Part shown: positions 1-64,000 of the stretch, piece after piece | Layout: the number at the start of each line of letters is the position of its first letter | Position numbering within the stretch: position 1 is the first letter of the stretch | Assembly: GCA_945902075.1 (NCBI GenBank) | Contig: CAMDMA010000014.1 | Location: 1 to 64,000, forward strand | Direction of reading: 5' to 3' | From: Candidatus Kuenenia stuttgartensis | Lineage (GTDB): Bacteria > Planctomycetota > Phycisphaerae > Phycisphaerales > SM1A02 | Length of the DNA stretch: 64,000 nucleotides | Notes under the pieces: model-generated | Databases searched by the model: none | What the model was told of the DNA's origin: nothing | Seen by the model: the letters and a program-made list of their open reading frames with translations, nothing else | Translations under genes and position numbers: made by a program

Positions 1-200
1 CCGCCTTGCGCCTGGAAGTTGAACACGTTGAGGATGGTGTCGGTCGCGCCGTTGAAGCGGGCGAAGAGCTCGTGGCGGGTGAGGCCAGCGCCGGTGCCAC
101 TCGTGATCGCGGTCGAAACCACGACGTAATTGACGAAGGCAGCCGAAGCAATGCCAGAAACAGCGAGGCCAGCGGTGGCCGCAATCATACCAGTCTTCAT
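1..200 (-). CDS. Secreted hypothetical protein, C-terminus beyond window
   Basis: The start codon is at 198-200 and the frame stays open to the left edge, giving the first 66 residues only. A GGGAGA Shine-Dalgarno lies just upstream. The N-terminus is a typical signal peptide: Lys2, a small-residue hydrophobic stretch and an A-S-A-A cleavage region near residue 20. The mature part begins with Asn/Thr/Gly-rich sequence containing HELFARFNGATD. I do not recognise the family. Exported low-complexity proteins of this style are common in planctomycetes, but that is context only. Confidence 0.6.
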   Translation of the reverse strand, partial: MKTGMIAATAGLAVSGIASAAFVNYVVVSTAITSGTGAGLTRHELFARFNGATDTILNVFNFQAQG

Positions 201-408
201 TTTGATGTCTCCCAATTTCCAAGTTGCGTGCCAGGTGAGGACAGGCACAGCACTCTCCCTCAGTGATGCGGCCCTTACCGCATCGACTTCCCTCGAAACA
301 GAAGATAGATCAGGATCGCACGCTGTCAAGAAATCGCGGGTGAAGATCGCACGAGCGTCGAGGCTCCGTTCGGTTCTCGGTCGTCCTAAATGGAACCTAC
401 CCGCGATT

Positions 409-2115
409 TCAGTGCGTGAGCGCGGTTTTCGAGAGTTGGCCCAAGAGCAGGAGTGCTGAACTTTTTTGTGTTTCGACCCGTTGAACCGTGCCGACGAGCG
501 CTGAGGCGGCATCGACATCGCACACAAGATCGATCGCAACGATCAAATCTCCCGCAGTTCTACCAATCGCCTGCAGTCCGCGCTTCGGCCGAGATGCGCC
601 GCTCTCGCGGCGGTTTGCCTGCCGAAGGTCCCCTTGCTTCAGATCCCCTTGCTTCAGATCCCCTTGCTTCAGGTCCCAGCGCAGTTCGATCTTCCTGGAG
701 TCGGGGTGCGCGAGCGGGAGTGCGAGCGAAAGAGGGCCATCCGCTGCGGGACCGGCGTTGTTTGCCGCGTGCGCGGAGTGGTCACGGATTTCCTCGACCA
801 GCACGTCGACCTCGCGGCCAATCCATGACGCATGGACTCGCGCACTGATCTCGGTCTGGATGTCGAGCAGTCGGTTGTTGCGCAGTTTCTTGACTTCCGT
901 GGGCACATCGTCTTCAAAGCGATCAATCGCGACAGTGCCCGGTCGGGGCGAGTATTTGAAGATGAAATTGTTCTTGAACGGCACCGCGCGCAGCAGCGAC
1001 ACGGTGTCTTCAAAGTCGGCTTCGGTCTCGGTTGGGAAGCCGACGATGATGTCGCCTGCGATGGTGCAATCCGGAAGCTTCGTAGTCACTCGACCGATAA
1101 AATCAAGGTATTCGCCGCGTGTATAGCCTCGGTTCATCGCCTTAAGGATTCGGTCGGATCCAGACTGCGCGGGGGCGTGGATGTAGCGACAGATGCGCGG
1201 GCATGCGGCCATCACATCAAGGATGTCGTCGCCAAAGTCGCGTGGGTAGCTCGTCACGAACCGGATTCGAGCAAGCGCTGGGATTTCATCGTGGATGCGC
1301 TCAAGGAGCCGCGCGAAGGTTGTGACCCGTGCGCCATCTGCGATCGGCGCACGAAATGCTGCGAGCCCGGGGCCGACCTGCGGCTGCTCGCGACCAGCGG
1401 CGTCCACCGCGAGCCCGTGGCTGTAGCGATAGTGGTTGACGGTCTGCCCAAGCAGGGTGATTTCAACCACGCCCGCGTCGACAAGGCGCTTGCACTCGTC
1501 GATGATCGAGTCGGGCGGACGGTGAACCTCTGCGCCGCGGGTGTTTGGTACGACGCAGTAGGTGCAAAATTTGTTGCAGCCGCGGGTGATGCGCACGTAA
1601 GCGGAGCGACGCTCCGCGCCGGGAGCGGTGGGCTCGAAGGCGCGCGAGAGGTCGAGGAGTTCAAGATGGTCGTCGGCGGCGGACAGGGTCGCGCTGCGGC
1701 GGCTCTTGTTTCCGGCGAGGGCAATGCGCTCCTCGCGGCTCGCTCCCTCGGTGCGGCGAACATTGTCAATGAGCGCCGGGAGTCGGTCGAGTTCGCCTGG
1801 ACCGCAGAGAAGGTCGACTTGGGGGAAGCGTCGGAGCATGTCCGCGCCATCGCGTTCGGCCATGCAGCCGAGCACGCCACAGATGACGCTCTCGCCTGCT
1901 TTCTTACGCTTCCCCACAAGGCCGAGGCGCGAATACGCCTTATTTTCAGCCTGTTCGCGCACGGAACAGGTGTTGTAGAGCACCACGTCGGCGGTGGTGA
2001 AATCGTCGGTGAAGCGGTAGCCGAGGCTGCGAAGGTGCCCGCGCACGAGCTCGCTGTCGAGTTCGTTCATCTGGCAGCCGAAGGTCTCGAGATAGACGGA
2101 AGGGCCCGTGGACAT
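409..2115 (-). CDS. miaB: tRNA-2-methylthio-N6-dimethylallyladenosine synthase (MiaB)
   Basis: Radical-SAM methylthiotransferase that adds the 2-methylthio group to i6A37 of tRNA. In the 568-aa product from Met at 2115, the N-terminal cluster cysteines are C14, C50 and C84, and the radical-SAM CxxxCxxC is C180/C184/C187 (RGCNKFCTYC). An upstream Met at 2214 would cross the start of the divergent ftsW gene and lacks family similarity, so 2115 is preferred. The protein is longer than usual. A roughly 35-residue insertion follows the QTVNHYRY segment, and the C-terminal TRAM domain is split by about 75 residues that include four tandem copies of a DLKQG-type pentapeptide, encoded by a 15-bp repeat at 629-673. 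Confidence 0.92.
   Translation of the reverse strand: MSTGPSVYLETFGCQMNELDSELVRGHLRSLGYRFTDDFTTADVVLYNTCSVREQAENKAYSRLGLVGKRKKAGESVICGVLGCMAERDGADMLRRFPQVDLLCGPGELDRLPALIDNVRRTEGASREERIALAGNKSRRSATLSAADDHLELLDLSRAFEPTAPGAERRSAYVRITRGCNKFCTYCVVPNTRGAEVHRPPDSIIDECKRLVDAGVVEITLLGQTVNHYRYSHGLAVDAAGREQPQVGPGLAAFRAPIADGARVTTFARLLERIHDEIPALARIRFVTSYPRDFGDDILDVMAACPRICRYIHAPAQSGSDRILKAMNRGYTRGEYLDFIGRVTTKLPDCTIAGDIIVGFPTETEADFEDTVSLLRAVPFKNNFIFKYSPRPGTVAIDRFEDDVPTEVKKLRNNRLLDIQTEISARVHASWIGREVDVLVEEIRDHSAHAANNAGPAADGPLSLALPLAHPDSRKIELRWDLKQGDLKQGDLKQGDLRQANRRESGASRPKRGLQAIGRTAGDLIVAIDLVCDVDAASALVGTVQRVETQKSSALLLLGQLSKTALTH
629..673. repeat. 15-bp tandem repeat inside miaB
   Basis: Three near-identical 15-bp units (tccccttgcttcaga) lie head to tail and encode repeated LKQGD within the insertion in the MiaB TRAM domain. 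The period is a multiple of three, so copy changes keep the frame. Confidence 0.9.
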
Positions 2116-2221
2116 CGGAGGGACAGGGTAGCGCAGTCGGCGCTCGCTGAAACAGTCTTTGTGGGTGATCGACTTCTCTACCAAGGTTGGTGGAAAAGCC
2201 GATAATCGAGGCATGCTTCGG

Positions 2222-3505
2222 ATGTCTCACGGCGTCGTTCTTTCCGTGCTCGCGCTCCTTGTGATGGGAGTGGTGATGGTGAACTCGGCTGGCCTCAGTG
2301 TGCCGCCGGATCCCGCGCTCGTCGATTCCGGCGCAATGACACAGAAGGCCTTTGAAAAAGCGCAGCGGCTTTATGACGGCGGAATCACAGTCGATAAGGT
2401 CTTTTACGGCCGTGCTGCCATCATCGCCGCTGTTTCGTTCATTGCAATGTTTCTCGGTTCGCGCGTCAATCTCGAGCGACTGTTCAAGTTGCGCGGTGTA
2501 GCGTCGCCGATTCCTTGGATTCTCGCGCTCACCATTGTCGCCCTCCTTCTCACACACGTTCCGGGCATTGGCCGCGAAGTGAACGGAAGCGCGCGATGGA
2601 TTGGGCCCGCGTGGCTCGGCTTCCAACCGAGCGAAGCCGCGAAGTGGGGCATGTTGATGGTTGCGGCGTGGTTCTGCGTCCGGCACTCCGACCGCATCGG
2701 CTCCTTCAAGCAGGGATTTGTGCCCGCGCTTTGTGCGCTCGTCGTGATCGTTGCCCTGATTGGTAAAGAGGATCTCGGCACAGCGGCACTTGTGTTTACA
2801 ACATGCACCGCAATCCTCCTCGTTGGTGGACTCAAGTGGTGGCACGCGGGGCTACTTGTTCCGGTCGGCGCACTCGGCGCGGTTGGTGCGATCATCACGA
2901 GCCCCTATCGCGTGAACCGCCTTGTGGCGTACACCGATCCATGGCAGGACGCCGAAGGCATCGGTTACCACATCATTCAGTCGATGAGCGCGATCGCTGG
3001 CGGCGGGCTTTCTGGGCATGGGCTCGGTAATGGTTTGCAGAAGTTCGGATATCTCCCGGAAGACACAACCGACTTCATCTTCGCGATCATCTGCGAGGAA
3101 CTTGGGCTTGTCGGTGCAGTCGCGGTGGTCGCGCTCTTTGCCACGCTCTTACTTTGCGGGCTTGCGATCGTGACCCGCGCCGCGAAGCGGCCCGAGGCTG
3201 ACGTGATTGTCCCGCCATTTTCGAGGCTCTTTGGGCTCGGTGTGCTGTTGACCATCGGTATTCAGGCGCTCATCAACTTGCTCGTGGTCACCGGTCTTGC
3301 TCCAACCAAGGGAATTGCGCTGCCGTTCCTCTCAAGTGGTGGCTCGGGTTGGGTCGCGACCGGTTTCTCAATCGGGCTCCTGCTCTCGATTGAGCGTCAC
3401 GCGATTCGTCGCGAGCGCGAACTTGGCATTTCCTCTGATGAGGACGAGAACAGGATGATCACGGCACCGATCGTCGACGCACCTGAAGGCGTTGCAGCGG
3501 CATGA
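2222..3505 (+). CDS. ftsW: FtsW/RodA/SpoVE-family peptidoglycan polymerase
   Basis: SEDS-family glycosyltransferase for septal peptidoglycan, a multi-pass inner-membrane protein of about 427 aa. Family signatures are clear: NGSARWIG..LGFQPSEAAKW, the GHGLGNGLQKFGYLPE..TDFIFA segment, and GLAPTKGIALPFLSSGGSG near the end. A CGAGG at 2207-2211 is well spaced for ATG 2222 and too close for ATG 2213, although 2213 remains possible. The loop after the first membrane helix is long (about 45 residues). The stop overlaps the murG start (ATGA), so the two are translationally coupled. ftsW fits better than rodA because of this murG linkage. Confidence 0.88.
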   Translation: MSHGVVLSVLALLVMGVVMVNSAGLSVPPDPALVDSGAMTQKAFEKAQRLYDGGITVDKVFYGRAAIIAAVSFIAMFLGSRVNLERLFKLRGVASPIPWILALTIVALLLTHVPGIGREVNGSARWIGPAWLGFQPSEAAKWGMLMVAAWFCVRHSDRIGSFKQGFVPALCALVVIVALIGKEDLGTAALVFTTCTAILLVGGLKWWHAGLLVPVGALGAVGAIITSPYRVNRLVAYTDPWQDAEGIGYHIIQSMSAIAGGGLSGHGLGNGLQKFGYLPEDTTDFIFAIICEELGLVGAVAVVALFATLLLCGLAIVTRAAKRPEADVIVPPFSRLFGLGVLLTIGIQALINLLVVTGLAPTKGIALPFLSSGGSGWVATGFSIGLLLSIERHAIRRERELGISSDEDENRMITAPIVDAPEGVAAA

Positions 3506-4614
3506 AGCGCGGCTGTATCGTCTTGGCCGGCGGCGGCACGGGTGGACATATTTCCCCGGGTATCGCGATCGCGGAGCGGCTCGCGGATGTCGCGCCGGAG
3601 TTTGGCCGCGTGTTTGCCTGTTCGACGCGCGCGGTCGATGCACGCATGCTCGAACATGTTGGTGCAGAGTTCGTGCAGATCGAAGCCGAGGGTCTCTCGA
3701 AAAATCCACTCAGTCTTGTTCGGTTCATGCGCGCGTTTTTCGCGGGTCGCGCTGCGGCGCGCGAACTTTTGACCGAGCGTGGAGCGGAGGTCGTGATTGC
3801 GCTCGGTGGCTATGTGACTGGCCCGGTGGTAGCTGCGGCACGCGGAATGGGCGTACCCGTGCTCCTCGTCAACCTTGACGCGACGCCGGGCAAAGCCAAT
3901 CGCTGGGTTGCCAAGCGCGCCACGCGTGTCTTGACGGCGTGCGCGACACCGACGATCCCGGCCTTCGCGGAACGGATTGTCGGGATGCCTATTCGACGCG
4001 CTGCGATCACCACGGCCACGCAGTTGGAGTGTCGGATGAAGCTCGGTCTCGAACCGGGTTTTCACACGCTGCTTGTGACCGGCGCGTCGCAAGGCGCAGC
4101 GAGTCTCAACGAATTGTTGACCTTGCTTCTCAAGTCCGATCGTGCCGCCTTTGGTGGTTGGCAGGTGTTGCACTTGGTAGGCAACGCAGACCGTGCACCG
4201 ATTGAAAGTGCATACCGAGAGGCCGGAGTTCGCGCGAGCGTCGTGCAGTTCATCCACGAAATGGGCCTTGCATGGGGCGCAGCCGATCTTGCGTTATCGC
4301 GTGCGGGTGCGAATTCAGTCGCAGAAGCGGTGTACAACGCGGTGCCGACAGTGTTCGCGCCGTACCCGTACCACGCGGATCTTCACCAGAAGTGGAACGC
4401 GCTGCCGTTCCATGAGGCGGGACTTGCGGTGCTCTGTGATGACTTCATTGAGCCCGAGCGAAATCGCGCATCGCTTGGTGCAGCGATGATTGCGCTTATG
4501 ACAGACGATGCGCGTCGCGCAACGATGCGCGCAGCACTTTCAGCCCATCCGCGCGAGGATGCTGCTCTTGAGATTGCCCGCGTCGCATGCGGGATTGCAG
4601 CGTCTTCACGGTGA
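3502..4614 (+). CDS. murG: UDP-GlcNAc:lipid-linked MurNAc-pentapeptide GlcNAc transferase (MurG)
   Basis: Makes lipid II from lipid I at the cytoplasmic face of the membrane. The 370-aa product has the N-terminal glycine loop GGGTGGHISPG, a second loop at SQGAAS and the donor-binding segment SRAGANSVAEAV...FAPYPYHADLHQKWNA. The start overlaps the ftsW stop by four bases. The stop codon at 4612-4614 lies inside the first unit of a 20-bp tandem repeat that fills the space up to the convergent peptidase gene. Confidence 0.93.
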   Translation: MKRGCIVLAGGGTGGHISPGIAIAERLADVAPEFGRVFACSTRAVDARMLEHVGAEFVQIEAEGLSKNPLSLVRFMRAFFAGRAAARELLTERGAEVVIALGGYVTGPVVAAARGMGVPVLLVNLDATPGKANRWVAKRATRVLTACATPTIPAFAERIVGMPIRRAAITTATQLECRMKLGLEPGFHTLLVTGASQGAASLNELLTLLLKSDRAAFGGWQVLHLVGNADRAPIESAYREAGVRASVVQFIHEMGLAWGAADLALSRAGANSVAEAVYNAVPTVFAPYPYHADLHQKWNALPFHEAGLAVLCDDFIEPERNRASLGAAMIALMTDDARRATMRAALSAHPREDAALEIARVACGIAASSR

Positions 4615-4688
4615 ATCGCGCGTCTTCACGGTGAATCGCGCGTCTTCACGGTGAATTGCGCGTCTTCACGGTGAATTGCGCGTCTTCA
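4601..4688. repeat. 20-bp tandem repeat across two convergent gene ends
   Basis: Four full 20-bp units (cgtcttcacggtgaatcgcg, the last two with one change) occupy 4601-4680, followed by 8 bases of a fifth. Each unit contains the hyphenated palindrome TTCAC-g-GTGAA. The murG stop is in unit one and the stop of the convergent peptidase gene (complement of 4686-4688) is in the last partial unit. No other sequence separates the genes. Confidence 0.95.
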
Positions 4689-5744
4689 GGCGACCCCGCC
4701 AAGCCACTCGCCGAGCAATTCGATCGTGGCTTCAAGGTCGCCCTTATCCACCATCTCTGTGGTCGTGTGGATGTAGCGTGTGCCAGTCACAATCGCGATG
4801 CATTTCGCGCCGTGGCCTGCGCGTTGAATGGCCGCGCCATCCTGCCCACCGCGCGGGAGGATGCACTTTTGGTGGGCGATGCGGTGCTTCTTTGCGACAG
4901 CGACGAAGTCTTCGACCAGCGTGTAATCGGAGATCATGGAACTGTCCTGCACCATGATGCCAGCGCCGGAGCCCTGCTTCGTCACGCGCTGATTGTCCGG
5001 GACGCCCGGTGTATCGCAGGCGAGTGTCACGTCGAGCCCGATACCGATATCAGCTTTCGCCGCGTACGCTGCTGTCTGTGCTCCGCGCAGTCCGACTTCT
5101 TCTTGGGTCGTGAATGCGCAGACGATTTCGCACGCGTGCCCCGCCTTACGCTTGGCGAGCATGCGGATCGCTTCGATCGCGACAAAGCATGCGAGGCGGT
5201 TGTCGATCGCTTTCGAGACGAGTTTCTTCGGCGTCTCAAGAAACGGCGTGTCGAGCGTGACAAAGTCACCGATTTCGACATGCTTCTTCACGTCGGCGGC
5301 ATCGCGTCCGAGATCGATGAAAAACTCCTCGACGCCCGGAACTTTGGTTCGCTCTGCATCGCTTGAAATATGAATCGGCTTGCCGCCCGGATTCATCACG
5401 CCCTTGAAATCGCCCTTTGCGGTGCAGACCAGCACGCGCGTGGCGAAGAGATTGCGCGTATCAAAACCGCCAGCTGGGTTGACCCAGATCATGCCGTTCT
5501 CATCAACGTGGCGGACGAAGAATCCGATTTCGTCCATATGCGCAGCCAACATAACACGCGTGATTTTCCCCTTCGACTTGCGAGTTGGTTTGCGCACACA
5601 GACATACGAGCCCATCGCGTCGGTTTCGCGGCTATCAAAGAGACCCTTTGTCTCTTTTTCAATCAGCGCGCGCACGCGCTCCTCGCGGCCGGGGATGCCT
5701 GGGGTCTCGCAGAGGCGGCGGAAGAGATCGATGTCCATGTCCAT
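4686..5744 (-). CDS. M42-family metallo-aminopeptidase (glutamyl aminopeptidase/endoglucanase-M type)
   Basis: Cytosolic di-metal aminopeptidase of the M42 family, 352 aa, which is the usual length. Expected metal ligands and catalytic residues are visible: H69 and D71 (LAAHMDEIGF), D181 (AIDNRLAC), E215/E216 (TTQEEVGLRG), D238 (GIGLDVT) and H326 (RYIHTTTE). The first Met directly abuts a GGAG, while the second (codon 3, at 5738) is six bases from it, so initiation may be at 5738. The family builds large tetrahedral complexes. The exact peptide preference cannot be read from sequence. Confidence 0.88.
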   Translation of the reverse strand: MDMDIDLFRRLCETPGIPGREERVRALIEKETKGLFDSRETDAMGSYVCVRKPTRKSKGKITRVMLAAHMDEIGFFVRHVDENGMIWVNPAGGFDTRNLFATRVLVCTAKGDFKGVMNPGGKPIHISSDAERTKVPGVEEFFIDLGRDAADVKKHVEIGDFVTLDTPFLETPKKLVSKAIDNRLACFVAIEAIRMLAKRKAGHACEIVCAFTTQEEVGLRGAQTAAYAAKADIGIGLDVTLACDTPGVPDNQRVTKQGSGAGIMVQDSSMISDYTLVEDFVAVAKKHRIAHQKCILPRGGQDGAAIQRAGHGAKCIAIVTGTRYIHTTTEMVDKGDLEATIELLGEWLGGVA

Positions 5745-5848
5745 CTCCAGTTAGATTCGTTCAGTTCAATGCTCGGTCAGGAAAGCAGAAGCTGGTTCAG
5801 TGAAAGTGCGCGAGATGCGCTGGTCGGCGATGGTATAGGATCGCGGCC

Positions 5849-7060
5849 ATGCTGTTTGATTCTTCGCTTCGTAATGAACACCGCGCCTTTGCTGCACAGG
5901 ATGCCGCCCGACGTGCAGAGCGCGCACGGGATGCGCGTGGCGCCATCGCAACGCGCGCCACAGTTGAGATCGAGTATCTCCCCTTCGGGCCAGCCGATGA
6001 GTCCGGTGCACCGACATGTGAAATTGTGGCGGCCTACGCAGAGGTTGAGCTCGAGTACGCGGCGATCCGTGGAGGTTGTGCGCTGGTCGATTGCCCGCAG
6101 CGGGGGACGGTCGTCCTTCGCGGTGCGGACCGACTCGATTTTGTGAATCGGCTGGTCACGCAGGAGCTTCGGAAGTTGGCAGATGGTGCTGTTGCGCAGG
6201 CGTTTTTGACCAATCGGAAGGGTCGCATCGATGCCGATCTGGTGATCGCCGCGATCGGCGACTTACTCGTCATCGACACACTTGCGCACGATGTGGCAGC
6301 GGTGCGCGAGGCGTTGGAAAAGATGCTGTTCTCTGAGGATGTTCGCATCGAATCGCGCGTCGCTTCGCACGCGCGCATCGCGCTTCATGGCGCAGGAGCC
6401 TCACAAGCACTCAAAGCGCTTGGGCTCGCTTCGCAAGCGACAGGCGTCTCGGCGTGGAGTGCGGATCTCGGAGATGCACGAGCTGAGATTTGGCGACTCG
6501 ATGAACTCGGCACGGAGGGCTATGCGCTTTCGGTACCGGTCACACACGCATCGAGTCTGTGGCGTTCGCTCGTTACCTTTGGCGTTCGCCCTGCGGGATG
6601 GTTCGCGACGAACACCGCGCGCATCGAAGCAGGAACACCGTATTTCCGCATTGATTTCGGGCCGAACAACCTTCCGCATGAATCGGGGCTACTCGATTCG
6701 CGCGTGAGTTTCACCAAAGGTTGCTATCCCGGGCAGGAAGTGGTCGCGCGACTACAGCATCTCGGAAAGCCAAAGCAAAAGTTGGTTGGCCTTCGCATCG
6801 AGAGTGATCTGCTTCCAGTTGCGGATGCGCAAGTATTCGCCTTCGTTGAGGGCGGTTCTATCGGGGACGCGGTTGGCGTGGTGACGTCGAGTGGACTCGC
6901 GCCAATGCTCGGCGCGGTGCCTGTGGCATTTGCGATGATTGGATCAAGCGCGTACGCCGAGGGCACGAAGGTGCTTGTCAACGCGGAGGGCGAGCAGACC
7001 CCAGCGATCGTCACTCGACTTGCCTTTCTTGATGATGCACCCACAGGAGAACTCGCGTGA
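5849..7060 (+). CDS. ygfZ: YgfZ/GcvT-like folate-binding protein
   Basis: 403-aa member of the folate-dependent YgfZ family, which supports Fe-S cluster enzymes such as MiaB. The diagnostic K-G-C-Y-x-G-Q-E motif is intact (FTKGCYPGQEVVAR, near residue 290). The N-terminal part resembles the GcvT fold (LDFVNRLVTQELRKL). About 45 charged residues precede the conserved domain, longer than in enteric YgfZ. It heads a three-gene operon: its stop overlaps a GTG start (GTGA) for a small membrane protein, followed by an HMG-CoA lyase gene. A TATAGG lies ten bases before the start. Confidence 0.85.
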   Translation: MLFDSSLRNEHRAFAAQDAARRAERARDARGAIATRATVEIEYLPFGPADESGAPTCEIVAAYAEVELEYAAIRGGCALVDCPQRGTVVLRGADRLDFVNRLVTQELRKLADGAVAQAFLTNRKGRIDADLVIAAIGDLLVIDTLAHDVAAVREALEKMLFSEDVRIESRVASHARIALHGAGASQALKALGLASQATGVSAWSADLGDARAEIWRLDELGTEGYALSVPVTHASSLWRSLVTFGVRPAGWFATNTARIEAGTPYFRIDFGPNNLPHESGLLDSRVSFTKGCYPGQEVVARLQHLGKPKQKLVGLRIESDLLPVADAQVFAFVEGGSIGDAVGVVTSSGLAPMLGAVPVAFAMIGSSAYAEGTKVLVNAEGEQTPAIVTRLAFLDDAPTGELA

Positions 7061-7287
7061 ATCCATCGGTGTCTGAAAGCGTCTTTGATTTTCGCGGCAC
7101 AGAAGTCGCGCTTTTTGTTGCCGGCGCGATCATCACCATTTTTATCTTTGGATTTTCCGTTTGGCTTTTTGTTCGCGCGGCGCGTGAGCAACGAGTTCAG
7201 GAAGAGTTGGAACGCCGCGAGTTTCAACGAGCGGATGAAGCGCGACGCACAGCAGCTGCGGCTCGGATACCGGAGGCGAAGCAATGA
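7057..7287 (+). CDS. Small single-pass membrane protein
   Basis: 76 residues, starting at a GTG that overlaps the ygfZ stop and ending in an ATGA overlap with the lyase gene, so it is embedded in a coupled operon. One strong transmembrane helix (about residues 18-40, VALFVAGAIITIFIFGFSVW) is followed by a charged Arg/Glu/Ala tail likely to form a coiled coil. No family is recognised. The layout (short N-terminus, one helix, charged cytosolic tail) resembles small respiratory-assembly subunits, but this is only a shape similarity. Confidence 0.7.
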   Translation: MNPSVSESVFDFRGTEVALFVAGAIITIFIFGFSVWLFVRAAREQRVQEELERREFQRADEARRTAAAARIPEAKQ

Positions 7288-8162
7288 CGTTGGGTGCGCG
7301 CGAGGTCTTACTCTGTGAGGTGGGTCCGCGTGATGGGCTGCAAAACGAACAGCGCATCGTGTCGGTCGACGACAAAGTTCGATTCATTGAGCTGCTTGTC
7401 GCGGCAGGAATTCGCGAGATTGAAGTGACAAGTTTTGTGAGTCCTCGGTGGGTCCCACAGTTGGCGGACGCAGAAAATGTCCTCGCTCGTGTGCGACCGC
7501 TCGCAGCCGGTGCGTTGTTATCTGCGCTGGTTCCCAACGAGCGCGGCTTGGAGCGGGCGCTGGCATGCGGTGTGGGGAAAATTTCCGTTTTTACCGCTGC
7601 AAGCGAAGCATTCGCGCAGAAAAACATCAATGCAACGATCGCCGAGTCAATCGATCGATTCGTACCTGTTGTCCGCGCGGCGCATGCAGCGGGCGTAGTC
7701 GTACGCGGATACGTAAGTTGCATCGTCGCGTGTCCGTACGATGGACCAGTGACGCCGGACGCTGTTCGGGAGACGTGTGCGCGATTGGCGGAGATCGGTG
7801 TGGATGAACTTGATCTTGGTGACACGATTGGCGTTGCGCATCCTGACGATATCGCGCGCGTGTTGGAGTCGTGTTCGTCGGTCCGACCCATGGATGAATT
7901 GGTGCTTCATCTGCACGACACCCAACAACGCGCGATTCCATGTGCGGAGCGTGCGCTTGCGCTGGGGGTCCGGCGATTTGATGGGTCTGCGGCCGGAATC
8001 GGTGGTTGCCCATACGCGCCGGGCGCCTCAGGAAACATCGCCACCGAGCTCCTCGATGATCTTTGTATCGCGCGGGGTTACTCGACGTCCATCGATCGCA
8101 CCGCGCTCGGTAGAGCCGCGCGATTCATCGAGAGCGTGCTCGCGGAACCGGTTGTCGGTTGA
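7284..8162 (+). CDS. Hydroxymethylglutaryl-CoA lyase
   Basis: Cleaves HMG-CoA to acetoacetate and acetyl-CoA, the last step of leucine degradation. The 292-aa TIM-barrel protein has the EVGPRDGLQNE motif (residues 12-22) and the C-terminal loop GGCPYAPGASGNIATE with the catalytic cysteine near residue 240. DLGDTIG and HLHDT metal-site segments are present. The start overlaps the preceding stop by ATGA. Other DRE-TIM metallolyases are possible relatives, but the GCPYAPGASGN loop is specific to HMG-CoA lyase. No other leucine-catabolism gene is nearby. Confidence 0.88.
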   Translation: MTLGAREVLLCEVGPRDGLQNEQRIVSVDDKVRFIELLVAAGIREIEVTSFVSPRWVPQLADAENVLARVRPLAAGALLSALVPNERGLERALACGVGKISVFTAASEAFAQKNINATIAESIDRFVPVVRAAHAAGVVVRGYVSCIVACPYDGPVTPDAVRETCARLAEIGVDELDLGDTIGVAHPDDIARVLESCSSVRPMDELVLHLHDTQQRAIPCAERALALGVRRFDGSAAGIGGCPYAPGASGNIATELLDDLCIARGYSTSIDRTALGRAARFIESVLAEPVVG

Positions 8163-8995
8163 GCCGCGCGCGCGGCTTCAGTGTGGAAGGCGATGGGCCA
8201 AGAGGCGCTCGCATTTGTGGCAAGCGTGTAGTACGGAGTCCTATCGATGATTCGGTGCATGTGCACACTTTGACCTTCGATGACGATCCCGTGCGGAATG
8301 CCAGGGAAGCCGAAGGCACCGGTGTTTGCGATGCGGCGACCAACAATCGATTTGGCGAACGCGCGATGGCTGTGGCCAACGATGATCGTTCCAGCGCGCG
8401 GGGCGAAGCGTGCGCCCCAACCCGCTGCCATTTGCGGATATCGCGCCCAGTACGCGAGTACCGCGAGCATGCGATGTGGGCGGACCGCCATGTTTGCGAG
8501 GGTAGAGACGTGTGCGCCGGCACCCATCACACGCCACTCGGCGAGTGAGGCCTCGCGGGCAGCCTTAAAATGTGCGACATCTCGCGGGATTTCAGGGGGC
8601 GTTGCCGCCAAGGTGGCTGCGAAGGATCGTCGCATCGACGCGGCATACGGAGACCAAGGAGCGATCGCTGGATGAAAGGCATCGCCGTGGGTGACGTAGA
8701 TCGCGCCGTCGGCGATCGCCAAGCTGCGTACATCGCTCACGAACGGGTCGTGGTTTCCAGCGATCAGATCAAGCCTGATTCCACGGGTGACACAGAGGTC
8801 ACGAAAGATCTCAACCTCCAACTCCGCGTCGCGCTGAAACCGTGCATGGTGAAGTTCTGCGATATCGCCGTTCACGATGACGCGGTCAAACTGCTGTACG
8901 AGTGCCTCAAAGGCACGTGCGCTCCTCGCGCCGCCGGGGCGGCCGAGATGGAGATCGCTGAGGATCAGGGTTCGTGGGACGCGGGAGGGACTCAT
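8078..8995 (-). CDS. Calcineurin-like metallophosphatase, LpxH-like
   Basis: About 305 aa from Met 8995 (an upstream in-frame Met adds 13 unaligned residues). The five metallophosphatase motifs are in order: SDLHLG, NGDIAELHH, AGNHD, THGDAFHP and GHSHRAF. The layout resembles UDP-2,3-diacylglucosamine hydrolases of lipid A synthesis, but substrate assignment is tentative. The last ~28 codons run antisense into the end of the HMG-CoA lyase gene (8078-8162), an 85-base convergent overlap. Confidence 0.75.
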   Translation of the reverse strand: MSPSRVPRTLILSDLHLGRPGGARSARAFEALVQQFDRVIVNGDIAELHHARFQRDAELEVEIFRDLCVTRGIRLDLIAGNHDPFVSDVRSLAIADGAIYVTHGDAFHPAIAPWSPYAASMRRSFAATLAATPPEIPRDVAHFKAAREASLAEWRVMGAGAHVSTLANMAVRPHRMLAVLAYWARYPQMAAGWGARFAPRAGTIIVGHSHRAFAKSIVGRRIANTGAFGFPGIPHGIVIEGQSVHMHRIIDRTPYYTLATNASASWPIAFHTEAARAAQPTTGSASTLSMNRAALPSAVRSMDVE

Positions 8996-9134
8996 CAGCG
9001 CACTTTGGAGAAGGTTCCATCGGCGTTTGGGCAAGACAAGATGAGAACACAGTCATGACCTGAGAGCGGAGGGCAGTTTCCGCGACTGGCAACGATGAGG
9101 TTGGGCGATAAATCTTTGTCGCAACTCCTCGCCC

Positions 9135-10739
9135 TTACTCCGAAAATCCGTCGTTTGGATTGGGTCCGAAATTGATTTGGTCTTTGCCGTCGAGTTTTGC
9201 TCTGAGGGCGCGCTCGTCGGCGAGCTGGATAAGCGACTGCGCATCGAGTGCCTCCCATGGGCTCAAGGCGCAGCCAGCAGACATCGTGACCGCTCCCGGC
9301 CCAGCACTTCCAAGCAAAGTGACCTGGAGTGCACGCACCGCCACCCGGCAGCGTTCCGCGATCCGTTGAACGCTTTCCGGCACACCGTTGCCGTCATGCC
9401 GTGGGCCGTTTGGATCACAGAAAAGGATCACAAACTCATCGCCACCCATCCGGAAGAGATGGTCGCCCGGACGAATGCAAGACTTCAAGACTTCTACAGT
9501 TTCGCGCAGCACCTCGTCACCAGCCGCGTGGCCAAAGCGCTCGTTGTATTGCTTGAAATCATCGATATCGAAATACATCAGGCTCACTGGACGCCGCTCA
9601 GCGCGGGATCGATCGAGGATCTCCGGGAGCATTTGGTTGAGTGCGCGGCGATTTCCAGCTCCGGTGAGTTCGTCGGTCCAAGTGAGACGGCGGAACTCGC
9701 GGTGCGACTCATCAAGGTCGAGCCATTGCGCGAGCCAATTGGCCCAGCTCGCGAGGCGTTCCAGATCGATATGCGCTGAGAGAAGGATTCCATGGCACCC
9801 GCGACGCCCCTGAACGCTGGCCTGTTGGAGGGCTGTACGTTCGCGGGCAATGGCGTCCTCCTCGCCGGGCCGCGGCGGTGGGACAAGACGCAGATCTTCC
9901 GAATGCAGATGATGCTTCAACACTTGAAGCGCAATCTCTCGGAGGTTGTCACCGTCCATGATTGCGCGCACAAGCGTCACGTCGCCCACAGAAGTTTGTT
10001 CGCGCTGCGCGTGGCGTGGTTCGCGACTCGCGGGCATCGTGAAGGCGGGGCGCGTCGCGGCGGCGTTGCGCAGATTGCGGTTGGCAATCGGGTTTGGAGC
10101 GGGCGTTTGAGCCGGAGGTACAGAAGTTGATTTCGGGAGCCAATTTGATGGCGATTCTGCTGCGACAGGAGCAGTGAGCACGGGGGCGACTTGAGTTTCT
10201 GGATGTGCCTGGGCCATCGCCTTGGCGATCTGCAAATCCACTACTTTCGCGTCGGGAATCCGCGGTGCTTCGGGCGTCCGTGGCACTTCGGGCATCCTCG
10301 GAGTTTCCGGCATCCGCGACGCTGGACTCTCAATGAGTCGGAGCTCTGTGAACACGCGCACGACTTCCTCGTTCGACGCTGGAAGCGGGATGGAGTCCTC
10401 GAATCCCTCTGCGGTGGTGATCGCACTGAGCTCTTCTTGCCCGAGTGGAAACAGTAAGACAATTGGTACGGAGGAATCGACGCGCGCAAATGACTGGACC
10501 ACGACAGCTGCGTCGAACGATTCGCATTCGGAGCAAATTGCAATCGCAGCGATCGGTTCGCGCGCTCGGGATTTCGAGAGCTCAGCAAGCGCATCGTAGA
10601 GATTGGCAACTTCCGATACGGCGTCGATGTGTCGGCGCGCGGTCGAGGCAAAGTCGCGCACGACTTCGGAGTTCCCGACGACGAGAAGTCGACCGCGCAT
10701 GCGGCGCTGGCGCACGGTGGTGGGTGGGAGCGAGGTCAT
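9135..10739 (-). CDS. Diguanylate cyclase with degenerate receiver-like N-terminus
   Basis: 534 aa. Residues 15-135 look like a receiver-type fold (RGRLLVVGNSE..., PIVLLFP) without a clear phospho-acceptor Asp. A Pro-rich linker follows with repeated P-E-x-P-R units (about 140-165). After a helical middle region comes a GGDEF domain with an intact GGDEF (432-436) and a product-inhibition I-site RPGD (423-426), so active c-di-GMP synthesis is expected. There is no signal peptide or membrane helix, so it should be cytosolic. The start overlaps the upstream gene stop (ATGA), linking it to the receiver-like protein at 10736-11434. Confidence 0.85.
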   Translation of the reverse strand: MTSLPPTTVRQRRMRGRLLVVGNSEVVRDFASTARRHIDAVSEVANLYDALAELSKSRAREPIAAIAICSECESFDAAVVVQSFARVDSSVPIVLLFPLGQEELSAITTAEGFEDSIPLPASNEEVVRVFTELRLIESPASRMPETPRMPEVPRTPEAPRIPDAKVVDLQIAKAMAQAHPETQVAPVLTAPVAAESPSNWLPKSTSVPPAQTPAPNPIANRNLRNAAATRPAFTMPASREPRHAQREQTSVGDVTLVRAIMDGDNLREIALQVLKHHLHSEDLRLVPPPRPGEEDAIARERTALQQASVQGRRGCHGILLSAHIDLERLASWANWLAQWLDLDESHREFRRLTWTDELTGAGNRRALNQMLPEILDRSRAERRPVSLMYFDIDDFKQYNERFGHAAGDEVLRETVEVLKSCIRPGDHLFRMGGDEFVILFCDPNGPRHDGNGVPESVQRIAERCRVAVRALQVTLLGSAGPGAVTMSAGCALSPWEALDAQSLIQLADERALRAKLDGKDQINFGPNPNDGFSE

Positions 10740-11434
10740 CGTCCACCTCCGCGCGGCGTTCTGCCGAAAGGACCTCGATCGAGGTCGCCGGGTTCGTCTT
10801 CGCCTGGCGCGCGGCCGTCCTCGCCGTCCTCATCGTCGCCTAGTTCGGTCAAACCCTCTTCGAGTGGATCCTGCAGAAGCATGTCGAATTCTTCAGGTGA
10901 CACGCGCACCGCGCTCTGCTCGGTCGGTTCATCTTCGAAATCGAAGTGTTCGCCATCGTCGTCGCTGACCGGTGGCAACGCGGTCTCCGCGATGCGAAGT
11001 TGCGGTGGTTTGATCGTGGTTGTCCGCGGGCGGGACAGATCAATCTCGACGACCCGACGATGATCCAAACTCGCCGGGTCGGTCGTGCTGCGGGCGGCGG
11101 AAATCAGGATGGCGATTTCGCTCTCGAAAACCCAGATCGCGACGTGCGGTAGCCTTGTCTTCACGGAGTTGATAAGCGTTGCAAGGTCCTCAAGACCACG
11201 ATTGGCGAGGATGAGAGCGGTGCTTTCTCGCGCCGCTGGGCGGCGGACATGTCCGTCGTTCCAACACAGCGCGGCCATCGCGAGGAGCGGATGACTGATA
11301 AGTTCGCAGTCAACCCTCGATTCGTCGATCGTGCGACGAAGTTCGGGGGTGCACACACCGTCCGCGGTGATCAGAATCACCGCGTGGGTATGGGCACGCA
11401 AGGCCTCGATCGGCTTCGTCATCGGAACCTGCAC
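10736..11434 (-). CDS. Hypothetical protein with receiver-like domain and acidic tail, coupled to diguanylate cyclase
   Basis: 232 aa from a GTG start with a well-placed GAGGAGA. Residues 10-130 alternate hydrophobic strands and helices in a receiver-like pattern (HAVILITADG, STALILANRG, HVAIWVFESE), but the acidic pocket of response regulators is not evident. The C-terminal half is strongly acidic and Gly/Asp-rich (DDDGEHFDFEDE, ELGDDEDGEDG). Because it ends in an ATGA overlap with the cyclase gene, the two proteins probably act together. No named family is recognised. Confidence 0.6.
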   Translation of the reverse strand: MQVPMTKPIEALRAHTHAVILITADGVCTPELRRTIDESRVDCELISHPLLAMAALCWNDGHVRRPAARESTALILANRGLEDLATLINSVKTRLPHVAIWVFESEIAILISAARSTTDPASLDHRRVVEIDLSRPRTTTIKPPQLRIAETALPPVSDDDGEHFDFEDEPTEQSAVRVSPEEFDMLLQDPLEEGLTELGDDEDGEDGRAPGEDEPGDLDRGPFGRTPRGGGR

Positions 11435-11770
11435 GGCTCGATCTCCTCGGATTCGAATCTAGCACTCAATTCGGAAGGTGCGGCAGGAACCTCTTAACCC
11501 GGTGGCAATTGAGGCAATTCACTGGGGGTCTGCGTCGATCGCAAGGCTCTCGGAGCAATCGTGCGTGGCTTCGGCGGTTGAAATTTGCTATCTTCCGCGA
11601 CCCGTCGCCCACACCGTGGTGGGCACACCCTTCGGCACAAGTCGAAGGTATCCAGGACTCCACCGACAGCGAGCGGAACGCTACTTGGTTCGACCGACGG
11701 TTGCCCAACACCGAAGGCTCAATCAATCAGCCAACTCTCAATCTCGGGCTTGACAGTGATAGGAAACACC
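11435..11770. other. Intergenic region upstream of rpsR
   Basis: 336 bases separate the divergent receiver-like gene from rpsR. I see no convincing coding region. It holds a GCTATCTT promoter-like element at 11587-11594 and an AGGAAA ribosome-binding site directly before rpsR. Confidence 0.5.
11587..11594 (+). promoter_or_regulatory. Possible -10 element for rpsR
   Basis: GCTATCTT in an otherwise GC-rich context. Similar GCTAT-rich boxes occur before fumC (13796-13803) and atpG (44815-44822). No matching -35 box was found, so this rests on recurrence only. Confidence 0.3.
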
Positions 11771-12004
11771 ATGACTCAGTTCCAGACTCAAGCTCCCACA
11801 TTTCGGCTCAAGGAAGGCGTCGGCGGACGCCGTTTCGTCGACTATCGCTCGACTGAGGATCTTCGCCGCCTCATGACTCCGAACGGAAAGATCTATTCGC
11901 GAAAGCGCACCAGCCTCTCCGCGCAGGAGCAGGCGCAGGTCGCGCAGGCGATCAAGCGCGCGCGCTTTATGGCGCTGCTGCCTTACACCAGCGCGACCAT
12001 GTGA
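11771..12004 (+). CDS. rpsR: 30S ribosomal protein bS18
   Basis: 77-aa ribosomal protein of the small-subunit platform. Family features are [26 protein letters not shown] and the C-terminal [13 protein letters not shown]. An AGGAAA lies seven bases upstream of the ATG at 11771. The usual rpsF-ssb-rpsR-rplI neighbours are absent and the gene stands alone. Its stop codon (12002-12004) falls in the first unit of a 14-bp tandem array, and a rho-independent terminator follows. Confidence 0.93.
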
Positions 12005-12062
12005 TTGCGACCATGTGATTGCATGCATGTGATTGCAATCATGTGATTGCATGCATGTGAAG
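11993..12062. repeat. 14-bp tandem repeat across the rpsR stop
   Basis: Five 14-bp units (gcgaccatgtgatt and variants) lie head to tail. The first encodes the last three residues and stop of bS18. Each unit carries TGA, and because the period is not a multiple of three, stops fall in all frames. At units four to five the sequence GCAATCA-tg-TGATTGC is an inverted repeat (12035-12050). Confidence 0.93.
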
Positions 12063-12135
12063 GTCGTTCGACTCGTCACTAGACGGTCCAGCGACGAGCG
12101 GTGTCAAACCGCGCGTAAATCAGACAAATCAACCG

Positions 12136-12170
12136 CACGGGCTCCATCAGGGGCCCGTGTGTTTGTTTGG
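12136..12170 (+). terminator. Rho-independent terminator after rpsR
   Basis: Stem CACGGGC/GCCCGTG (12136-12142 with 12153-12159), loop of about ten bases, followed by the T-rich tract tgtttgttt. Confidence 0.75.
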
Positions 12171-12224
12171 ATGATGGCGTAGACGCGCGGCACGCTCGTT
12201 TGGAGCGATGGACAAGAATCGAAA

Positions 12225-13616
12225 TCAGTGCCGTGGAAGCAGGCGTGATGTGATGCGTCGCCACCAAAGCAGCGTGCGGAGCTTGCGGATGCCAGCGTCT
12301 GAGGGGTTGATCGCACGCGCACGGCCGATCCAACCGGAAGCCGAGGCAAAGTCGCGGCGTTCGATTGCAATGAGCGCGAGATTGTGCAGGGCGACCATCG
12401 ATGTCGGATCGAGTCTTAGGAGTCGGCGCGAGCGGGCACGACCTTCGCGAAGGTCTCCACGCTCGAGTGAAAGACGGGCACCAAGACGAAGCGCCTCGAT
12501 ATCACCGCTGTGCGCGCGACGGATGTCAGTTCCGAAGTGCCCGTGCAATGCGCGTTCAGCCTGGTCGATGAGGCCGACGGAAAGGAGTGCGCCGACGATT
12601 TCGATGAGGTCGACACGGTCAGGCATCGGTGCAACACGGTCAGGCATCGGTGCAACACGGTCAGGCATCGGTGCAAGATGACCAAGTGGCCGCGCCTCGA
12701 ACTCTTTGGCAAGCACATCGCGGGCGTTCGACTCGACTCCACGGGCGAGGCTAATGAGCGCGGCCTCGTACGCTAGCCCCGGAAGTTCGCTCGCGAGCCG
12801 CGAAGCAATCTCGATGTGACGGGTGGCACGCGAGAGGTCAGCGCGACGTCGCATCGTGCGTGCGAGTAACAGATGGAGCCGAGGGTTCGAAGGCTCGTTG
12901 CGCGCGAGTTGCTCAAGTATCTGACTTGCCTCCGCGGTGCGTCCGGTGGCGAGGTGAATGCGGACGGCCTCCAACGCGAGATGAGATGGAACGCCTCCAC
13001 GGCGGAATTCTTCGGCGAGTAGGACGGCGGTATCGGCGCCGCGACCGGCGAGCAGGAGCACCCGCGCAAGCTCGATACGCGCGCCGGAAAGCGTTGGTCC
13101 TTCGGCGATCGCGCGGCGAAAGCAGTGCTCAGCGCGCTTGAGATCGCCGCGTGCGAGGAGGCTACGAGCGATCTCAAGATGCGAAGTCGCGGGGCGGTCG
13201 ATCGAATGCAATGCGAGGTAGTAACCGGTTTCCGCTTCTTCGTGGCGGCCCGCCATAGCAAGCGAGCGGATCAGCATCGATGCTGCCGTCTCGCATTTCG
13301 GATCAAGCTTCAGGACCGACTCAAATGCGGTTGCCGCTTCGTCGTGTCGCGCAAGCTTCGCAAGCATGAGCCCCTCCGCGAGCCGCGGATCGCGCGCGGT
13401 CGGAAGGAGCGACGCAGATTGACGGTACAACTGGAGCGCTTCGTCTTGCCGACCGATCGCCTCGAGCGTCCAACCGAGATTCAGCATCCAGTCGCCGCGA
13501 CTTGGATCGCTCGCGACAGCGGCGCGCAATTCGCGCTCGGCATCCGCAAGCCGCCCCTGTCGGAGCATTTCGCGCGCGCGGTTCGCATGCTGTTCGCCTT
13601 TACGTGGATCGGCCAT
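12225..13616 (-). CDS. Tetratricopeptide-repeat protein
   Basis: About 463 aa from Met 13616. It is built almost entirely of TPR helical pairs (W..LG..LE..GR.DEAL.LY, ... AL..DP pattern) and likely acts as a protein-interaction scaffold. There is no signal peptide. Near residue 330 the heptapeptide APMPDRV occurs three times, from a 21-bp DNA repeat, probably forming a linker between TPR blocks. The C-terminus is basic and aromatic (LLWWRRITSRLLPRH), compatible with membrane association. The gene stands alone, so its partners are unknown. Confidence 0.8.
   Translation of the reverse strand: MADPRKGEQHANRAREMLRQGRLADAERELRAAVASDPSRGDWMLNLGWTLEAIGRQDEALQLYRQSASLLPTARDPRLAEGLMLAKLARHDEAATAFESVLKLDPKCETAASMLIRSLAMAGRHEEAETGYYLALHSIDRPATSHLEIARSLLARGDLKRAEHCFRRAIAEGPTLSGARIELARVLLLAGRGADTAVLLAEEFRRGGVPSHLALEAVRIHLATGRTAEASQILEQLARNEPSNPRLHLLLARTMRRRADLSRATRHIEIASRLASELPGLAYEAALISLARGVESNARDVLAKEFEARPLGHLAPMPDRVAPMPDRVAPMPDRVDLIEIVGALLSVGLIDQAERALHGHFGTDIRRAHSGDIEALRLGARLSLERGDLREGRARSRRLLRLDPTSMVALHNLALIAIERRDFASASGWIGRARAINPSDAGIRKLRTLLWWRRITSRLLPRH
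12613..12675. repeat. 21-bp tandem repeat inside the TPR gene
   Basis: Three identical 21-bp units (acacggtcaggcatcggtgc plus a) encode APMPDRV three times. The period preserves the frame and the copies are perfect, suggesting a recent duplication. Confidence 0.93.
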
Positions 13617-13795
13617 GGTGTCGTGAAGTCGTTGCTGTTGAAGTCGAGGGCGTGTTGAAGGCACTCGGACTCGGGGAGGGCGCACCTTCGACAGGTTTGA
13701 TGAAGATACGCGCGATGCGTGGCAAAGACGAGGGCAAATTTGCGAAACGATCCTCTTGACCTGCCGTGGCGCGGACGGAGCACTCAGATCATCTC

Positions 13796-13803
13796 GCTAT
13801 ATT
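13796..13803 (+). promoter_or_regulatory. Possible -10 element for fumC
   Basis: CGCTATATT box about 45 bases before the fumC start, of the same type as those before rpsR and atpG. No -35 box is visible at standard spacing. Confidence 0.35.
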
Positions 13804-13847
13804 CTCGATCCCCGCAGTTCCGCACAGAAGTTCGCTGAGGAAGCACC

Positions 13848-15392
13848 ATGGCCACGGCAAGTCGTTCCGCAAAGTCCGCATCGAAGTCCGCCCGCACGTC
13901 TACGCGCAAGTCCGGTATCGGCACGCGCATCGTGTTGGGCGAACACCGTCGCGAGACCGATTCGATGGGCGAAATGTTTGTGCCGTCAGACGCGCTCTAC
14001 GGCGCGACCACGCAGCGTGCCGTCCTCAACTTTCCCGTTTCCTTCCGGCCAGTTCCGCAAGCGCAGATTGAGGCGCACATTCTCCTCAAAAAGTGCTGCG
14101 CGCAGGCAAACGCCGAACTCGGCGAACTCGCGAAGGACAAAGCTGCGACCATCTCCGCGGCGTGCGATGAACTGCTCGCGGGGTTCGCCACGCCAGCCGC
14201 GCACGGGATGCCGCATCCGCTCATGCGGCACTTTCCGATCGATGTCTTTCAGACCGGCTCCGGCACTTCGACCAACATGAATGTGAACGAGGTCGTGGCC
14301 AATGTGGCGAGCCAGCGTGCCGGGAAGCCGATCGGCTCGAAGGACCCACTGCACCCAAACGACCATGTCAACTATGGTCAAAGTTCCAACGATACTTATC
14401 CCTCGTCGATGCAGATCGCTGGAGCATTGCGCATCACCGAGCGACTTATCCCCGCCTTGGAGCGACTCGCGAAGGCGCTTGAACTGAAGGCAAAGCAGTG
14501 GGATAAGGTGGTCAAGATCGGCCGCACCCACTTAATGGACGCGACGCCGATTCGGCTTGGCCAAGAGTTCAGCGGTTACGCAGCGGCGATCCGACTTGGC
14601 ATCGGTCGTGCGCGCGCGGCGAGCGCAGCGCTCGCAACCGATATGCCGATCGGTGGCACCGCCGTTGGTACCGGCATCAACGCACACATCCGGTTCGGTC
14701 GCACCGTGTGCGCGAAGCTCACGAAGGCAACCGGAGTCCGATTTGTGGAGGCGAAGAACCACTTTGAAGCACAATCAACGCGCGACTGCGTCGTCGATGC
14801 ACATGCGCAGTTGAAGACCATCGCCGTGTCGCTCACGAAGATCGCAAATGACATTCGCTGGCTCGGTTCCGGTCCGCGTTGTGGACTCTTCGAACTGTCA
14901 CTTCCGGCGACGCAGCCGGGCTCATCGATTATGCCGGGGAAAGTGAACCCAGTGATCTGCGAGAGCGTGATGATGGTCGCCTGTCAGGTTGTTGGGAACG
15001 ACGCTGCGATCACGATGGGAGGGCTCGGTGGGATCGGTTCGCTGCTCGAACTCAATGTTGCTATGCCGGTCATGGCCGAACGATTGATTGAGTCGATTGA
15101 TCTTCTCGCGAACGCATGTGGGATGTTCTGCGAGAAGTGCATCGACGGTCTTGCGCTCAACGAGGCGGAGGCGACTGCAACGGTGGAGAAGAGTCTCATG
15201 ATGTGCACATCGCTTGCCCCCGTGATCGGTTATGACAACGCGGCCAAAGTCGCGAAGGAAGCGTTCAAATCAGGCGAAACTGTGCGCGAATACGTGATTC
15301 GACACAAGCTCGTCGAGCCGAAGCGACTCGCAAAGCTCCTCGATGCTGCGTCGATGACCCGGCCTGGCGGTAAGGGCCCCGGCGGCGGCTAA
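13848..15392 (+). CDS. fumC: Fumarate hydratase, class II
   Basis: TCA-cycle enzyme interconverting fumarate and malate, cytosolic, iron-independent. The 514-aa product carries all superfamily signatures: GSGTSTNMNVNEV, HPNDHVNYGQSSNDTYPS, GRTHLMDATPIRLGQE and the catalytic S-loop GSSIMPGKVNPV. It is about 45 residues longer than E. coli FumC, mainly because of a basic Ser/Lys/Arg-rich N-terminus (residues 1-25). ATG 13848 is the first ATG of the frame, preceded by an AGG. A later start cannot be excluded. Confidence 0.93.
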   Translation: MATASRSAKSASKSARTSTRKSGIGTRIVLGEHRRETDSMGEMFVPSDALYGATTQRAVLNFPVSFRPVPQAQIEAHILLKKCCAQANAELGELAKDKAATISAACDELLAGFATPAAHGMPHPLMRHFPIDVFQTGSGTSTNMNVNEVVANVASQRAGKPIGSKDPLHPNDHVNYGQSSNDTYPSSMQIAGALRITERLIPALERLAKALELKAKQWDKVVKIGRTHLMDATPIRLGQEFSGYAAAIRLGIGRARAASAALATDMPIGGTAVGTGINAHIRFGRTVCAKLTKATGVRFVEAKNHFEAQSTRDCVVDAHAQLKTIAVSLTKIANDIRWLGSGPRCGLFELSLPATQPGSSIMPGKVNPVICESVMMVACQVVGNDAAITMGGLGGIGSLLELNVAMPVMAERLIESIDLLANACGMFCEKCIDGLALNEAEATATVEKSLMMCTSLAPVIGYDNAAKVAKEAFKSGETVREYVIRHKLVEPKRLAKLLDAASMTRPGGKGPGGG

Positions 15393-15493
15393 CTCGTGAG
15401 TTCCCCGCGAACGCGTGACTCCAGCCCCGCGAGAGTTCGCGAAGAATCGCAGCCCCGTTGAGGGGCGGCGATGACAGTCGCGAACGCTAAAAC

Positions 15494-16522
15494 CTAGTAC
15501 ACCTCAAGCATGCATCGATGCGTCGGGCGCACGCGGCGCTTGATGTCCTCGGTTGACCAAGTGGTGACGGGCTTCTCCGCGAGTTCGTCGGCCACTTTCG
15601 TGAAGCCGCCGATGCCGCGGCGTGCGAGCATTTGAAAGACGCCCACTTGCATTCCTGCGAGGCCACACATGTACATAAGCGTCTGCGGGGAATGCAGAAG
15701 ATCCATCGCGCCAGGTAGGTGCTCAAGCTGGCGATCGATGTAGTGGTGAACGTACTCGCCCTTCCCGCCATCGGCGCGCAACTCTCGCGAAACCACCGGG
15801 TGGTACCGGAAGTTCGGGTGCTTGTCGGAAAGTTCTCGCAAGAGGTCGTCGTAGAGCAAATCGCTGGTGTAGGGCGATCCCATGACGAATTCGATACGAC
15901 TTTCGCAGCGCTTCCAAGTTGCAGCGGCGGGAGAGTCAGCGGGTGGGCCGAGGAGGAGCTCCATAAGAAACCCGCGGAAGGGCGCGACTCCGGTACCGGT
16001 GGCGAGGAAGAGGTAGTCGTGCTTCGACGGATCCGAGGGCAGCAGAAACCGCTTGCCATTTGGCCCCGAAACATCGATCGCGTCGCCGGGCCGGCGGTCA
16101 CACAGCCAGTTCGAGCACACACCGAGAAAGAGGCCGTGGTCCTCCGCGTCGTCACCCTCCTTTTGGGGTTCGCGCTCGGCGATCACGCGCTTGGGCGTGG
16201 TCGCGATCACGCGCCCATGGCCATCTTCGCCCCAGGAGGGGCTTGCAAGCGAATACAGCCTTACCTTGTGCGGCTTTCCGTGGGTATCGGTACCAGCAGG
16301 AATCACGCCGAAACTCTGCCCAGCGAGGAAGGAGCCTTCGAGTGAGGTTCCCGAGACATCGATCTCAACATGTCGAATGAACGATGCGCTCTTTCCCTTC
16401 ATACAGAGTCGTGAGGCGTGCACCTTTGCGGCGACGGGCGCGTTTGGCATCGCAAGGTGCATCTTCGCCTCGGGAAGCGCGGGCTCGGTCGGGTCGTAGG
16501 GCACGGCGTCAGTCGCGGTCAT
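15494..16522 (-). CDS. Plant-type ferredoxin-NADP(+) reductase
   Basis: 342-aa flavoprotein transferring electrons between ferredoxin and NADP(H). The FAD motif RLYSLAS, the GVCSNWLCD turn, the NADP loop GTGVAPFRGF and the MCGLAGMQ segment are all present, and the chain ends in Tyr as in plant-type enzymes. The family is shared by cyanobacteria, plastids and some heterotrophs. The N-terminal ~25 residues are not part of the fold. A short GCCCC/GGGGC hairpin lies between it and fumC but lacks a convincing T tract. Confidence 0.88.
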   Translation of the reverse strand: MTATDAVPYDPTEPALPEAKMHLAMPNAPVAAKVHASRLCMKGKSASFIRHVEIDVSGTSLEGSFLAGQSFGVIPAGTDTHGKPHKVRLYSLASPSWGEDGHGRVIATTPKRVIAEREPQKEGDDAEDHGLFLGVCSNWLCDRRPGDAIDVSGPNGKRFLLPSDPSKHDYLFLATGTGVAPFRGFLMELLLGPPADSPAAATWKRCESRIEFVMGSPYTSDLLYDDLLRELSDKHPNFRYHPVVSRELRADGGKGEYVHHYIDRQLEHLPGAMDLLHSPQTLMYMCGLAGMQVGVFQMLARRGIGGFTKVADELAEKPVTTWSTEDIKRRVRPTHRCMLEVY

Positions 16523-16555
16523 GGCGCGAATGTAGCGCGGAGTGCGGCAGCGCGG

Positions 16556-16592
16556 GGGAAAAACGCGACCGGCGCGGAGTGCGCGCCGGTCG
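16556..16592 (-). terminator. Rho-independent terminator after the fibro-slime gene
   Basis: A perfect 11-bp stem CGACCGGCGCG/CGCGCCGGTCG (16566-16592) with a 5-base loop, followed on the minus strand by cgTTTTTccc. It is placed to end transcription of the 16666-17610 gene. Confidence 0.88.
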
Positions 16593-16665
16593 TTGCCGTG
16601 TCGTCATGGACGGCCGCCCGGGTGCAGGCGGCCGCGCACGGCTGAGAGCGGAAAGGCAAGGAGTT

Positions 16666-17610
16666 TCAGTCGTAGGCACACGAGACCGTGGGAAGTTCGA
16701 TCGTCTCAAGTTGCAGGTTGGTCGTGATCTTGAAGTTCGACTGCGTACGATGCCGTTCGGCGAAGAAGAACGCCAACTCGTAATCCTCGCCATCGGTGAG
16801 TCCAAGGCGGTTCAACTCGACGACTTGCTCGATTGCGCCGTGGACGCCACCGAGGTCGATCACCAACTGGCCGTTGATAAAGACGAACACATCATCGTCG
16901 CCGCGGAAGGTGAAGGTCTGCGCTCCTTCGGCGTCGTAGGTGAACTTCGTCAACAGTTCGAAGGTGAAGTGGAAGTTTCGGTTTGGTGTGCCGCCTGGGT
17001 TTCCGAAGAGCTGATTCTCAATCGGGAAGAACCCTCCGAGCGCGACGCATTGGGGATCCGAGTTTGAGTCGAACACATAACTTCCGTCTAACTGCCGCGA
17101 CAGCGTTAGTGCAAGCGGTGCGGAGACATTGAGTTCAAGGTCATCCTGGAACCACTTCGCGAAGTTGGCAGAGGTGGTGAGCCCGCCGTTGTCGGTGTAG
17201 GTTCCGTCCTTCTTTCCCGCGATGTCGCCGCGGCTACTGTCAAAGAGTCGCCAACAGATGTTTTTCCCTGCACTGTTGCGCCATTCGTAGCCAGTCTTCA
17301 CCTTGAAGCCACCGCCTTTGAAGACCGGCTTCTTGTCCGCGCCGAGGGTGGGCTGGATGTTGTTGCAATAGTGCCCAAAGCCATGAGAAGGCTGGAGTTC
17401 GAAGTCGGGGTGGCCGCCGGGTTTCGTTCGTTCGCGGAAATCGCGAATGACGCCGGTGAGCGTGACGGACGATGGCGGAGTTCCCGCTTGAGAACCTGAA
17501 GATCCGGAAGTCGCATCCGACGGAGCGCTTGCGGAGATGGTCGACAGTCCGAGTGGAACGGAGGCAGCGAGAAGAATGACGCGAGCGGACAACTGCAGGC
17601 GATTTTTCAT
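16666..17610 (-). CDS. Exported fibro-slime domain protein
   Basis: 314 aa from Met 17610, with a GAAGGAAA ribosome site. A Sec signal peptide spans residues 1-29. The body matches the fibro-slime domain known from Dictyostelium and some bacteria: GVIRDFRERTKPGGHPDFE at the start, then FTFRGDDDVFVFINGQLVIDLGGVH, a PA14-like calcium/carbohydrate-binding lobe, and ELAFFFAERHRTQSNF. In bacteria such proteins are extracellular and probably bind glycans. It ends in SCAYD, and a strong terminator follows. Confidence 0.82.
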   Translation of the reverse strand: MKNRLQLSARVILLAASVPLGLSTISASAPSDATSGSSGSQAGTPPSSVTLTGVIRDFRERTKPGGHPDFELQPSHGFGHYCNNIQPTLGADKKPVFKGGGFKVKTGYEWRNSAGKNICWRLFDSSRGDIAGKKDGTYTDNGGLTTSANFAKWFQDDLELNVSAPLALTLSRQLDGSYVFDSNSDPQCVALGGFFPIENQLFGNPGGTPNRNFHFTFELLTKFTYDAEGAQTFTFRGDDDVFVFINGQLVIDLGGVHGAIEQVVELNRLGLTDGEDYELAFFFAERHRTQSNFKITTNLQLETIELPTVSCAYD

Positions 17611-17977
17611 AGTGGTTTCCTTCGAGAGGGGACGACCTCCGAAAAGACAACCAAAGGGTTGAATGTGTGAGTGCGCGCGGCAAGCAAGTCGAGCGGAAAA
17701 CACCTGAGTTGTGATCAAACGCCGTTCGCCTGCGCGGGTTGACACGGTTGTCGGAGAGTAAAGAGCGCTCCGAGGCACGCGGCTCGCCGCCCGATCGTCT
17801 ACTCACGGCATCACCCGCACCCCGCACATCTGCGATTTCGCGCACTGAGTCGAGCCAACGGGCTCCACGAGCCGATGCAATTGGCATAATCCGCACGGTC
17901 ATCGCGACCGCGTTTCTCAACACTTCATAGGGCAGCAGGCACGAGGCCGATTTCGCCCGCAAAGGACTGCAGCACGC
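17611..17977. other. Divergent intergenic region before murA
   Basis: 367 bases between the fibro-slime gene and murA. It should hold both promoters. I see a TTGACA at about 17739 without a well-spaced -10, and no convincing coding sequence. Confidence 0.45.
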
Positions 17978-19315
17978 ATGGATTCTTTCCGCATTCAAGG
18001 TGGTCGCCGACTCGCTGGAACGATTCAAATCGAGGGCTCGAAGAACGCGACGCTGCCGCTCATGTCGGCTGCGCTTTGCACCGACGGGCAGATCACACTG
18101 CGGAACGTTCCGAGCCTCTCTGACATCTCAAACATGGCGCGTCTGCTCCGCGAACTCGGCATCGAAGTCGACGGCGACTCAGGCACGATGAAGATGCGCG
18201 TGATGGATCACAACCAGGTGCATGCGCGGTACGACATCGTCAAGACGATGCGCGCGTCGATCTGCGTCCTTGGGCCAATGCTCGCGCGCCGCCGCCGTGC
18301 GGTGATCGCGATGCCCGGTGGCTGTGCGTTCGGCTCTCGACCGATCGACCTCCACCTTCGTGGCATGGAAGCGCTCGGTGCAAAAATCGAACTGAACGGC
18401 GGTGACATCATCGCAACCGCGCCGGAGGGACTGAAGGGAACGACGATCTTTCTCGGCGGGCCGTTCGGGTCGACGGTGCTTGGTACGGCGAATGTCATGT
18501 GCGCTGCGGCCCTCGCGAAAGGTCGCACGGTCATCGAATGCGCTGCATGCGAGCCAGAGGTCGTGGATCTTGCGATTCTCCTCAACAAGATGGGCGCGAA
18601 GATCCAGGGTGCAGGCGGACCGCGCCTCGTGATTGATGGAGTTGAGAGTCTCGGCTCCGCAGACCACACCGTGATTCCCGACCGTATCGTTGCTGGAACT
18701 TACGCCGTTGCCGCTGCAGTCACCAACGGTGATGTGACGCTCGAAGAATTCCCGTATGACTGCATGCTGTCTGCAATTGATCGGTTTGACGAGATCGGCG
18801 TTCATGTTGAGATGATCGCTGGCCATGACAACCCGCTGCACGCGACCGTGCGCGTCACGAGCGAACGATTGCTCAAGCCGACAACCATTACGACGCAGCC
18901 TCACCCTGGATTCCCAACCGATTTGCAAGCGCAATTCATGACACTGCTCTGTCTTGCGAATGGCAACTCCATCATCACGGAAAAGATTTATCCTGAGCGC
19001 TTCGGGCATGTCGCAGAGCTCTCGCGTATGGGAGCGCAGATCTATCGTCAGGGTCCGACCTGCGTTGTTTCTGGCGGAGTTCCGTTGAAGGGCGCACCCG
19101 TGATGGCGAGCGACCTGCGCGCGAGTGCATCGCTTGTCCTTGCCGGCCTGATGGCCGAGGGCGAGACGAATGTGTCGCGCATCTACCACCTTGATCGCGG
19201 TTACACGCGCATGGAGGAGCAACTCAATATCCTCGGTGCGCGTATCGAGCGCGTTCGCGAAACGACTGGCGCTGTTGCGAACGAGTCGATGCCCGCGGCC
19301 GCTGTAGAGGTGTGA
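17978..19315 (+). CDS. murA: UDP-N-acetylglucosamine 1-carboxyvinyltransferase
   Basis: First committed step of peptidoglycan synthesis, transferring enolpyruvate from PEP to UDP-GlcNAc in the cytosol. The 445-aa product has the K22-N23 pair (EGSKNATLP) and the PEP-loop cysteine C116 (MPGGCAFGSRP), the fosfomycin-reactive residue, so classical sensitivity is expected. Length is slightly over the usual ~420 because of a short C-terminal tail. It is monocistronic, with its own terminator at 19335-19371. Confidence 0.94.
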   Translation: MDSFRIQGGRRLAGTIQIEGSKNATLPLMSAALCTDGQITLRNVPSLSDISNMARLLRELGIEVDGDSGTMKMRVMDHNQVHARYDIVKTMRASICVLGPMLARRRRAVIAMPGGCAFGSRPIDLHLRGMEALGAKIELNGGDIIATAPEGLKGTTIFLGGPFGSTVLGTANVMCAAALAKGRTVIECAACEPEVVDLAILLNKMGAKIQGAGGPRLVIDGVESLGSADHTVIPDRIVAGTYAVAAAVTNGDVTLEEFPYDCMLSAIDRFDEIGVHVEMIAGHDNPLHATVRVTSERLLKPTTITTQPHPGFPTDLQAQFMTLLCLANGNSIITEKIYPERFGHVAELSRMGAQIYRQGPTCVVSGGVPLKGAPVMASDLRASASLVLAGLMAEGETNVSRIYHLDRGYTRMEEQLNILGARIERVRETTGAVANESMPAAAVEV

Positions 19316-19334
19316 TGCAAATCTGAGCCATGCG

Positions 19335-19371
19335 CAAGCCTCCGTATGAACGCGGAGGCTTGTTGCTTTTT
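19335..19371 (+). terminator. Rho-independent terminator after murA
   Basis: Perfect 10-bp stem CAAGCCTCCG/CGGAGGCTTG with an 8-base loop, followed by ttgcttttt. Confidence 0.92.
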
Positions 19372-19404
19372 GCCAATGCTCGCCCGTGATTCCGAGGCAC
19401 TGCG

Positions 19405-20319
19405 CTAGTGCGATGACAGGAGATGATGCAGCACGACAGCGCTTGCGATTGAGACGTTGAGGCTTGGTGGATCATCGCTGAGCGCGCCAGCGAGGTCACT
19501 CATGGGGATTCGCACCACCGCATCTGCGAGATCGAGCACCGCAGCTGACACACCAGCCTGCTCCGCGCCGAAGACAACGAGTGCTTTCGGCGGAGGAGCG
19601 AAGGTCGAGAGTGGCACCGCATCAGCGGTATCTTCGGCCGCAAGAATCGTGTATCCCTGTTCGCGACGGAGGCGATCAAGGCATATGGGCCATTCGTCGA
19701 TACGCGCACGGCTCCAGGGAATATTGAGCGCGCGGCCCATCGAAACACGCATGGTTTTCCGCAGAAAAGGATCGCTTGTCGTCGGTGAGAGGATGGCTCC
19801 ACGCGCGCCGAAGCTCGCGGCATTCCGAAAGATCGCTCCAACATTATCTGTCTGCGTGATGCCGTCGAACGCGACAAGTACATCGCGGCTGATGTGCTCC
19901 GACGCGAAGGCACGTGATTTTTCACGCGCGAGGCATGCGGTGAGTGTCGCGATCGAAGCGTCATCGTGGCGCACGCCAAGCGCGATGGCGCCAGAGTGCA
20001 TGGTGTAACCCGTTACTTCGTGCAGCGCTCGTTCGTTGATACAACGGAAGAGGGCAAGTGATGGAAATGCAGTGAGAATTACCCCCAGCCGATCGATCGC
20101 CTCGCGTGTTGCCAGCAGCGCATAGGGCTCAATGATCGGTGGTATCGGATGGGTGCGTCGGCGAATCGATGCGGCAAGAAACCGACGCACAACGCGCTCA
20201 CTTTCAATCGCGTGTAGTCCGAGACCGCCGCGCAAATCACGGTCGCGGATGCCGCGAAAGATGTCGAGCCGCGAGTCCGAAGCATCAACGTCGATCGGTT
20301 GCGGAAGCACGGGAAGCAT
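19405..20319 (-). CDS. SpoU/TrmH-family RNA 2'-O-methyltransferase
   Basis: 304 aa. The C-terminal SPOUT knot has all three motifs: TDNVGAIFRNAASFG, VVFGAEQAGVS and IPMSD...SLNVSIASAVVLHHL. The N-terminal half is a likely RNA-recognition domain. It methylates ribose in tRNA or rRNA using SAM, but the target nucleotide is not predictable. The start lies 16 bases after the rho stop, making it the last gene of an RNA-themed minus-strand cluster (helicase, psuG, rho, this gene). Confidence 0.85.
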   Translation of the reverse strand: MLPVLPQPIDVDASDSRLDIFRGIRDRDLRGGLGLHAIESERVVRRFLAASIRRRTHPIPPIIEPYALLATREAIDRLGVILTAFPSLALFRCINERALHEVTGYTMHSGAIALGVRHDDASIATLTACLAREKSRAFASEHISRDVLVAFDGITQTDNVGAIFRNAASFGARGAILSPTTSDPFLRKTMRVSMGRALNIPWSRARIDEWPICLDRLRREQGYTILAAEDTADAVPLSTFAPPPKALVVFGAEQAGVSAAVLDLADAVVRIPMSDLAGALSDDPPSLNVSIASAVVLHHLLSSH

Positions 20320-20335
20320 GCACGATCTCAGCCCC

Positions 20336-22807
20336 TCAGGAGGCTCCGCCGACCATCAAATCGTTCGTCTCAAACCTCTGGCATGCGGCGAGAAGTTGCT
20401 CGATCTGCGCGTGCGGTGGCACCGCAAGCAGTCGCCGTCGGAGTGCGGTGATCGTCTTCAACTCGCGCTCTGACATCATGAGATGTTCTTTGCGCGTTCC
20501 GCTTGCAGCCAGGTTGATCGCCGGGAAAATGCGCTTCTCGGAGATACTTCGATCGAGAATGAGCTCCATGTTTCCGGTGCCCTTGAACTCCTCAAAGATC
20601 ACCTGATCCGCACGCGAACCGGTATCGACGAGGCAGGTCGCGATGATGGTGAGTGATCCACCCTCTTCGCATTTGCGCGCAGCACCGAAGAGTTGCTTCG
20701 GCACTTCGAGGGCGCGCGAATCGACGCCGCCCGACATCGTACGACCAGATGAGCCGTACCTACGACTGTTGTTGAAGGCGCGACCGAGCCGCGTAAGCGA
20801 GTCGAGCAACACAACGACATCTCGGCCCGCTTCCACGAGTCGCTTGGCACGTTCGATGGCGAGAATTCCGAGCGAAAGATGCCGTTCGAGATCTTGGTCA
20901 TTCGAACTTGCAAGCACCTGCGCCGGGACATTTCGCTTGAAGTCGGTGACTTCCTCAGGTCGCTCGTCGATCAATAGCGCGATGAGCTCGATGTTTGGAT
21001 GGTTCCGCTTGATTCCGTAGGCGATGTTCTGCAGCAACATCGTCTTGCCCGCTTTCGGTGGAGCGACGATGAGGCCGCGCGTACCGAAACCAATCGGACA
21101 AAAGAGATCAATCAGACGACAGGATGGAGGGCATCCCTTGTATTCGAGCGAAATGCGCGGTGATGGATCAAGCGCCGTGTAGTCTGCGAACGCCCTGCGC
21201 TTTGTGTACTCCTCAGGCGTCAGTCCTTCAATGGTGAGTACGTTTTCGACAAGCGGGCGTACGCTTCGGCCACCACGACGACGCTTCTTACTTCGACGCA
21301 GGCGCGCTTCAGCCACGATGCGCTGCGCAGGCCGAAGCCCGAGTTGTTGCACGAGCTGGTACGGAACCCACGGATCCTCGTCCGATTCAACGAGGCCGTC
21401 GGAGAACTGTCGGATGCGACCATCGGAGTTCGGAGGTAATTCCAGCACGCCGGAGCATTCAAAGGGCGGGGAAAGCGGCGGGGGCTGCTGCGGAATCCCG
21501 CCGGGTTGAAAGTGGAGATCATCCTCGAACTCATCTGGTCCGTCGAAATCTTCCGGTCCGTCGTAGTCGGCACCCGTCGACGCGGGTCCGCGCTGTTGCG
21601 GTTGCTGCGAACGTTGCGAACCATGTTGCGGACCATGTTGCGGATGGTTTTGCTGGCCCTGCTGCTGATGCGGCCTCTGCTGCTGACCGTGCCCACCGCG
21701 CTGCTGACCGTGCCCACCGCGTTGCTGGCCGTGTGTTTGGTTGCTGTGTCGCTGCTGATGCGGCTGTTGCTGTTGTGGGCGCGGTTGCGGCGGATTGTCG
21801 CCGCCTGATTGCAACGAACTTTCGGTGGCAGCTGTCGCCTCGCCGTTCGACGCCAACTCACCGCCGCCTCGCCGCCTCCGTCGCCGTCGCCTGCGTCGAC
21901 GCTTTCTGCCGCCGCCTTCGCTGTCACCGTCCTCGCCGCCGCCGCCGCCCTCCCCGGGCCCGCGGGAAGTATCGAGTGTCGTGGTGTCTGCGGAATCGTG
22001 TGCCACGCGCTCAACGCGAGGCTCAAATCGCGCCTCCGCATGATCGCCGCGGAACTGAGGTGAATGGTGCCGATTGGGCGTCGAGCTGCGGTCGTCGCGC
22101 GCGCGCGATGAGTCTTGCGGCGACAACGGGTCGGCTGCGGTCGTCATGGGTTCGACGGTCGCAGCTACTGGAGCAGCGGCGGCATTTTCCGTGCGCCTCA
22201 CACCGGGCCCGCGCTTCACACGCGTTTGCTTGTCGGTTGCGCGCTCAGCGGCCGGCGAGTTCGCGTTCGGCGCGCCCACTTTTTCGACCTTCTTCGGAGC
22301 AACATCTGTTGCTGATTTTGCTGCTGCGTTCGTCGCGACCCGCTTGGTGGTGGGCTTGGCGGAAGGCTTGGCGGAAGGCTTGTCAGAAGGCTTGTCGATC
22401 ACCTTCGTGACCGCCTTCTTGGCAACCTTCTTCGCGATCGGCTTCTCGCCGACCGCTTTCCCAGCGTTCGGAACCGAGGTGGTGGCAACCTTCGTGGCAG
22501 CCTTCGTGGAAGCCTTCGGTGCAAGCTTCGTGACCGAGGTCTTGGCAACCGTCTTTGTGGCCTTCGCGGTGACCCTCGCCGCGACTTTCGTCGCAACTTT
22601 CGTCGTGACTTTTTTGGCGACTTTCGTGACCACTTTCTTTCCGCTCTTGCTCTTCGCAGGCGTGGCGGCACGGCGTTCGGTGAAGGCTTGCTCCGATCCT
22701 TCCCGTGGTGCAGCGAACTTTTCCGCGGTGCGAGGTTGCAACTCGGATGGCGTCGATTGCTCCGACGTCGACTTTTGAGAATTGGATGCCGGCTTCTTGA
22801 ACTGCAT
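20336..22807 (-). CDS. rho: Transcription termination factor Rho with long disordered N-terminus
   Basis: RNA-dependent hexameric ATPase that ends transcription. The catalytic half (from about residue 450 of 823) is canonical: an OB-fold region ending near LPPNSDGRIRQF, Walker A APPKAGKTM, LLIDERPEEVTDF, DSLTRLGRAFN, the Q-loop/R-loop segment GGVDSRALEVPKQLFG and DTGSRADQVIFEEFKGTGNMEL. The first ~445 residues are low complexity: Lys/Ala/Thr/Val repeats like histone H1 (about 35-190), a run of eleven Arg, then Gln/His/Gly-rich sequence (about 330-410). Met 22807 is chosen because the upstream 36 codons look non-coding. Several short in-frame tandem repeats lie within. Confidence 0.92.
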   Translation of the reverse strand: MQFKKPASNSQKSTSEQSTPSELQPRTAEKFAAPREGSEQAFTERRAATPAKSKSGKKVVTKVAKKVTTKVATKVAARVTAKATKTVAKTSVTKLAPKASTKAATKVATTSVPNAGKAVGEKPIAKKVAKKAVTKVIDKPSDKPSAKPSAKPTTKRVATNAAAKSATDVAPKKVEKVGAPNANSPAAERATDKQTRVKRGPGVRRTENAAAAPVAATVEPMTTAADPLSPQDSSRARDDRSSTPNRHHSPQFRGDHAEARFEPRVERVAHDSADTTTLDTSRGPGEGGGGGEDGDSEGGGRKRRRRRRRRRRRGGGELASNGEATAATESSLQSGGDNPPQPRPQQQQPHQQRHSNQTHGQQRGGHGQQRGGHGQQQRPHQQQGQQNHPQHGPQHGSQRSQQPQQRGPASTGADYDGPEDFDGPDEFEDDLHFQPGGIPQQPPPLSPPFECSGVLELPPNSDGRIRQFSDGLVESDEDPWVPYQLVQQLGLRPAQRIVAEARLRRSKKRRRGGRSVRPLVENVLTIEGLTPEEYTKRRAFADYTALDPSPRISLEYKGCPPSCRLIDLFCPIGFGTRGLIVAPPKAGKTMLLQNIAYGIKRNHPNIELIALLIDERPEEVTDFKRNVPAQVLASSNDQDLERHLSLGILAIERAKRLVEAGRDVVVLLDSLTRLGRAFNNSRRYGSSGRTMSGGVDSRALEVPKQLFGAARKCEEGGSLTIIATCLVDTGSRADQVIFEEFKGTGNMELILDRSISEKRIFPAINLAASGTRKEHLMMSERELKTITALRRRLLAVPPHAQIEQLLAACQRFETNDLMVGGAS
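21680..21721. repeat. 21-bp tandem repeat in the rho Gln/Gly region
   Basis: Two 21-bp units (ctgctgaccgtgcccaccgc plus g) followed by a partial third encode repeated Q-Q-R-G-G-H-G. The frame is preserved. Confidence 0.85.
22353..22394. repeat. 12-bp tandem repeat in the rho Lys-rich region
   Basis: Three and a half 12-bp units (ggcttggcggaa and variants) encode KPSA/KPSD repeats. The frame is preserved. Confidence 0.85.
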
Positions 22808-23088
22808 GGGTGCAACCAGAGAGGTTCTCGCGCCTGCGGACGGACCGTGATTCTTCGCCTGAACGCGAGGGACACCCAGACATCTGGGTATCGCAACTCC
22901 GATCAGGATTTCCATTGCGGGCGTTACTGTGCGCGGATGGCCAACCGAATCGAGGGTTCGTGCGGCAAGGACATCGGGGTCAAGCGCAACGCGCCATCAT
23001 CCGAATCAGTTTCCCAGCCGCCTTGTGGGCATCGGCGTCGGGGCGAACGCCCTCGACCGGGATAGTCAAACAGAGCCGGGAGTCGGTG

Positions 23089-24096
23089 TCAAGTCGCTCG
23101 GGCGAGGTGGACTGCGACCCGAGCGCCGACGCGAGCGTTGTGGATGAGCACGGCGAGGTTGGTCGCAAGCGACGCCCCGCCCGACGCGCGCGCGACTGCG
23201 GAGAGAAGCACCGGCGTCACCTCCGGTCCGCGCGCACCAACACGTGTGCACTCAGCGAGGCCCTGGGTGATCGCGCTTTCCATGAGTTCAGCGGGAAGCG
23301 CGTAGGCAGCTGGCGGCGGAACGCAGAGGAGCATGCCGCGCGCCTCGTGAAACGCGCAATGAGCGCGAAAAAGGCCGGCAGCGTCGGCTTCGTCGTTGGC
23401 TTGCGCGTTGACCCGCAGATCTGCGTTCCCTTCGGAGAGAAATCGCGGAAAGAAGGGCGTGGAAAGTCCAACGAGCGGAACACCAAACGTGTCGAGCATT
23501 TCGACGGTCGCTGGCAGATCAAGAATGGATTTTGCTCCAGCGGTCACCACGAGCGTCGGCGTTTCGCGGATCGCAAGTAGATCGGCTGAGATGTCGGGGC
23601 GCTCCGCGTAGCCGCGATGCACGCCGCCGATACCGCCAGTAGCAAAAACGCGAATGGGCGCGGGCGAAGCGAGCCGGCAAGCGAGGAGCGTTCCCGCGAC
23701 CGTTGTTCCGCCGCTTCCGCCGCGATAGGCGATTAATGCGGCGTCACGCGCGGCGAGCTTGTGAACCTCGCGAAGTTCGGCGAGCTCATCCAGTTCTTCA
23801 TCGGTGAGCCCGATGACGAGTTCGCCGCGCAGCATGCCGACAGTGGCAGGTATCGCGCCCTCCGATCGCACGGCCGCTGCGAGCGCATGGCCAAGCGCGC
23901 GATGGACGGGGGAGGTTCCAACAAAGCACGCCCGGATCGCAGCCGGAACCTCGAGGTCGGCGAGATATGGCACTGAGACAGCCAGCGGCACCCGCGGAAG
24001 CCCGTGCGTCACCGCCGCGGTTTCCAGTGCAACCACGGGGCGTCGCGACGCAAGTGCATCCTCGACTTCCGGGTTCATCCGCACACGAATTGACAT
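23089..24096 (-). CDS. psuG: Pseudouridine-5'-phosphate glycosidase
   Basis: Reversibly splits pseudouridine 5'-phosphate into uracil and ribose 5-phosphate, recycling the modified base from RNA turnover. The 335-aa product shows the family blocks VALETAAVTHGLP, PATVGMLRG, GGSGGTTVAGT, ATGGIGGVHRG and VTAGAKSILDLPATVEMLDTFGVPLVG. A GGAGAG lies just before the ATG. No psuK kinase is adjacent. It sits between the helicase gene (24-base gap) and rho, consistent with an RNA-metabolism role. Confidence 0.92.
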   Translation of the reverse strand: MSIRVRMNPEVEDALASRRPVVALETAAVTHGLPRVPLAVSVPYLADLEVPAAIRACFVGTSPVHRALGHALAAAVRSEGAIPATVGMLRGELVIGLTDEELDELAELREVHKLAARDAALIAYRGGSGGTTVAGTLLACRLASPAPIRVFATGGIGGVHRGYAERPDISADLLAIRETPTLVVTAGAKSILDLPATVEMLDTFGVPLVGLSTPFFPRFLSEGNADLRVNAQANDEADAAGLFRAHCAFHEARGMLLCVPPPAAYALPAELMESAITQGLAECTRVGARGPEVTPVLLSAVARASGGASLATNLAVLIHNARVGARVAVHLARAT

Positions 24097-24120
24097 GGAG
24101 CTCTCCGAACGCCGTCAGTT

Positions 24121-25476
24121 TTAGCGGCGACGCGTTGCGACCCGGCCTCCGAGTCGACGACCTGGAAGGGCAGTCGGCACGATGCCATCCGGGAACATGG
24201 TCGAGTTCACCGCAACGGCGGCAACCGGAACCTCCGGACCCGCAATGCGATTGCGCGAGTGCTGCGCGTCTTCCTTGCGCTTCGCCTCGTGCTCGCGCAT
24301 TGCGGCGACCTCCATCGGTACCGGCCCCGGCTTGAAGTCCTCGTAGCCGACGGTCGGGATCTCGACGTTTGCGAGCATCTCGATGTTGGTCAGCAATTCA
24401 CCTTGGTCGGGCGCCACGAAACTCCAGGCGACACCGCTGCGGCCCGCACGCGCCGTGCGGCCGATGCGGTGAATGTAGACCTCGGGATCCTCGGGCATGT
24501 CGTAGTTCACGACGTGGGTGATATCGTCGACATCAAGCCCGCGCGCGGCGAGATCGCTCGCGACCAGCACGGAGAGTTGACCTTCGCGGAGTTGGTCCAT
24601 GACCTTGTCCCGCTTCTTTTGATACATGTCGCCGTGCATCGCGTGCGCGTCAATCTTGTTCTTGTTGAGGAACTCCGTGACCTCATCCACCGCGCGCTTG
24701 GTTCGGCAGAAGACCACTGCGAGGTGCGGCTGTTCCTTCCGCATCAGGTGCAGCAGCAGCCGGCGCTTGTCCCATCGTTCGACAGCAAAATAGCTTTGTT
24801 TTACCTGCGAAACAGTCAGGCTCTTCTCGAAGGTCACGATCTTCTCGGGATCCTTCATGTAACTGCGGGCGAGTTTCTCGATCTCCGGCGAGATCGTCGC
24901 GGAGACGAAGATCGTCTGCGGGGTCTTGCGGAGTCGGCCGAGGATTTTGCGGATGTCGTCGCGGAAACCGATGTCAAGCATCCGGTCCACTTCGTCAAGG
25001 ATCGCAAAGCGGAAACTCTCGAAGGGAAGGATGCCGCGCTCGGCAAGGTCCATCACGCGGCCCGGAGTGCCCACGATGATCGGCGGCCCCTTCTTCAGCT
25101 GGGGAAGTTGCTTGTCGATCGGTTGCCCGCCGTAGACAGCGACAGTCTGCACCTTGGCGAAGCTGCCAAGCTCTTGGAGTTCCTTCGCGACCTGGATCGC
25201 GAGCTCGCGCGTCGGCACAAGAACGAGGGCAGAGAATGCCGTGTCGGGATCAAGCATCTGAAGGAGCGGTAGTCCGAAGGCGGCGGTCTTTCCGGTTCCG
25301 GTCTTCGCCTGTCCGAGGACATCCTTGCCAAGAAGCGCCGCCGGTATGAGGGCAGCCTGAATCTGAGTCGGATGCTTGAACCCGCGCTTCGTCAGGCCCT
25401 CAAGTACGAGGGGCTTCAACCCCAGATCGGCGAAGGTCTTGGTCGTATCAAACGTATCGAGGGAAGTGGCGTCCAT
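24121..25476 (-). CDS. DEAD-box ATP-dependent RNA helicase (DEVD variant)
   Basis: 451 aa from Met 25476 (GAAAGAG upstream). All SF2 motifs are in order: Q motif (FADLGL...PTQIQ), I AKTGTGKT, Ia PTRELAIQ, Ib TPGR, II DEVD, III SAT, IV VVFCRTKRAVD, V SDLAARGLDVD and VI HRIGRTARAGRSG. Motif II reads DEVD rather than DEAD, a tolerated change. The short basic C-terminal tail ends in RRLGGRVATRRR and may help RNA binding. It leads the minus-strand RNA cluster. Likely roles are RNA unwinding, ribosome assembly or mRNA decay. Confidence 0.9.
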   Translation of the reverse strand: MDATSLDTFDTTKTFADLGLKPLVLEGLTKRGFKHPTQIQAALIPAALLGKDVLGQAKTGTGKTAAFGLPLLQMLDPDTAFSALVLVPTRELAIQVAKELQELGSFAKVQTVAVYGGQPIDKQLPQLKKGPPIIVGTPGRVMDLAERGILPFESFRFAILDEVDRMLDIGFRDDIRKILGRLRKTPQTIFVSATISPEIEKLARSYMKDPEKIVTFEKSLTVSQVKQSYFAVERWDKRRLLLHLMRKEQPHLAVVFCRTKRAVDEVTEFLNKNKIDAHAMHGDMYQKKRDKVMDQLREGQLSVLVASDLAARGLDVDDITHVVNYDMPEDPEVYIHRIGRTARAGRSGVAWSFVAPDQGELLTNIEMLANVEIPTVGYEDFKPGPVPMEVAAMREHEAKRKEDAQHSRNRIAGPEVPVAAVAVNSTMFPDGIVPTALPGRRLGGRVATRRR

Positions 25477-25642
25477 TGACTCTTTCTGCACAGCGGTTGC
25501 TTTCGTCGGGAAGGGTGATGGTAGAGGGTTTGGGAAGTCGATACAAATGCAGCCGCGAAATGTCTTGGCCAGGACGGCCGATGGCGTTTCAGCAATGGAA
25601 ACGGCTTCGCGGGCTCGCGACGCCGCACAAAGGCACGACGCC

Positions 25643-26920
25643 ATGCAGGACACGAGCGCGATTGACATCGACCTCTCCGCCATCGACCACAACATGTCGG
25701 CGATCCGACGAGTGACGGGCGATGGTTGCGCACTCTGTCCGATCGTGAAGGCTGATGCATATGGACTCGGCGTGGCGCGGGTGGCGCGCAGACTTGTCAG
25801 CGCAGGTGCGGAGATGCTTGCGGTTTACTCGCTGAGGCAAGCGATCGAAACAGCGGCTGCATTGAACGGTGGAACGCCGATATTGGTGTTGATGCCCGTT
25901 GCGGATCTTCCGCGCGAGGATGAGATTTTGCGACTCATGCTTGCAGGCCAACTGCATTTGGTCGTGCATGACGAAGCGAATCTCGCCACACTCAACGCGT
26001 GCGCTGCGTCGCTCGGTGTGACCTTGCCGGTACATCTTGAGATTGATGTTGGAATGAGTCGTGGAGGCGCCTTACCTGATGAGGCATCCCGCATTTTGCG
26101 CGCGATCGCTCTCGGGGGGAATCTCTCCCTCCGCGGAATCTTCGCTCACTTTTCCAACTCGCGATCCGACGAAGCACGCACTACGCGCCAACATGAGACC
26201 TACGAATTGGTCCTGGCAGCAAACCGCCGATTTATTCCTGACGGAATTTTCGAGCACGTTGCGAGTACCTACGCACTTGCGCGTGATGCGCGATATCACC
26301 GATCAATGGTGCGCTTCGGCCTCGCTTGGCTTGGATATGGGCTTGACGAACTAGAAGCTTCCGCAGCGGTTCTTTCGCGCACAGATTTGCGACCTGTCGT
26401 TCGATGGACGAGCCGCGTCGTGCAGGCGAAGTCGGTGCCCGCAGGTACATCGGTTGGCTACGGAGGAAGATGGACGGCGGAACGCGCCTCGACGATTGCG
26501 CTCGTTCCGGTTGGATACGCGGACGGGTATCCCACGCCGAGGCTTCCCGCAGCAACTGGCGGACAGTGCGTTGCGCTGCACGCGCCCGATGGTCGTTTGG
26601 TTTACGCGCCTGTGGTTGGTGCGATCAACATGGACCAGATCACGGTGGATGTCACTGAGTTTCACACAGGCTTTTGCACCGTTGATCCGCATGAGTGGAT
26701 CGGATCCGAGGTTGAACTCGTCTCGCGCGATGTGCATGCGCTGAACCACTTGCCGCGTATCGCGGCGCAGTCAGGGCTTATCGTGCACGAGTTCCTAACG
26801 CGCCTGAATCCGCGCATCACGCGCACAGTGTCGCTCGGCGGAACGGGGATCTCTGCCGATGTCGTTGCGAGCACCCGGCCCAGTATCGAAGCAGTGAGGG
26901 TGAATGCTGCGGCGGGTTGA
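25643..26920 (+). CDS. alr: Alanine racemase
   Basis: PLP enzyme making D-alanine for peptidoglycan. The 425-aa product from ATG 25643 begins IDIDLSAIDHNMSAIRR and has the PLP lysine in VKADAYGLG, an EIDVGMSRGG segment, the catalytic-tyrosine region SVGYGGRWTA and INMDQITVDV. It is longer than the usual ~370 aa because of a ~40-residue C-terminal tail (RITRTVSLGG...). The start is 166 bases from the divergent helicase start, so the promoters share that space. Confidence 0.9.
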   Translation: MQDTSAIDIDLSAIDHNMSAIRRVTGDGCALCPIVKADAYGLGVARVARRLVSAGAEMLAVYSLRQAIETAAALNGGTPILVLMPVADLPREDEILRLMLAGQLHLVVHDEANLATLNACAASLGVTLPVHLEIDVGMSRGGALPDEASRILRAIALGGNLSLRGIFAHFSNSRSDEARTTRQHETYELVLAANRRFIPDGIFEHVASTYALARDARYHRSMVRFGLAWLGYGLDELEASAAVLSRTDLRPVVRWTSRVVQAKSVPAGTSVGYGGRWTAERASTIALVPVGYADGYPTPRLPAATGGQCVALHAPDGRLVYAPVVGAINMDQITVDVTEFHTGFCTVDPHEWIGSEVELVSRDVHALNHLPRIAAQSGLIVHEFLTRLNPRITRTVSLGGTGISADVVASTRPSIEAVRVNAAAG

Positions 26921-27007
26921 GCGGATCGCAGCGGGTTCACCGATCATTCGTTCCAATGCGGTTGTTTTTCGCAACTCGCTCGTTGTTGTTTCTGCGAACC
27001 TAGCCGG

Positions 27008-28228
27008 ATGTCAAGTGCGTCAGGTTTGCAGTCGTCGATGAACACTTCCGCCGGGGCGGCAACCAAGGCTCCCGCTGAGGTTGGGGCGGATGTCGCCATC
27101 ATCGGTGGCGGGCTTGCAGGCGCGGCAGCAGCTTGCGCATTTGCTCGTCGCGGAATTTCAACAGTTTTGTTCGAGCCACGCGCGCAGAGCGATGGACTGT
27201 TGTCGTGCTCCGCGGATAGCACCACGCCCAGGCTTATGGCCGGTCGCCGCGCGAAGTGCTGTGGACACTGCTTGCATGGACGCGTACGTGCCTCACTCGC
27301 AGCACTCGAGCTCACGGATTGCGTTGATCGCATTGCCCATGGTCGCACGACGCGCGCGCGCATTGAGCGTCGCGGTGTACCGGCGCTTGAGTTCGAACTG
27401 GCCGATCCTGGTTTTGTTGTGCGCCGTGACGAACTCGATCCTGCGCTCCTCGATGAGGCACGTCGTCGCGGGGTGGTGATCATCGCACAGTCGGCGCGGT
27501 GGAGCCCTCGAGAAAATCTCGTGCGAAGCGACAGTGTTGAGTGTCGACCAAAGTTGGTGGTTGGTGCAGATGGACTGTCCTCGCGCGTTGCCCGCGATGC
27601 CGGGTTGGTCGAGCACGGCCGACAAGGGCGGCGATTCGGGCTTGCATTCGACTTCGAGGCGGATGCAGAGCTCGCCGACGCGCTCGTTGAGGAGGGCACG
27701 ATTCGCATGATTGTTGCGGACGGTGGGTACCTTGGTCTCGTTCGCGAGCGCCATGCCGTTCACGCAGGCCTTCTCCTCGATGCAAAGGTTTCGGCGCGTG
27801 ATGCGCTTGCGCGTATCGGCACAGAACACCGCGAAATCGGGGCAATTCCGCAGTCAATTCTTCACCAAGCGCTCGCGTGCGCAAGTGGGGCGGGACCGAT
27901 CCCATTTCGCACTACAAGTGCCTGGAGCGATGGCCTCGCGCTCATCGGTGATGCCGCCGGATATGTTGAGCCGTTTACCGGTGAAGGCATGACATGGGCG
28001 TTCGAGTCTGCGGCGCTCCTCGACGCGGCAGTCGCTGCGAGTACCTCGCTTGACGCGGTTCCGGCGCGTTACGGCGCGTTGCGAAGCGAAGCACTCGCAT
28101 GGACGACGCGCCGATGCCGTGCCATCGCATGGGTCGTTGCGCGCCCGCGATTGGTGACTGCTGCGCTCCGATTCGCACAATGTGCGCCCTCGATTTCGCG
28201 GCGCATTTTGCAAGGCGTTGTCCGATGA
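27008..28228 (+). CDS. FAD-dependent oxidoreductase (geranylgeranyl-reductase/UbiH-like)
   Basis: 406-aa flavoprotein with an N-terminal Rossmann motif (VAIIGGGLAGAAAACAFARRG), an RRDELDPALL segment typical of the group and the second FAD motif LIGDAAGYVEPFTGEGMTWA. There is no signal peptide. The stop overlaps the start of a type III polyketide synthase gene (ATGA). In the bacterial alkylresorcinol/alkylpyrone-type loci I know of, a flavoprotein monooxygenase tailors the PKS product. That role is inferred here. Met 27038 is an alternative start. Confidence 0.82.
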   Translation: MSSASGLQSSMNTSAGAATKAPAEVGADVAIIGGGLAGAAAACAFARRGISTVLFEPRAQSDGLLSCSADSTTPRLMAGRRAKCCGHCLHGRVRASLAALELTDCVDRIAHGRTTRARIERRGVPALEFELADPGFVVRRDELDPALLDEARRRGVVIIAQSARWSPRENLVRSDSVECRPKLVVGADGLSSRVARDAGLVEHGRQGRRFGLAFDFEADAELADALVEEGTIRMIVADGGYLGLVRERHAVHAGLLLDAKVSARDALARIGTEHREIGAIPQSILHQALACASGAGPIPFRTTSAWSDGLALIGDAAGYVEPFTGEGMTWAFESAALLDAAVAASTSLDAVPARYGALRSEALAWTTRRCRAIAWVVARPRLVTAALRFAQCAPSISRRILQGVVR

Positions 28229-29349
28229 GTTTGATGACACATCACCACGCGCGACTCGCGGGCCTTGGCTTTGCGACACCTCGCGCAATCGCGCAGGAAG
28301 AACTGGCGCTCATCCAGCGGAAGGCGTTGGGACTCGAGGGTGTTTCCGCGGAGTTGTTCGCGCGCATCGTTTCGGCGAGCGGGATTGATTCACGTGGTGT
28401 GGTAGCCGATGTGTCGACGATTCTTGATCGTACGACCGCTGAACGCATGCGACTCTTTGCAGAACTCGCTCCCCCCATCGCGGTTGCCGCCGCGTGCGAA
28501 GCGCTCGCGAAGAGCGACATCTCACCCGATGCGATCACCGATGTCGTGATCGCAACCTGTACCGGACTCGCGGCACCCGGACTGGCCTCGGATCTTGCCG
28601 AACGGCTTCCGCTCTCTTGCGATGTTCGTCCGCTTCAACTCGGTTTCATGGGCTGCTTTGGAGGCATCGCAGCTCTTCGTACCGCACGCGCGCTCGCGTG
28701 CGCCGATCCCTCAGCGGTCGTCTTGGTGGTCGCGATCGAACTCTGCTCGCTGCACTTTCGCCGCGGTACCGCTCCCGATGCACTCGTCTCCTTCGCGATC
28801 TTCGGTGATGGTGCATCGGCCGCAATCGTCCTCGGCGACGACGCGCGCGGTCGGGCAATCGGATCGTTGGTGGCGCCGCGTACCCGTAACCTTGGTGGCC
28901 GTGAACTCATGGGTTGGAATGTGGAGGACGACGGTTTCCGCATGACGCTTGGGCGCGCCGTACCTGAGGAGATCGAACGGTGCGTGCCCGACTTTCTTGG
29001 GCCTGGACGACCGAGCGCCATCGCGTTGCATCCGGGTGGCGTCGCGATCATTGACGCGGTTGGCCGAGCGCTTGGGGCCGCCATCGGCGCAGCGCCGAGC
29101 GGGGAGCGTACTGCTCTTCCCGCGGCCAACTTCACGAATGAGCTCGGGCTCGATCTTGCGGAGAGCCGTCGGATCCTTCGGACGACCGGAAATACCAGTT
29201 CCGGAGCTGTGTTCCGTGTGGCAAACCAGGTTGTTTCACGGAACCGGGAGCGCGTACGGGGCGAAACGCCATCGCCGCAGAGGTCGATCGATCTCGTAGC
29301 ATTTGGTCCGGGGCTGATCGCGGATGCGATTCGCTTGGAAGGAGACTAA
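28225..29349 (+). CDS. Type III polyketide synthase (chalcone/stilbene synthase family)
   Basis: 374 aa. The Cys-His-Asn triad is complete: C144 in LGFMGCFGGI, H269 in ALHPGGVAI and N323 in TGNTSSG. TCTGLAAPGL and FGDGASAAIVLG are further family blocks. It condenses malonyl units onto an acyl-CoA starter to give alkylresorcinol or pyrone-like products, but the starter is not predictable. It is coupled to the upstream FAD oxidoreductase gene by ATGA overlap. No methyltransferase follows, so the locus is a minimal two-gene set. Confidence 0.88.
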   Translation: MSLMTHHHARLAGLGFATPRAIAQEELALIQRKALGLEGVSAELFARIVSASGIDSRGVVADVSTILDRTTAERMRLFAELAPPIAVAAACEALAKSDISPDAITDVVIATCTGLAAPGLASDLAERLPLSCDVRPLQLGFMGCFGGIAALRTARALACADPSAVVLVVAIELCSLHFRRGTAPDALVSFAIFGDGASAAIVLGDDARGRAIGSLVAPRTRNLGGRELMGWNVEDDGFRMTLGRAVPEEIERCVPDFLGPGRPSAIALHPGGVAIIDAVGRALGAAIGAAPSGERTALPAANFTNELGLDLAESRRILRTTGNTSSGAVFRVANQVVSRNRERVRGETPSPQRSIDLVAFGPGLIADAIRLEGD

Positions 29350-29459
29350 CTCGCAGAGCGCCGTTGCTGATTTGGCGATTTGGGCGCGGAGTGTCGAGAT
29401 TGACGAGTGACGGTTGTTGGAGTGCGTAGATCACGCTGACAGGAACCTAGGGTTGCACG

Positions 29460-31109
29460 ATGCCGCGAAAGGCCAGTTACAGCCTCGCTACGATCCAGTC
29501 GCTCCCTGCGCAGACGATTTATTCGTCTGCTGAAGCAACTCATCGGCAGATGCTCGCAGCGGAAGCGATCGTTCCCTCGATCGACCCAAACGAAAGCTAC
29601 ATCCTGTCCGAGACGCTCGCGTGTATCGTCGGAGCACAATTCGCAGCGGCCGCGGGCCAAGTGGTTGCCGGCCGCGCGCTGCGTGCAGACCTTGCAACGC
29701 TCGTACTCGACCTTTCCGCGCGCCTATCGCTTGATGGGTCGGAGCGGCGCGGGGGCGCAGCGACGCCCGAGGAACTCGCACGGGAGATTGGTGTCGCATC
29801 GAAGACGCTCCAGCGTTGGCGAAGGAGCGGCCTCTGCGCCCATTGGATCATGGACGGTGGAAAGGCTCGCGTCGCGATCTATCGGGCAAGCCTTGAGAGC
29901 TTCGCGGCCAACCATCGTGCAGAGTTCGATCGCGCCTGTAGTTTCCGGCGGTTTGATGCGTCCGAGCGCACTCGACTCCTCAATGATGGCCGAGTGCTGG
30001 TCGAGCAGGGCCGCTCGCTCAACCTCGCCGCGAAGGAACTCGCGCTGCGGTATGGACGCTCACACGAGGGTGTTCGTCTACTCTTCCTCCGCGAGCTTGG
30101 GGTTGCGCGTCGGGCGCGTCGCGGTGTAGGCGAGCATGCGGGCCGTTTCGCTGAACGCGCGTGGCGTCTGGGAGTTGAACCCGCGCGTATCGCCCAGCGG
30201 CTTGGAAAGAGTGAATCGCTCGTTCGGGCGCTTGTAGATCGTCGGCGTGGCGAGTTACTCCGCGGCGTACAGCCTTCGTGGGTCGAACTTCCTACCTTCG
30301 ACCTGCCGGGTGCTGACGAGACGATTCCAAGCGCACCCGCAGTTCGGCGGCTCCAGCCGCTCGGCCTCGTTGATGGCGACATCTTGGCGGCGATTGCATC
30401 AGCCCGCGCCTTGCGCGCGGAGTTCCCGCGCGACGGCCGATCCGCGGCTGAGCGCGATGAAACGCGGGCAGCAGCTATGCATTACATGCTTCGGCGAGCG
30501 TCGCGCGCGATCGACGCGCTTCCGCGTTGGCCCGAACGGTCACGGCTTGACCAGATTGAAACCGATTTACGTACCGCACTTCGACTCCGTTCCATTCTTA
30601 TCGAGCGCGGACTGGTGATCGCGTTTGGTCGGGCTGATCAGTATTGCCACGGTGGTCCTGAGCGGCTCCCCTCCGACGAGATTCGCGCACTCGGCCGGGC
30701 TATCCACACATCTGTGCGCGACGTGGTCACCGACTTTAATCCGGCACGACAGCGTTTCGATCGCGCAATCAGCCTCTCAGCCGACTACGCACTCGCGAAA
30801 CTCGTCACAGCTCGGCGATCGGCGCGCGCGGCTGCACGCCATGCATCGACAATTCCGCTTCGCCTCCTCGATGAGGTTGCGCAGTGGCAGTACACAGTCG
30901 ACCCACTTGCGCATCGCTCGGACCGTGTCGTCGATGAAATCGAGGCGCGCGGTACACATGTCGCCGACGCAAAGTTGCTCGCGCGCCGATACGGATGGTG
31001 CTCGTATGTGCCGACGACTGTGGAGGCACTCGCCGATCAGGAGCGCACAACCATCGCGCTCATGACGAAGCGATTGCGACAAGCCGAGCTTTGGCTGCGG
31101 CGGGCGTGA
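29460..31109 (+). CDS. Multi-helix-turn-helix protein with sigma-70 region 2-like segment
   Basis: 549 aa, starting at ATG 29460. Three predicted helix-turn-helix segments are visible: about 102-125 (TPEELAREIGVASKTLQRWRR), 186-215 (NLAAKELALRYGRSHEGVRLL) and 238-262 (VEPARIAQRLGKSESLVRALV). Residues 368-460 resemble sigma-70 region 2: LRSILIERGLVIAFGRADQY matches the region 2.1 pattern, and FNPARQRFDRAISLSADYALAKLV matches the F-D-P-x-R-x-x-F-x-x-Y-A-x-x-x-I pattern of regions 2.3-2.4. The order (HTHs first, region 2 last) is reversed from normal sigma factors. It is probably a divergent sigma or transcription regulator. The gene ends in a 20-bp repeat array. Confidence 0.6.
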   Translation: MPRKASYSLATIQSLPAQTIYSSAEATHRQMLAAEAIVPSIDPNESYILSETLACIVGAQFAAAAGQVVAGRALRADLATLVLDLSARLSLDGSERRGGAATPEELAREIGVASKTLQRWRRSGLCAHWIMDGGKARVAIYRASLESFAANHRAEFDRACSFRRFDASERTRLLNDGRVLVEQGRSLNLAAKELALRYGRSHEGVRLLFLRELGVARRARRGVGEHAGRFAERAWRLGVEPARIAQRLGKSESLVRALVDRRRGELLRGVQPSWVELPTFDLPGADETIPSAPAVRRLQPLGLVDGDILAAIASARALRAEFPRDGRSAAERDETRAAAMHYMLRRASRAIDALPRWPERSRLDQIETDLRTALRLRSILIERGLVIAFGRADQYCHGGPERLPSDEIRALGRAIHTSVRDVVTDFNPARQRFDRAISLSADYALAKLVTARRSARAAARHASTIPLRLLDEVAQWQYTVDPLAHRSDRVVDEIEARGTHVADAKLLARRYGWCSYVPTTVEALADQERTTIALMTKRLRQAELWLRRA

Positions 31110-31200
31110 TGTTCCCTGCGGCAGCCTGATGTTCCCTGCGGCAGCCTGATGTCCCCTGCGGCAGCGTGATGTCTCCTGCGGCAGCCTGATGTCTCCTGCG
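31107..31200. repeat. 20-bp tandem repeat starting at a stop codon
   Basis: Four full 20-bp units and a 14-base partial (tgatgttccctgcggcagcc and variants) begin exactly with the TGA stop of the sigma-like gene. Each unit restates TGA, so stops occur in every frame, and each carries the hyphenated palindrome CTGC-g-GCAG. Confidence 0.95.
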
Positions 31201-31321
31201 TTGGCGAGACGCATGGCCACGCATTCCAACTTGTGATGAATCCCTCGCAATCCCTCGCAAACCACGCAATTCTGCGCGGGTGACGTTGTCCGCCGAGGGC
31301 GATTCTTTCGTGACGCAATGC

Positions 31322-31360
31322 GAAAAAGAAACAGAGGTGGACCGGATGGTCCACCTCTGT
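31322..31360 (-). terminator. Rho-independent terminator after rpsI
   Basis: A perfect 13-bp stem ACAGAGGTGGACC/GGTCCACCTCTGT with loop ggat, followed on the minus strand by ttctttttcg. It ends the rplM-rpsI transcript. Confidence 0.93.
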
Positions 31361-31401
31361 GATTGTTGACTTTGCTGCGACCAGCGCGTCGAAGTTCGCG
31401 A

Positions 31402-31860
31402 TTAGCGCTTCGAGAACTGGTAGCGACGGCGGGCGCCGGACTGGCCGTACTTCTTACGCTCGACCTTGCGGGCGTCGCGGGTGAGGAAGCCGTGTTCGCG
31501 GAGGATTGGCTCGAGGGTCGAGTCGAAATCCATGACCGCGCGACCGAGACCGAGGAGGGTCGCACCGCACTGGCCGGTGGTTCCGCCGCCGCAGGCGTTG
31601 ACCTTCACGTCAACCTTGCCCTTGAGGCCGGTCTTCTCGAGCACAGCGAGAATGTTCTGCCTGTCGCGCTCTTCAACGAAGAAGTCGGCAAACTCTTTGC
31701 CGTTGATTTCGATCGCGCCAGATCCGCCCTTCACGCGCACGCGCGCCACGGCGGTCTTTCGGCGGCCGGTTCCCCAGAACCAACCCTTTTGGTCGGGTCC
31801 ACGGACGATGCGGGTCGCTTTGGGAGCAGTCGTGGGAAGCGTAATGGTCTCGTCAGTCAT
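31402..31860 (-). CDS. rpsI: 30S ribosomal protein uS9
   Basis: 152-aa small-subunit protein whose basic tail reaches the P-site tRNA. The core starts at WGTGRRKTAVARVRV and ends in the invariant-type SGARRRYQFSKR. About 25 extra N-terminal residues (Thr/Pro-rich) precede the core. It follows rplM in the conserved L13-S9 operon, with a 116-base spacer that contains a 10-bp repeat. Confidence 0.95.
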   Translation of the reverse strand: MTDETITLPTTAPKATRIVRGPDQKGWFWGTGRRKTAVARVRVKGGSGAIEINGKEFADFFVEERDRQNILAVLEKTGLKGKVDVKVNACGGGTTGQCGATLLGLGRAVMDFDSTLEPILREHGFLTRDARKVERKKYGQSGARRRYQFSKR

Positions 31861-31927
31861 GTCGTTCGGCCTTCGTGTCTTTCGAACCGCGTATCGCGGT
31901 GCGCAAAGTGCGTTGGAATCGCTTTTT

Positions 31928-31957
31928 CGTCTTGTGTCGTCTTGTGTCGTCTTGAGT
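31928..31957. repeat. 10-bp tandem repeat between rplM and rpsI
   Basis: Three 10-bp units (cgtcttgtgt, last with one change) in the spacer of the ribosomal operon. It does not include a stop codon of either gene. Confidence 0.85.
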
Positions 31958-31976
31958 CGTGGTCGCGTGGGATCAG

Positions 31977-32513
31977 TTACTTCGCAGCAGTGTTCGCGCG
32001 GCGTGGAGCCGACTTCGCGCGTGCAGCCTTCTCAGTGCAGGCGTCTGCCTTCGCAACCGGCATCTCGTGACGGTCAGAAGCCATGGCAAAGTCGACCGGC
32101 GACTGCGAGGAGTGCGTGTGGCTCGCGCCCGCAAACACGCGAAGGCGCGCTGCGAGGGAACGGCCGTAACGGCCCTTCGGAACCATGCGCAGGATCGCCT
32201 CGCTCACGAGACGCGACGGATTCGAGTCCATCTCCTGGCGGTATGAGCGGATCTTGAGGCCGCCCGGATAGCCAGACCACCGACGTCGCGTCTTCTGATC
32301 AAGCTTGCGGCCGGAGAGCAGGATCTTCGACGCGTTGGTGATGATCACCGCGTCGCCGGAAAGCACGCCAGGCGTGAACTCGGGGCGGTGCTTGCCCATA
32401 AGGACCGTGGCGACTTCCGTCGCGAGGCGTCCAAGAGTCTTGCCTTCGGCATCGACGTGGCGCCAAACAGTCTTGATCTCACCGGGCTTCGCAATGTAGG
32501 TCTGACGAGGCAT
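31977..32513 (-). CDS. rplM: 50S ribosomal protein uL13
   Basis: 178 aa from Met 32513. The core has the L13 blocks VWRHVDAEGKTLGRLA, GDAVIITNA, YPGGLKIRS and GMVPKGRYGR-like (RMVPKGRYGRSLAARLRVF). The protein is about 35 residues longer than usual because of a C-terminal Ala/Lys-rich tail after the normal ending (HTHSSQSPVDFAMAS). It heads the rplM-rpsI operon. Confidence 0.95.
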   Translation of the reverse strand: MPRQTYIAKPGEIKTVWRHVDAEGKTLGRLATEVATVLMGKHRPEFTPGVLSGDAVIITNASKILLSGRKLDQKTRRRWSGYPGGLKIRSYRQEMDSNPSRLVSEAILRMVPKGRYGRSLAARLRVFAGASHTHSSQSPVDFAMASDRHEMPVAKADACTEKAARAKSAPRRANTAAK

Positions 32514-32754
32514 GTTCTGTCCAAATCGTTCAGCTTCGAGAGGTCTGTGACAACCCAAAGCAGTCAAAGGTGAGCACGGATCGCCGTGCGGAGAATCGGT
32601 GAGGATACCACTACCCTCGTTGATGTCAAGATGTCGCGGCGGTCAGCCGACTGCTTCGCGAGTGATTCGCGAGCGATTCGCCAGCAATGATGGGCGTCGA
32701 ATGGTGGAGACTGTTGCCTCCGAACGCCGATGGAGTCCAATAACAGGAATACCC

Positions 32755-34152
32755 ATGGCAACGCACCTACACGCACGCTCTCGGCTCACCTTTCTTTGGC
32801 TCGGCATCTTACTTGTGACGGCGACTGCGGTCTTGCTGCAGCAGCTTCGGCCCGAACCTGACGGAGCAGCTGCAGATGATGCAGAGGTGGACGTGGCTTC
32901 GATCGATATGCAGGGCGAGATGATGGGCAAACTTACGGTGGCGGCCAAGAGTTTTGCGCCGACGCTTCATTCTTCGCAGCTTCTTTCGAACGCATCGCTA
33001 CTTGAGAAAGGCACCGTCACGGATCAGCTTGCCTACGCAGTGCTCGTCGGCGCGGTTGAGGATTGGAATGTGGGTGCTGAACGCGCGCGCGACATTGTGC
33101 TTGATGAAACCGCGGCCGATGCGATTTCGGCGCGGGTGCTTCGTGATGATGTCGTTGCCGCACTCGAGGAACGCGCCTCTGGAACCGCAGGCTCTGTCTC
33201 TGACGAAACACTCGCGCGTATTGAGTCCAAACTCGGCTTCTTCGCGCGCCTCCTTGGCACTGACGCAACGGACGAGGCGACTGCACTCCTCGCGGTCGTC
33301 GTGGTCATCGGACTTTGGTATTTCACAGTGTTTGTTTGTGGAATCATCGCGCTTGTGGTGCTCGGAGCATTCGCGCTGAATGGAAAAGTAATCCCGCGGT
33401 TCGAGCCTGCGCCGACGACGAACGCGTCGCTCGTCCTCGGCGAGACCTTTCTCCTTTGGATTACAGCCTTTCTCGCGTGTACTGTTGGAGCCGCGGTTCT
33501 TTCAGAAACATTTGGAGAGGCAATCGGAAGTACCGGATCGCTCTCTCTTTCGATTCTTGCGATGGCTTTGTCGCTTGTTGTGCTTGCCTATCCGTTGCGT
33601 CGCGGCCTCGCGTTTTCCGAACTGCAACGACTCATCGGGCTTCACAAGGGTGATGGCGTTATCAAGGAGTCGCTGTACGGCATCGTTTGCTACTTGAGCG
33701 CAGTGCCGATCCTGGTGGTCGGGCTCGTGATCTTCTGGGTACTGACGATGTTGAGCGAATTCCTCTTTGGGAAGCCGCCCACACCATCACACCCTGCGGT
33801 CGAGATGCTTCGTGGTGCTGGAACAATGGAGGTTGTCCTGCTCTTCGTACTCGCGAGCGTAACGGCACCGATCGTTGAGGAAATCGGTTTCCGCGGCATG
33901 CTTTACGGTCACCTGCGAAGCATCACGACTCCACAGATCCGTCTGGCATCGATGTTGGTCGCGGCGCTCGTTTCGAGCTTCATCTTCGCGGTGATTCACC
34001 CGCAGGGAGTGCTGTTTGTACCCGCACTCGGTGGACTCGCCGTCGGGTTCTGCCTCTATCGCGAAGTTCGTGGAAGTCTGATCGCACCGATGGTCGCTCA
34101 CGGCATCAACAATGCAGTGACGCTCGCCCTTGGTGTGACGCTCATGTCGTGA
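32755..34152 (+). CDS. CPBP-family intramembrane glutamic protease
   Basis: 465-aa integral membrane protein starting at ATG 32755 (AGGA upstream). A first transmembrane helix (TFLWLGILLVTATAVLL) is followed by a ~150-residue extracytoplasmic domain and then several helices. The Abi/CPBP (Rce1-like) motifs are present: EEIGFRG near residue 375, FIFAVIHPQG and HGINNAVT. The family includes CAAX-prenyl protease relatives and bacteriocin self-immunity proteins. The physiological substrate here is unknown. The stop lies within a two-copy 14-bp repeat (34135-34162). Confidence 0.82.
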   Translation: MATHLHARSRLTFLWLGILLVTATAVLLQQLRPEPDGAAADDAEVDVASIDMQGEMMGKLTVAAKSFAPTLHSSQLLSNASLLEKGTVTDQLAYAVLVGAVEDWNVGAERARDIVLDETAADAISARVLRDDVVAALEERASGTAGSVSDETLARIESKLGFFARLLGTDATDEATALLAVVVVIGLWYFTVFVCGIIALVVLGAFALNGKVIPRFEPAPTTNASLVLGETFLLWITAFLACTVGAAVLSETFGEAIGSTGSLSLSILAMALSLVVLAYPLRRGLAFSELQRLIGLHKGDGVIKESLYGIVCYLSAVPILVVGLVIFWVLTMLSEFLFGKPPTPSHPAVEMLRGAGTMEVVLLFVLASVTAPIVEEIGFRGMLYGHLRSITTPQIRLASMLVAALVSSFIFAVIHPQGVLFVPALGGLAVGFCLYREVRGSLIAPMVAHGINNAVTLALGVTLMS

Positions 34153-34162
34153 TGCTCATGCG
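34135..34162. repeat. 14-bp duplication across the CPBP gene stop
   Basis: Two imperfect 14-bp units (gtgacgctcatgtc, gtgatgctcatgcg). The stop TGA is at 34150-34152 inside the second unit. A weaker instance of the stop-spanning pattern. Confidence 0.7.
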
Positions 34163-34217
34163 TAGGCGATGTCGCCTTGACGGCAACGGGTCGCTCCTTC
34201 GCGTCAGTTTGCCGTGT

Positions 34218-34943
34218 TCAGAACGAACGCTTCATGAACTGCTCGCGGACGATGCGTCCCTTCGCAACGGTGTAGACACCGATCTCGTGGGCGTCCACCT
34301 CGGTTCCATCGGGCATGCGTAGGCGACCTGAATACACCACCGAGAATCCGGTCGAGCAGACGTACGGGCCTTCAGCGCGCATCGAGAGTACGGTGAAGTT
34401 TTCTTTCCACCATTTGCCTTTCTCAAGCACGCCTTTCCAGCCCTCAAACACCGATCCATCGTCTTCGATGGATTCGATCTTGCGGTGATACCAAGTTGAC
34501 TCAGCTTCCTCCGACTTGCCGGCGTTGACGAGCGCGACCAGTGATTGGCCGACCTCAAGCGGCGTAGGGCCCTTGCCGCTGGTGAGCTTCTTCTTGCGGA
34601 CGTGTTTGAAACCCGGCGCGTCCACATCCGCAGGTTGCGATGGTGGTTGCTTGTCGGAGGCATCTCCAGCCACTTTGGCCGCCTTTGGTTGCTTGGCCGA
34701 CTTGGATTTCGGCGCAGGCTCCACGACTCCAGTTTTCTCTGCCTTCTTCAGCACCTTTTCGGCTTTGCGAAGGATGCGCTCAGCCTCCCTCTTTGCGGCC
34801 TTCTCTGCTTTCTTCGTAGTCTTCTCTGAAACGGGCGATGCATCGGTCCCGATGGGGTCGGGCGAATTGGAGATCGACTCGGTAGTTGCGCGCGACTTGT
34901 GCTTTGAGGACTTGTGCTTGTTGGACTTGTTCTTCGTGGACAT
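34218..34943 (-). CDS. Lys-rich protein with C-terminal SnoaL/NTF2-like domain
   Basis: 241 aa. The first 110 residues are Lys/Ala/Ser-rich and probably disordered or coiled-coil (KKAEKAAKREAERILRKAEK), with no signal peptide. Residues 125-241 fit the SnoaL/NTF2 fold used by polyketide cyclases and many binding proteins (SLVALVNAGKSEEAESTWYH, FEGWKGVLEKGKWW, VDAHEIGVYTVAKGRIVREQF). Function is not predictable. The basic N-terminus could bind nucleic acid. It stands alone between convergent and divergent neighbours. Confidence 0.6.
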   Translation of the reverse strand: MSTKNKSNKHKSSKHKSRATTESISNSPDPIGTDASPVSEKTTKKAEKAAKREAERILRKAEKVLKKAEKTGVVEPAPKSKSAKQPKAAKVAGDASDKQPPSQPADVDAPGFKHVRKKKLTSGKGPTPLEVGQSLVALVNAGKSEEAESTWYHRKIESIEDDGSVFEGWKGVLEKGKWWKENFTVLSMRAEGPYVCSTGFSVVYSGRLRMPDGTEVDAHEIGVYTVAKGRIVREQFMKRSF

Positions 34944-35076
34944 GGGAGTCTCGTGGTTCGGGAGTCGCGAGCCACGATCCTACCCAACGGGATAGAGCCT
35001 CCGACGCGAGCGTCGTCGGCGGACAACAATCTTTACACGAGATGCGGACCTATCCGCCCAGGATCGACCTACGGCA

Positions 35077-35769
35077 TTAGTCGGAGAGTTCGACTGTCCA
35101 GTAGGCCTCGTCGAGAAACGCCCTCCACGATTCGTACTTGGGGCTTCCGAGGCGAATCGATATTGCGGGATTCCGCTTCGGTTTGGCGGGAAGGCGAATG
35201 AGTCGCATGCCCGCTTGCTCCGGCGTGCGTCCGCCCTTGCGCGCGTTGCACTTCACGCACGCACAGACGAGGTTGGTCCACGAGTTGCCCCCGCCTTGCA
35301 CGCGTGGCTTGATGTGGTCGAGCGTGAGTTCCTTGGTCGCAAACGACTTACCGCAGTACTGGCAGAGGCTGCCATCGCGCGCGTAAATATTGCGGCGGTT
35401 GAGTTTCACTTGCTCGCGCGGAAGTCGGTCGTAGCATAAGACGCGAACGATCTTCGGTACAGCGATCGTGACCCGCGCGGTGCGTACCCAGTCGTGCTGC
35501 GTCGATTCGAATTCGCGGCGAAACTCAGAGAGTTCGGTCCACGTCGAGAGTGGATAGGACACATATGACCCGTCCTCGACCGCGATGACCTCGGCAATTT
35601 CTTTCGCGAGAAGAACAAAAGCGCGTCGAGCGTCGATGACACGAATCGCGCTGTAGAAGCGATTAAGGACGAGGACCTTTGCGTCCAGTCCGCCGGAAAA
35701 TTGGCTTGCGATCGCGCTCGCCACTCCGTTTACAAGCCCACTCGAAAGCCCACTCGTCAGAGCTGACAT
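35077..35769 (-). CDS. HNH endonuclease-family protein
   Basis: 230 aa from Met 35769, which has an ideal AGGAGA seven bases upstream (an upstream frame extension is unlikely). The HNH/zinc core lies at about 145-200: CQYCG, LTLDHIKPRVQGGGNSWTNLV and CVKCNARKGGRTPEQAGM, with four Cys for zinc. The N-terminal ~100 residues (VLNRFYSAIRVIDARRAFVLL...) are typical of a widespread stand-alone HNH group of unknown role, not linked to a restriction modification gene here. A housekeeping nuclease role is plausible. Confidence 0.82.
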   Translation of the reverse strand: MSALTSGLSSGLVNGVASAIASQFSGGLDAKVLVLNRFYSAIRVIDARRAFVLLAKEIAEVIAVEDGSYVSYPLSTWTELSEFRREFESTQHDWVRTARVTIAVPKIVRVLCYDRLPREQVKLNRRNIYARDGSLCQYCGKSFATKELTLDHIKPRVQGGGNSWTNLVCACVKCNARKGGRTPEQAGMRLIRLPAKPKRNPAISIRLGSPKYESWRAFLDEAYWTVELSD

Positions 35770-35903
35770 CGAATCTCCTGGTCGCGGCATCCGTTCCGCA
35801 GACCAAGGCAGTTTACCTTGCGAGAGTTCCGGGGCAACCAAGATGCGCTTGTTTCCCGCGGTTTCCTGTCGCAGTATTTATTGCGCGCTCCCAAGCACGA
35901 TCC

Positions 35904-36611
35904 TCACACGCCGAGTGCGGCGCGCTGTTCAGCGAGTGCGCCCGGTAGCAGGATCACTGGTGTCGAGGAGGGCACATGATCGGCGAGAAGCTGCGAAATC
36001 AAACTGTGGGGAAGTCGACCTTCACCGAAGCGACATTGAGAAAGTAGTCCATTTTCCGCTGTTTCCGGCGTTTCTACGACATCGGTGAGGAGCACCGCCG
36101 CCGCGATCGGTCCGAGATGGGCGAACATTCGCGCGAGGTGATCCTCGGCCAAGCTGAGCATCGACGGCGCGAGTAGGTCGCCGGGCGAGAGTAAGATTTC
36201 GAATGGACCACCGGCGCGGTCGCGGAGAAGTTTGACCGCCGCATGGACGTCACCCACAACATGGCGGTGGTGCGGCCGGAAGCAAAGCGTTCGTCGGTGG
36301 TGGAGGAGCGCGGGCGCGACTTCATCGAGAAACGCAGCGAAGCGCTCTTGGCCGGTCCGCATCCAGGTGCGGGGCTCATCGCCGAAGAGTTCGTCCGCGA
36401 GCGTGCCGCTCCACGAAACGATTCGGGTGGAGGGCGCATCGACATCGACAAGCCAGCCTCCCGAAAGGGGATTTCCATCGACAAACGCAGCGAATGCCGC
36501 AGCATCGCCATGTGTTGACACGGCGATCTGCGCACAGCATGGATCCTCCGCGCCGATCATGCGTGCGAGCGTCTTCGCGTCGTGAAGGAGATAGTGGGTG
36601 CGCGCGCTCAT
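35904..36611 (-). CDS. Hypothetical protein translationally coupled to queD
   Basis: 235 aa from Met 36611, whose ATG overlaps the queD stop (ATGA). No family is recognised. Visible landmarks are an N-terminal MSARTHYLLHDAKTLARMIG, GGWLVDVDAPSTRIVSW, LCFRPHHRHVVGDVH and ILLSPGDLLAPSMLSLAEDHLARMF. Alternating hydrophobic strands and helices suggest an alpha/beta or TIM-barrel fold. Coupling to queD hints at deazapurine or pterin metabolism, but nothing in the sequence proves it. Confidence 0.6.
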   Translation of the reverse strand: MSARTHYLLHDAKTLARMIGAEDPCCAQIAVSTHGDAAAFAAFVDGNPLSGGWLVDVDAPSTRIVSWSGTLADELFGDEPRTWMRTGQERFAAFLDEVAPALLHHRRTLCFRPHHRHVVGDVHAAVKLLRDRAGGPFEILLSPGDLLAPSMLSLAEDHLARMFAHLGPIAAAVLLTDVVETPETAENGLLSQCRFGEGRLPHSLISQLLADHVPSSTPVILLPGALAEQRAALGV

Positions 36612-36970
36612 CGGCCTTCGTACACGCAGCGGCTGGTGCATGTCTCACAGACGATCACTTGTGAGAGCATCGGGAGTACTGGCTTGAGTCGATCCCAAAC
36701 CCACTTCGCAAGCAGCTCTGCCGTCGGATTTTCGAGTCCGGCGATCTCATTGAGGCAGCGGTGGTCAAGCGTGTCATGCACGGGCGAGATCGCCGTCTTG
36801 ATATCGCCGTAGTCGACGAGGTAACCCTTGGCGACCTCCATCTCGCCTTCGACAACAACTTCGACTTTGAACGAGTGGCCATGCATGCGGCGACACTTGT
36901 GCCCATCGGGGAAGCAGGGCAGGAAGTGGGCTGCTTCGAAGGTGAAACTCTTTGCAAGGCGGACATGCAT
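36608..36970 (-). CDS. queD: 6-carboxy-tetrahydropterin synthase (QueD) / PTPS family
   Basis: 120 aa from Met 36970 (a TTG at 37000 would add ten residues). Zinc ligands are His in FEAAHFLP and the HGHSF pair, the catalytic Cys is in DGHKCRRMHGHS, and LDHRCLN and ENPTAELLAKW complete the family pattern. QueD converts dihydroneopterin triphosphate in the queuosine/7-deazaguanine pathway. No queE, queC or queF lies nearby, so a pterin role is also possible. It follows the rplS terminator, so it has its own promoter. Confidence 0.85.
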   Translation of the reverse strand: MHVRLAKSFTFEAAHFLPCFPDGHKCRRMHGHSFKVEVVVEGEMEVAKGYLVDYGDIKTAISPVHDTLDHRCLNEIAGLENPTAELLAKWVWDRLKPVLPMLSQVIVCETCTSRCVYEGR

Positions 36971-36997
36971 GGGAGGCACAGTGTAGGGAACGCGGGT

Positions 36998-37030
36998 CAA
37001 TAGAAAACGGGCCGCCGTGAGGCAGCCCGT
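36998..37030 (-). terminator. Rho-independent terminator after rplS
   Basis: A 10-bp stem between 37007-37016 and 37021-37030 (one G-U pair on the minus strand) with a 4-base loop, followed by TTTTCTATT. Confidence 0.82.
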
Positions 37031-37095
37031 CGATGATTTTGAAGAGGGAATGCGGTGTCATCCGCCGAGGGCGGCGAACGCCAGCGATACGCCGC

Positions 37096-37482
37096 TCAGG
37101 AGACGTGCTTGAGGCCACGGCGCTGATCGCGCAAGCGGCGGCTCTTGCCGAACCGGTCGCGGAGGTAGAAGAGCTTCGCGCGACGGGCATCGCCGCGGCG
37201 GATGACTTCGATCTTGGCGAGTCGGGGCGAGTTCACCGGGAACGAGCGCTCAACGCCTTCGTTCGCGACGATGCGGCGGACGGAGATCATGCGGCTGATT
37301 CCGCGGCCAGTGTCTGCCAAGAGTACGCCTTGGAAGATCTGGATGCGTTCCTTGTCGCCTTCGATGATCTTGTAGTGAACGTCGATGGTGTCACCAACGG
37401 AGAAGACCGGGATTTCAGTCGGAGCCTTGAGTTGCGCTGCGACGACGCCGTCGAGGATCTGAGTGCGGTTCATGCGTGCCAT
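37096..37482 (-). CDS. rplS: 50S ribosomal protein bL19
   Basis: 128 aa from Met 37482 (AGGAAA upstream). L19 blocks are FSVGDTIDVHYKI, RIQIFQGVLLA, ISVRRIVANEGVERSFPVNSPRLAKIEV and RRAKLFYLRDRFGKSRRL. It is the last gene of the rpsP-trmD-rplS operon, ten bases after the trmD stop, and a terminator follows at 36998-37030. Confidence 0.95.
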   Translation of the reverse strand: MARMNRTQILDGVVAAQLKAPTEIPVFSVGDTIDVHYKIIEGDKERIQIFQGVLLADTGRGISRMISVRRIVANEGVERSFPVNSPRLAKIEVIRRGDARRAKLFYLRDRFGKSRRLRDQRRGLKHVS

Positions 37483-37492
37483 AGAAATTTCC

Positions 37493-38422
37493 TCATGCGC
37501 CTTCTGGCGCGGTTTGCCCGTGCAGCCCTGTGTCGTCGATGACTTCATCTGTCGACATTGGTTTCGTCGACATCGGATTCACCAACACTGGGGGCCGTGT
37601 GGGACGTGCGACTTGCGCGGAGGCTTTGTGTGATTTGGCCGCCGGCAGGGGTCGCGTTTCGTTCGGTTTCTGGAGGTTTGGAGACACAGGGAGTTGAGAC
37701 TCGAGCAGCGGAGATTCTTGCAGAAGATCAGGGCGGCGCGTGCGCGTCCGCTCGATCCGCTGTGCGTCCCGCCATCGTGCGACCGCTTGATGGTCGCCAG
37801 AGAGCAGGACCTCCGGTACTTCGCGCCCATTCCACTCGCGTGGACGGGTGAAGTGCGGACAGTCGAGGAGGTGCGCGCCATCGGATGAGCGCACACTGAA
37901 CGAATCCTCCGCAGCCGAATCCTTGTGACCAAGGACTCCGGGCTGCAGGCGGGCGACAGCGTCGATGAGAACCATCGCGCCGAGCTCGCCTCCGGAGAGG
38001 ACATAGTCGCCGAGCGAGATTTCGAGAGGCTTGAGCTCCTCGATCACGCGCTCGTCGATGCCTTCGTAGTGACCGCAGAGAAGAAGCAAGCGCGATTGCT
38101 GCGCGAGCCATTCGACCCGAGGTTGCGTAAGCCTTTCACCTTGCGGCGAAAGCAGCACGCGAACGACACGGTCGTGCGGGACAGCGGAGTCTTGCGACTC
38201 TGCAGCCTTCACGGCGTCGAAGATGGGCTGGCACATCATCACCATGCCTGGTCCTCCGCCGAACGGCCTGTCGTCAACCTTGCGGTGGCGGTTCGCTGCG
38301 TGGGTGCGGATGTCGTGCACATGGCACGAAAGTGCGCCCACTTCAATCGCGTTCGCGGGGATGCTCGTTGCGAGGAAACCCGTGAAGAGATCGGGGAAGA
38401 TGGTGAGTATGTCGATTCGCAT
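37493..38422 (-). CDS. trmD: tRNA (guanine-N1)-methyltransferase
   Basis: SPOUT enzyme making m1G37, which prevents frameshifting. The 309-aa product from Met 38422 has MRIDILTIFPDLF, GGGPGMVM, the knot segments LSPQGERL, CGHYEGIDERV and SLGDYVLSGGELGAM, and the C-terminal DNA-binding-like helix TRPREWNGREVPEVLLSGDH. It ends in an unusual ~75-residue Pro/Ser-rich tail, including the duplicated NPMSTKPMST (15-bp repeat near 37546-37575). rimM, normally between rpsP and trmD, is missing here. Confidence 0.94.
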   Translation of the reverse strand: MRIDILTIFPDLFTGFLATSIPANAIEVGALSCHVHDIRTHAANRHRKVDDRPFGGGPGMVMMCQPIFDAVKAAESQDSAVPHDRVVRVLLSPQGERLTQPRVEWLAQQSRLLLLCGHYEGIDERVIEELKPLEISLGDYVLSGGELGAMVLIDAVARLQPGVLGHKDSAAEDSFSVRSSDGAHLLDCPHFTRPREWNGREVPEVLLSGDHQAVARWRDAQRIERTRTRRPDLLQESPLLESQLPVSPNLQKPNETRPLPAAKSHKASAQVARPTRPPVLVNPMSTKPMSTDEVIDDTGLHGQTAPEGA

Positions 38423-38500
38423 GGTTTTCACGCGCTTCGATAGCCCATCGACCCGCAGCACCACCGGCCTTTTGCCGACAGCGTTCGTCAGATCACTTAA

Positions 38501-38764
38501 TCAGACCTTCTTGCCGGGAGTTGGATCGATGCCAACCTTCTTGAGGAGATTGGCAGCAGTTTCCGATGGCTGGGCGCCAACAGAGAGCCAGTGCTTCACG
38601 CGCTCCACGTGAAATAGGTACTGCGCACCGGGCTTGGCCACGGGGTTGTACCAACCAAGATTTTCGATGACTGCGCCATCGCGAGGCGAGCGCTTGTCCA
38701 TGACGGACAGACGATAGAACGGTGCATGGGAGCGGCCCATGCGCTTCATTCGGAGCACGACCAT
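38501..38764 (-). CDS. rpsP: 30S ribosomal protein bS16
   Basis: 87 aa with the S16 signature MVVLRMKRMGRSHAPFYRLSVMD, then GAVIENLGWYNP and VKHWLSVGAQPSETA. An AAAGGT lies upstream of the ATG. It is the first gene of the rpsP-trmD-rplS operon, with 78 bases to the trmD start and no room for rimM. Confidence 0.95.
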   Translation of the reverse strand: MVVLRMKRMGRSHAPFYRLSVMDKRSPRDGAVIENLGWYNPVAKPGAQYLFHVERVKHWLSVGAQPSETAANLLKKVGIDPTPGKKV

Positions 38765-38965
38765 GTCGTGACCTTTCGGAAAGGCGATCCTCGGCCCCGT
38801 CCACCTCGTTGGTGAACTGATCAGGACTCTGACGCGTCGTGGAACGGGAGTGACCGCCGTGCGACGCGCCTTCGGTTCGCGGTTGCGAACTGGGAAAGGT
38901 AGACGATCGGCGCGCGCGATGCAACGCGGCTCAACGGCCAGGATCGATAACCGTCCCGAGCCGCG

Positions 38966-39640
38966 TTAGGCCACCAGATTTGCAACCACGCCTGCCCACG
39001 CGTAACCAGCCGCAAGCGCGAAGCGGCCGCAGATCGACGCGATGCCAGAAAACATGGCAACAAGGACGACGAAGAAGCCAATGTTTGCGATGCGCGGATC
39101 GTGCATCCACCGGTAGTACGTACGCGAGAAGCCTGCGACCACGCTCGCGCCGTCGAAGGGTGGCACCGGGAGCATGTTGAAGAGCGCGAGCATGCCGTTG
39201 AGTGATCCGCCGATGAGTGCGAATTGGAGGACGCGCTTCATCATCGAATCGTCGCTCTCCCCATCGACGAGTTTGCGCCCAATCAAAACACCCACGACTC
39301 CCCAACAGACGAGTGCGAGCAAGATATTCATCGCAGGTCCAGCGCCGGACACCACGATGCGTCCTCGACGACCCCAACGATAATTGGCGGGATTTGTGGG
39401 CATAACGCCCCACGCGATTCCAACAAGCGCAAGGCAGATCAGCGAGTACAGCCCCATGTGTACGACGGGGTTCCAGGTCATACGGCCATAGACGCGCGGC
39501 GTGTCATCACCCTGCCAAATTGCTGCCCAGCCATGTGCGAGCTCGTGCAGAGTGATCGAGGCAATCGCCCAAAAGAGAAAGGCCGCTGCGCCAGCAATGC
39601 CCATCGACTTGTAGATGCCGAAGATTCCGATGTCGTCCAT
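38966..39640 (-). CDS. Site-2 protease family (M50B) membrane metalloprotease
   Basis: 224-aa integral membrane protein. The zinc motif HELAHG is in the first helix region (SITLHELAHGWAA) and the third ligand is in NMLPVPPFDGASV. GAGPAMNILLAL is the usual intervening helix. There is no PDZ domain, so it belongs to the small YwhC-like subgroup whose substrates are unknown. It lies 21 bases after the amidohydrolase gene on the same strand, so the two are probably cotranscribed. Confidence 0.85.
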   Translation of the reverse strand: MDDIGIFGIYKSMGIAGAAAFLFWAIASITLHELAHGWAAIWQGDDTPRVYGRMTWNPVVHMGLYSLICLALVGIAWGVMPTNPANYRWGRRGRIVVSGAGPAMNILLALVCWGVVGVLIGRKLVDGESDDSMMKRVLQFALIGGSLNGMLALFNMLPVPPFDGASVVAGFSRTYYRWMHDPRIANIGFFVVLVAMFSGIASICGRFALAAGYAWAGVVANLVA

Positions 39641-39661
39641 GAGCGTGGGTCCGGCGGGGTG

Positions 39662-41218
39662 TCAGTGCGAATGGCGCAGGATAGGGCCACGGGTGAAGAC
39701 TGTGCGGCCACCGACGATGGTTGCCTCGATACGCGGCGTTTCGCATGTCCAATCGATTTCGAACGGCGACCGGTCAAGCAGGACAAGATCGGCAGCGCGG
39801 CCTGCGCGGAGGATTCCACCGGGAAAACCGAGCATCTCTGCAGCGGTACGCGTGTAGGCGAGGAGCGCTTCTGCGACGGAGATCGAGTGCTCTGTCGCAA
39901 ACGGTTTGCCGTCAAGGTCAAGACCCGTGACAGCAGCTTTGATGCCAAGGAGCGGGTCGGGTGACACGATCGGCCAGTCGCTGCCGAAGGCGAGGCGGGC
40001 ACCGTACGCAAGAAGCTCGCGAAACGCGAAGAAGCGCGCGATGCGCGTGTGCCCGAGCCGCGCGAGTGCCTGTCGTGCATCGTCGGCTTTGTGAAGTGGC
40101 TGCATGCTTGCGAATCGGCCCGCGAGTCGAGGGATGTCCGCGTGCGAAAGCGTTTGCATGTGCTCAAGGCGCGGCGCGGGATGGTCGGCGTTTGCGTCGC
40201 AGGCGTCGAGCAACACGCGCGCCGCGCGGTCGCCGATCGCGTGTACAGATGGGGACAGGCCGAGCGCTTGCACCGCGCGGATCCATGATGCGAGCTCGCC
40301 GCGCAGTGTGTGTTCCATCGCGAGGCCAACGGTGCGTGGCGCGTCGGTGTAGGGTTCGAGCATCCACGCAGTGCGTGATCCAAGGGTGCCGTCCGCGAAA
40401 CTCTTCATTCCAACAACTTCAAAGAACGGATGTCCCGCGCGCGTCTCGGCTGGGATCACGGGTGGTGAGTCGAGCGGCCAGTCGCGGTCCAAAATGGTTG
40501 CGCGTACGCGGAAAGTGAGTCGGTCGAGTGTCGGGACGTAGACATCGCGAATGTCGCGGAGATACTCCATCGAGCCACCGCCCGCGAGACCAAGCGAGTG
40601 GAGATAGGCGCACGCCTTCACGAGATTCGCGCGCTTTGCCGCAGGCGACGGCTCGGGGATCGCAGGAATCACCCGCTTCCACGCGGCTTGCTCGCGAAAG
40701 GTCCCTGTGTCCTGCTCAATCTCGCCGCCCGCGAGAGGCGATGTGTCAAGGGTCGCGAGGGCGGCGTCGTTGACCACGCATGCGTGCTGATCCATACGCC
40801 AGGCGACGGTCGGTCGCCGGTTTCCAGCTGCTGCAAGCCAAGCGCGCGTCGGAACTTCGCCGCGCCAATCCGATTCATTCCAACCGAATGCAATCAACCA
40901 TGCGTCGTGGTCACCGGACTCGTCGAGTGAGCGCGCGTGCGCTGCAATTCGCGCTTCGAACGCAGCGCGGGTCGTACAGCCTGCGAGGTCACACTGGGCG
41001 AGCGTGGCCGCGCCGAGCGTGAGGTGCAGGTGCGCATCAAGAAAAGCTGGGCAGAGGAATCGGCCCTGAAGATCGACGATTGCGCCCGAAGGTACGCCGT
41101 CGAGCGCGAGGATCGTGTCCCCGCGCATTGTGATGGAATGCGCATGCGGTCGCATTGGGTCTGCGGTGAAGATTTGACCGCCGACAAAGGTCGTTGTTTC
41201 GTGCGTGCGTGCGTCCAT
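39662..41218 (-). CDS. Amidohydrolase family 3 (YtcJ-like) metal-dependent hydrolase
   Basis: 518 aa. Metal-site motifs are DAHLHLTLG, KSFADGTLGSRTAWM, HAIGDRAARVLLDA, LEHMQTLSHADI and FGSDWPIVSPDPL, and the strand-forming N- and C-terminal parts (GGRTVFTRG) complete the urease-like superfamily layout. The lysine in KSFADG probably bridges metals. The substrate is an amide or carbamate of unknown identity. There is no signal peptide, so it should be cytosolic. The M50 protease gene follows closely. Confidence 0.85.
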   Translation of the reverse strand: MDARTHETTTFVGGQIFTADPMRPHAHSITMRGDTILALDGVPSGAIVDLQGRFLCPAFLDAHLHLTLGAATLAQCDLAGCTTRAAFEARIAAHARSLDESGDHDAWLIAFGWNESDWRGEVPTRAWLAAAGNRRPTVAWRMDQHACVVNDAALATLDTSPLAGGEIEQDTGTFREQAAWKRVIPAIPEPSPAAKRANLVKACAYLHSLGLAGGGSMEYLRDIRDVYVPTLDRLTFRVRATILDRDWPLDSPPVIPAETRAGHPFFEVVGMKSFADGTLGSRTAWMLEPYTDAPRTVGLAMEHTLRGELASWIRAVQALGLSPSVHAIGDRAARVLLDACDANADHPAPRLEHMQTLSHADIPRLAGRFASMQPLHKADDARQALARLGHTRIARFFAFRELLAYGARLAFGSDWPIVSPDPLLGIKAAVTGLDLDGKPFATEHSISVAEALLAYTRTAAEMLGFPGGILRAGRAADLVLLDRSPFEIDWTCETPRIEATIVGGRTVFTRGPILRHSH

Positions 41219-41243
41219 CGGAAGGGCTTATGCTACGGATTCC

Positions 41244-41948
41244 ATGGCCCACCGGATCACGACCGTTTTTCTTGCGCCCGCGCTTGCCGCGACCGCTCTT
41301 GTTGTCCCGCTCACGTCTTGTGACAAAGCGCCCGCGCCGCGGCCACCAACCCCGCCGACACCCATCGCCACACCTGCCCCGGCGGCATCGCCTGCACCCG
41401 CCGCGTCCGGCGCGATTCCCACAGCAAAGCCCGTGAGCTCGGTTGATCCGACAACATGGCATACGTCGACAAGCGCAGACGATGCGACCATGGTGGAAGT
41501 CGCGGGATTCCGCGCGCCGAAGCCAGCGTCGTGGGTTTGGACCAAGCCTTCGGTGCAATTCCGCACGCTTCAATACGCGGTTGCGGGCGATGGCGACTCA
41601 ACTAAATCTGCGGAGCTTGTTGTGAGCGTGTTTCTCGCGGGCGACGGTGGTCCGCTCGAAGCAAACATTGACCGTTGGCGCGGGCAGTTTCGTAATGGCG
41701 ATGCTGCACCAGAGGCCAAGCGCGCGTCGAAAGAGATTGGTCCACTCAAGGTCGAATTCATCGAACTCGAGGGTGATTACATCGCAATGGGCGCACCAGC
41801 ACCGAAGAAGGGCTTTTTGCAACTCGCAGCGATTGTGCAGGCGGATGGGCGCAACGTCTTCTTCCGGCTCATCGGCCCGAAGGAAACGGTTGAGGCCAAT
41901 CGCGCCGACTTCATGAAGATGATCGACGGGTTGTTGCCAGCAGATTGA
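41244..41948 (+). CDS. Lipoprotein of unknown function
   Basis: 234 aa from Met 41244. The signal peptide ends in a lipobox (VVPLTSC, Cys26), so it should be anchored to a membrane. A Pro/Ala/Thr-rich linker (residues 28-70) separates the anchor from a compact C-terminal domain (about 85-234: VEVAGFRAPKPASWVW, LAGDGGPLEANIDRWRGQF, NRADFMKMIDGLLP). This resembles a group of planctomycete lipoproteins I cannot name. A strong bidirectional terminator follows. Confidence 0.7.
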   Translation: MAHRITTVFLAPALAATALVVPLTSCDKAPAPRPPTPPTPIATPAPAASPAPAASGAIPTAKPVSSVDPTTWHTSTSADDATMVEVAGFRAPKPASWVWTKPSVQFRTLQYAVAGDGDSTKSAELVVSVFLAGDGGPLEANIDRWRGQFRNGDAAPEAKRASKEIGPLKVEFIELEGDYIAMGAPAPKKGFLQLAAIVQADGRNVFFRLIGPKETVEANRADFMKMIDGLLPAD

Positions 41949-41974
41949 GTGCCGAGCACGCGCAGTCTAAAAAC

Positions 41975-42014
41975 GCGAAACGGAGCCAAAAAGGGCTCCG
42001 TTTCGCACTTTTAT
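41975..42014. terminator. Bidirectional terminator between lipoprotein gene and sod
   Basis: Perfect 13-bp stem GCGAAACGGAGCC/GGCTCCGTTTCGC with loop aaaaag, followed by acttttatt on the plus strand and by gtttttaga on the minus strand. It serves both convergent genes. Confidence 0.93.
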
Positions 42015-42032
42015 TCGAGTCTCAGCGCGCGA

Positions 42033-42794
42033 TCAGCGTGCGGCGAACATGCGATTGACTTCGTTCCAGTTGACCACGTCCCACCACGCCTTCAAATAAT
42101 CGGGGCGGCGATTCTGGTAGTGCAGGTAGTACGCGTGCTCCCAGACATCGCAGCCGAGGATCGGTGCACCACCGCAGTCGGCGATTCCCTTCATCAGCGG
42201 GTTGTCCTGGTTCGGCGTCGAACAAATCGCGAGCGTTCCATCAGCGTTTCGGCAGAGCCACGCCCAACCAGAGCCGAAGCGTCCGACTCCCGCTGCCGCG
42301 AACTTTTCCTTGAAGCCGTCGATCGAGCCAAACGCTGCGTTGATCGCTGCGGAAAGCTCCGCGCTCGGTGCACCCCCGGTTCCCTTCGGTGCCATCCACT
42401 TCCAGAACATCGAGTGATTCCAGTGGCCGCCGCCGTTGTTGCGTACTGCGGTCTTGATCGAATCGGGAAGGGTCGCAATGTTTCGGCAGAGGTCGTCCAA
42501 CGACATCGCCTGCAGTTCTGCGTGACCCTCAAGTGCCTTGTTGAGATTTGTCACATAGGCGTTGTGATGCTTGGTGCGGTGGATGTTCATGGTGAGCGCG
42601 TCGATCGACGGCTCAAGTGCATTTTCGGCGTAGGGAAGTTCGGGAAGCGTGAAAGCCATAGTCTTGCTCTCCTTCGAGGGTGTAGTGTTGTTGGCTGCAG
42701 CGCCGCGCGGAAGCGCCGCTGCGGCGGCTCCAGCGGCGATGATGCCGATGAATGCGCGTCGTGTGGAATCAGTTTGTTGGTCTCGTTCTGTCAT
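42033..42794 (-). CDS. sodA: Iron/manganese superoxide dismutase with optional Tat signal
   Basis: Detoxifies superoxide. Metal ligands are clear: His in [12 protein letters not shown], His in [13 protein letters not shown], and Asp/His in [18 protein letters not shown]. From Met 42794 (253 aa) the protein has a twin-arginine signal ([20 protein letters not shown]). An internal Met at 42659 has the best ribosome site in the region (AAGGAGAG, seven bases away) and starts the conserved core [10 protein letters not shown] (208 aa). Either form, or both, may be made. Metal preference (Fe or Mn) is not determined by these motifs. Confidence 0.93.
42667..42674 (-). promoter_or_regulatory. Strong internal Shine-Dalgarno in sod
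   Basis: AAGGAGAG on the minus strand, seven bases before the ATG at 42659. It lies inside the reading frame of the long, Tat-tagged form and would start the short cytosolic form. Confidence 0.75.
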
Positions 42795-42847
42795 GGGTAT
42801 ACCCCGGGCCGCGAAGGATAGCGGCCGCGCGCTACCCTGTGCACGCG

Positions 42848-43918
42848 ATGCAGGCAGCCTTTCGCGTGATCGATGCCAACCTAAACCGAGCGCGCGAGGC
42901 GATTCGTGCGATCGAGGATGTCGCGCGCTTTGCGTGGAACGATCGCTCGATCGCTTCGGAGGCAAAGGCAATTCGGCACGCGTTACAAAGCGCAGTGTCC
43001 ATGCTTCCGGCGGCGCAACTCGCGGCCGCGCGCGATATCGACGGCGATGTGGGGACATCGATCACAGGGGAGCACGAGTACGAGCGCGCCGACCTGACTG
43101 CGGTTGCGGTCGCAGCGGGAAAGCGGTTGACGGAAGCACTGCGCGTTGTCGAGGAGGCCGCAAAAACCCTTGTTTTTGCCACTTTTTCCTCCGGCGGTGG
43201 CGACGTGAACGGTGTCAGTCTTGCACGTGCAGTGGAGGCCCTGCGCTACCGCGCCTATGCACTAGATGCGCGCGTCGCGCTGCGGGCGGCGCTTGGTGCA
43301 CCTCGTCAGTGGAAACTCTGCGTGCTTGTGACTCGCGCGTTGTGTCGGCTTCCGTGGGAAGAAGTTGTCGCGCGCGCCATCGAAGGTGGAGCCGATGCAG
43401 TGCAGGTACGCGAAAAGGATCTCACGACGCGTGCGCTTGAGATGCATGTCCGTGCGGTGCGGGCAATTTGTGCGCCATGCGGCGTGGCCACAATCGTGAA
43501 TGATCGGCTTGATGTCGCGCTCGCGACCGGAGCGGAAGGAGTCCATCTCGGAACTGAGGATCTCTCAGTACGTGAAGCGCGGCGCATCGCCGGAACAGCG
43601 CTCCGTATCGGTGCGAGTACGCATTCGATTGCGGAAGCACGCGCGGCAATCGATGGAGGCGCGGATCATTGTGGTGTCGGTGCGATGTACGAGTCCGGTC
43701 TCAAGCCAGGGCTTTCGCCGTCGGGTGAGGCGTATTTCCGTGCGTTTTTGTGCGAGTTCCCCGGCATACCCCATCTTGCAATCGGTGGAATTGCGCCTGG
43801 TCGCGTCGCAACGCTGGCGCACGCAGGTTGTCGGGGAGTTGCGGTTTCGAGCGCGATCTGCTGCGCGGAAGATCCTGCATCCGTTGCGCGGGCGATCTTG
43901 CAGGAACTCGCCACATGA
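42848..43918 (+). CDS. thiE: ThiD2-ThiE fusion: HMP-P kinase-like domain plus thiamine-phosphate synthase
   Basis: 356 aa from Met 42848. Residues 1-145 ([23 protein letters not shown]..., [15 protein letters not shown]) match the ThiD2 domain, described as an alternative hydroxymethylpyrimidine phosphate kinase. Residues ~160-356 are ThiE ([47 protein letters not shown]), joining HMP-PP to thiazole phosphate. The fusion links two steps of thiamine synthesis. Its start is 53 bases from the divergent sod start. The stop overlaps the next gene (ATGA). I found no TPP riboswitch. Confidence 0.88.
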
Positions 43919-44790
43919 GTGATGCCGCGGTCAGCGAGGTGCGCATGGTGCTCCTCGGCACGGGCACATCCGCCGGTGTTCCTGTGATTGGCTGCGACTG
44001 CAATGTTTGTCGGTCGGATGACCCGCGCGACCGCCGTACGAGGTCGGGGGCGGCGGTGCTTTTCAACGATGCCGATGGTCGTGAGCGCGCGATTCTCATC
44101 GACTGCCCACCTGATCACCGCGAGCAGAGCCTTCGCGTGGGGTTACGACGGTGTGACGGGATCTTCTTCACTCACGATCACGTGGACCACACCTTTGGAC
44201 TTGACGATGTTCGGCGTTACAACGCGCTGATGAAATCGCCGATCGAGATTTTCTGCGATGCGCGCACGCGCGAATTCTTGGAGCGCGTCTATCGACACAT
44301 TTTTCGCCGTCATGAAAATGTGAATGACTCGTTTGTCGCGGATCTCTTCGCGCGAACGATTGTCGCCGGACAGTCGGTCGATCGTTACGGGCTTCGATTC
44401 ACCCCCTTCGAGGTCCTGCACGGTCGACTGCCGGTGCTTGCATACCGGGTCGAGGCTCTCGACGCGTCGGGAGCTATCGCGACGGTCCAACCCGGGCCAC
44501 TTCCGCTCGCATACTGCACCGACCTCTCCGCGCTTCCGCCCGCAGCCTGGCCGCGCTTGCGCGGACTGCGGACGCTTGTGCTCGACATGTTGCGCTACCG
44601 AGCCCACCCAACGCACCTCACCGTCGACGAGGCGCGTGCGATCGCACACACCGCGAACGCAGAGCGAACGGTGTTTGTCCACATGACCCATGACATCCGC
44701 CACGCTGACCTCGCGTCAGAACTACCCGCGGGGATGGAACTTGGCTTCGACGGTCTGGTTCTCGGCTCGCCTGCGGCTTGCGCGGAGTGA
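43915..44790 (+). CDS. Metallo-beta-lactamase fold hydrolase, PhnP-like
   Basis: 291 aa. GTGTSAGVP near the start, a Cys-rich zinc loop GCDCNVCRSDDPRDRRTRS and the THDHVDHTFGLDD metal motif are the hallmarks of the PhnP group of phosphoribosyl cyclic phosphodiesterases. Later ligands are the HG of EVLHGRLPV and LAYCTDLS. No phosphonate genes are present, and this subgroup is common beside unrelated housekeeping genes, so the substrate is open. It is coupled to thiE through an ATGA overlap. Confidence 0.83.
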   Translation: MSDAAVSEVRMVLLGTGTSAGVPVIGCDCNVCRSDDPRDRRTRSGAAVLFNDADGRERAILIDCPPDHREQSLRVGLRRCDGIFFTHDHVDHTFGLDDVRRYNALMKSPIEIFCDARTREFLERVYRHIFRRHENVNDSFVADLFARTIVAGQSVDRYGLRFTPFEVLHGRLPVLAYRVEALDASGAIATVQPGPLPLAYCTDLSALPPAAWPRLRGLRTLVLDMLRYRAHPTHLTVDEARAIAHTANAERTVFVHMTHDIRHADLASELPAGMELGFDGLVLGSPAACAE

Positions 44791-44814
44791 GTCGCCCCAT
44801 CATCGGTCGGCTCT

Positions 44815-44822
44815 GCTATCAT
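44815..44822 (+). promoter_or_regulatory. Possible extended -10 for atpG
   Basis: TGCTATCAT only 11 bases before the ATG. If used, the transcript would have a very short leader. The similarity to boxes before rpsR and fumC is the only support. Confidence 0.3.
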
Positions 44823-44832
44823 CGCCGCCCCT

Positions 44833-45705
44833 ATGGCCCAGATCCGTGAGCTCAAGAAGCGCATGGTGGCGGTGCGCACCATCCAGCGCATCACCAAGAC
44901 CATGCAGATGATCGCGACCGCGAAGTTCACCGCGGCGCTTGCCCGTGCAAAGGCGACACGCCCCTACACCGATCGCATCCGCGGTCTGGTCGGCGAGGTT
45001 GCTGCGGCTGCGGGTGACGATTTTTCGCATCCCCTGATGAATGCTCCGGCCTCGCCAGCGAAGCGCGAACTCGTGCTCGTGGTGACATCCGATCGTGGCC
45101 TGTGCGGCGCCTACAACGGCAACGTGCTCCGCAAGGGCGCGCTGGCGATTCGCGAACTCAAGGCTGACGGCAAGGATGTCATTCTGGAGACTGCCGGAAA
45201 GAAGGCCGTTGCCTATTTCCGATTCGCGAAGGTCGATGTTGCTGAAAAGCACACCTTCGGCGACAAGCCTCAATTTGCTCAGGTCGAGGCGCTGGCGAAG
45301 CGCTTAATGGCCGAGTTTTCCGCCGGAAAGTATGACGCCGTGCATGTGGTCTACATGCGCTTCGTCTCAAACTCCAAGCAGGTGCCTGAGGTCATGCAGC
45401 TCCTGCCGCTTGCCGCACCGGCCGTAACGACCGCCGCTTCAGGCGCTGCGAACTACGAGTTCAGCCCATCCGGCCCCGCGCTCCTCGCTGATCTTCTCCC
45501 GAAGTCCGTCGTGGTGTCGCTCTTCCAGGCGTTTAATGATGCTGCGGTGTCCGAACATGTGATGCGTATGGTGTCGATGAAGGCCGCGACCGACAACGCA
45601 GCTGGGCTCGGCCGCACGATTCGCCGGAACTTCAATCGCGCGCGTCAGGCACGCATCACGACAGAACTCACGGAGATCGTGTCGGGTGCAGCGGCGCTCG
45701 AGTAA
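44833..45705 (+). CDS. atpG: F-type ATP synthase gamma subunit
   Basis: 290-aa central-stalk subunit of F1. The N-terminal helix (IRELKKRMVAVRTIQRITKTMQMIA), the central TSDRGLCGAYNGNVLR and the C-terminal helix with MRMVSMKAATDNA are all typical, and the length is normal. It stands alone: no atpA, atpD, atpC or atpH lies within the window, whereas these are usually one operon. A terminator follows directly, so it is monocistronic or ends a unit with thiE and the PhnP-like gene. Confidence 0.95.
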   Translation: MAQIRELKKRMVAVRTIQRITKTMQMIATAKFTAALARAKATRPYTDRIRGLVGEVAAAAGDDFSHPLMNAPASPAKRELVLVVTSDRGLCGAYNGNVLRKGALAIRELKADGKDVILETAGKKAVAYFRFAKVDVAEKHTFGDKPQFAQVEALAKRLMAEFSAGKYDAVHVVYMRFVSNSKQVPEVMQLLPLAAPAVTTAASGAANYEFSPSGPALLADLLPKSVVVSLFQAFNDAAVSEHVMRMVSMKAATDNAAGLGRTIRRNFNRARQARITTELTEIVSGAAALE

Positions 45706-45764
45706 AGGGCTCTCGTTCGTGAGGCCAGAGTGCCTGCAGCTCATTCGCTTCGAACAGTAAATAT

Positions 45765-45799
45765 CGAACGGCGCCCTCAGAGGCGCCGTTCGTCTTTTT
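45765..45799. terminator. Terminator after atpG
   Basis: 11-bp stem CGAACGGCGCC/GGCGCCGTTCG, loop ctcaga, then tcttttt. The minus side has atatttact, so it may also serve the convergent rhodanese gene. Confidence 0.9.
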
Positions 45800-45828
45800 G
45801 AGTCACGCACTTCGAGCGGTGAAGACGG

Positions 45829-46365
45829 TCACTGAGGCGTGGTGGTAGGCGCGACAGGCGCTGTACTTGGTGCGAGGGGCGTCGCAGCCGGTGCGATGGG
45901 CGTCGATGTTTCTACCGGATACCCCTCTGATTTCCATGCCTTCAGACCGCCGAGCATGCTGTAGACGTTCGAATAACCAAGTTCCATGAGCCGCTTCGAA
46001 GCAGCTTTCGACAGCACATCGTCGTAGTCCGTGTCGTAGACAATAAACATCGCGAAGCCCCGGCAAGTCGCCTCGTGGGTGCGCTCAATCTCTGGGAACG
46101 GGATGTTGGTCGCCTGCGGGAGATGTCCCTCAGCGAATTGCTTTGGGGTTCGGGGGTCAAGCCAGAGGACTTTCGGAAGCCCACCAGCGCCGAACGCGCC
46201 GCTCGGAGTGTTCGCGAGTTCGACGAGTTCGTTCGGGCGCTTGTAGACGAGGTCTCTGTCACTCGTCGAGCGCGTGCAGCCGACGTTTGCGACGATGCTT
46301 GTCAGCGCCAACAACGCCGAAGCGAGAACAAAGCGGGGACTGATTCGGTCAGAACGATTGTGCAT
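45829..46365 (-). CDS. Rhodanese-like lipoprotein lacking the catalytic cysteine
   Basis: 178 aa. A signal peptide with lipobox (IVANVGC, Cys30) predicts a membrane-anchored protein. Residues 65-150 are a rhodanese domain (LWLDPRTPKQFAEGHLPQATNIPF, KRLMELGYSNVYSMLGGLKAWKSEGYPV). At the active-site position the sequence is FIVYDTDYDDV, so Asp replaces the persulfide-forming Cys and sulfur transfer is unlikely. The C-terminus is a Pro/Thr/Ala-rich tail. It is divergent from the DsbD-like gene. Confidence 0.82.
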   Translation of the reverse strand: MHNRSDRISPRFVLASALLALTSIVANVGCTRSTSDRDLVYKRPNELVELANTPSGAFGAGGLPKVLWLDPRTPKQFAEGHLPQATNIPFPEIERTHEATCRGFAMFIVYDTDYDDVLSKAASKRLMELGYSNVYSMLGGLKAWKSEGYPVETSTPIAPAATPLAPSTAPVAPTTTPQ

Positions 46366-46500
46366 GGCAGATCTCGAAGGTTGGAATACGCGCGGCCCTC
46401 GCGCGTCAAAGTTGTTCTCGCAGGATGCGGTCGGAGTGTCGCGTATTCCGTCGCCGCGTGTGCACGTCCGACGACCCTCTGGCCGATCTTTCGAATCAAC

Positions 46501-47418
46501 ATGCGAATTCCACGCCTACTCACCCCGTCCGCTCTCATGCCCGCGTGCATGTTCATGTCGGCGATCGTCGTCATGATGTCAGCACAATGCTTTGAGTCGC
46601 CCTGCGTTGCCCAGTCGCCGCCCGGAGTTCCGGCTCGCGGCAAGGCGGATCCGCAGTCCGGCGAGGATGCGGTCAGCGTGCGCGCTTTCGTCGTTGGTGA
46701 GGCGAAGGCTGGTGGGAGCGTTCGCGTTGCCGTGACGTTCGATGTCCATCCTGGTTGGCACATTTACTGGGAAAATGCTGGCGAATCCGGCGCACCGACC
46801 GACATTGCCCTCGAGCTGCCTGCGGGTTGCACGGCACCCATGCGGGATGAGGGGAAGGTTCGCATCGACTTTCCAGTGCCAAGCGTCTTCACCCATGGTG
46901 AGACAACGTTCGGCTACGAGAAGCGCGTCACACTCTCGATTCCCGTCACCCTACCTTCGGTGATTCCGGAGGGAGCGCTCCCCGTGAAGGTGAGCACGCG
47001 TTGGCTAGTCTGCAAAGAACGCTGTCTGCTTGGGCAGAATGTTGCGACCGTTGATCTCTCGAAGCCGGTCGCTGCCGACTCGCCACTCGCCACAGAGCTG
47101 GCCACCGCGCTTGAGCACCTTCCGAAAGTGGTTCCTGCCTCGTGGAAGGTGGAGCTCACCGAAATCACCAACGACGGCGCGGTCCTCGTCATCGAAACTG
47201 GTGGTGCTGGCCCGCTCCGATTCCTTCCATTCGAGACGCCGGGAGTCCTGCTTGAATCGGGCTACGCGGCTGAGTCGAAGACCGGTGTCCTTCGAATCCC
47301 CCTTGACGTTTCGGGGGAGAGTTCGCTCGGTCGGGCGCTGGAGGCTGGTGGGCTCGTCATTGTTGGCAATGGAAGCGAGGCCTATTCGTTCCGCCTGCCC
47401 GTTCCCGCCATGAAGTAG
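46501..47418 (+). CDS. Exported DsbD-alpha/DsbC-domain thiol-disulfide protein
   Basis: 305 aa from Met 46501. The signal peptide covers about residues 1-37. The body matches the N-terminal (alpha) domain of DsbD-type proteins: FDVHPGWHIYWENAGESGAPT, LPAGC, the Cys pair in RWLVCKERCLLG, and PFETPGVLLE. It lacks the membrane and thioredoxin parts of full DsbD, so it should be a free periplasmic module that passes electrons to partner proteins. The exported redoxin encoded next is a plausible partner. Confidence 0.8.
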   Translation: MRIPRLLTPSALMPACMFMSAIVVMMSAQCFESPCVAQSPPGVPARGKADPQSGEDAVSVRAFVVGEAKAGGSVRVAVTFDVHPGWHIYWENAGESGAPTDIALELPAGCTAPMRDEGKVRIDFPVPSVFTHGETTFGYEKRVTLSIPVTLPSVIPEGALPVKVSTRWLVCKERCLLGQNVATVDLSKPVAADSPLATELATALEHLPKVVPASWKVELTEITNDGAVLVIETGGAGPLRFLPFETPGVLLESGYAAESKTGVLRIPLDVSGESSLGRALEAGGLVIVGNGSEAYSFRLPVPAMK

Positions 47419-47500
47419 CCCGGCGACAAGTGTTTCTTTCCGGGCAATGCGCCCAAATTGACGTGTGATGGCAACCCAATTTCTTTCAGGAGACATAGTT

Positions 47501-48235
47501 ATGAAGGCATTTTTGAACATCGTCCTCGCAGGCTCACTCGCTGCGACGTCCGCTTCGATCCTCGTCGCCGACGACACCGCCACGCAGAGCACGCCAACCA
47601 CCCCGGCACAGGCGGAACCTGCCGGAACCGCTCCCGTTGCGCCGAAAGCACCGAAGCCTGAGCGCGGCGAGCGCATGGGACGCGGCAAGAAGTCTGAGGC
47701 AGTGGCGGGGGGCGCGAAGGTCGGCGAGGCTGCGCCAAACTTCACGCTCAAGACCACCGATGGGAAGGACTGGAGTCTCAGCGACGCCAAGGGCAAGGTC
47801 GTCGTTCTTGAGTGGGTCAATCCGAACTGCCCAGTCTGCGTACGCGTTTCGAGCGACGGAACCGTTGCGAATACGGTCAAGGGTTGCAAGGATCAGTATC
47901 CGGACATGGTCTACGTCGCGATCAATTCGAGCGCGGCACAGCCGGACAGCCTTGAGGCAACCGGCAGCTACCTTGCGAAGCACAAGCTTGAACTACCAGC
48001 GCTGCTCGACGCCGACGGCAAGGTCGGCCTCATGTACGGCGCGAAGACCACGCCGCACTGCTACGTGATCGACGCCGCTGGCGTGCTTGTCTATCAGGGT
48101 GCGATTGACGACAACCAGTCAGGCAGCGGCAAGACGAATTACGTCGTCAATGCCGTGGCTCAGCTCAAGGCCGGCGAGAAGGTTTCGCCAAGCGAGACCA
48201 AGCCGTACGGCTGCGGCGTGAAGTACAAGAAGTGA
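47501..48235 (+). CDS. Exported peroxiredoxin/TlpA-like redoxin
   Basis: 244 aa from Met 47501, with AGGAGA eight bases upstream. A signal peptide (about 1-23) and a Thr/Pro/Ala/Lys linker precede an AhpC/TSA-like thioredoxin fold: VGEAAPNFTLKTTDGKDWSL, VVVLEWVNPNCPVCVR with a CPVC active site, KTTPHCYVIDAAG and the C-terminal PYGCGVKYKK. This class is exported and reduces peroxides or disulfides. It probably works with the DsbD-like protein upstream. Confidence 0.87.
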   Translation: MKAFLNIVLAGSLAATSASILVADDTATQSTPTTPAQAEPAGTAPVAPKAPKPERGERMGRGKKSEAVAGGAKVGEAAPNFTLKTTDGKDWSLSDAKGKVVVLEWVNPNCPVCVRVSSDGTVANTVKGCKDQYPDMVYVAINSSAAQPDSLEATGSYLAKHKLELPALLDADGKVGLMYGAKTTPHCYVIDAAGVLVYQGAIDDNQSGSGKTNYVVNAVAQLKAGEKVSPSETKPYGCGVKYKK

Positions 48236-48273
48236 ATCGCGGTCGTTCGGCGACCGATCCTTCCGAAAAGCAG

Positions 48274-48310
48274 CGCCGCCCGCGAGTTCTCGCGGGCGGC
48301 GTTCGTTTTG
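48274..48310. terminator. Terminator between redoxin gene and dnaN
   Basis: 13-bp perfect inverted repeat CGCCGCCCGCGAG/CTCGCGGGCGGCG with a tiny loop, followed by ttcgttttg on the plus strand and gcttttcgg on the minus strand. Confidence 0.88.
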
Positions 48311-48322
48311 AGCGCTTGTTCT

Positions 48323-49444
48323 TCAGCGAAGGCTGACCGGCATCACCACATAGGTGAAATCAGTTCCAACCTTGATGGCGCCAGGAAGATTCGGTCCCTT
48401 CATCTCAATCACGACTTGCTCGCTGTCAATGATCTTGAGGACATCAATAATGAATGTTGGGTTGAAGGCGATGTCGATTGGCTCCCCTTGGTAGGCGATC
48501 CCGTCGATGCGAACCTCAGACTCGCCCATCTCTGGCGCGCGGCTGGTCAGCGTGAGTTGCTTGCCGGAGAACGACATGCGCACGCCCTTTGACTCCTCGT
48601 TGGTGAGAAGGCTCGCCCGTCGAATGGCACCACCGAGTTCCGATGCGTCACAAACGGCGCGGCGGTCGTGGTCCTTCGGAATCGCATCATTGAAGGGGGG
48701 AAACGTCCGCTCATCCACGTTGGTGACGAGCGTGGCACCTGACGTTTGGTCACCGACGACAAAGACCACCTGGTTGCCCTCGCGCGCGACCTTGACCCCG
48801 GCATCAGGATCGGTCAAGAGTCGGAGCAGCGCGTTGAGCGCCTTGGTCGGAATGATGAATGCCGCGTCACCCTCGCCGCCCTTGCAGTTGCCACGCGCAA
48901 TCGCGAGTCGCCGCGCGTCGGTCGCGACCAGTTGAAGTTGCGTGCGCTTGCGTTCGACCAGCACGCCATTGAAGGCGTAGCGCGTGTCTTCGCGCGCCGT
49001 GGCGAAGACAGTTCGATTGATGAGTCTGCGCAACGTTCCGGCGTCAACTTCAAAGTCGGTGCGGTCGCCAACCTTGCGAACACCGGGGAATTCGCGAGGC
49101 TCGTAGCCGAAGACTTTGAATGTCGAACTCTCAGTCGCAATCGTGGCGAGCGTGCGCTCGACGGAAATGCTCACCGTCGAGTCGTCGCAGGCGCGAACGA
49201 TTTGGTTGAGCTTGTCGGCAGGAATGAGCGCTTCGCCCTCTTCCTTGATGTCAACATTCGGAACAGTGATAACAAGACCAAGTTCGCCATCCGTTGCGCT
49301 GATTTGAAGCGATCCGCCGACCGAGGTCTTCGTCGCAACGAGTTTGAGGCAAAGTAAGACCGGCCGAGGTGTTCGCGATGCGACGACACCGCTTGCCATG
49401 GTGAGCGCGTCCGACAACGAAAGGCGATCGCAGATGAGTTTCAT
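48323..49444 (-). CDS. dnaN: DNA polymerase III beta sliding clamp
   Basis: 373 aa with the three-domain clamp pattern: MKLICDRLSLSDALTMASGVV..., LQISATDGELGLVI, FPGVRKVGD, ARED TRYAFNGVLVE, LVATDARRLAIA and the C-terminal PNLPGAIKVGTDFTYVVMPVSLR. The clamp dimer tethers polymerase to DNA. dnaA, recF and gyrB are not adjacent, and I see no cluster of DnaA boxes in the upstream 150 bases, so this is not evidence for the origin. Confidence 0.95.
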   Translation of the reverse strand: MKLICDRLSLSDALTMASGVVASRTPRPVLLCLKLVATKTSVGGSLQISATDGELGLVITVPNVDIKEEGEALIPADKLNQIVRACDDSTVSISVERTLATIATESSTFKVFGYEPREFPGVRKVGDRTDFEVDAGTLRRLINRTVFATAREDTRYAFNGVLVERKRTQLQLVATDARRLAIARGNCKGGEGDAAFIIPTKALNALLRLLTDPDAGVKVAREGNQVVFVVGDQTSGATLVTNVDERTFPPFNDAIPKDHDRRAVCDASELGGAIRRASLLTNEESKGVRMSFSGKQLTLTSRAPEMGESEVRIDGIAYQGEPIDIAFNPTFIIDVLKIIDSEQVVIEMKGPNLPGAIKVGTDFTYVVMPVSLR

Positions 49445-49593
49445 AGTGCCTCGCTTGGTTCCGAATGCAGTCGCGGCAAATGCCGAGTGAATCCGGGGAG
49501 CGAAGTGTACCGCCCATCGGCGGAACTAGCGAAAGCGCGGGCGGAGCGTGGAATTCTTGGAGATTGGCCCGGAGGTGCGTCCTGATCGCACCA

Positions 49594-50019
49594 ATGCCCG
49601 AATACGCTCCGGCCATGCTCTACCGGTTTTTCCGCGGCCTAAATGAAATTTACGGCGTGACCGTACTCTTCTGCTTCATCGCAGCATTCTTCATCGCGTT
49701 CGCGTTCACCGTGATCTATCCGCTCGTCCCGATCATTTTGATCATTTCCTCGATCTTTCTTGTCGTTGCTGCGCGGACGGTCTTCTTGGTGCTTCGCCGG
49801 GTTGAGCGTTCGCTCGCAACACGTGCGCTCGGTCGCGGTGCTTGCCCGGCCTGCTCCACTGCGTGCGACGCGATTCGAGTGGGGGATCGCAGGGTGCTTG
49901 AGTGTCCAGGCTGCCGCCGGGCCTTCGCAGAATCTGGGGATCCCTATGTGCCTCAGGAAACACCGGAGGACGCGGCGACCACAGCTCGATTCGAGCAAGT
50001 GGCTGGAGCGCAATCGTGA
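49594..50019 (+). CDS. Two-helix membrane protein with zinc-ribbon tail
   Basis: About 141 aa from ATG 49594 (49615 is an alternative; neither has a clear ribosome site). Two adjacent hydrophobic segments (VTVLFCFIAAFFIAFAFTVI and VPIILIISSIFLVVAARTVFLVL) form a hairpin. A cytosolic tail carries a CPAC...CPGC ribbon that probably binds zinc. No family is recognised. It overlaps the next gene by one base (TGATG), and the pair may be co-translated. Confidence 0.65.
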   Translation: MPEYAPAMLYRFFRGLNEIYGVTVLFCFIAAFFIAFAFTVIYPLVPIILIISSIFLVVAARTVFLVLRRVERSLATRALGRGACPACSTACDAIRVGDRRVLECPGCRRAFAESGDPYVPQETPEDAATTARFEQVAGAQS

Positions 50020-50285
50020 TGGGTGATCCCCGCGACTCGGTGGTCATCGCCCGCTTTCCCGATGAACTCTCGGCGCTTCTCCTCGTCGGAGACTTGCAGG
50101 CTGAAGGCATTCCGGCAACCGTGCTTGGCGGGCTCACCGCGCAATTGCGTGCTGAAGCTCCCGGATTGGTGTCGGTTCTTGTGCGTCGGGGTGATCTTGT
50201 CCGAGCAGAGCGGCTGATTGCCGAGCGCGCGCCTCCGGAGGGTTGGGAGGATGAGGCTGAGCAGTGCGAGCGCGAGCCCGGATGA
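50019..50285 (+). CDS. DUF2007-family small protein
   Basis: 88 aa. The body (VVIARFPDELSALLLVGDLQAEGIPATVLGG...VRRGDLVRAERLI) matches the DUF2007 fold, a small PII-like domain called a putative signal transducer, often paired with zinc-ribbon membrane proteins. Here the ATG overlaps the last base of the upstream membrane-protein stop. The acidic C-terminal tail is extra. Function is unknown. Confidence 0.75.
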   Translation: MGDPRDSVVIARFPDELSALLLVGDLQAEGIPATVLGGLTAQLRAEAPGLVSVLVRRGDLVRAERLIAERAPPEGWEDEAEQCEREPG

Positions 50286-50356
50286 CTGAAGAGCGTGAAC
50301 GCTGGTACTCACGACTCCCCGTTCGGGCTCGATGATCGGTAGGATCCACGACTCGC

Positions 50357-50815
50357 ATGCGAACGGTCCTCTTCATCTGCACCGGAAACACCTGTCGATC
50401 GCCGATGGCGGAGGGGATCGCACAAAAGTTGTTTGACGAAGGCAGGTTCTCCGGAGATCTCGGCGACTTGTTCTTCGCATCTGCCGGCGTCGCGGCATTT
50501 GACGGCGCACCGACCAGCGACGAAACGGTCGCTGTCCTCGAGCGCATGCGTGCGCCGGTACCCGAGCACGCAAAGCGGCTCACTCCCGACATGATTCGCA
50601 AGGCGGATCTCGTCCTCGGAATGACCGCGTCTCACGTGGCACGAGCGCAGGCGTTGGTGGGCAATGACCCGAAGGTCTGCGCGAGAATCCTACTGATTGA
50701 CCCCGAGGGTGACGTTGCGGATCCGATCGGACTTGGGCAGCGGGCGTACGACGAACTGGCCGAGCACTTCGGCCAGTTGATTCCGAAGCGATTGACGGGG
50801 ATGCTGACCACATGA
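50357..50815 (+). CDS. Low-molecular-weight protein-tyrosine phosphatase
   Basis: 152 aa with the P-loop FICTGNTCRSPMAEG (C-x5-R) near the N-terminus and an Asp general acid in LIDPEGDVADPIG near residue 120. It removes phosphate from tyrosine or arginine residues. The pairing with rpiB, coupled by an ATGA overlap, is the same as ywlE-ywlF in Bacillus, where YwlE is an arginine phosphatase. That parallel is suggestive, not proof. Confidence 0.88.
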   Translation: MRTVLFICTGNTCRSPMAEGIAQKLFDEGRFSGDLGDLFFASAGVAAFDGAPTSDETVAVLERMRAPVPEHAKRLTPDMIRKADLVLGMTASHVARAQALVGNDPKVCARILLIDPEGDVADPIGLGQRAYDELAEHFGQLIPKRLTGMLTT

Positions 50816-51276
50816 AGATTGCTCTTGGATGCGACCACCGCGGAGCTGTCGCCACACAGGCGCTGATCACGCACCTCAAGTCGGATGGCCATCTGGTCGA
50901 GCCGATTAGTGAGATGTCCGGCGCGATGACCGACTATCCCGACAGCGCATATGCCGCGTGCACCCGCGTTGCCAAGGGCGAGGTTGAACGCGCGATACTC
51001 ATCTGCGGTACCGGTATCGGCATGTGTATCGCTGCGAACAAAATTCGTGGTATTCGCGCTGCGCTCGCGCAGGATGAGTTGTCCGCGCAGCTCTCGCGCA
51101 CCCACAACGACGCGAATGTGCTCTGCCTCTCCGCGGACCTCCTCGGACACACGCTCGTGAAGCGTATCGTTGATACTTGGGTGCATACGCCCTTTGATGG
51201 CGGGCGACACCTGCGTCGTATCCACAAGATTGAGGCGATTGAGCGCGGCGAAGATCCCTCGGCACTTCGGGCCTAA
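50812..51276 (+). CDS. rpiB: Ribose-5-phosphate isomerase B
   Basis: 154 aa of the RpiB/LacAB fold. MKIALGCDHRGAVA, ILICGTGIGMCIAANK with the catalytic Cys, SRTHNDANVLCLSADLLG and the end FDGGRHLRRIHKI are family-typical. It interconverts ribose 5-phosphate and ribulose 5-phosphate. The start overlaps the phosphatase stop (ATGA). glyA, the usual next gene in this neighbourhood elsewhere, is not here. Confidence 0.93.
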   Translation: MKIALGCDHRGAVATQALITHLKSDGHLVEPISEMSGAMTDYPDSAYAACTRVAKGEVERAILICGTGIGMCIAANKIRGIRAALAQDELSAQLSRTHNDANVLCLSADLLGHTLVKRIVDTWVHTPFDGGRHLRRIHKIEAIERGEDPSALRA

Positions 51277-51946
51277 CCCGCGCTCTCGTACGGGCAATCC
51301 GCGCTGACTGCATCTTCCCCACAACGTGGAGGAATGCGCGCGATGGAGGAATGCTCGCGGCTCTTTTGCTCCGTGACGTTGACCTCAATCAGACGTTCGA
51401 CGCTGTGTGGATTTTCATGGAATTCTCAACGCATCAAACACCGCGTTGTGGTTGTGGAGGCGCGTCGGATCACGTTCTCCGAAGCAGCGAGCGTTTTGCC
51501 TTCGGACGTTTGATGTTCACAGGGATCGGCTGATGACACACTCAGAATTGTTTGAGCTGCTGTCCCCAAATCTTGATCGCGCAGATCTGAGCGGTGGTTG
51601 ATCAGCGAACACCACTCGATATGCGCTTCTCGATGGAGCAGACATCATGTTCGGATTCTGCCCGGGAAACCACGACTTCACGTCGTCTGGTGGATCGGGA
51701 CAGCCGTACATCCCGCAGACTCATCTCGACTACCTTCGGACGTCGCGCATCACCTTCGGGAATGCGCTCGGACCACAGTTTGAGCGGCAGTAAGAATCAG
51801 TTTTTGAGCCTGTAAACCGACTGCGATACTTCGGCGTGGATACTCACACGGGTGCAGGGAGTGATCACGCGTGCCGCAGCCGCGCGAGTCGCCTCCCCGC
51901 ATGGGGCTGGGCGTTTCTGCGCGGCTCGTTGTACGATCCAAAGATC
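51277..51946. other. Gene-poor interval containing a phosphoesterase relic
   Basis: 670 bases between rpiB and pepA. The only interpretable sequence is the decayed phosphoesterase fragment at 51602-51793. A short preceding open stretch (MTHSELFELLSPNLDRADLSGG at 51533-51601) ends exactly where that fragment opens and could be part of the same decayed gene in another frame. Base composition is lower in GC than in flanking genes. Confidence 0.5.
51602..51793 (+). pseudogene. Relic of a calcineurin-like phosphoesterase
   Basis: An open stretch of 63 codons, with only an internal ATG at 51647, reads YALLDGADIMFGFCPGNHDF and then SGGSGQPYIP and YLRTSRITFGNALGPQF. The G-N-H-D motif preceded by a hydrophobic strand and an A-L-L-D-x-A helix is the classic calcineurin-like phosphoesterase signature. 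The metal motifs expected before and after (GDxxH, GHxH) are absent, so this is a fragment. The intact parent is not in the window. Confidence 0.5.
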
Positions 51947-53404
51947 ATGTTTGACCGCGTTTCGATTCAGCGTGCGCCGAAGGCGCCTGTCGTCCTCGCC
52001 GTGTTCTCCGACGCGAAGTTGCTCGCGAAAGACGAACGAAATAGCGCGCGCGATGCCGCGCTTACTGCTGCGAGTTTCCGCGCGGATCTCGGTGAGACCA
52101 CGGCGGCATCCGACGGCACGATTCTCGTCGGTCTCGGTAAAAAGGCGGATTTGCAGGCGAAAGAAGCCCGAATTGCGGGTGCGCGCCTTGTGCGCGGGCT
52201 TGAGCGGATGAAGGCGTCGAAGGTCCGTCTTGCCTTCGAAGGCATGCTGCCGGCGAAGGACGCTCGCGATCTCGGACAGTCGATGGGCGAGGGCGTTGGT
52301 CTCGCAAACTGGCGCGTCGACGCGTTCGATGGCGTCGCAACCCAGCGGCAACCCAGAGCGGGTGTGCTGGCGATCGACGCTGGAGCCGGAGCGTTTTCAG
52401 AGGGCTTTGCACGCGGTCTTGAGATCGCGGCGAGTGTCAATGAAGCCCGTCGTATTGCCGCGACCCCGCCCAATATCTGCACGCCCAACTGGTTCGCCGG
52501 ACAGGCAAAGAAACTCGCACGAGATACCGGCATGACGTGCAAGGTGATCAGTTTCGCTGATGCGAAGAGACTCGGGATGGGTGGCATGGTCGCAGTCGGG
52601 CAGGGCAGCGACGAGAAGAGTCTCATCGCGATCGTCGAGTACAAGCCGAAGAAACTGAGCGCGAAGGCGCGCGGTAAGACACTCGCGCTCGTCGGTAAGA
52701 CGCTGACCTACGACACTGGCGGCTACTCGCTCAAGGTGAACAATGGCATGAAGGGGATGAAGTACGACAAGTGTGGCGGTGCTGCAGTGTTTGGCGCGAT
52801 GCATGCCATTGCGCACGCGAAGTTGCCAATTCATGTCGTCGCGTTGTTTCCGGCGGCAGAGAACATGGTGAGTTCGAATGCGTATCGGCCCGACGACATC
52901 ATCACGATGTACAACGGTACGACGGTTGAAGTGACGAATACTGATGCCGAAGGCCGCCTCGTGCTCGCGGACGCGATCAGTTACGGCTGCGAAAAGTACA
53001 AGCCAACCACGATGATCGAACTCTCGACGCTGACTGGTGGTGTGGTCACCGCGCTCGGATCTTGGAGCGCTGGGTACTTCTGTGATAGCGCGCCTCTTCG
53101 CGAGGCGATTGAGTCGAGCGCAGAGCGAACCTGCGAAAAAGTGTGGCGCTTGCCGCTCTGGAAGGAGCACAAGGATCACATGAAGAGCCAGCACGCAGAC
53201 ATCATCAACTCGAACCCGTCGCGGCTCGCGCATCCGATCCAGGGCGCGGCGTTCCTCGACTTCTTCGTCGACAAGAGCGTTCCGTTCGCACACATCGATA
53301 TCGCTGGTGTTGCCAACAGCGACGCCGCGAGTGATCTCTGCGTGTCGGGCCCGACGGGCTACGGCGTGCGGCTTCTCGTGGATCTTGTTGAGGGGATGTG
53401 CTGA
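51947..53404 (+). CDS. pepA: Leucyl aminopeptidase (M17, PepA family)
   Basis: 485 aa from ATG 51947 (an upstream start adds a segment with no family similarity). The C-terminal catalytic domain has LALVGKTLTYDTGGYSLK, KCGGAAVFGAMHAIA, NTDAEGRLVLADAISYG and IELSTLTGG, covering the di-zinc ligands. The N-terminal domain is the usual alpha/beta regulatory region. It hydrolyses N-terminal residues of peptides in the cytosol. The leading GKTLTYDT differs from the usual GKGITFDS, a mild variation. Confidence 0.92.
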   Translation: MFDRVSIQRAPKAPVVLAVFSDAKLLAKDERNSARDAALTAASFRADLGETTAASDGTILVGLGKKADLQAKEARIAGARLVRGLERMKASKVRLAFEGMLPAKDARDLGQSMGEGVGLANWRVDAFDGVATQRQPRAGVLAIDAGAGAFSEGFARGLEIAASVNEARRIAATPPNICTPNWFAGQAKKLARDTGMTCKVISFADAKRLGMGGMVAVGQGSDEKSLIAIVEYKPKKLSAKARGKTLALVGKTLTYDTGGYSLKVNNGMKGMKYDKCGGAAVFGAMHAIAHAKLPIHVVALFPAAENMVSSNAYRPDDIITMYNGTTVEVTNTDAEGRLVLADAISYGCEKYKPTTMIELSTLTGGVVTALGSWSAGYFCDSAPLREAIESSAERTCEKVWRLPLWKEHKDHMKSQHADIINSNPSRLAHPIQGAAFLDFFVDKSVPFAHIDIAGVANSDAASDLCVSGPTGYGVRLLVDLVEGMC

Positions 53405-53443
53405 GAGGGAACCGCTGCGACGGTGGTCCGCCGGGCTCCGGCT

Positions 53444-53632
53444 TCAGAGGATGAAGAGCAGGAGCGCAGTGATCAGGCTCGGCAAAAACACCACGATCGA
53501 GACCAGTATGCCGAGCGGGCTGAATCTCGTGATGCGTTCGCTCGGCCCCCAGCAGGAGCGAATGTGCAGAAACGAGCCGACCGCGATGTATGCGATCGCG
53601 AGCCACAGTCCCTCGGGTCTGCGGAACTTCAC
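53444..53632 (-). CDS. Small two-helix membrane protein, coupled to the gene above
   Basis: 62 aa from a GTG at 53630-53632 that overlaps the TGA of the preceding small gene (GTGA). Two hydrophobic helices (GLWLAIAYIAVGSFLHI and LGILVSIVVFLPSLITALLLFIL) flank a short polar turn with WGPSERITRFSP. No family is recognised. One long gene broken by a frameshift is an alternative reading, but the stop-start overlap is common in this genome. Confidence 0.55.
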   Translation of the reverse strand: MKFRRPEGLWLAIAYIAVGSFLHIRSCWGPSERITRFSPLGILVSIVVFLPSLITALLLFIL

Positions 53633-53802
53633 ACCGCAAGGTTGCTCGAGAAGAGCACGGTGACTCCGCGCTCGATGCAGATCGGGCTGTAGCCGATCGA
53701 AAGCGCCGCGGTCACCACGCCGATGATCCACTGCTTCAATGGGCCGCTGGACGGCGGATCAAGCAGGCGAACGCCGTCCGTAGGATTCGTAGACGAGTTC
53801 AT
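53629..53802 (-). CDS. Small membrane protein, first of an overlapping pair
   Basis: 57 aa from ATG 53802. A polar Asn/Ser/Thr/Pro N-terminus is followed by one hydrophobic stretch (QWIIGVVTAALSIGYSP) and a second weaker one (GVTVLFSSNLAV). It ends in a GTGA overlap with the next small gene. The start is uncertain, because no clear ribosome site is visible. Confidence 0.5.
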   Translation of the reverse strand: MNSSTNPTDGVRLLDPPSSGPLKQWIIGVVTAALSIGYSPICIERGVTVLFSSNLAV

Positions 53803-53906
53803 CGCGTTGGGCGCTGAACGAAATCCACGGCTGCAACCAGGAGCCGCCCGCGTTTCCCGCCTCAGCGATGGCGCGAAGTCCTGAGCACGCGCTTCGGCCT
53901 CACGAG

Positions 53907-54377
53907 TCACCCCGTCGTGATGAGCCGCTCCACCTCCGCGCGGGTGAGCAGCGGAGACGTATGGATTGCAGTGTCCAGCATGGCGCGCAGGATCTCAGCG
54001 ATCGCTGCGAGCAGCGCGCCGAGCGCCCAGAAGAGCACGATGATTGCGAAGGCCATCCCGGTGCCGATGATGAGCGATCCACCGCTTGGGTTCGTCATGA
54101 GGGCACCGATGAGACAGCCGAGCCCGAGCAAGAAGCCGATTGCCTTTGTGAGGCTGCTCGCGACGCCGACGAAGCGCACGACATCCCGTGCACTCTTGTA
54201 CCGCGCTGCATAGAGCTGCGTCCGCTCCCGCGCGACAGAGTCCGGCACCTTCGGCGGCGTCGCGGGAACGCCGGAGGCGGTGCCTGCAGCGGCGGTTGCT
54301 CCGCGTGCTGCGCCGCAGCTCCAACAGGCGTCGAAGTGGTCCTCGGACTCCTCCTGGCACTTGGCGCATCTCCACAT
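53907..54377 (-). CDS. Zinc-ribbon membrane protein
   Basis: 156 aa from Met 54377, which has GAGG nine bases upstream. It starts with a zinc ribbon (MWRCAKCQEESEDHFDACWSCG), then a Ala/Gly/Thr linker, then two membrane helices (AIGFLLGLGCLIGALM and GTGMAFAIIVLFWALGALLAAIAEIL). Ribbon-plus-two-helix proteins of this type are frequent in planctomycetes, often with DUF2007 proteins. Function is unknown. It is separate from the similar protein at 49594-50019, where the ribbon is C-terminal. Confidence 0.7.
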   Translation of the reverse strand: MWRCAKCQEESEDHFDACWSCGAARGATAAAGTASGVPATPPKVPDSVARERTQLYAARYKSARDVVRFVGVASSLTKAIGFLLGLGCLIGALMTNPSGGSLIIGTGMAFAIIVLFWALGALLAAIAEILRAMLDTAIHTSPLLTRAEVERLITTG

Positions 54378-54511
54378 TGGTGCTACCTCGCTTGTCGAAA
54401 ACGTGGCGGATGAAGGACATACCGCGGTCGCGGGGAGTGCCGAACTCTCCGCAGGGGCTTGCGGCTGGAACGGTTTCCCGGCGCCGGAATCGTCAACGTA
54501 GCACGTTTGGC

Positions 54512-56497
54512 TTAGCCTCGCCGCATCTTTCGCACCCACATCGCGACGACGGTGAGATCTGCCGGTGAAATTCCGGCGAGGCGGCTTGCCTGTCCGAGCG
54601 TGCGCGGGCGGAAGCGCGCGAGCGTTTCAACGGCTTCGTTGCGAAGACCGCGAATCTCGCGAGGATCAAGTGCTTCGGGAATCGACACCGAGTCGTACTC
54701 GCTTTGTCGGCGCACCTCCGCTTGTTGGCGAGCGACGTAGCCCTCATAGCGCACATCGGTGATCACGCGGTCAAGAAGCGCCGCGGAGACCGTTCCGATC
54801 GCGGTCTCTAATCGAGATGCGAGCCAGTTCGAGTCTGTATCCGGCCGCTTCGCGATGTCGAGAAGGCGCGCGCCGCCTTCACGCATTTCGCTGAGCGCGC
54901 GAATGATCGCTGCCTTCGATTGCATGCGTGCTTCAAAGGCATGGAGTTGCGCTGGCGAGACGATTCCCCACGACGCTCCAAGCGCGGTGAGGCGCTCGTC
55001 TGCGTTATCCGCGCGCAAAAGCAGCCGATGTTCTGCGCGCGAAGTGAACATGCGGTACGGCTCGCGAGGGGTTCGCGTCACGAGATCATCGAACATCACG
55101 CCGGTGTAGGCCTCGTGGCGTGCAAGTCGCACAGGTTCGAGTCCGCGCGCTCGTCGAGCCGCGTTCACGCCCGCGACGAGGCCCTGCGCGCCAGCTTCTT
55201 CGTACCCGCTTGTGCCATTGACCTGCCCGGCAAGGAAGAGTCGAGGAACACGCTTCGTCTCCGCAGTGGCGTCGATCTGGTGCGGCCAGACCATGTCGTA
55301 CTCGACCGCGTAGCCGAACTTTTGAATCTCCGCGTGCTCGAGACCGCGGAGGCCACGAACGATCGGCAGTTGAACATCGGCAGGGAGCGAGGTCGAGACG
55401 CCGTTCAGGTAGACCTCGTCCGTAAACAGTGATTCGGGTTCTAAAAAGACATGATGCGCGTCGCGATCGGCGAAGCGCACAATCTTGTCTTCGATCGACG
55501 GGCAGTAGCGGGGACCACACTCTGCGTCGATTTGCCCCGAGTACATCGGTGCGCGCGAAAGGTTGTCGCGTATGAGCGCGTGGATTTCAGGCGTCGTCGC
55601 GGTTTCGCGACAATCAATCTGTGCAAGATGGGGAAAACGCGCTGCAGGAAGTGCGTTTGGAGAAGAATCGCTGAACGGCGTTGGCACAGCGTCGCCGAGC
55701 GCGGGCTTGAGCGCATGCCAGTCGATGGACCCTCGAGCCACGCGCGGAGGAGTTCCGGTCTTGAGCCGACCGAGCTCAAATCCGAGTGCTCGCAGCGCGG
55801 TACTGATCCCCTTCGCGCTTCCTTCACCAATTCGGCCGCCCTCAAGTTTGGCGTCGCCGGTGTGCATGAGGGCGCGCATGAAGGTGCCGGTGGTGAGGAC
55901 GACTGCACGGGCAAAGAGCGTGCGCGGTGCACAGTGCGGGGATTCGAGCGCGCGGGTGAATACGGACTGCGCAAGGGTGTCGCCGACACAGTTGCGTTCA
56001 ATCGCAGCGTTTTCGGCGCTGACATGCTGCGCGCCTGGCGGCAAGCGCACGCCGCAAGCGGCGCCTTCGGCGTCACGGAGAATCTCGTCCACGGTTCCAG
56101 CAATCACGTCGATGGCGGATGTGCCTGCGAGGAGCCGCTGGATTTCGGCGCGATAAGCGTATTTGTCGCATTGCGCACGAGGTCCGCGCACCGCGGGTCC
56201 CTTGCTTGAGTTGAGGACCTTGAATTGGATCCCCGACGCGTCTGCAGCGAGGCCCATCAAGCCACCGAGCGCATCGATTTCGCGGACGATCTGGCCCTTC
56301 GCAAGGCCACCGATAGCGGGATTACAGCTCATCTGGCCAAGGCGCGCAGGCTCCATGGTGACGAGCGCGACGCGCCCCCCCGCGCCGAGCGCTGCTGCTG
56401 CGGCGCGCGCAGCCTCGGTGCCCGCATGGCCACCCCCGACGACGACAACGTCGTATCGGTCGGAATCTGCGGGGATGGAGAGGGAGGGTGAGGACAT
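54512..56497 (-). CDS. mnmG: tRNA uridine 5-carboxymethylaminomethyl modification enzyme MnmG
   Basis: FAD enzyme (also GidA) that, with MnmE, makes cmnm5U34. The 661-aa product from Met 56497 has the dinucleotide motif YDVVVVGGGHAGTEAA, CNPAIGGLAKGQIVREIDALGG, FKVLNSSKGPAVRGPRAQCDK, the second Cys region GPRYCPSIEDKIVRF and AGQVNGTSGYEEAGAQGLVAG. The C-terminal helical domain ends TVVAMWVRKMRRG. An upstream in-frame extension would read through the tRNA-Thr gene on the opposite strand, which rules it out. mnmE is not nearby. Confidence 0.94.
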   Translation of the reverse strand: MSSPSLSIPADSDRYDVVVVGGGHAGTEAARAAAAALGAGGRVALVTMEPARLGQMSCNPAIGGLAKGQIVREIDALGGLMGLAADASGIQFKVLNSSKGPAVRGPRAQCDKYAYRAEIQRLLAGTSAIDVIAGTVDEILRDAEGAACGVRLPPGAQHVSAENAAIERNCVGDTLAQSVFTRALESPHCAPRTLFARAVVLTTGTFMRALMHTGDAKLEGGRIGEGSAKGISTALRALGFELGRLKTGTPPRVARGSIDWHALKPALGDAVPTPFSDSSPNALPAARFPHLAQIDCRETATTPEIHALIRDNLSRAPMYSGQIDAECGPRYCPSIEDKIVRFADRDAHHVFLEPESLFTDEVYLNGVSTSLPADVQLPIVRGLRGLEHAEIQKFGYAVEYDMVWPHQIDATAETKRVPRLFLAGQVNGTSGYEEAGAQGLVAGVNAARRARGLEPVRLARHEAYTGVMFDDLVTRTPREPYRMFTSRAEHRLLLRADNADERLTALGASWGIVSPAQLHAFEARMQSKAAIIRALSEMREGGARLLDIAKRPDTDSNWLASRLETAIGTVSAALLDRVITDVRYEGYVARQQAEVRRQSEYDSVSIPEALDPREIRGLRNEAVETLARFRPRTLGQASRLAGISPADLTVVAMWVRKMRRG

Positions 56498-56532
56498 CGG
56501 AAATCGGAGCGCAATGGTAGTCGACCCTCGGC

Positions 56533-56538
56533 TACACT
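56533..56538 (+). promoter_or_regulatory. Possible -10 box for tRNA-Thr
   Basis: TACACT 10 bases before the mature tRNA 5' end. A second TACACT sits at 56753-56758, 34 bases before the MscS start. No -35 box is clear. Confidence 0.3.
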
Positions 56539-56548
56539 CTCGACCCTC

Positions 56549-56621
56549 GCCGCTATAGCTCAATTGGCAGAGCACCTGATTTGTAATCTGGAGGTTGCCG
56601 GTTCGATTCCGGTTGGCGGCT
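56549..56621 (+). tRNA. tRNA-Thr(UGU)
   Basis: A 73-nt cloverleaf: acceptor GCCGCTA/TGGCGGC with discriminator T, D-arm GCTC/GAGC, anticodon loop TTTGTAA with anticodon TGT (reads ACA), T-arm with TTCGATT. The CCA end is not encoded. The anticodon stem CCTGA/TCTGG has a T-T mismatch at pair 29-41, where most tRNA-Thr have T-A. Confidence 0.93.
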
Positions 56622-56792
56622 TTGGCGAGGATGTGGTGGGCGATGCGCGTGCGGTCACGGCAACGCCGCCGTCTCAATCATATGGTTTCAGCGCAGTGAT
56701 TCACGCGACCCAACCTTCACCAGGTTCGTCGCGTTGTTTTTTCGACTCGCGTTACACTCACTGTTTCGTGGAAACACGACGGAGGTCTGAGC

Positions 56793-58319
56793 ATGATCGT
56801 TTCGCGATTGTTGGGTTTGATGACTTGTTCTGCGCTGTTCCTGATGCTTTCACTCACAGGCGCTGGGCATGGCGCAGAGCCTGACACATCGTCGGAGTCC
56901 GCGCCGCTGATTGATACAAAGACTGCCAATGAAGGCGCGGGGCAGACGCCCATCGATGCTGCCGGTGCCGTCGACGGTGTGTCGGCGAGCTCGAAACAAC
57001 CAGCGAATGCCGATAGTGCGGTCGCAAGCGAATCCGACGCCGCAAGCGACGCGGCGCTCCAAATCGTGCGTTCGATCGAGAATACAACCTTTGGCGCGTG
57101 GCTGCGCGAGCATCCGCTGGCCTGGAATGCACTGGCGATCGCCGCACTTTTGACCCTTGGATTTGCTTTCAATCTGGTCCTCCGTCGGGTGCTCGGGACG
57201 GTGATCGACCGCGCGCTTGAGCGAGCAAAAAAGCGTCGGCTCGCCGATGTGATCGCGTCGTCGAAGATCGTGGTCCCCATCGCCGCGATCGCGCCGCTGC
57301 TCTTGGTGTCGCGAGTGGTCGGCGTACTCGGCACGGCTGGCGTACTGAATCCGCTCCTTGCGCTCAATGTGGCGAACATCATCGTTGCATTCGCCATCCT
57401 GCGTGGCATGACTGTGGTGTCTCGCGTACTGCAGATTGTCGATGAGTTGTATTCGTCGAAGCCGGAGGTAAATCGGCCCGGCGCATTGCGCGGCTACCGA
57501 CAAGTGGCGATGGTTGTGATCGGTTTTGTCGGCGGAATCTCTGCAGCGGCCATCGCTGTTGACAAGAGTCCGTTGGTGTTTCTCGCCGCGCTTGCGGCAG
57601 TCGCAGCGGTCCTTGGAGTGGTGTTCAAGGACATCCTTTTCTCGCTCGTTGCGAATCTGATGGTGACCGCCAACGACGCGATTCGTGTCGGTGATTGGGT
57701 TGAGCTCAAGCAGTTTTCGATCGATGGTCGCATCGCGGAAATCAAGACAACCGCGGTCCGGGTGCAAAACGCAGACGGCACTGTGCACACGGTGCCGATG
57801 GCAAAGTTCGTGCAGGAGCCGTATCTGAATTTTCGTTCAAAGTATGGATCGCCGGGGCGGCGAGTGCGTCGGAGTTTCCGCGTGGACATGCGCACTGTCC
57901 GCGCGCTGACGAGCGATGAAATCGCTGCGCTCGCGTCGAATGCTGTACTTGCCGAAGCGCTCAATCGCGCGCGTGCGAGCGCAAGCTCGGCACAGGTGAC
58001 AAATCTGTGCGTGTATCGAGCGTTCGCAGAACGCATGCTTGTTTCAAATCCCTCAATCGATACCTCGCTTCCGGTCGTGGTCGCGCAGCAGGAATCGACG
58101 CCCACGGGCCAACCCGTCGATATTCTGTGTTTCATCAAGCCTGATGCTTCCCCCGATCTTGCGAGCGTCGAGGGTGCGCTCATTGATCGGCTCGCCCTCG
58201 CGATGCCGTGCTTTGCGTTGCGAGGATTTCAACAGGGGAGCGACCTCGGGGTGCTCACGTCGCCGATGCCTTGGCTCGCCACCGCAGATCTGAGTGCCGC
58301 AGGGCTTTCGGTCGCGTGA
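56793..58319 (+). CDS. MscS-family mechanosensitive channel
   Basis: 508 aa with GGAGG nine bases before the ATG. A Sec signal peptide (1-28) is followed by a Ser/Ala-rich periplasmic linker, four membrane helices and the MscS core: the pore-lining helix (LVFLAALAAVAAVLGVVFKDIL) and the beta-domain start GDWVELKQFSIDGRIAEIKTTAVRVQNADGTVHTVPMAKF. The C-terminal cytosolic domain is of the larger YnaI/YbdG-like type. It likely protects against osmotic downshock. A TACACT box lies 34 bases upstream. Confidence 0.87.
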   Translation: MIVSRLLGLMTCSALFLMLSLTGAGHGAEPDTSSESAPLIDTKTANEGAGQTPIDAAGAVDGVSASSKQPANADSAVASESDAASDAALQIVRSIENTTFGAWLREHPLAWNALAIAALLTLGFAFNLVLRRVLGTVIDRALERAKKRRLADVIASSKIVVPIAAIAPLLLVSRVVGVLGTAGVLNPLLALNVANIIVAFAILRGMTVVSRVLQIVDELYSSKPEVNRPGALRGYRQVAMVVIGFVGGISAAAIAVDKSPLVFLAALAAVAAVLGVVFKDILFSLVANLMVTANDAIRVGDWVELKQFSIDGRIAEIKTTAVRVQNADGTVHTVPMAKFVQEPYLNFRSKYGSPGRRVRRSFRVDMRTVRALTSDEIAALASNAVLAEALNRARASASSAQVTNLCVYRAFAERMLVSNPSIDTSLPVVVAQQESTPTGQPVDILCFIKPDASPDLASVEGALIDRLALAMPCFALRGFQQGSDLGVLTSPMPWLATADLSAAGLSVA

Positions 58320-58334
58320 CCATCGACGTCGCTG

Positions 58335-61300
58335 TTAGTTGACGACCGCTACGGAGTTCGAGGAGATCGCCCGCGAACGATCGTTGACGAGGAGCGGCTC
58401 GGTCATCCAGATTTCGTCGGAGTTGTCGTCGCCCTTTCCCCAGATCGCGATTGTGAACACAATCGGCCGCCCTGCGGATGACCCGACGGGAACGCGGCAG
58501 ACATGAGCGGAGGTGTCCCAGGTCGTGACACCCTGTGCGTCTTGACGCGGCCCAAGGTCGAGGGAGTACGCGAGTTTTCCGTTGACGTAGGCACGGCAGA
58601 TCGAGCCATTACCGTACTGGCGCTGGCGGTTGTGCACCGTGAATTCAACCGAACTGTCTTCGGTCGGCGCGACGATGAGATGGTCGAAAGCGATCTCCGA
58701 GTCGCCGCCGCCTGCTGCGAAACGAAATGTGGTGTTGGTGGTGCTGTTGGCAAGCCGAAGGCTCGCGGTGTGGGGCGGAGTAAAGATGCCGCCGCGCTCA
58801 ATCCCTGCAGAGTCAGTGATGAACTTACCCAAGACAGGCTTCTCAGAAAGTGGAACCTTCAGCATCGCACGACTCGGTGTTGCCAATTGCGGAGCGGCTC
58901 GACGGAGCAGCAGCAGCTCACTGGGCTCGGTCATCGTGAGGTCCATGCGTGCGTTGGTTGCGAGCGGCGTGTTGCGGCGAGTGACGCGGCCACTTGCATC
59001 ACGAACAATCACGTCGACGAAATCGGTGCCAGCGATGAAGCCAAGTTTGGTATCGCGCGGCGACGCGCCGTTTGGGGAAAATGTCACGAGCACAAAGTCC
59101 GGCGACTCGACATATCGAGTGATTTTGGCAGCGCTTGGGCACTTATCGATTTGAATGAGTGGAGCGGTTCTCGATGCTGGGGCAAGGGCATAGATCGCGT
59201 CGGGGTTCAGGGCGATCGAGGTGTTCCGCGACCAAGCGGGCCAGCCGGCGATGCGCAGTATGGAGTCGATTTTTGGCTTGCCGTTCACCCGTTGATAGAG
59301 CGGCTGTCCACTGGAGTTCACGAGTTCTTGAACCTGATCGCGCACTCGATAGTGATAGATCTTGCCCGCGCGGTCGCGATACTGGGCAACAACGGTGGGG
59401 TCCTTCGGCCACGAACTGAAGTTTGGCACGAGGCCAAGTTCAGCGAAGAGTTGCGCACGATCAACCATGTGGCGGGCCATACCGGCTCGGGCATCGAAAC
59501 TCACGTCCGACGCCTCAAGTTGTGCGACGCCACCAAGGGCATCGGAGCAGGACGCGACGATCCACTTCTGCCGCTCGGACTCAGCAGCGATCATCGGAAC
59601 CCACGCGCGCGCGCCGGTTCCTGAGACCGGTGAGCCGAAGATGAATGACGAGATCGGGCGGTGGCGCGTCTGCCAACGAAGTCGGAGTTCCTCAGTGCCC
59701 CAGACCTGCGAGTAGCGCAGCACCCAGCTGGCGGCGAACGCCATATTGTCGGGCGCGAACTCGCTGGACATCGGAACGGGATTCCGCTCAAGGAGTTCGC
59801 GGAACTGGGCAGTTCCTCCCTGTGCCCCGCGCAGCCCGTCAATGACGCCGTTACCGAAATCACCTGCGGTTCCGCCGGTGTCTTCGTAATTCGCATCTGC
59901 TGCGGTCACGGAGCGCCAACGGATCATCGCGTCCGTGTGGTATCGGCGCCAAGTTGGTGCCAGGGGGTCGAGGTAGAGGATCTCATTGGGTGCGTTCGAG
60001 GCGAAGGAAACACGGGGGTTGCCGTAGTCGCTGAGAGACTTGACCTGGCGAGTGAGGCCAAGGGAGGCGATTCCGTCGCGCAAGAATGCGGGAGAGTTGT
60101 AGTTCACGCAATAGGTGTTGACATAGCCCATGACCTTGAGTCCGAGGGCATGCGCCGTTTGGACGCGGGTGATGAAATTCGGCGCCGGAGTCCAATCGGG
60201 AAGCATGGTGTCAAACGCCGCCTGCCGCGGGTTCCACTCGTGAAGCAGCACACGCGACGGATCGATGATTTTGGCGAGGCGGTTGAGCGCCCTTGGGTCA
60301 TTACTCACGCGGTCCACGATCACCGAGATGTCGCGCGGCCAACCGAGCGCCTCGCGGGAGGCGATCTCGGGTGCGAACGTTCGGGCATACCAATCTCGAT
60401 AGGGAGTCATGGCTGTAGGCCAGGTCCCGCGGAATGCGTTGATGCGCCATTTTGCGGCGCGCACAGCGCGTTTACCTTCGAATGGCATGTCGTTGAGTAA
60501 CTCGATACCGAGTCCTGTGGAGGTGGAGTCGCTGCCAAAAAAGGTCACATAGGGTCGGAAGGTCGGGTCTTCGACCCAGAGTGCGACCGTGCCCGAACTT
60601 CCTTCGGCGACAAGAATCGGCGCTTCGACATATGGCGCCGCGTTGAGCGTGAGAAGCTTGTTCGCGATGTCGGCAGGCGGGTAACTCAAGCCTCCGAATG
60701 ATGGAACATACAGTTGGTGTCGCGGCTGAAGATTGACGATCGGGACGACGACTCCGACAACATCATCGTTGACGGTTGTCGCATCCGCGGCGAGCTCAAT
60801 GTGCCCAGTTTTGTCGTCGATGAGCGCTTCGATCGTGAGTTCATCGTCGGCGAAAGTACGCACACCATCGGTCAGCCCTCGCCAGACGCAGCGAATGCCG
60901 CGTGGTGTCGTGGTGGTCGTCATCACGCTTGCAGCGTGTGGTCCGCGCGCGACATTCGCGATGCTCTCCGCGAGTCTGCCGGTGTAGAGATCATGCTTGC
61001 CCCATTCGCTATGGAGTAATCGAACGGATCTGTATGGGTCTGCACCCGCGGTCGGGCAGAGGACGCCGCGCGGCATCCATGGTGCGAGGGGTGCGTTCGC
61101 TGCGGGCGCCGTCGAGTGAATCTCGCCGGTCAACTTGTTCACGACGCGCGTCACGGCACCAAGCGCAACCGTGATCTCGACGGAGGACGAGGTCGCGACG
61201 AATCCATCAACCGTCGCGCGCACCGTGCCCGCGAGGGCCGTCGTCGATGCAGTCACGGAGGCGACAAGTGCGGCAACGATGCACGCGAACTGAGACACAT

Positions 61301-61355
61301 GGACCGCGCGGTTTTTCGAGCGGTTTTGCGACGAGTGAGTTTGCGTTTTGATCAT
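58335..61355 (-). CDS. Large exported glycoside-hydrolase-like protein (DUF6259-type)
   Basis: 1006 aa from Met 61355, with a long basic signal peptide (about 1-42, ending near ALAG). The order is an N-terminal beta domain (VEITVALGAVTRVVNKLTGEIH), a probable TIM barrel (about 320-620: DISVIVDRVSND, RVLLHEWNPRQAAFD, HALGLKVMGYVNTYC, EILYLDPLAPTWRRYH, ANYEDTGG, VPMSSEFAPDN) and C-terminal beta domains including a carbohydrate-binding-like end. This resembles the DUF6259 group related to glycosidases. Asp/Glu candidates (EDTGG, SSEFA) could be catalytic, but activity is unproven. It converges on the MscS gene 15 bases away. Confidence 0.7.
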   Translation of the reverse strand: MIKTQTHSSQNRSKNRAVHVSQFACIVAALVASVTASTTALAGTVRATVDGFVATSSSVEITVALGAVTRVVNKLTGEIHSTAPAANAPLAPWMPRGVLCPTAGADPYRSVRLLHSEWGKHDLYTGRLAESIANVARGPHAASVMTTTTTPRGIRCVWRGLTDGVRTFADDELTIEALIDDKTGHIELAADATTVNDDVVGVVVPIVNLQPRHQLYVPSFGGLSYPPADIANKLLTLNAAPYVEAPILVAEGSSGTVALWVEDPTFRPYVTFFGSDSTSTGLGIELLNDMPFEGKRAVRAAKWRINAFRGTWPTAMTPYRDWYARTFAPEIASREALGWPRDISVIVDRVSNDPRALNRLAKIIDPSRVLLHEWNPRQAAFDTMLPDWTPAPNFITRVQTAHALGLKVMGYVNTYCVNYNSPAFLRDGIASLGLTRQVKSLSDYGNPRVSFASNAPNEILYLDPLAPTWRRYHTDAMIRWRSVTAADANYEDTGGTAGDFGNGVIDGLRGAQGGTAQFRELLERNPVPMSSEFAPDNMAFAASWVLRYSQVWGTEELRLRWQTRHRPISSFIFGSPVSGTGARAWVPMIAAESERQKWIVASCSDALGGVAQLEASDVSFDARAGMARHMVDRAQLFAELGLVPNFSSWPKDPTVVAQYRDRAGKIYHYRVRDQVQELVNSSGQPLYQRVNGKPKIDSILRIAGWPAWSRNTSIALNPDAIYALAPASRTAPLIQIDKCPSAAKITRYVESPDFVLVTFSPNGASPRDTKLGFIAGTDFVDVIVRDASGRVTRRNTPLATNARMDLTMTEPSELLLLRRAAPQLATPSRAMLKVPLSEKPVLGKFITDSAGIERGGIFTPPHTASLRLANSTTNTTFRFAAGGGDSEIAFDHLIVAPTEDSSVEFTVHNRQRQYGNGSICRAYVNGKLAYSLDLGPRQDAQGVTTWDTSAHVCRVPVGSSAGRPIVFTIAIWGKGDDNSDEIWMTEPLLVNDRSRAISSNSVAVVN

Positions 61356-61732
61356 GGTGATTCGCGTTGCCGAAGTGCCAAGCCGGAGGAGTTGATGACG
61401 CGGGATGCAATGCAGTCGAGCGATCCGACGGAGGCGACGCCTTGAAGACATCGGCACGCGGCGGTGGCCGATTGAAGGTTCGACGCGGCATGCGACGAGT
61501 TGGCGCGTTGTCAGCGAGGGTCGTAAGAACTGCATGATCTCGATGCTTGGCGCGGCTGAACGAACCGTAATGATTGGCGATTATTGGTCGACGGTTGACG
61601 AAACCGATGGTACGGCCTGCGCGATCTGGCGAAGAAGACAGTCGCGACAATGCACCGTACAACTCAAGGATGGTTTGCAGCGACATCGTCTGGCGAGTAG
61701 ACTTCCCAACCCGTCCAACGACGGAACCCGCT
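61356..61732. other. Intergenic region between exported enzyme gene and tRNA-Tyr
   Basis: 377 bases. I see no convincing gene. It should hold the promoters for the large exported protein (minus strand) and for tRNA-Tyr (plus strand). Confidence 0.45.
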
Positions 61733-61814
61733 GGGCGGATACTCAAGCGGCCAACGAGGGCAGACTGTAAATCTGCTGGTTTCACCTACGGGGGTTCGAA
61801 TCCCTCTCCGCCCA
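61733..61814 (+). tRNA. tRNA-Tyr(GUA)
   Basis: An 82-nt class II tRNA: acceptor GGGCGGA/TCCGCCC with discriminator A, anticodon stem CAGAC/ATCTG region with loop containing GTA, a long variable arm (about CTGGTTTCACCTACGG) and T-loop TTCGAAT. CCA is not encoded. A GC-rich accessory-looking pair follows it. Confidence 0.93.
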
Positions 61815-62037
61815 CTCCTGTAGCGGCTGCCGCTGCGGCGGCAACCTTTGGTGCTCGAGCGCGTGGTTGTGATTGCTCCCATCGAGCGGCACAACCACGC
61901 TGCGTTTGGGGTTACGCGAGGGCGAAACGAAGCGGTGCGAACCAGTTTTTGGCCTCGGGCGGTCGGGTGCTGTGACGTCCAAAGACTCAACTTTGGGCGC
62001 CGCTTTGGGGGCGAAGTGCGTCGCTTTTGAGGCGCAT

Positions 62038-62892
62038 TCAGCCCGCCCGGATCGCGTTGCGGAGCGCCTCGATCGCGGGCGCGCGCTCGGGTGCAACGCC
62101 TGCGGCCGCGCCCTGGAGGACGCCGTCCGCCTTCGTCGCGGCTGCGGCGAGAAGCGGGCTGCCCTCGGCGACGCCCGCCGCGCGCGCGCGCTCCAGCGTC
62201 TCGAGGTACTCGAGCACGGCTCCGTACGCGGCTTGCCAGTCGACCGTCACGACATCGGCCACGTCGCACCGCAGCAACTGCGCCCACGGCGTTGGGTCGA
62301 GGATCGTGCAGAAGCCATGCTCCAGCCGCACGAGCCCCGCATCCGCCCACGATGCCGCGGTGTCCGCGACGCAGCGGTACGTGTAGCCGGTCGAGTCGGC
62401 GACGTCGCGGCAGCGCACGCCGCGCGGGCTTCCGAGGAGCGCCACGATGAGGTACGCGGCACAGTCGTTCCCGAGCACGTCGCGCGACCGCAGGTGCAGC
62501 GATGCGGGGGTCGATGCCGCGAGGCCGACGTGCTTTCGCGTCGCGATTCGGCGAAGGCCGTTGACGCTCCGCCAGGCAGCCACGCGTGTCGCCTCTCTGG
62601 GCTTCTGTTCATTGCGCCGCGCGAGCGTGTTGAGGCGCTGCGTGTTGACGCGTGCGCGGTTCGTGGTGAACCAGCTTCGCACGGCCTCCTCGAGCCGCGG
62701 TTCGCCTCCGAAGAAGTGCAGCGAGCACCACAGCAGCGCCTCGGGGTCGATCACCTCGAGTGGGAATCGTTGCGGATGCTCGAACGCCGGTGCCTGGAAC
62801 GGCACGCCCAGCTCGCGCCACTGCGCGTGCAGCACGTCGAGCAGCGCCGCGCGGACGCGCTCCTCACGCGATGTAGTAGGCGAGGTCTTCAT
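62038..62892 (-). CDS. Winged-helix regulator-like protein paired with a nucleotidyltransferase
   Basis: 284 aa from Met 62892. A winged-helix segment lies at about 155-195 (VRCRDVADSTGYTYRCVADTAASWADAGLVRLEHG). The N-terminal half is rich in Arg/Trp/Phe helices (FFGGEPRLEEAVRSWFTTNRARVN), and the C-terminal end is Ala-rich helical. It overlaps the reconstructed end of the nucleotidyltransferase gene by 29 bases, so the two form a unit. This resembles antitoxin-regulator partners of nucleotidyltransferase toxins, but I do not recognise the family. GC content is higher than nearby genes, which suggests transfer. Confidence 0.6.
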   Translation of the reverse strand: MKTSPTTSREERVRAALLDVLHAQWRELGVPFQAPAFEHPQRFPLEVIDPEALLWCSLHFFGGEPRLEEAVRSWFTTNRARVNTQRLNTLARRNEQKPREATRVAAWRSVNGLRRIATRKHVGLAASTPASLHLRSRDVLGNDCAAYLIVALLGSPRGVRCRDVADSTGYTYRCVADTAASWADAGLVRLEHGFCTILDPTPWAQLLRCDVADVVTVDWQAAYGAVLEYLETLERARAAGVAEGSPLLAAAATKADGVLQGAAAGVAPERAPAIEALRNAIRAG

Positions 62893-63428
62893 GGCCAAGC
62901 TCCTGCAGGAATTCGCGCAGCTCTTCCTCGTTCGGGGCGAGTGCGCGCAGATCCGACTTGTGCACCGGCTGTCGACCGTGTGCGGCGTCGACCGCCGCGA
63001 ACAGCTTGAAGGCGATCAGGTCGCGACGATCTGGAAGCCGCAGCGTGAGGTGTGTGCACGATGGTGCGGGGCGTGAGCCTTTCCGTGCATCCGGGCGGCA
63101 GGCCGAAGTCGAGGAGTCCCTTGGGACCGAGGTTGACCCAGGGTTTCGCGTTGGTGATCCCAGGCGACTTGAGCTCGGAATGTGCGTCGGCCACGCGCAC
63201 GATGGCTCGTTCCACCGCGGGCGGGAAGTGATCGATCTGGACGATCTGCAGCGTTGCGGAACTCCAACCGCTGATCACGTCGACGTCGCGCGTCGGCCGC
63301 TGCACCAAGCCAAGGATCCCGAGGGCGGTGCCGCCGCAGACGATCCAGTCCACGGGCTCGGCGCCCTCGATCGCGAGCGCGTCGTTGAGCTCGCGGAGCA
63401 GGGGGTGGGTGGCGGTGGGATCGATCAT
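62864..63428 (-). pseudogene. Frameshifted nucleotidyltransferase
   Basis: From Met 63428 (GAGGAA upstream) the frame encodes a minimal nucleotidyltransferase: VDWIVCGGTALGILGLVQRPTRDVDVIS (G-G-x-A-L...D-x-D), then ITNAKPWVNLGPKGLLDFGLP. Near 63050-63058, in a short (GT)n tract, the frame breaks. A +1 shift restores LRLPDRRDLIAFKLFAAVDA and SDLRALAPNEEELREFLQEL to a stop at 62864-62866. Without a shift, a scrambled tail continues to 62889. The gene is therefore inactivated, phase-variable or misread. Family: MNT/AbiEii-like superfamily. Confidence 0.65.
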
Positions 63429-63471
63429 GGGGGGGTTCCTCGGCTGGAACAGTAGGCGAAAGAGCGTAAAA

Positions 63472-63490
63472 GTGGAAGTTTAAGTTCCAC
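63472..63490. promoter_or_regulatory. Inverted repeat upstream of the nucleotidyltransferase
   Basis: GTGGAA-7 bases-TTCCAC, 44-62 bases upstream of the nucleotidyltransferase start. It is a candidate operator for the winged-helix partner, inferred from position and symmetry only. Confidence 0.35.
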
Positions 63491-63745
63491 AAGGACGCGC
63501 CGCGGCCTCTTCGATGAGCAGATAACTGCCATGACGCCATCCGGCAGTGCAAGCAAGGGCGGTTCGATCGGCTCGGCGTGTGGCGGCTGTCACCAATGTC
63601 GTCGGTACCAAAACCCCGACTCCTGATCACCTGCCATCGATTTCGGCGACGCCGCCGGCACGCGCTTGGGGATCAGCCCCCGGCCGCAAGCGACGCCTCG
63701 ACGTGACATACGGCGCTCCCAGGGCGGCGCGAAGAGGGATGTGTC

Positions 63746-63934
63746 TTGTCCTCCAGTGACTCAATTGTTCGATTGTTGGGAATGCACGGACAGACTGTTG
63801 CTGCGCGCCGATTGTGGGGTCATGCTCTTGAGTCCGTCAAAGTTTGCATCAATGGGCTGTGGAATCAATCGATCCCTCAGATCTCGCGCGAGTGGTTCGC
63901 TGCGAGGAGAGCCATAAAGACCGGGTTCGGATGA
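63746..63934 (+). pseudogene. Possible remnant of a planctomycete-type ECF sigma factor
   Basis: A 62-codon frame opening at TTG. The start SSDSIVRLLGMHGQTVAARRLWGHALESV resembles the N-terminus of ECF sigma factors typical of planctomycetes (S-V-T-x-W-L-x-x-L-x-x-G-D-x-x-A-A-x-x-L-W-x-R-Y). The second half does not continue that alignment, so this looks like a degraded fragment. It may equally be a chance frame. Confidence 0.3.
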
Positions 63935-63953
63935 TGGACATCGAGGAAGAGTC

Positions 63954-64000
63954 ATGATCAATACTCGGAGCACTCCGGCACTTCTCTTGGCGGCTTCACT
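63954..64000 (+). CDS. Start of a probable exported protein, cut by window edge
   Basis: ATG 63954 with GAGGAAGA six bases upstream. The visible 15 residues (MINTRSTPALLLAAS) look like the start of a signal peptide. Nothing else can be said. Confidence 0.45.
   Translation, partial: MINTRSTPALLLAAS

Follow-up and report, generated by a model that had tools for sequence, protein, structure and literature searches.

At 29460..31109 on the + strand of the window, the whole stretch of 64,000 nucleotides that was analysed, lies one open reading frame of 549 amino acids. Its product, as read from the ORF and its homologues, consists of a helix-turn-helix (HTH) module followed by a C-terminal half derived from sigma-70. 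Eleven aligned relatives begin with M[PS]R in the same column as the start in the window; this agreement lends weak support to the start, since the start codon of each relative was picked by script as the one nearest to that of the window. A tandem repeat with a 20-bp unit (CTGCGGCAGCCTGATGTCCC; 5.2 copies, 91% matches), at 31095-31200, has its start in the final codons and extends beyond the stop of the gene. At 31331..31360 (− strand), a terminator-like hairpin with a stem of 13 pairs lies between the gene and a convergent ribosomal-protein gene, two such sites having been found against 2.0 expected by chance. The convergent downstream genes can be read, from their translations, as rpsI and rplM.

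Directly upstream, on the same strand (27008-29349), are a gene for a geranylgeranyl-reductase-like FAD protein (match below cut-off) and a type III polyketide synthase-like gene of the chalcone synthase type, a pair that possibly belongs to a quinone or alkylresorcinol pathway. The ORFs listed for this pair overlap, and the second start may sit further in. Within the order, an MqnA-like cluster gene, identified by clustering and checked against PF02621 for two genes of the cluster, was found upstream on the same strand at 53 of 60 loci (flanks of about 6 kb), and at 49 of these 53 it lies within 600 nt, stop to stop. No such gene was present near the gene in the window or at three other loci (L002, L004 and L005), nor was PF02621 matched anywhere in the window's genome. 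The MqnA-like partner is thus dispensable, and we rejected a tie to menaquinone synthesis since that partner is missing from the window's genome.

The N-terminal module is made up of four parts, all encoded on the + strand. Residues 1-98 (29460..29753) form a novel domain, for which Pfam, NCBIfam and the PDB sequences were searched without a match; a profile of this domain gave a single PDB match, at E 0.82. HTH1 (residues 99-155; 29754..29924) is winged and MerR/HTH_17-like, as indicated by Pfam profile, model and conservation, the HTH_17 match covering residues 102-152 at E 5.6e-6 with a score (27 of 27 bits) exactly at the cut-off. HTH2 (residues 156-222; 29925..30125) is recognised from conservation, from helices predicted at about 165-212, which include a 10-residue block with a pLDDT of 87 in an otherwise poor and uninformative full-length AlphaFold model (mean pLDDT 45.7), and from weak profile matches in relatives, such as MarR_2 at 181-214 in L025, below cut-off. 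HTH3 (residues 223-268; 30126..30263) is homeodomain/HTH_23-like, being conserved and matched by HTH_23 at residues 234-262 (E 1.9e-4, below cut-off). The three HTHs of the original prediction are therefore borne out, the first and third by profile and the second by predicted helices and weak matches in relatives. Key residues of the module are kept across all family groups in an alignment of 114 rows: G124 and L125 of HTH1 are invariant, and R119 (HTH1) and R206 (HTH2) are each conserved in 98% of rows.

The module is followed by a linker (30264..30431) that carries a family motif, ELPTFDLPGADETI in the window, identified by alignment and by a similar motif in a paralogue. Then come a region 1.2-like helix (residues 325-360; 30432..30539), indicated by alignment, model and a hydropathy signal that is weak in the window's family, and a degenerate sigma2 comprising regions 2.1-2.4 (residues 361-452; 30540..30815), for which alignment, profiles, hydropathy and model all speak. 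A second linker, placed by alignment (residues 453-485; 30816..30914) and containing W476, which 90% or more of the window's family keep, leads to a degenerate sigma4 (residues 486-549; 30915..31106) that was recognised by alignment and family profile and has lost the ERxRQ of the recognition helix. This collinear layout of N-terminal domain, three HTHs, linker and sigma half places the window protein in what we call the HTH-sigma70 family, in whose members a front module of about 270 aa, the novel domain plus three HTHs, precedes region 1.2, sigma2, linker and sigma4. The order is hence not reversed, as had been proposed; sigma2 stands before sigma4 as is normal, and the HTHs constitute a module ahead of both. 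For what follows, families of the protein are coded, f1 being that of the window, f2-f6 those of the same order, and the others those of the same class or phylum.

The window protein by itself matched no sigma family in Pfam or NCBIfam (PF04542, PF04545 and TIGR02937 were not reached), and no NCBIfam match came near any cut-off, so that sigma2 cannot be assigned by HMMs from the single sequence. This is what would be seen if the likeness to sigma were due to chance and the protein were a multi-HTH regulator of the usual kind that ends in a helical tail. Such an explanation is highly improbable, however, because collinear relatives bear unmistakable sigma2 and sigma4 domains and because profiles built from f1 alone or from f2-f4 alone match sigma factors. 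Four f5 proteins (L073, L074, L075 and L077), which have the N-terminal module in common with the window, exceed both cut-offs behind it, with Sigma70_r2 at E 3e-10 to 1e-11 and Sigma70_r4 at E 9e-15 to 8e-19; the fifth f5 row, L076, gave a weak Sigma70_r2 match alone (E 0.001). L107 and L109 also passed the Sigma70_r2 and Sigma70_r4 cut-offs, with Sigma70_r3 unmatched in both (Pfam). All four canonical relatives tested passed the cut-off of TIGR02937, and the RpoD-type matches of one of them, L109, start at residue 318. A profile from 85 members of the order matched RpoS, SigA and RpoD in the PDB (E 7e-15 upward), mostly in two stretches, region 2 and region 4. Individually, Sigma70_r4 reached E <= 0.01 in 45 of these 85 members and Sigma70_r2 in 9, figures that are upper bounds for the tail since some region-4-type matches sit in the N-terminal HTHs, as do the Sigma70_r4_2 matches of L077 and L094.

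When the profile was restricted to the C-terminal part of f1 (36 of 49 rows, no canonical sigma included), it matched RpoS region 4 among PDB sequences at E 1.3e-7; of the 58 PDB matches with an E no higher than 10, 55 were sigma factors or sigma chimeras. Its agreement at 2.1 and 2.3 was collinear and individually insignificant (1.2 and 5.3 bits). The equivalent profile from f2-f4 (15 of 18 rows) matched a sigma factor at E 4.4e-13, and a profile of the N-terminal domain, used as a control, matched no sigma factors. Against three sigma factors from the genome of the window, profile-profile comparison gave f2-f4 a probability of 88.5 (E 2.7e-6), f1 a weak 14.3 (E 0.0019) and the N-terminal domain control 0.1 (E 0.43). 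Since the profile evidence for sigma2 within f1 is weak, the case for it there rests on collinearity, relatives and structure.

On the structural side, an AlphaFold model of window residues 325-549 with five genus relatives had a mean pLDDT of 54, reaching 60-81 over most of 325-449; four other models were poorer (pLDDT 41-48). Foldseek returned nothing at E <= 0.001 for the C-terminal model, and the first 22 matches listed were sigma-related. On structural re-alignment with VIA, the 50 matches listed were all sigma chains by title and chain (Z 10.5-11.9). These values call for caution, because VIA starts from the candidates that Foldseek supplies and because a Z of up to 13 may arise by chance with helical models. 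The best was domain 2 of SigA (4x8k; Z 11.9, 3.0 Å, 119 residues). Hydropathy of f1 followed that of canonical members in sigma2 (r 0.65) and sigma4 (r 0.56), with offset controls at or below 0.18 and a weak correlation in the region 1.2 part (r 0.35; best offset 0.26), in a comparison based on an alignment that itself favours similarity.

By this evidence we assign window residues ~361-452 as homologous to sigma-70 region 2, as first suggested; the strings then quoted align with 2.1 and 2.3-2.4 of canonical relatives, the model has a sigma2 fold, and no better profile matches to other helical domains were found. The accompanying claim that region 4 is missing does not hold, given the match of the f1 profile to RpoS region 4: a sigma domain 4, though degenerate, is present after sigma2 in the window's family. 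The sigma half of this lineage seems to have kept its fold and to be still conserved.

Region 2.2 of sigma-70 serves in core binding, 2.3/2.4 in melting of the −10 element and 4.2 in recognition of the −35 element. We scored 22 sigma2 and 15 sigma4 hallmark positions of our own choosing on a single alignment. Families outside the order had medians of 18-22/22 for sigma2 and 8-15/15 for sigma4 (means over 26 rows, 21.5/22 and 14.4/15), and f5 had 21/22 and 14/15. The window retains 5/22 and 6/15. Medians were 6/22 and 6/15 in f1 (49 rows), 7/22 and 8/15 in f2, 4/22 and 9/15 in f4, and 11/22 and 3/15 in f6 (17 rows); the one row of f3 had 8/22 and 9/15. The f1 means, 5.9/22 and 6.2/15, exceed the 2.2 and 2.1 expected from composition, so the remaining hallmarks are above chance. 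Median sigma2 identity to the outside families is 0.42 for f5 vs 0.17 for f1, compared with 0.32 vs 0.25 in the HTH part.

The losses fall on functional residues. The region 2.2 signature ([DE]...[DE]GN) is absent from the window, which has A410, A414, I415 and H416 there (moving the alignment here by 3 residues is possible and would retain the acidic E407, still without DGN), and no more than 6 of the 49 f1 rows keep any one of the four core-binding positions. The FSTYxxW columns hold F433, D434, R435, A436 and L439, with F433 the sole survivor; across f1 they are kept in 16 (F), 3 (S), 0 (T), 0 (Y) and 1 (W) of 49 rows. For ERxRQ..E in 4.2 the corresponding counts are E 0, first R 5, second R 0, Q 2 and last E 0. 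The 2.1 N, the 2.3 T and Y, and the E and second R of 4.2 are kept by none of the f1 rows. What f1 retains is more often structural, such as the 2.3 D (41/49) and, in region 4, a T (40/49) and a G/A (43/49). Core-binding, melting and −35 recognition residues are mostly gone in f1 and in f2-f4. In f6, sigma4 hallmarks are at chance (mean 2.5/15 vs 1.9 expected), and region 4 is, by this measure, lost from the family. The f6 members (L078-L095 without L084) are 484-540 aa long, with a conserved HTH module.

Divergent sigma factors, such as ECF, also lack some hallmark residues, and for this reason hallmark loss is not proof that sigma activity has gone; the retained sigma2 and sigma4 folds are also compatible with a divergent working sigma. 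In such a protein the HTHs would find the promoter, sigma2 would open a different −10 element and sigma4 would sit on the beta flap. The preservation of fold pattern (hydropathy and model), the region order kept in f1-f4 and the purifying selection on sigma2, region 1.2 and sigma4 all fit this idea. We nevertheless consider it unlikely, because the core-binding residues of f1 are so rarely kept, the T and Y of 2.3 never and the W once, because f6 has lost sigma4, and because 20 other Sigma70_r2 matches exceed the cut-off in the window's genome. The role of sigma domain 4 itself is treated in a passage of PMC4598750. An RNA-polymerase-binding repressor (the last of the original suggestions) or decoy, whose tail would hold RNA polymerase or compete with sigma factors while the HTHs hold DNA, would account for a sigma fold pattern kept without melting residues and for the near-complete retention of R119 and R206. 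The core-binding signature of 2.2 is itself among the losses, however, so that whatever activity is left is not expected to be canonical clamp binding, and this alternative seems distinctly unlikely.

Of 151 genomes around the window, 138 have a homologue (E <= 0.001); 127 of the 138 have a single match, and the extra matches in the remaining 11 are mostly frame pieces or weak hits. Five relatives with 70-73% identity lie on MAG contigs named Planctomycetaceae bacterium (three), 'uncultured bacterium' (one) and 'Limnohabitans sp.' (one). The copy in the last record, L001, is 73% identical, and its contig is perhaps mis-binned. Across 246 sampled genomes of the phylum, 243 were counted as having a match, a tally owed largely to other sigma factors that match generically in region 4. 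By comparison, the N-terminal domain occurs in 41 of the 246 (30 of 183 genera), with one match each, and the HTH-sigma70 family is therefore far from universal in the phylum. Full-length proteins from these genomes also occur in f7-f9, f18, f32, f39, f46, f53, f73, f79 and f82, and 18 coded families carry HTH-sigma70 proteins in all. The proposal of a new sigma-like class thus stands as far as an HTH-fronted sigma-like protein is concerned, and fails in that the protein is not confined to this lineage; members outside the order, where read, look like ordinary sigma factors, with 18-22/22 hallmarks in sigma2 and 14-15/15 in sigma4, bar one f8 row with 8/15. In f56 (L156, 2621-3730, + strand; like matches in G209) the N-terminal domain is followed almost directly by the sigma half, without the three HTHs, in what we read as an alternative architecture within the family.

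The window's genome also encodes, on another contig, a short canonical sigma paralogue, L157, with an open frame of 450 aa. It has a linker motif (YIDHAEYHLDGAEE) similar to that of the window and the sigma2-sigma4 layout, and the HTHs are absent. A swap of the long protein for this short one was considered and rejected as a simple explanation, since genomes with the canonical form (f5) and those with the degenerate form (f1, f2 and f6) alike contain matches of short-paralogue length.

In a tree built on the N-terminal module alone (58 rows), f1, f2, f4, f5 and f6 each formed one clade (f3 being a single row) and the window's order was separated at 100/100. Gene relationships follow the families, so that inheritance looks vertical. 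A mobile origin was rejected: the canonical module of L109 (270 aa) was unmatched in 72,556 plasmid and 50,697 phage records, two pattern-based viral-contig scans contained no relative, and the tree tracks the families. As regards a single loss of the sigma signature or two losses, the grouping of f6 with f1-f4 had a support of 25/25, with two alternatives unrejected (p-AU 0.447 and 0.491).

Loss of hallmark residues is also what a decaying pseudogene in the window's genus would display. We find this scarcely tenable, given that the frames are open (among the matches listed, the sole stop is in a separate weak match at E 9.3e-4), that the gene is kept in a genome lacking mqnA, its usual neighbour, and that dN/dS is well below 1 in every part. 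Among 15 sequences of the genus (105 pairs, of which 90-103 could be used for each part), the sigma half had median dN/dS values of 0.18 (sigma2), 0.17 (region 1.2 part) and 0.25 (sigma4), compared with 0.17, 0.21 and 0.15 for HTH1, HTH2 and HTH3, 0.28 for the N-terminus and a maximum of 0.41 in the linker. All of them are rough, since dS approaches saturation (pS has a median of about 0.6). Rough as they are, the sigma2 values resemble those of the HTHs, which argues that the sigma2 remnant is under purifying selection and not decaying.

Sigma-70 homology, a sigma fold pattern, hallmark loss, purifying selection and a conserved HTH module are all documented here at the level of sequence. On balance we favour the reading that the gene product is a sigma-70-derived DNA-binding regulator and probably a sigma factor no longer. 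Such a protein would bind DNA mainly through its N-terminal HTHs; its sigma activity would have been lost, and the sigma-shaped tail may serve as a docking or dimerisation module that perhaps still contacts RNA polymerase in a non-canonical way. It would then act as an activator or repressor, not as a promoter-opening subunit. More tentatively, we envisage a single-copy sigma-70 class with a built-in multi-HTH module, present in 18 families, that became a conserved non-sigma regulator in five of the six families sampled from one order, possibly in two independent conversions, a scenario that we regard as plausible, if not quite probable.

If true, this would be a direct record of a sigma factor turning into another type of regulator. 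A sigma factor directs RNA polymerase to its start sites and usually depends on activators that are separate proteins; one equipped with a three-HTH front would unite both roles in a single chain. Natural stages are available, from canonical (f5 and the outside families) through motif-poor and full-length (f1-f4) to tail-truncated (f6), and since they are related by descent, the way in which a sigma factor gives up its function, and the later use of its fold, become testable. The gene is also a practical target for the study of transcription control in uncultured planctomycetes. We found no publication describing the HTH-sigma70 family, judged by title and the start of the abstract, with most subscription journals outside coverage; the passages available of PMC3906078, PMC11588811, PMC4598750 and PMC11119718 do not describe this architecture.

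Compared with sigma-70 factors of the RpoD/SigA and RpoS type (TIGR02937, PF04542/PF04545), the family has homologous regions 2 and 4 in the normal order, region 1.2 in its canonical relatives and a sigma2 fold in the window model; it differs in the front of about 270 aa, with its novel domain and three HTHs, in giving no sigma3 match and, in f1, in lacking most residues for core binding, melting and −35 recognition. ECF (group 4) sigma factors are laid out as sigma2-sigma4 without sigma3. The HTH-sigma70 family shares this layout, whereas the region 1.2 and RpoD/RpoS-like sigma2 and sigma4 of its canonical relatives and the long N-terminal module set it apart. The paralogue L157 resembles it in linker motif and in layout from family position 269 on, and is unlike it in having no HTH module and in retaining 19/22 sigma2 and 14/15 sigma4 hallmarks. 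A possible likeness to MerR/HTH_17 regulators would lie in HTH1, which just reaches the HTH_17 cut-off. Finally, MzaA (NF041931), the sigma-70 protein of the MZA anti-phage system, was the first-ranked NCBIfam match of L109 (E 5.5e-43), which scores 148 of 800 bits, far under the cut-off and best over the sigma region.
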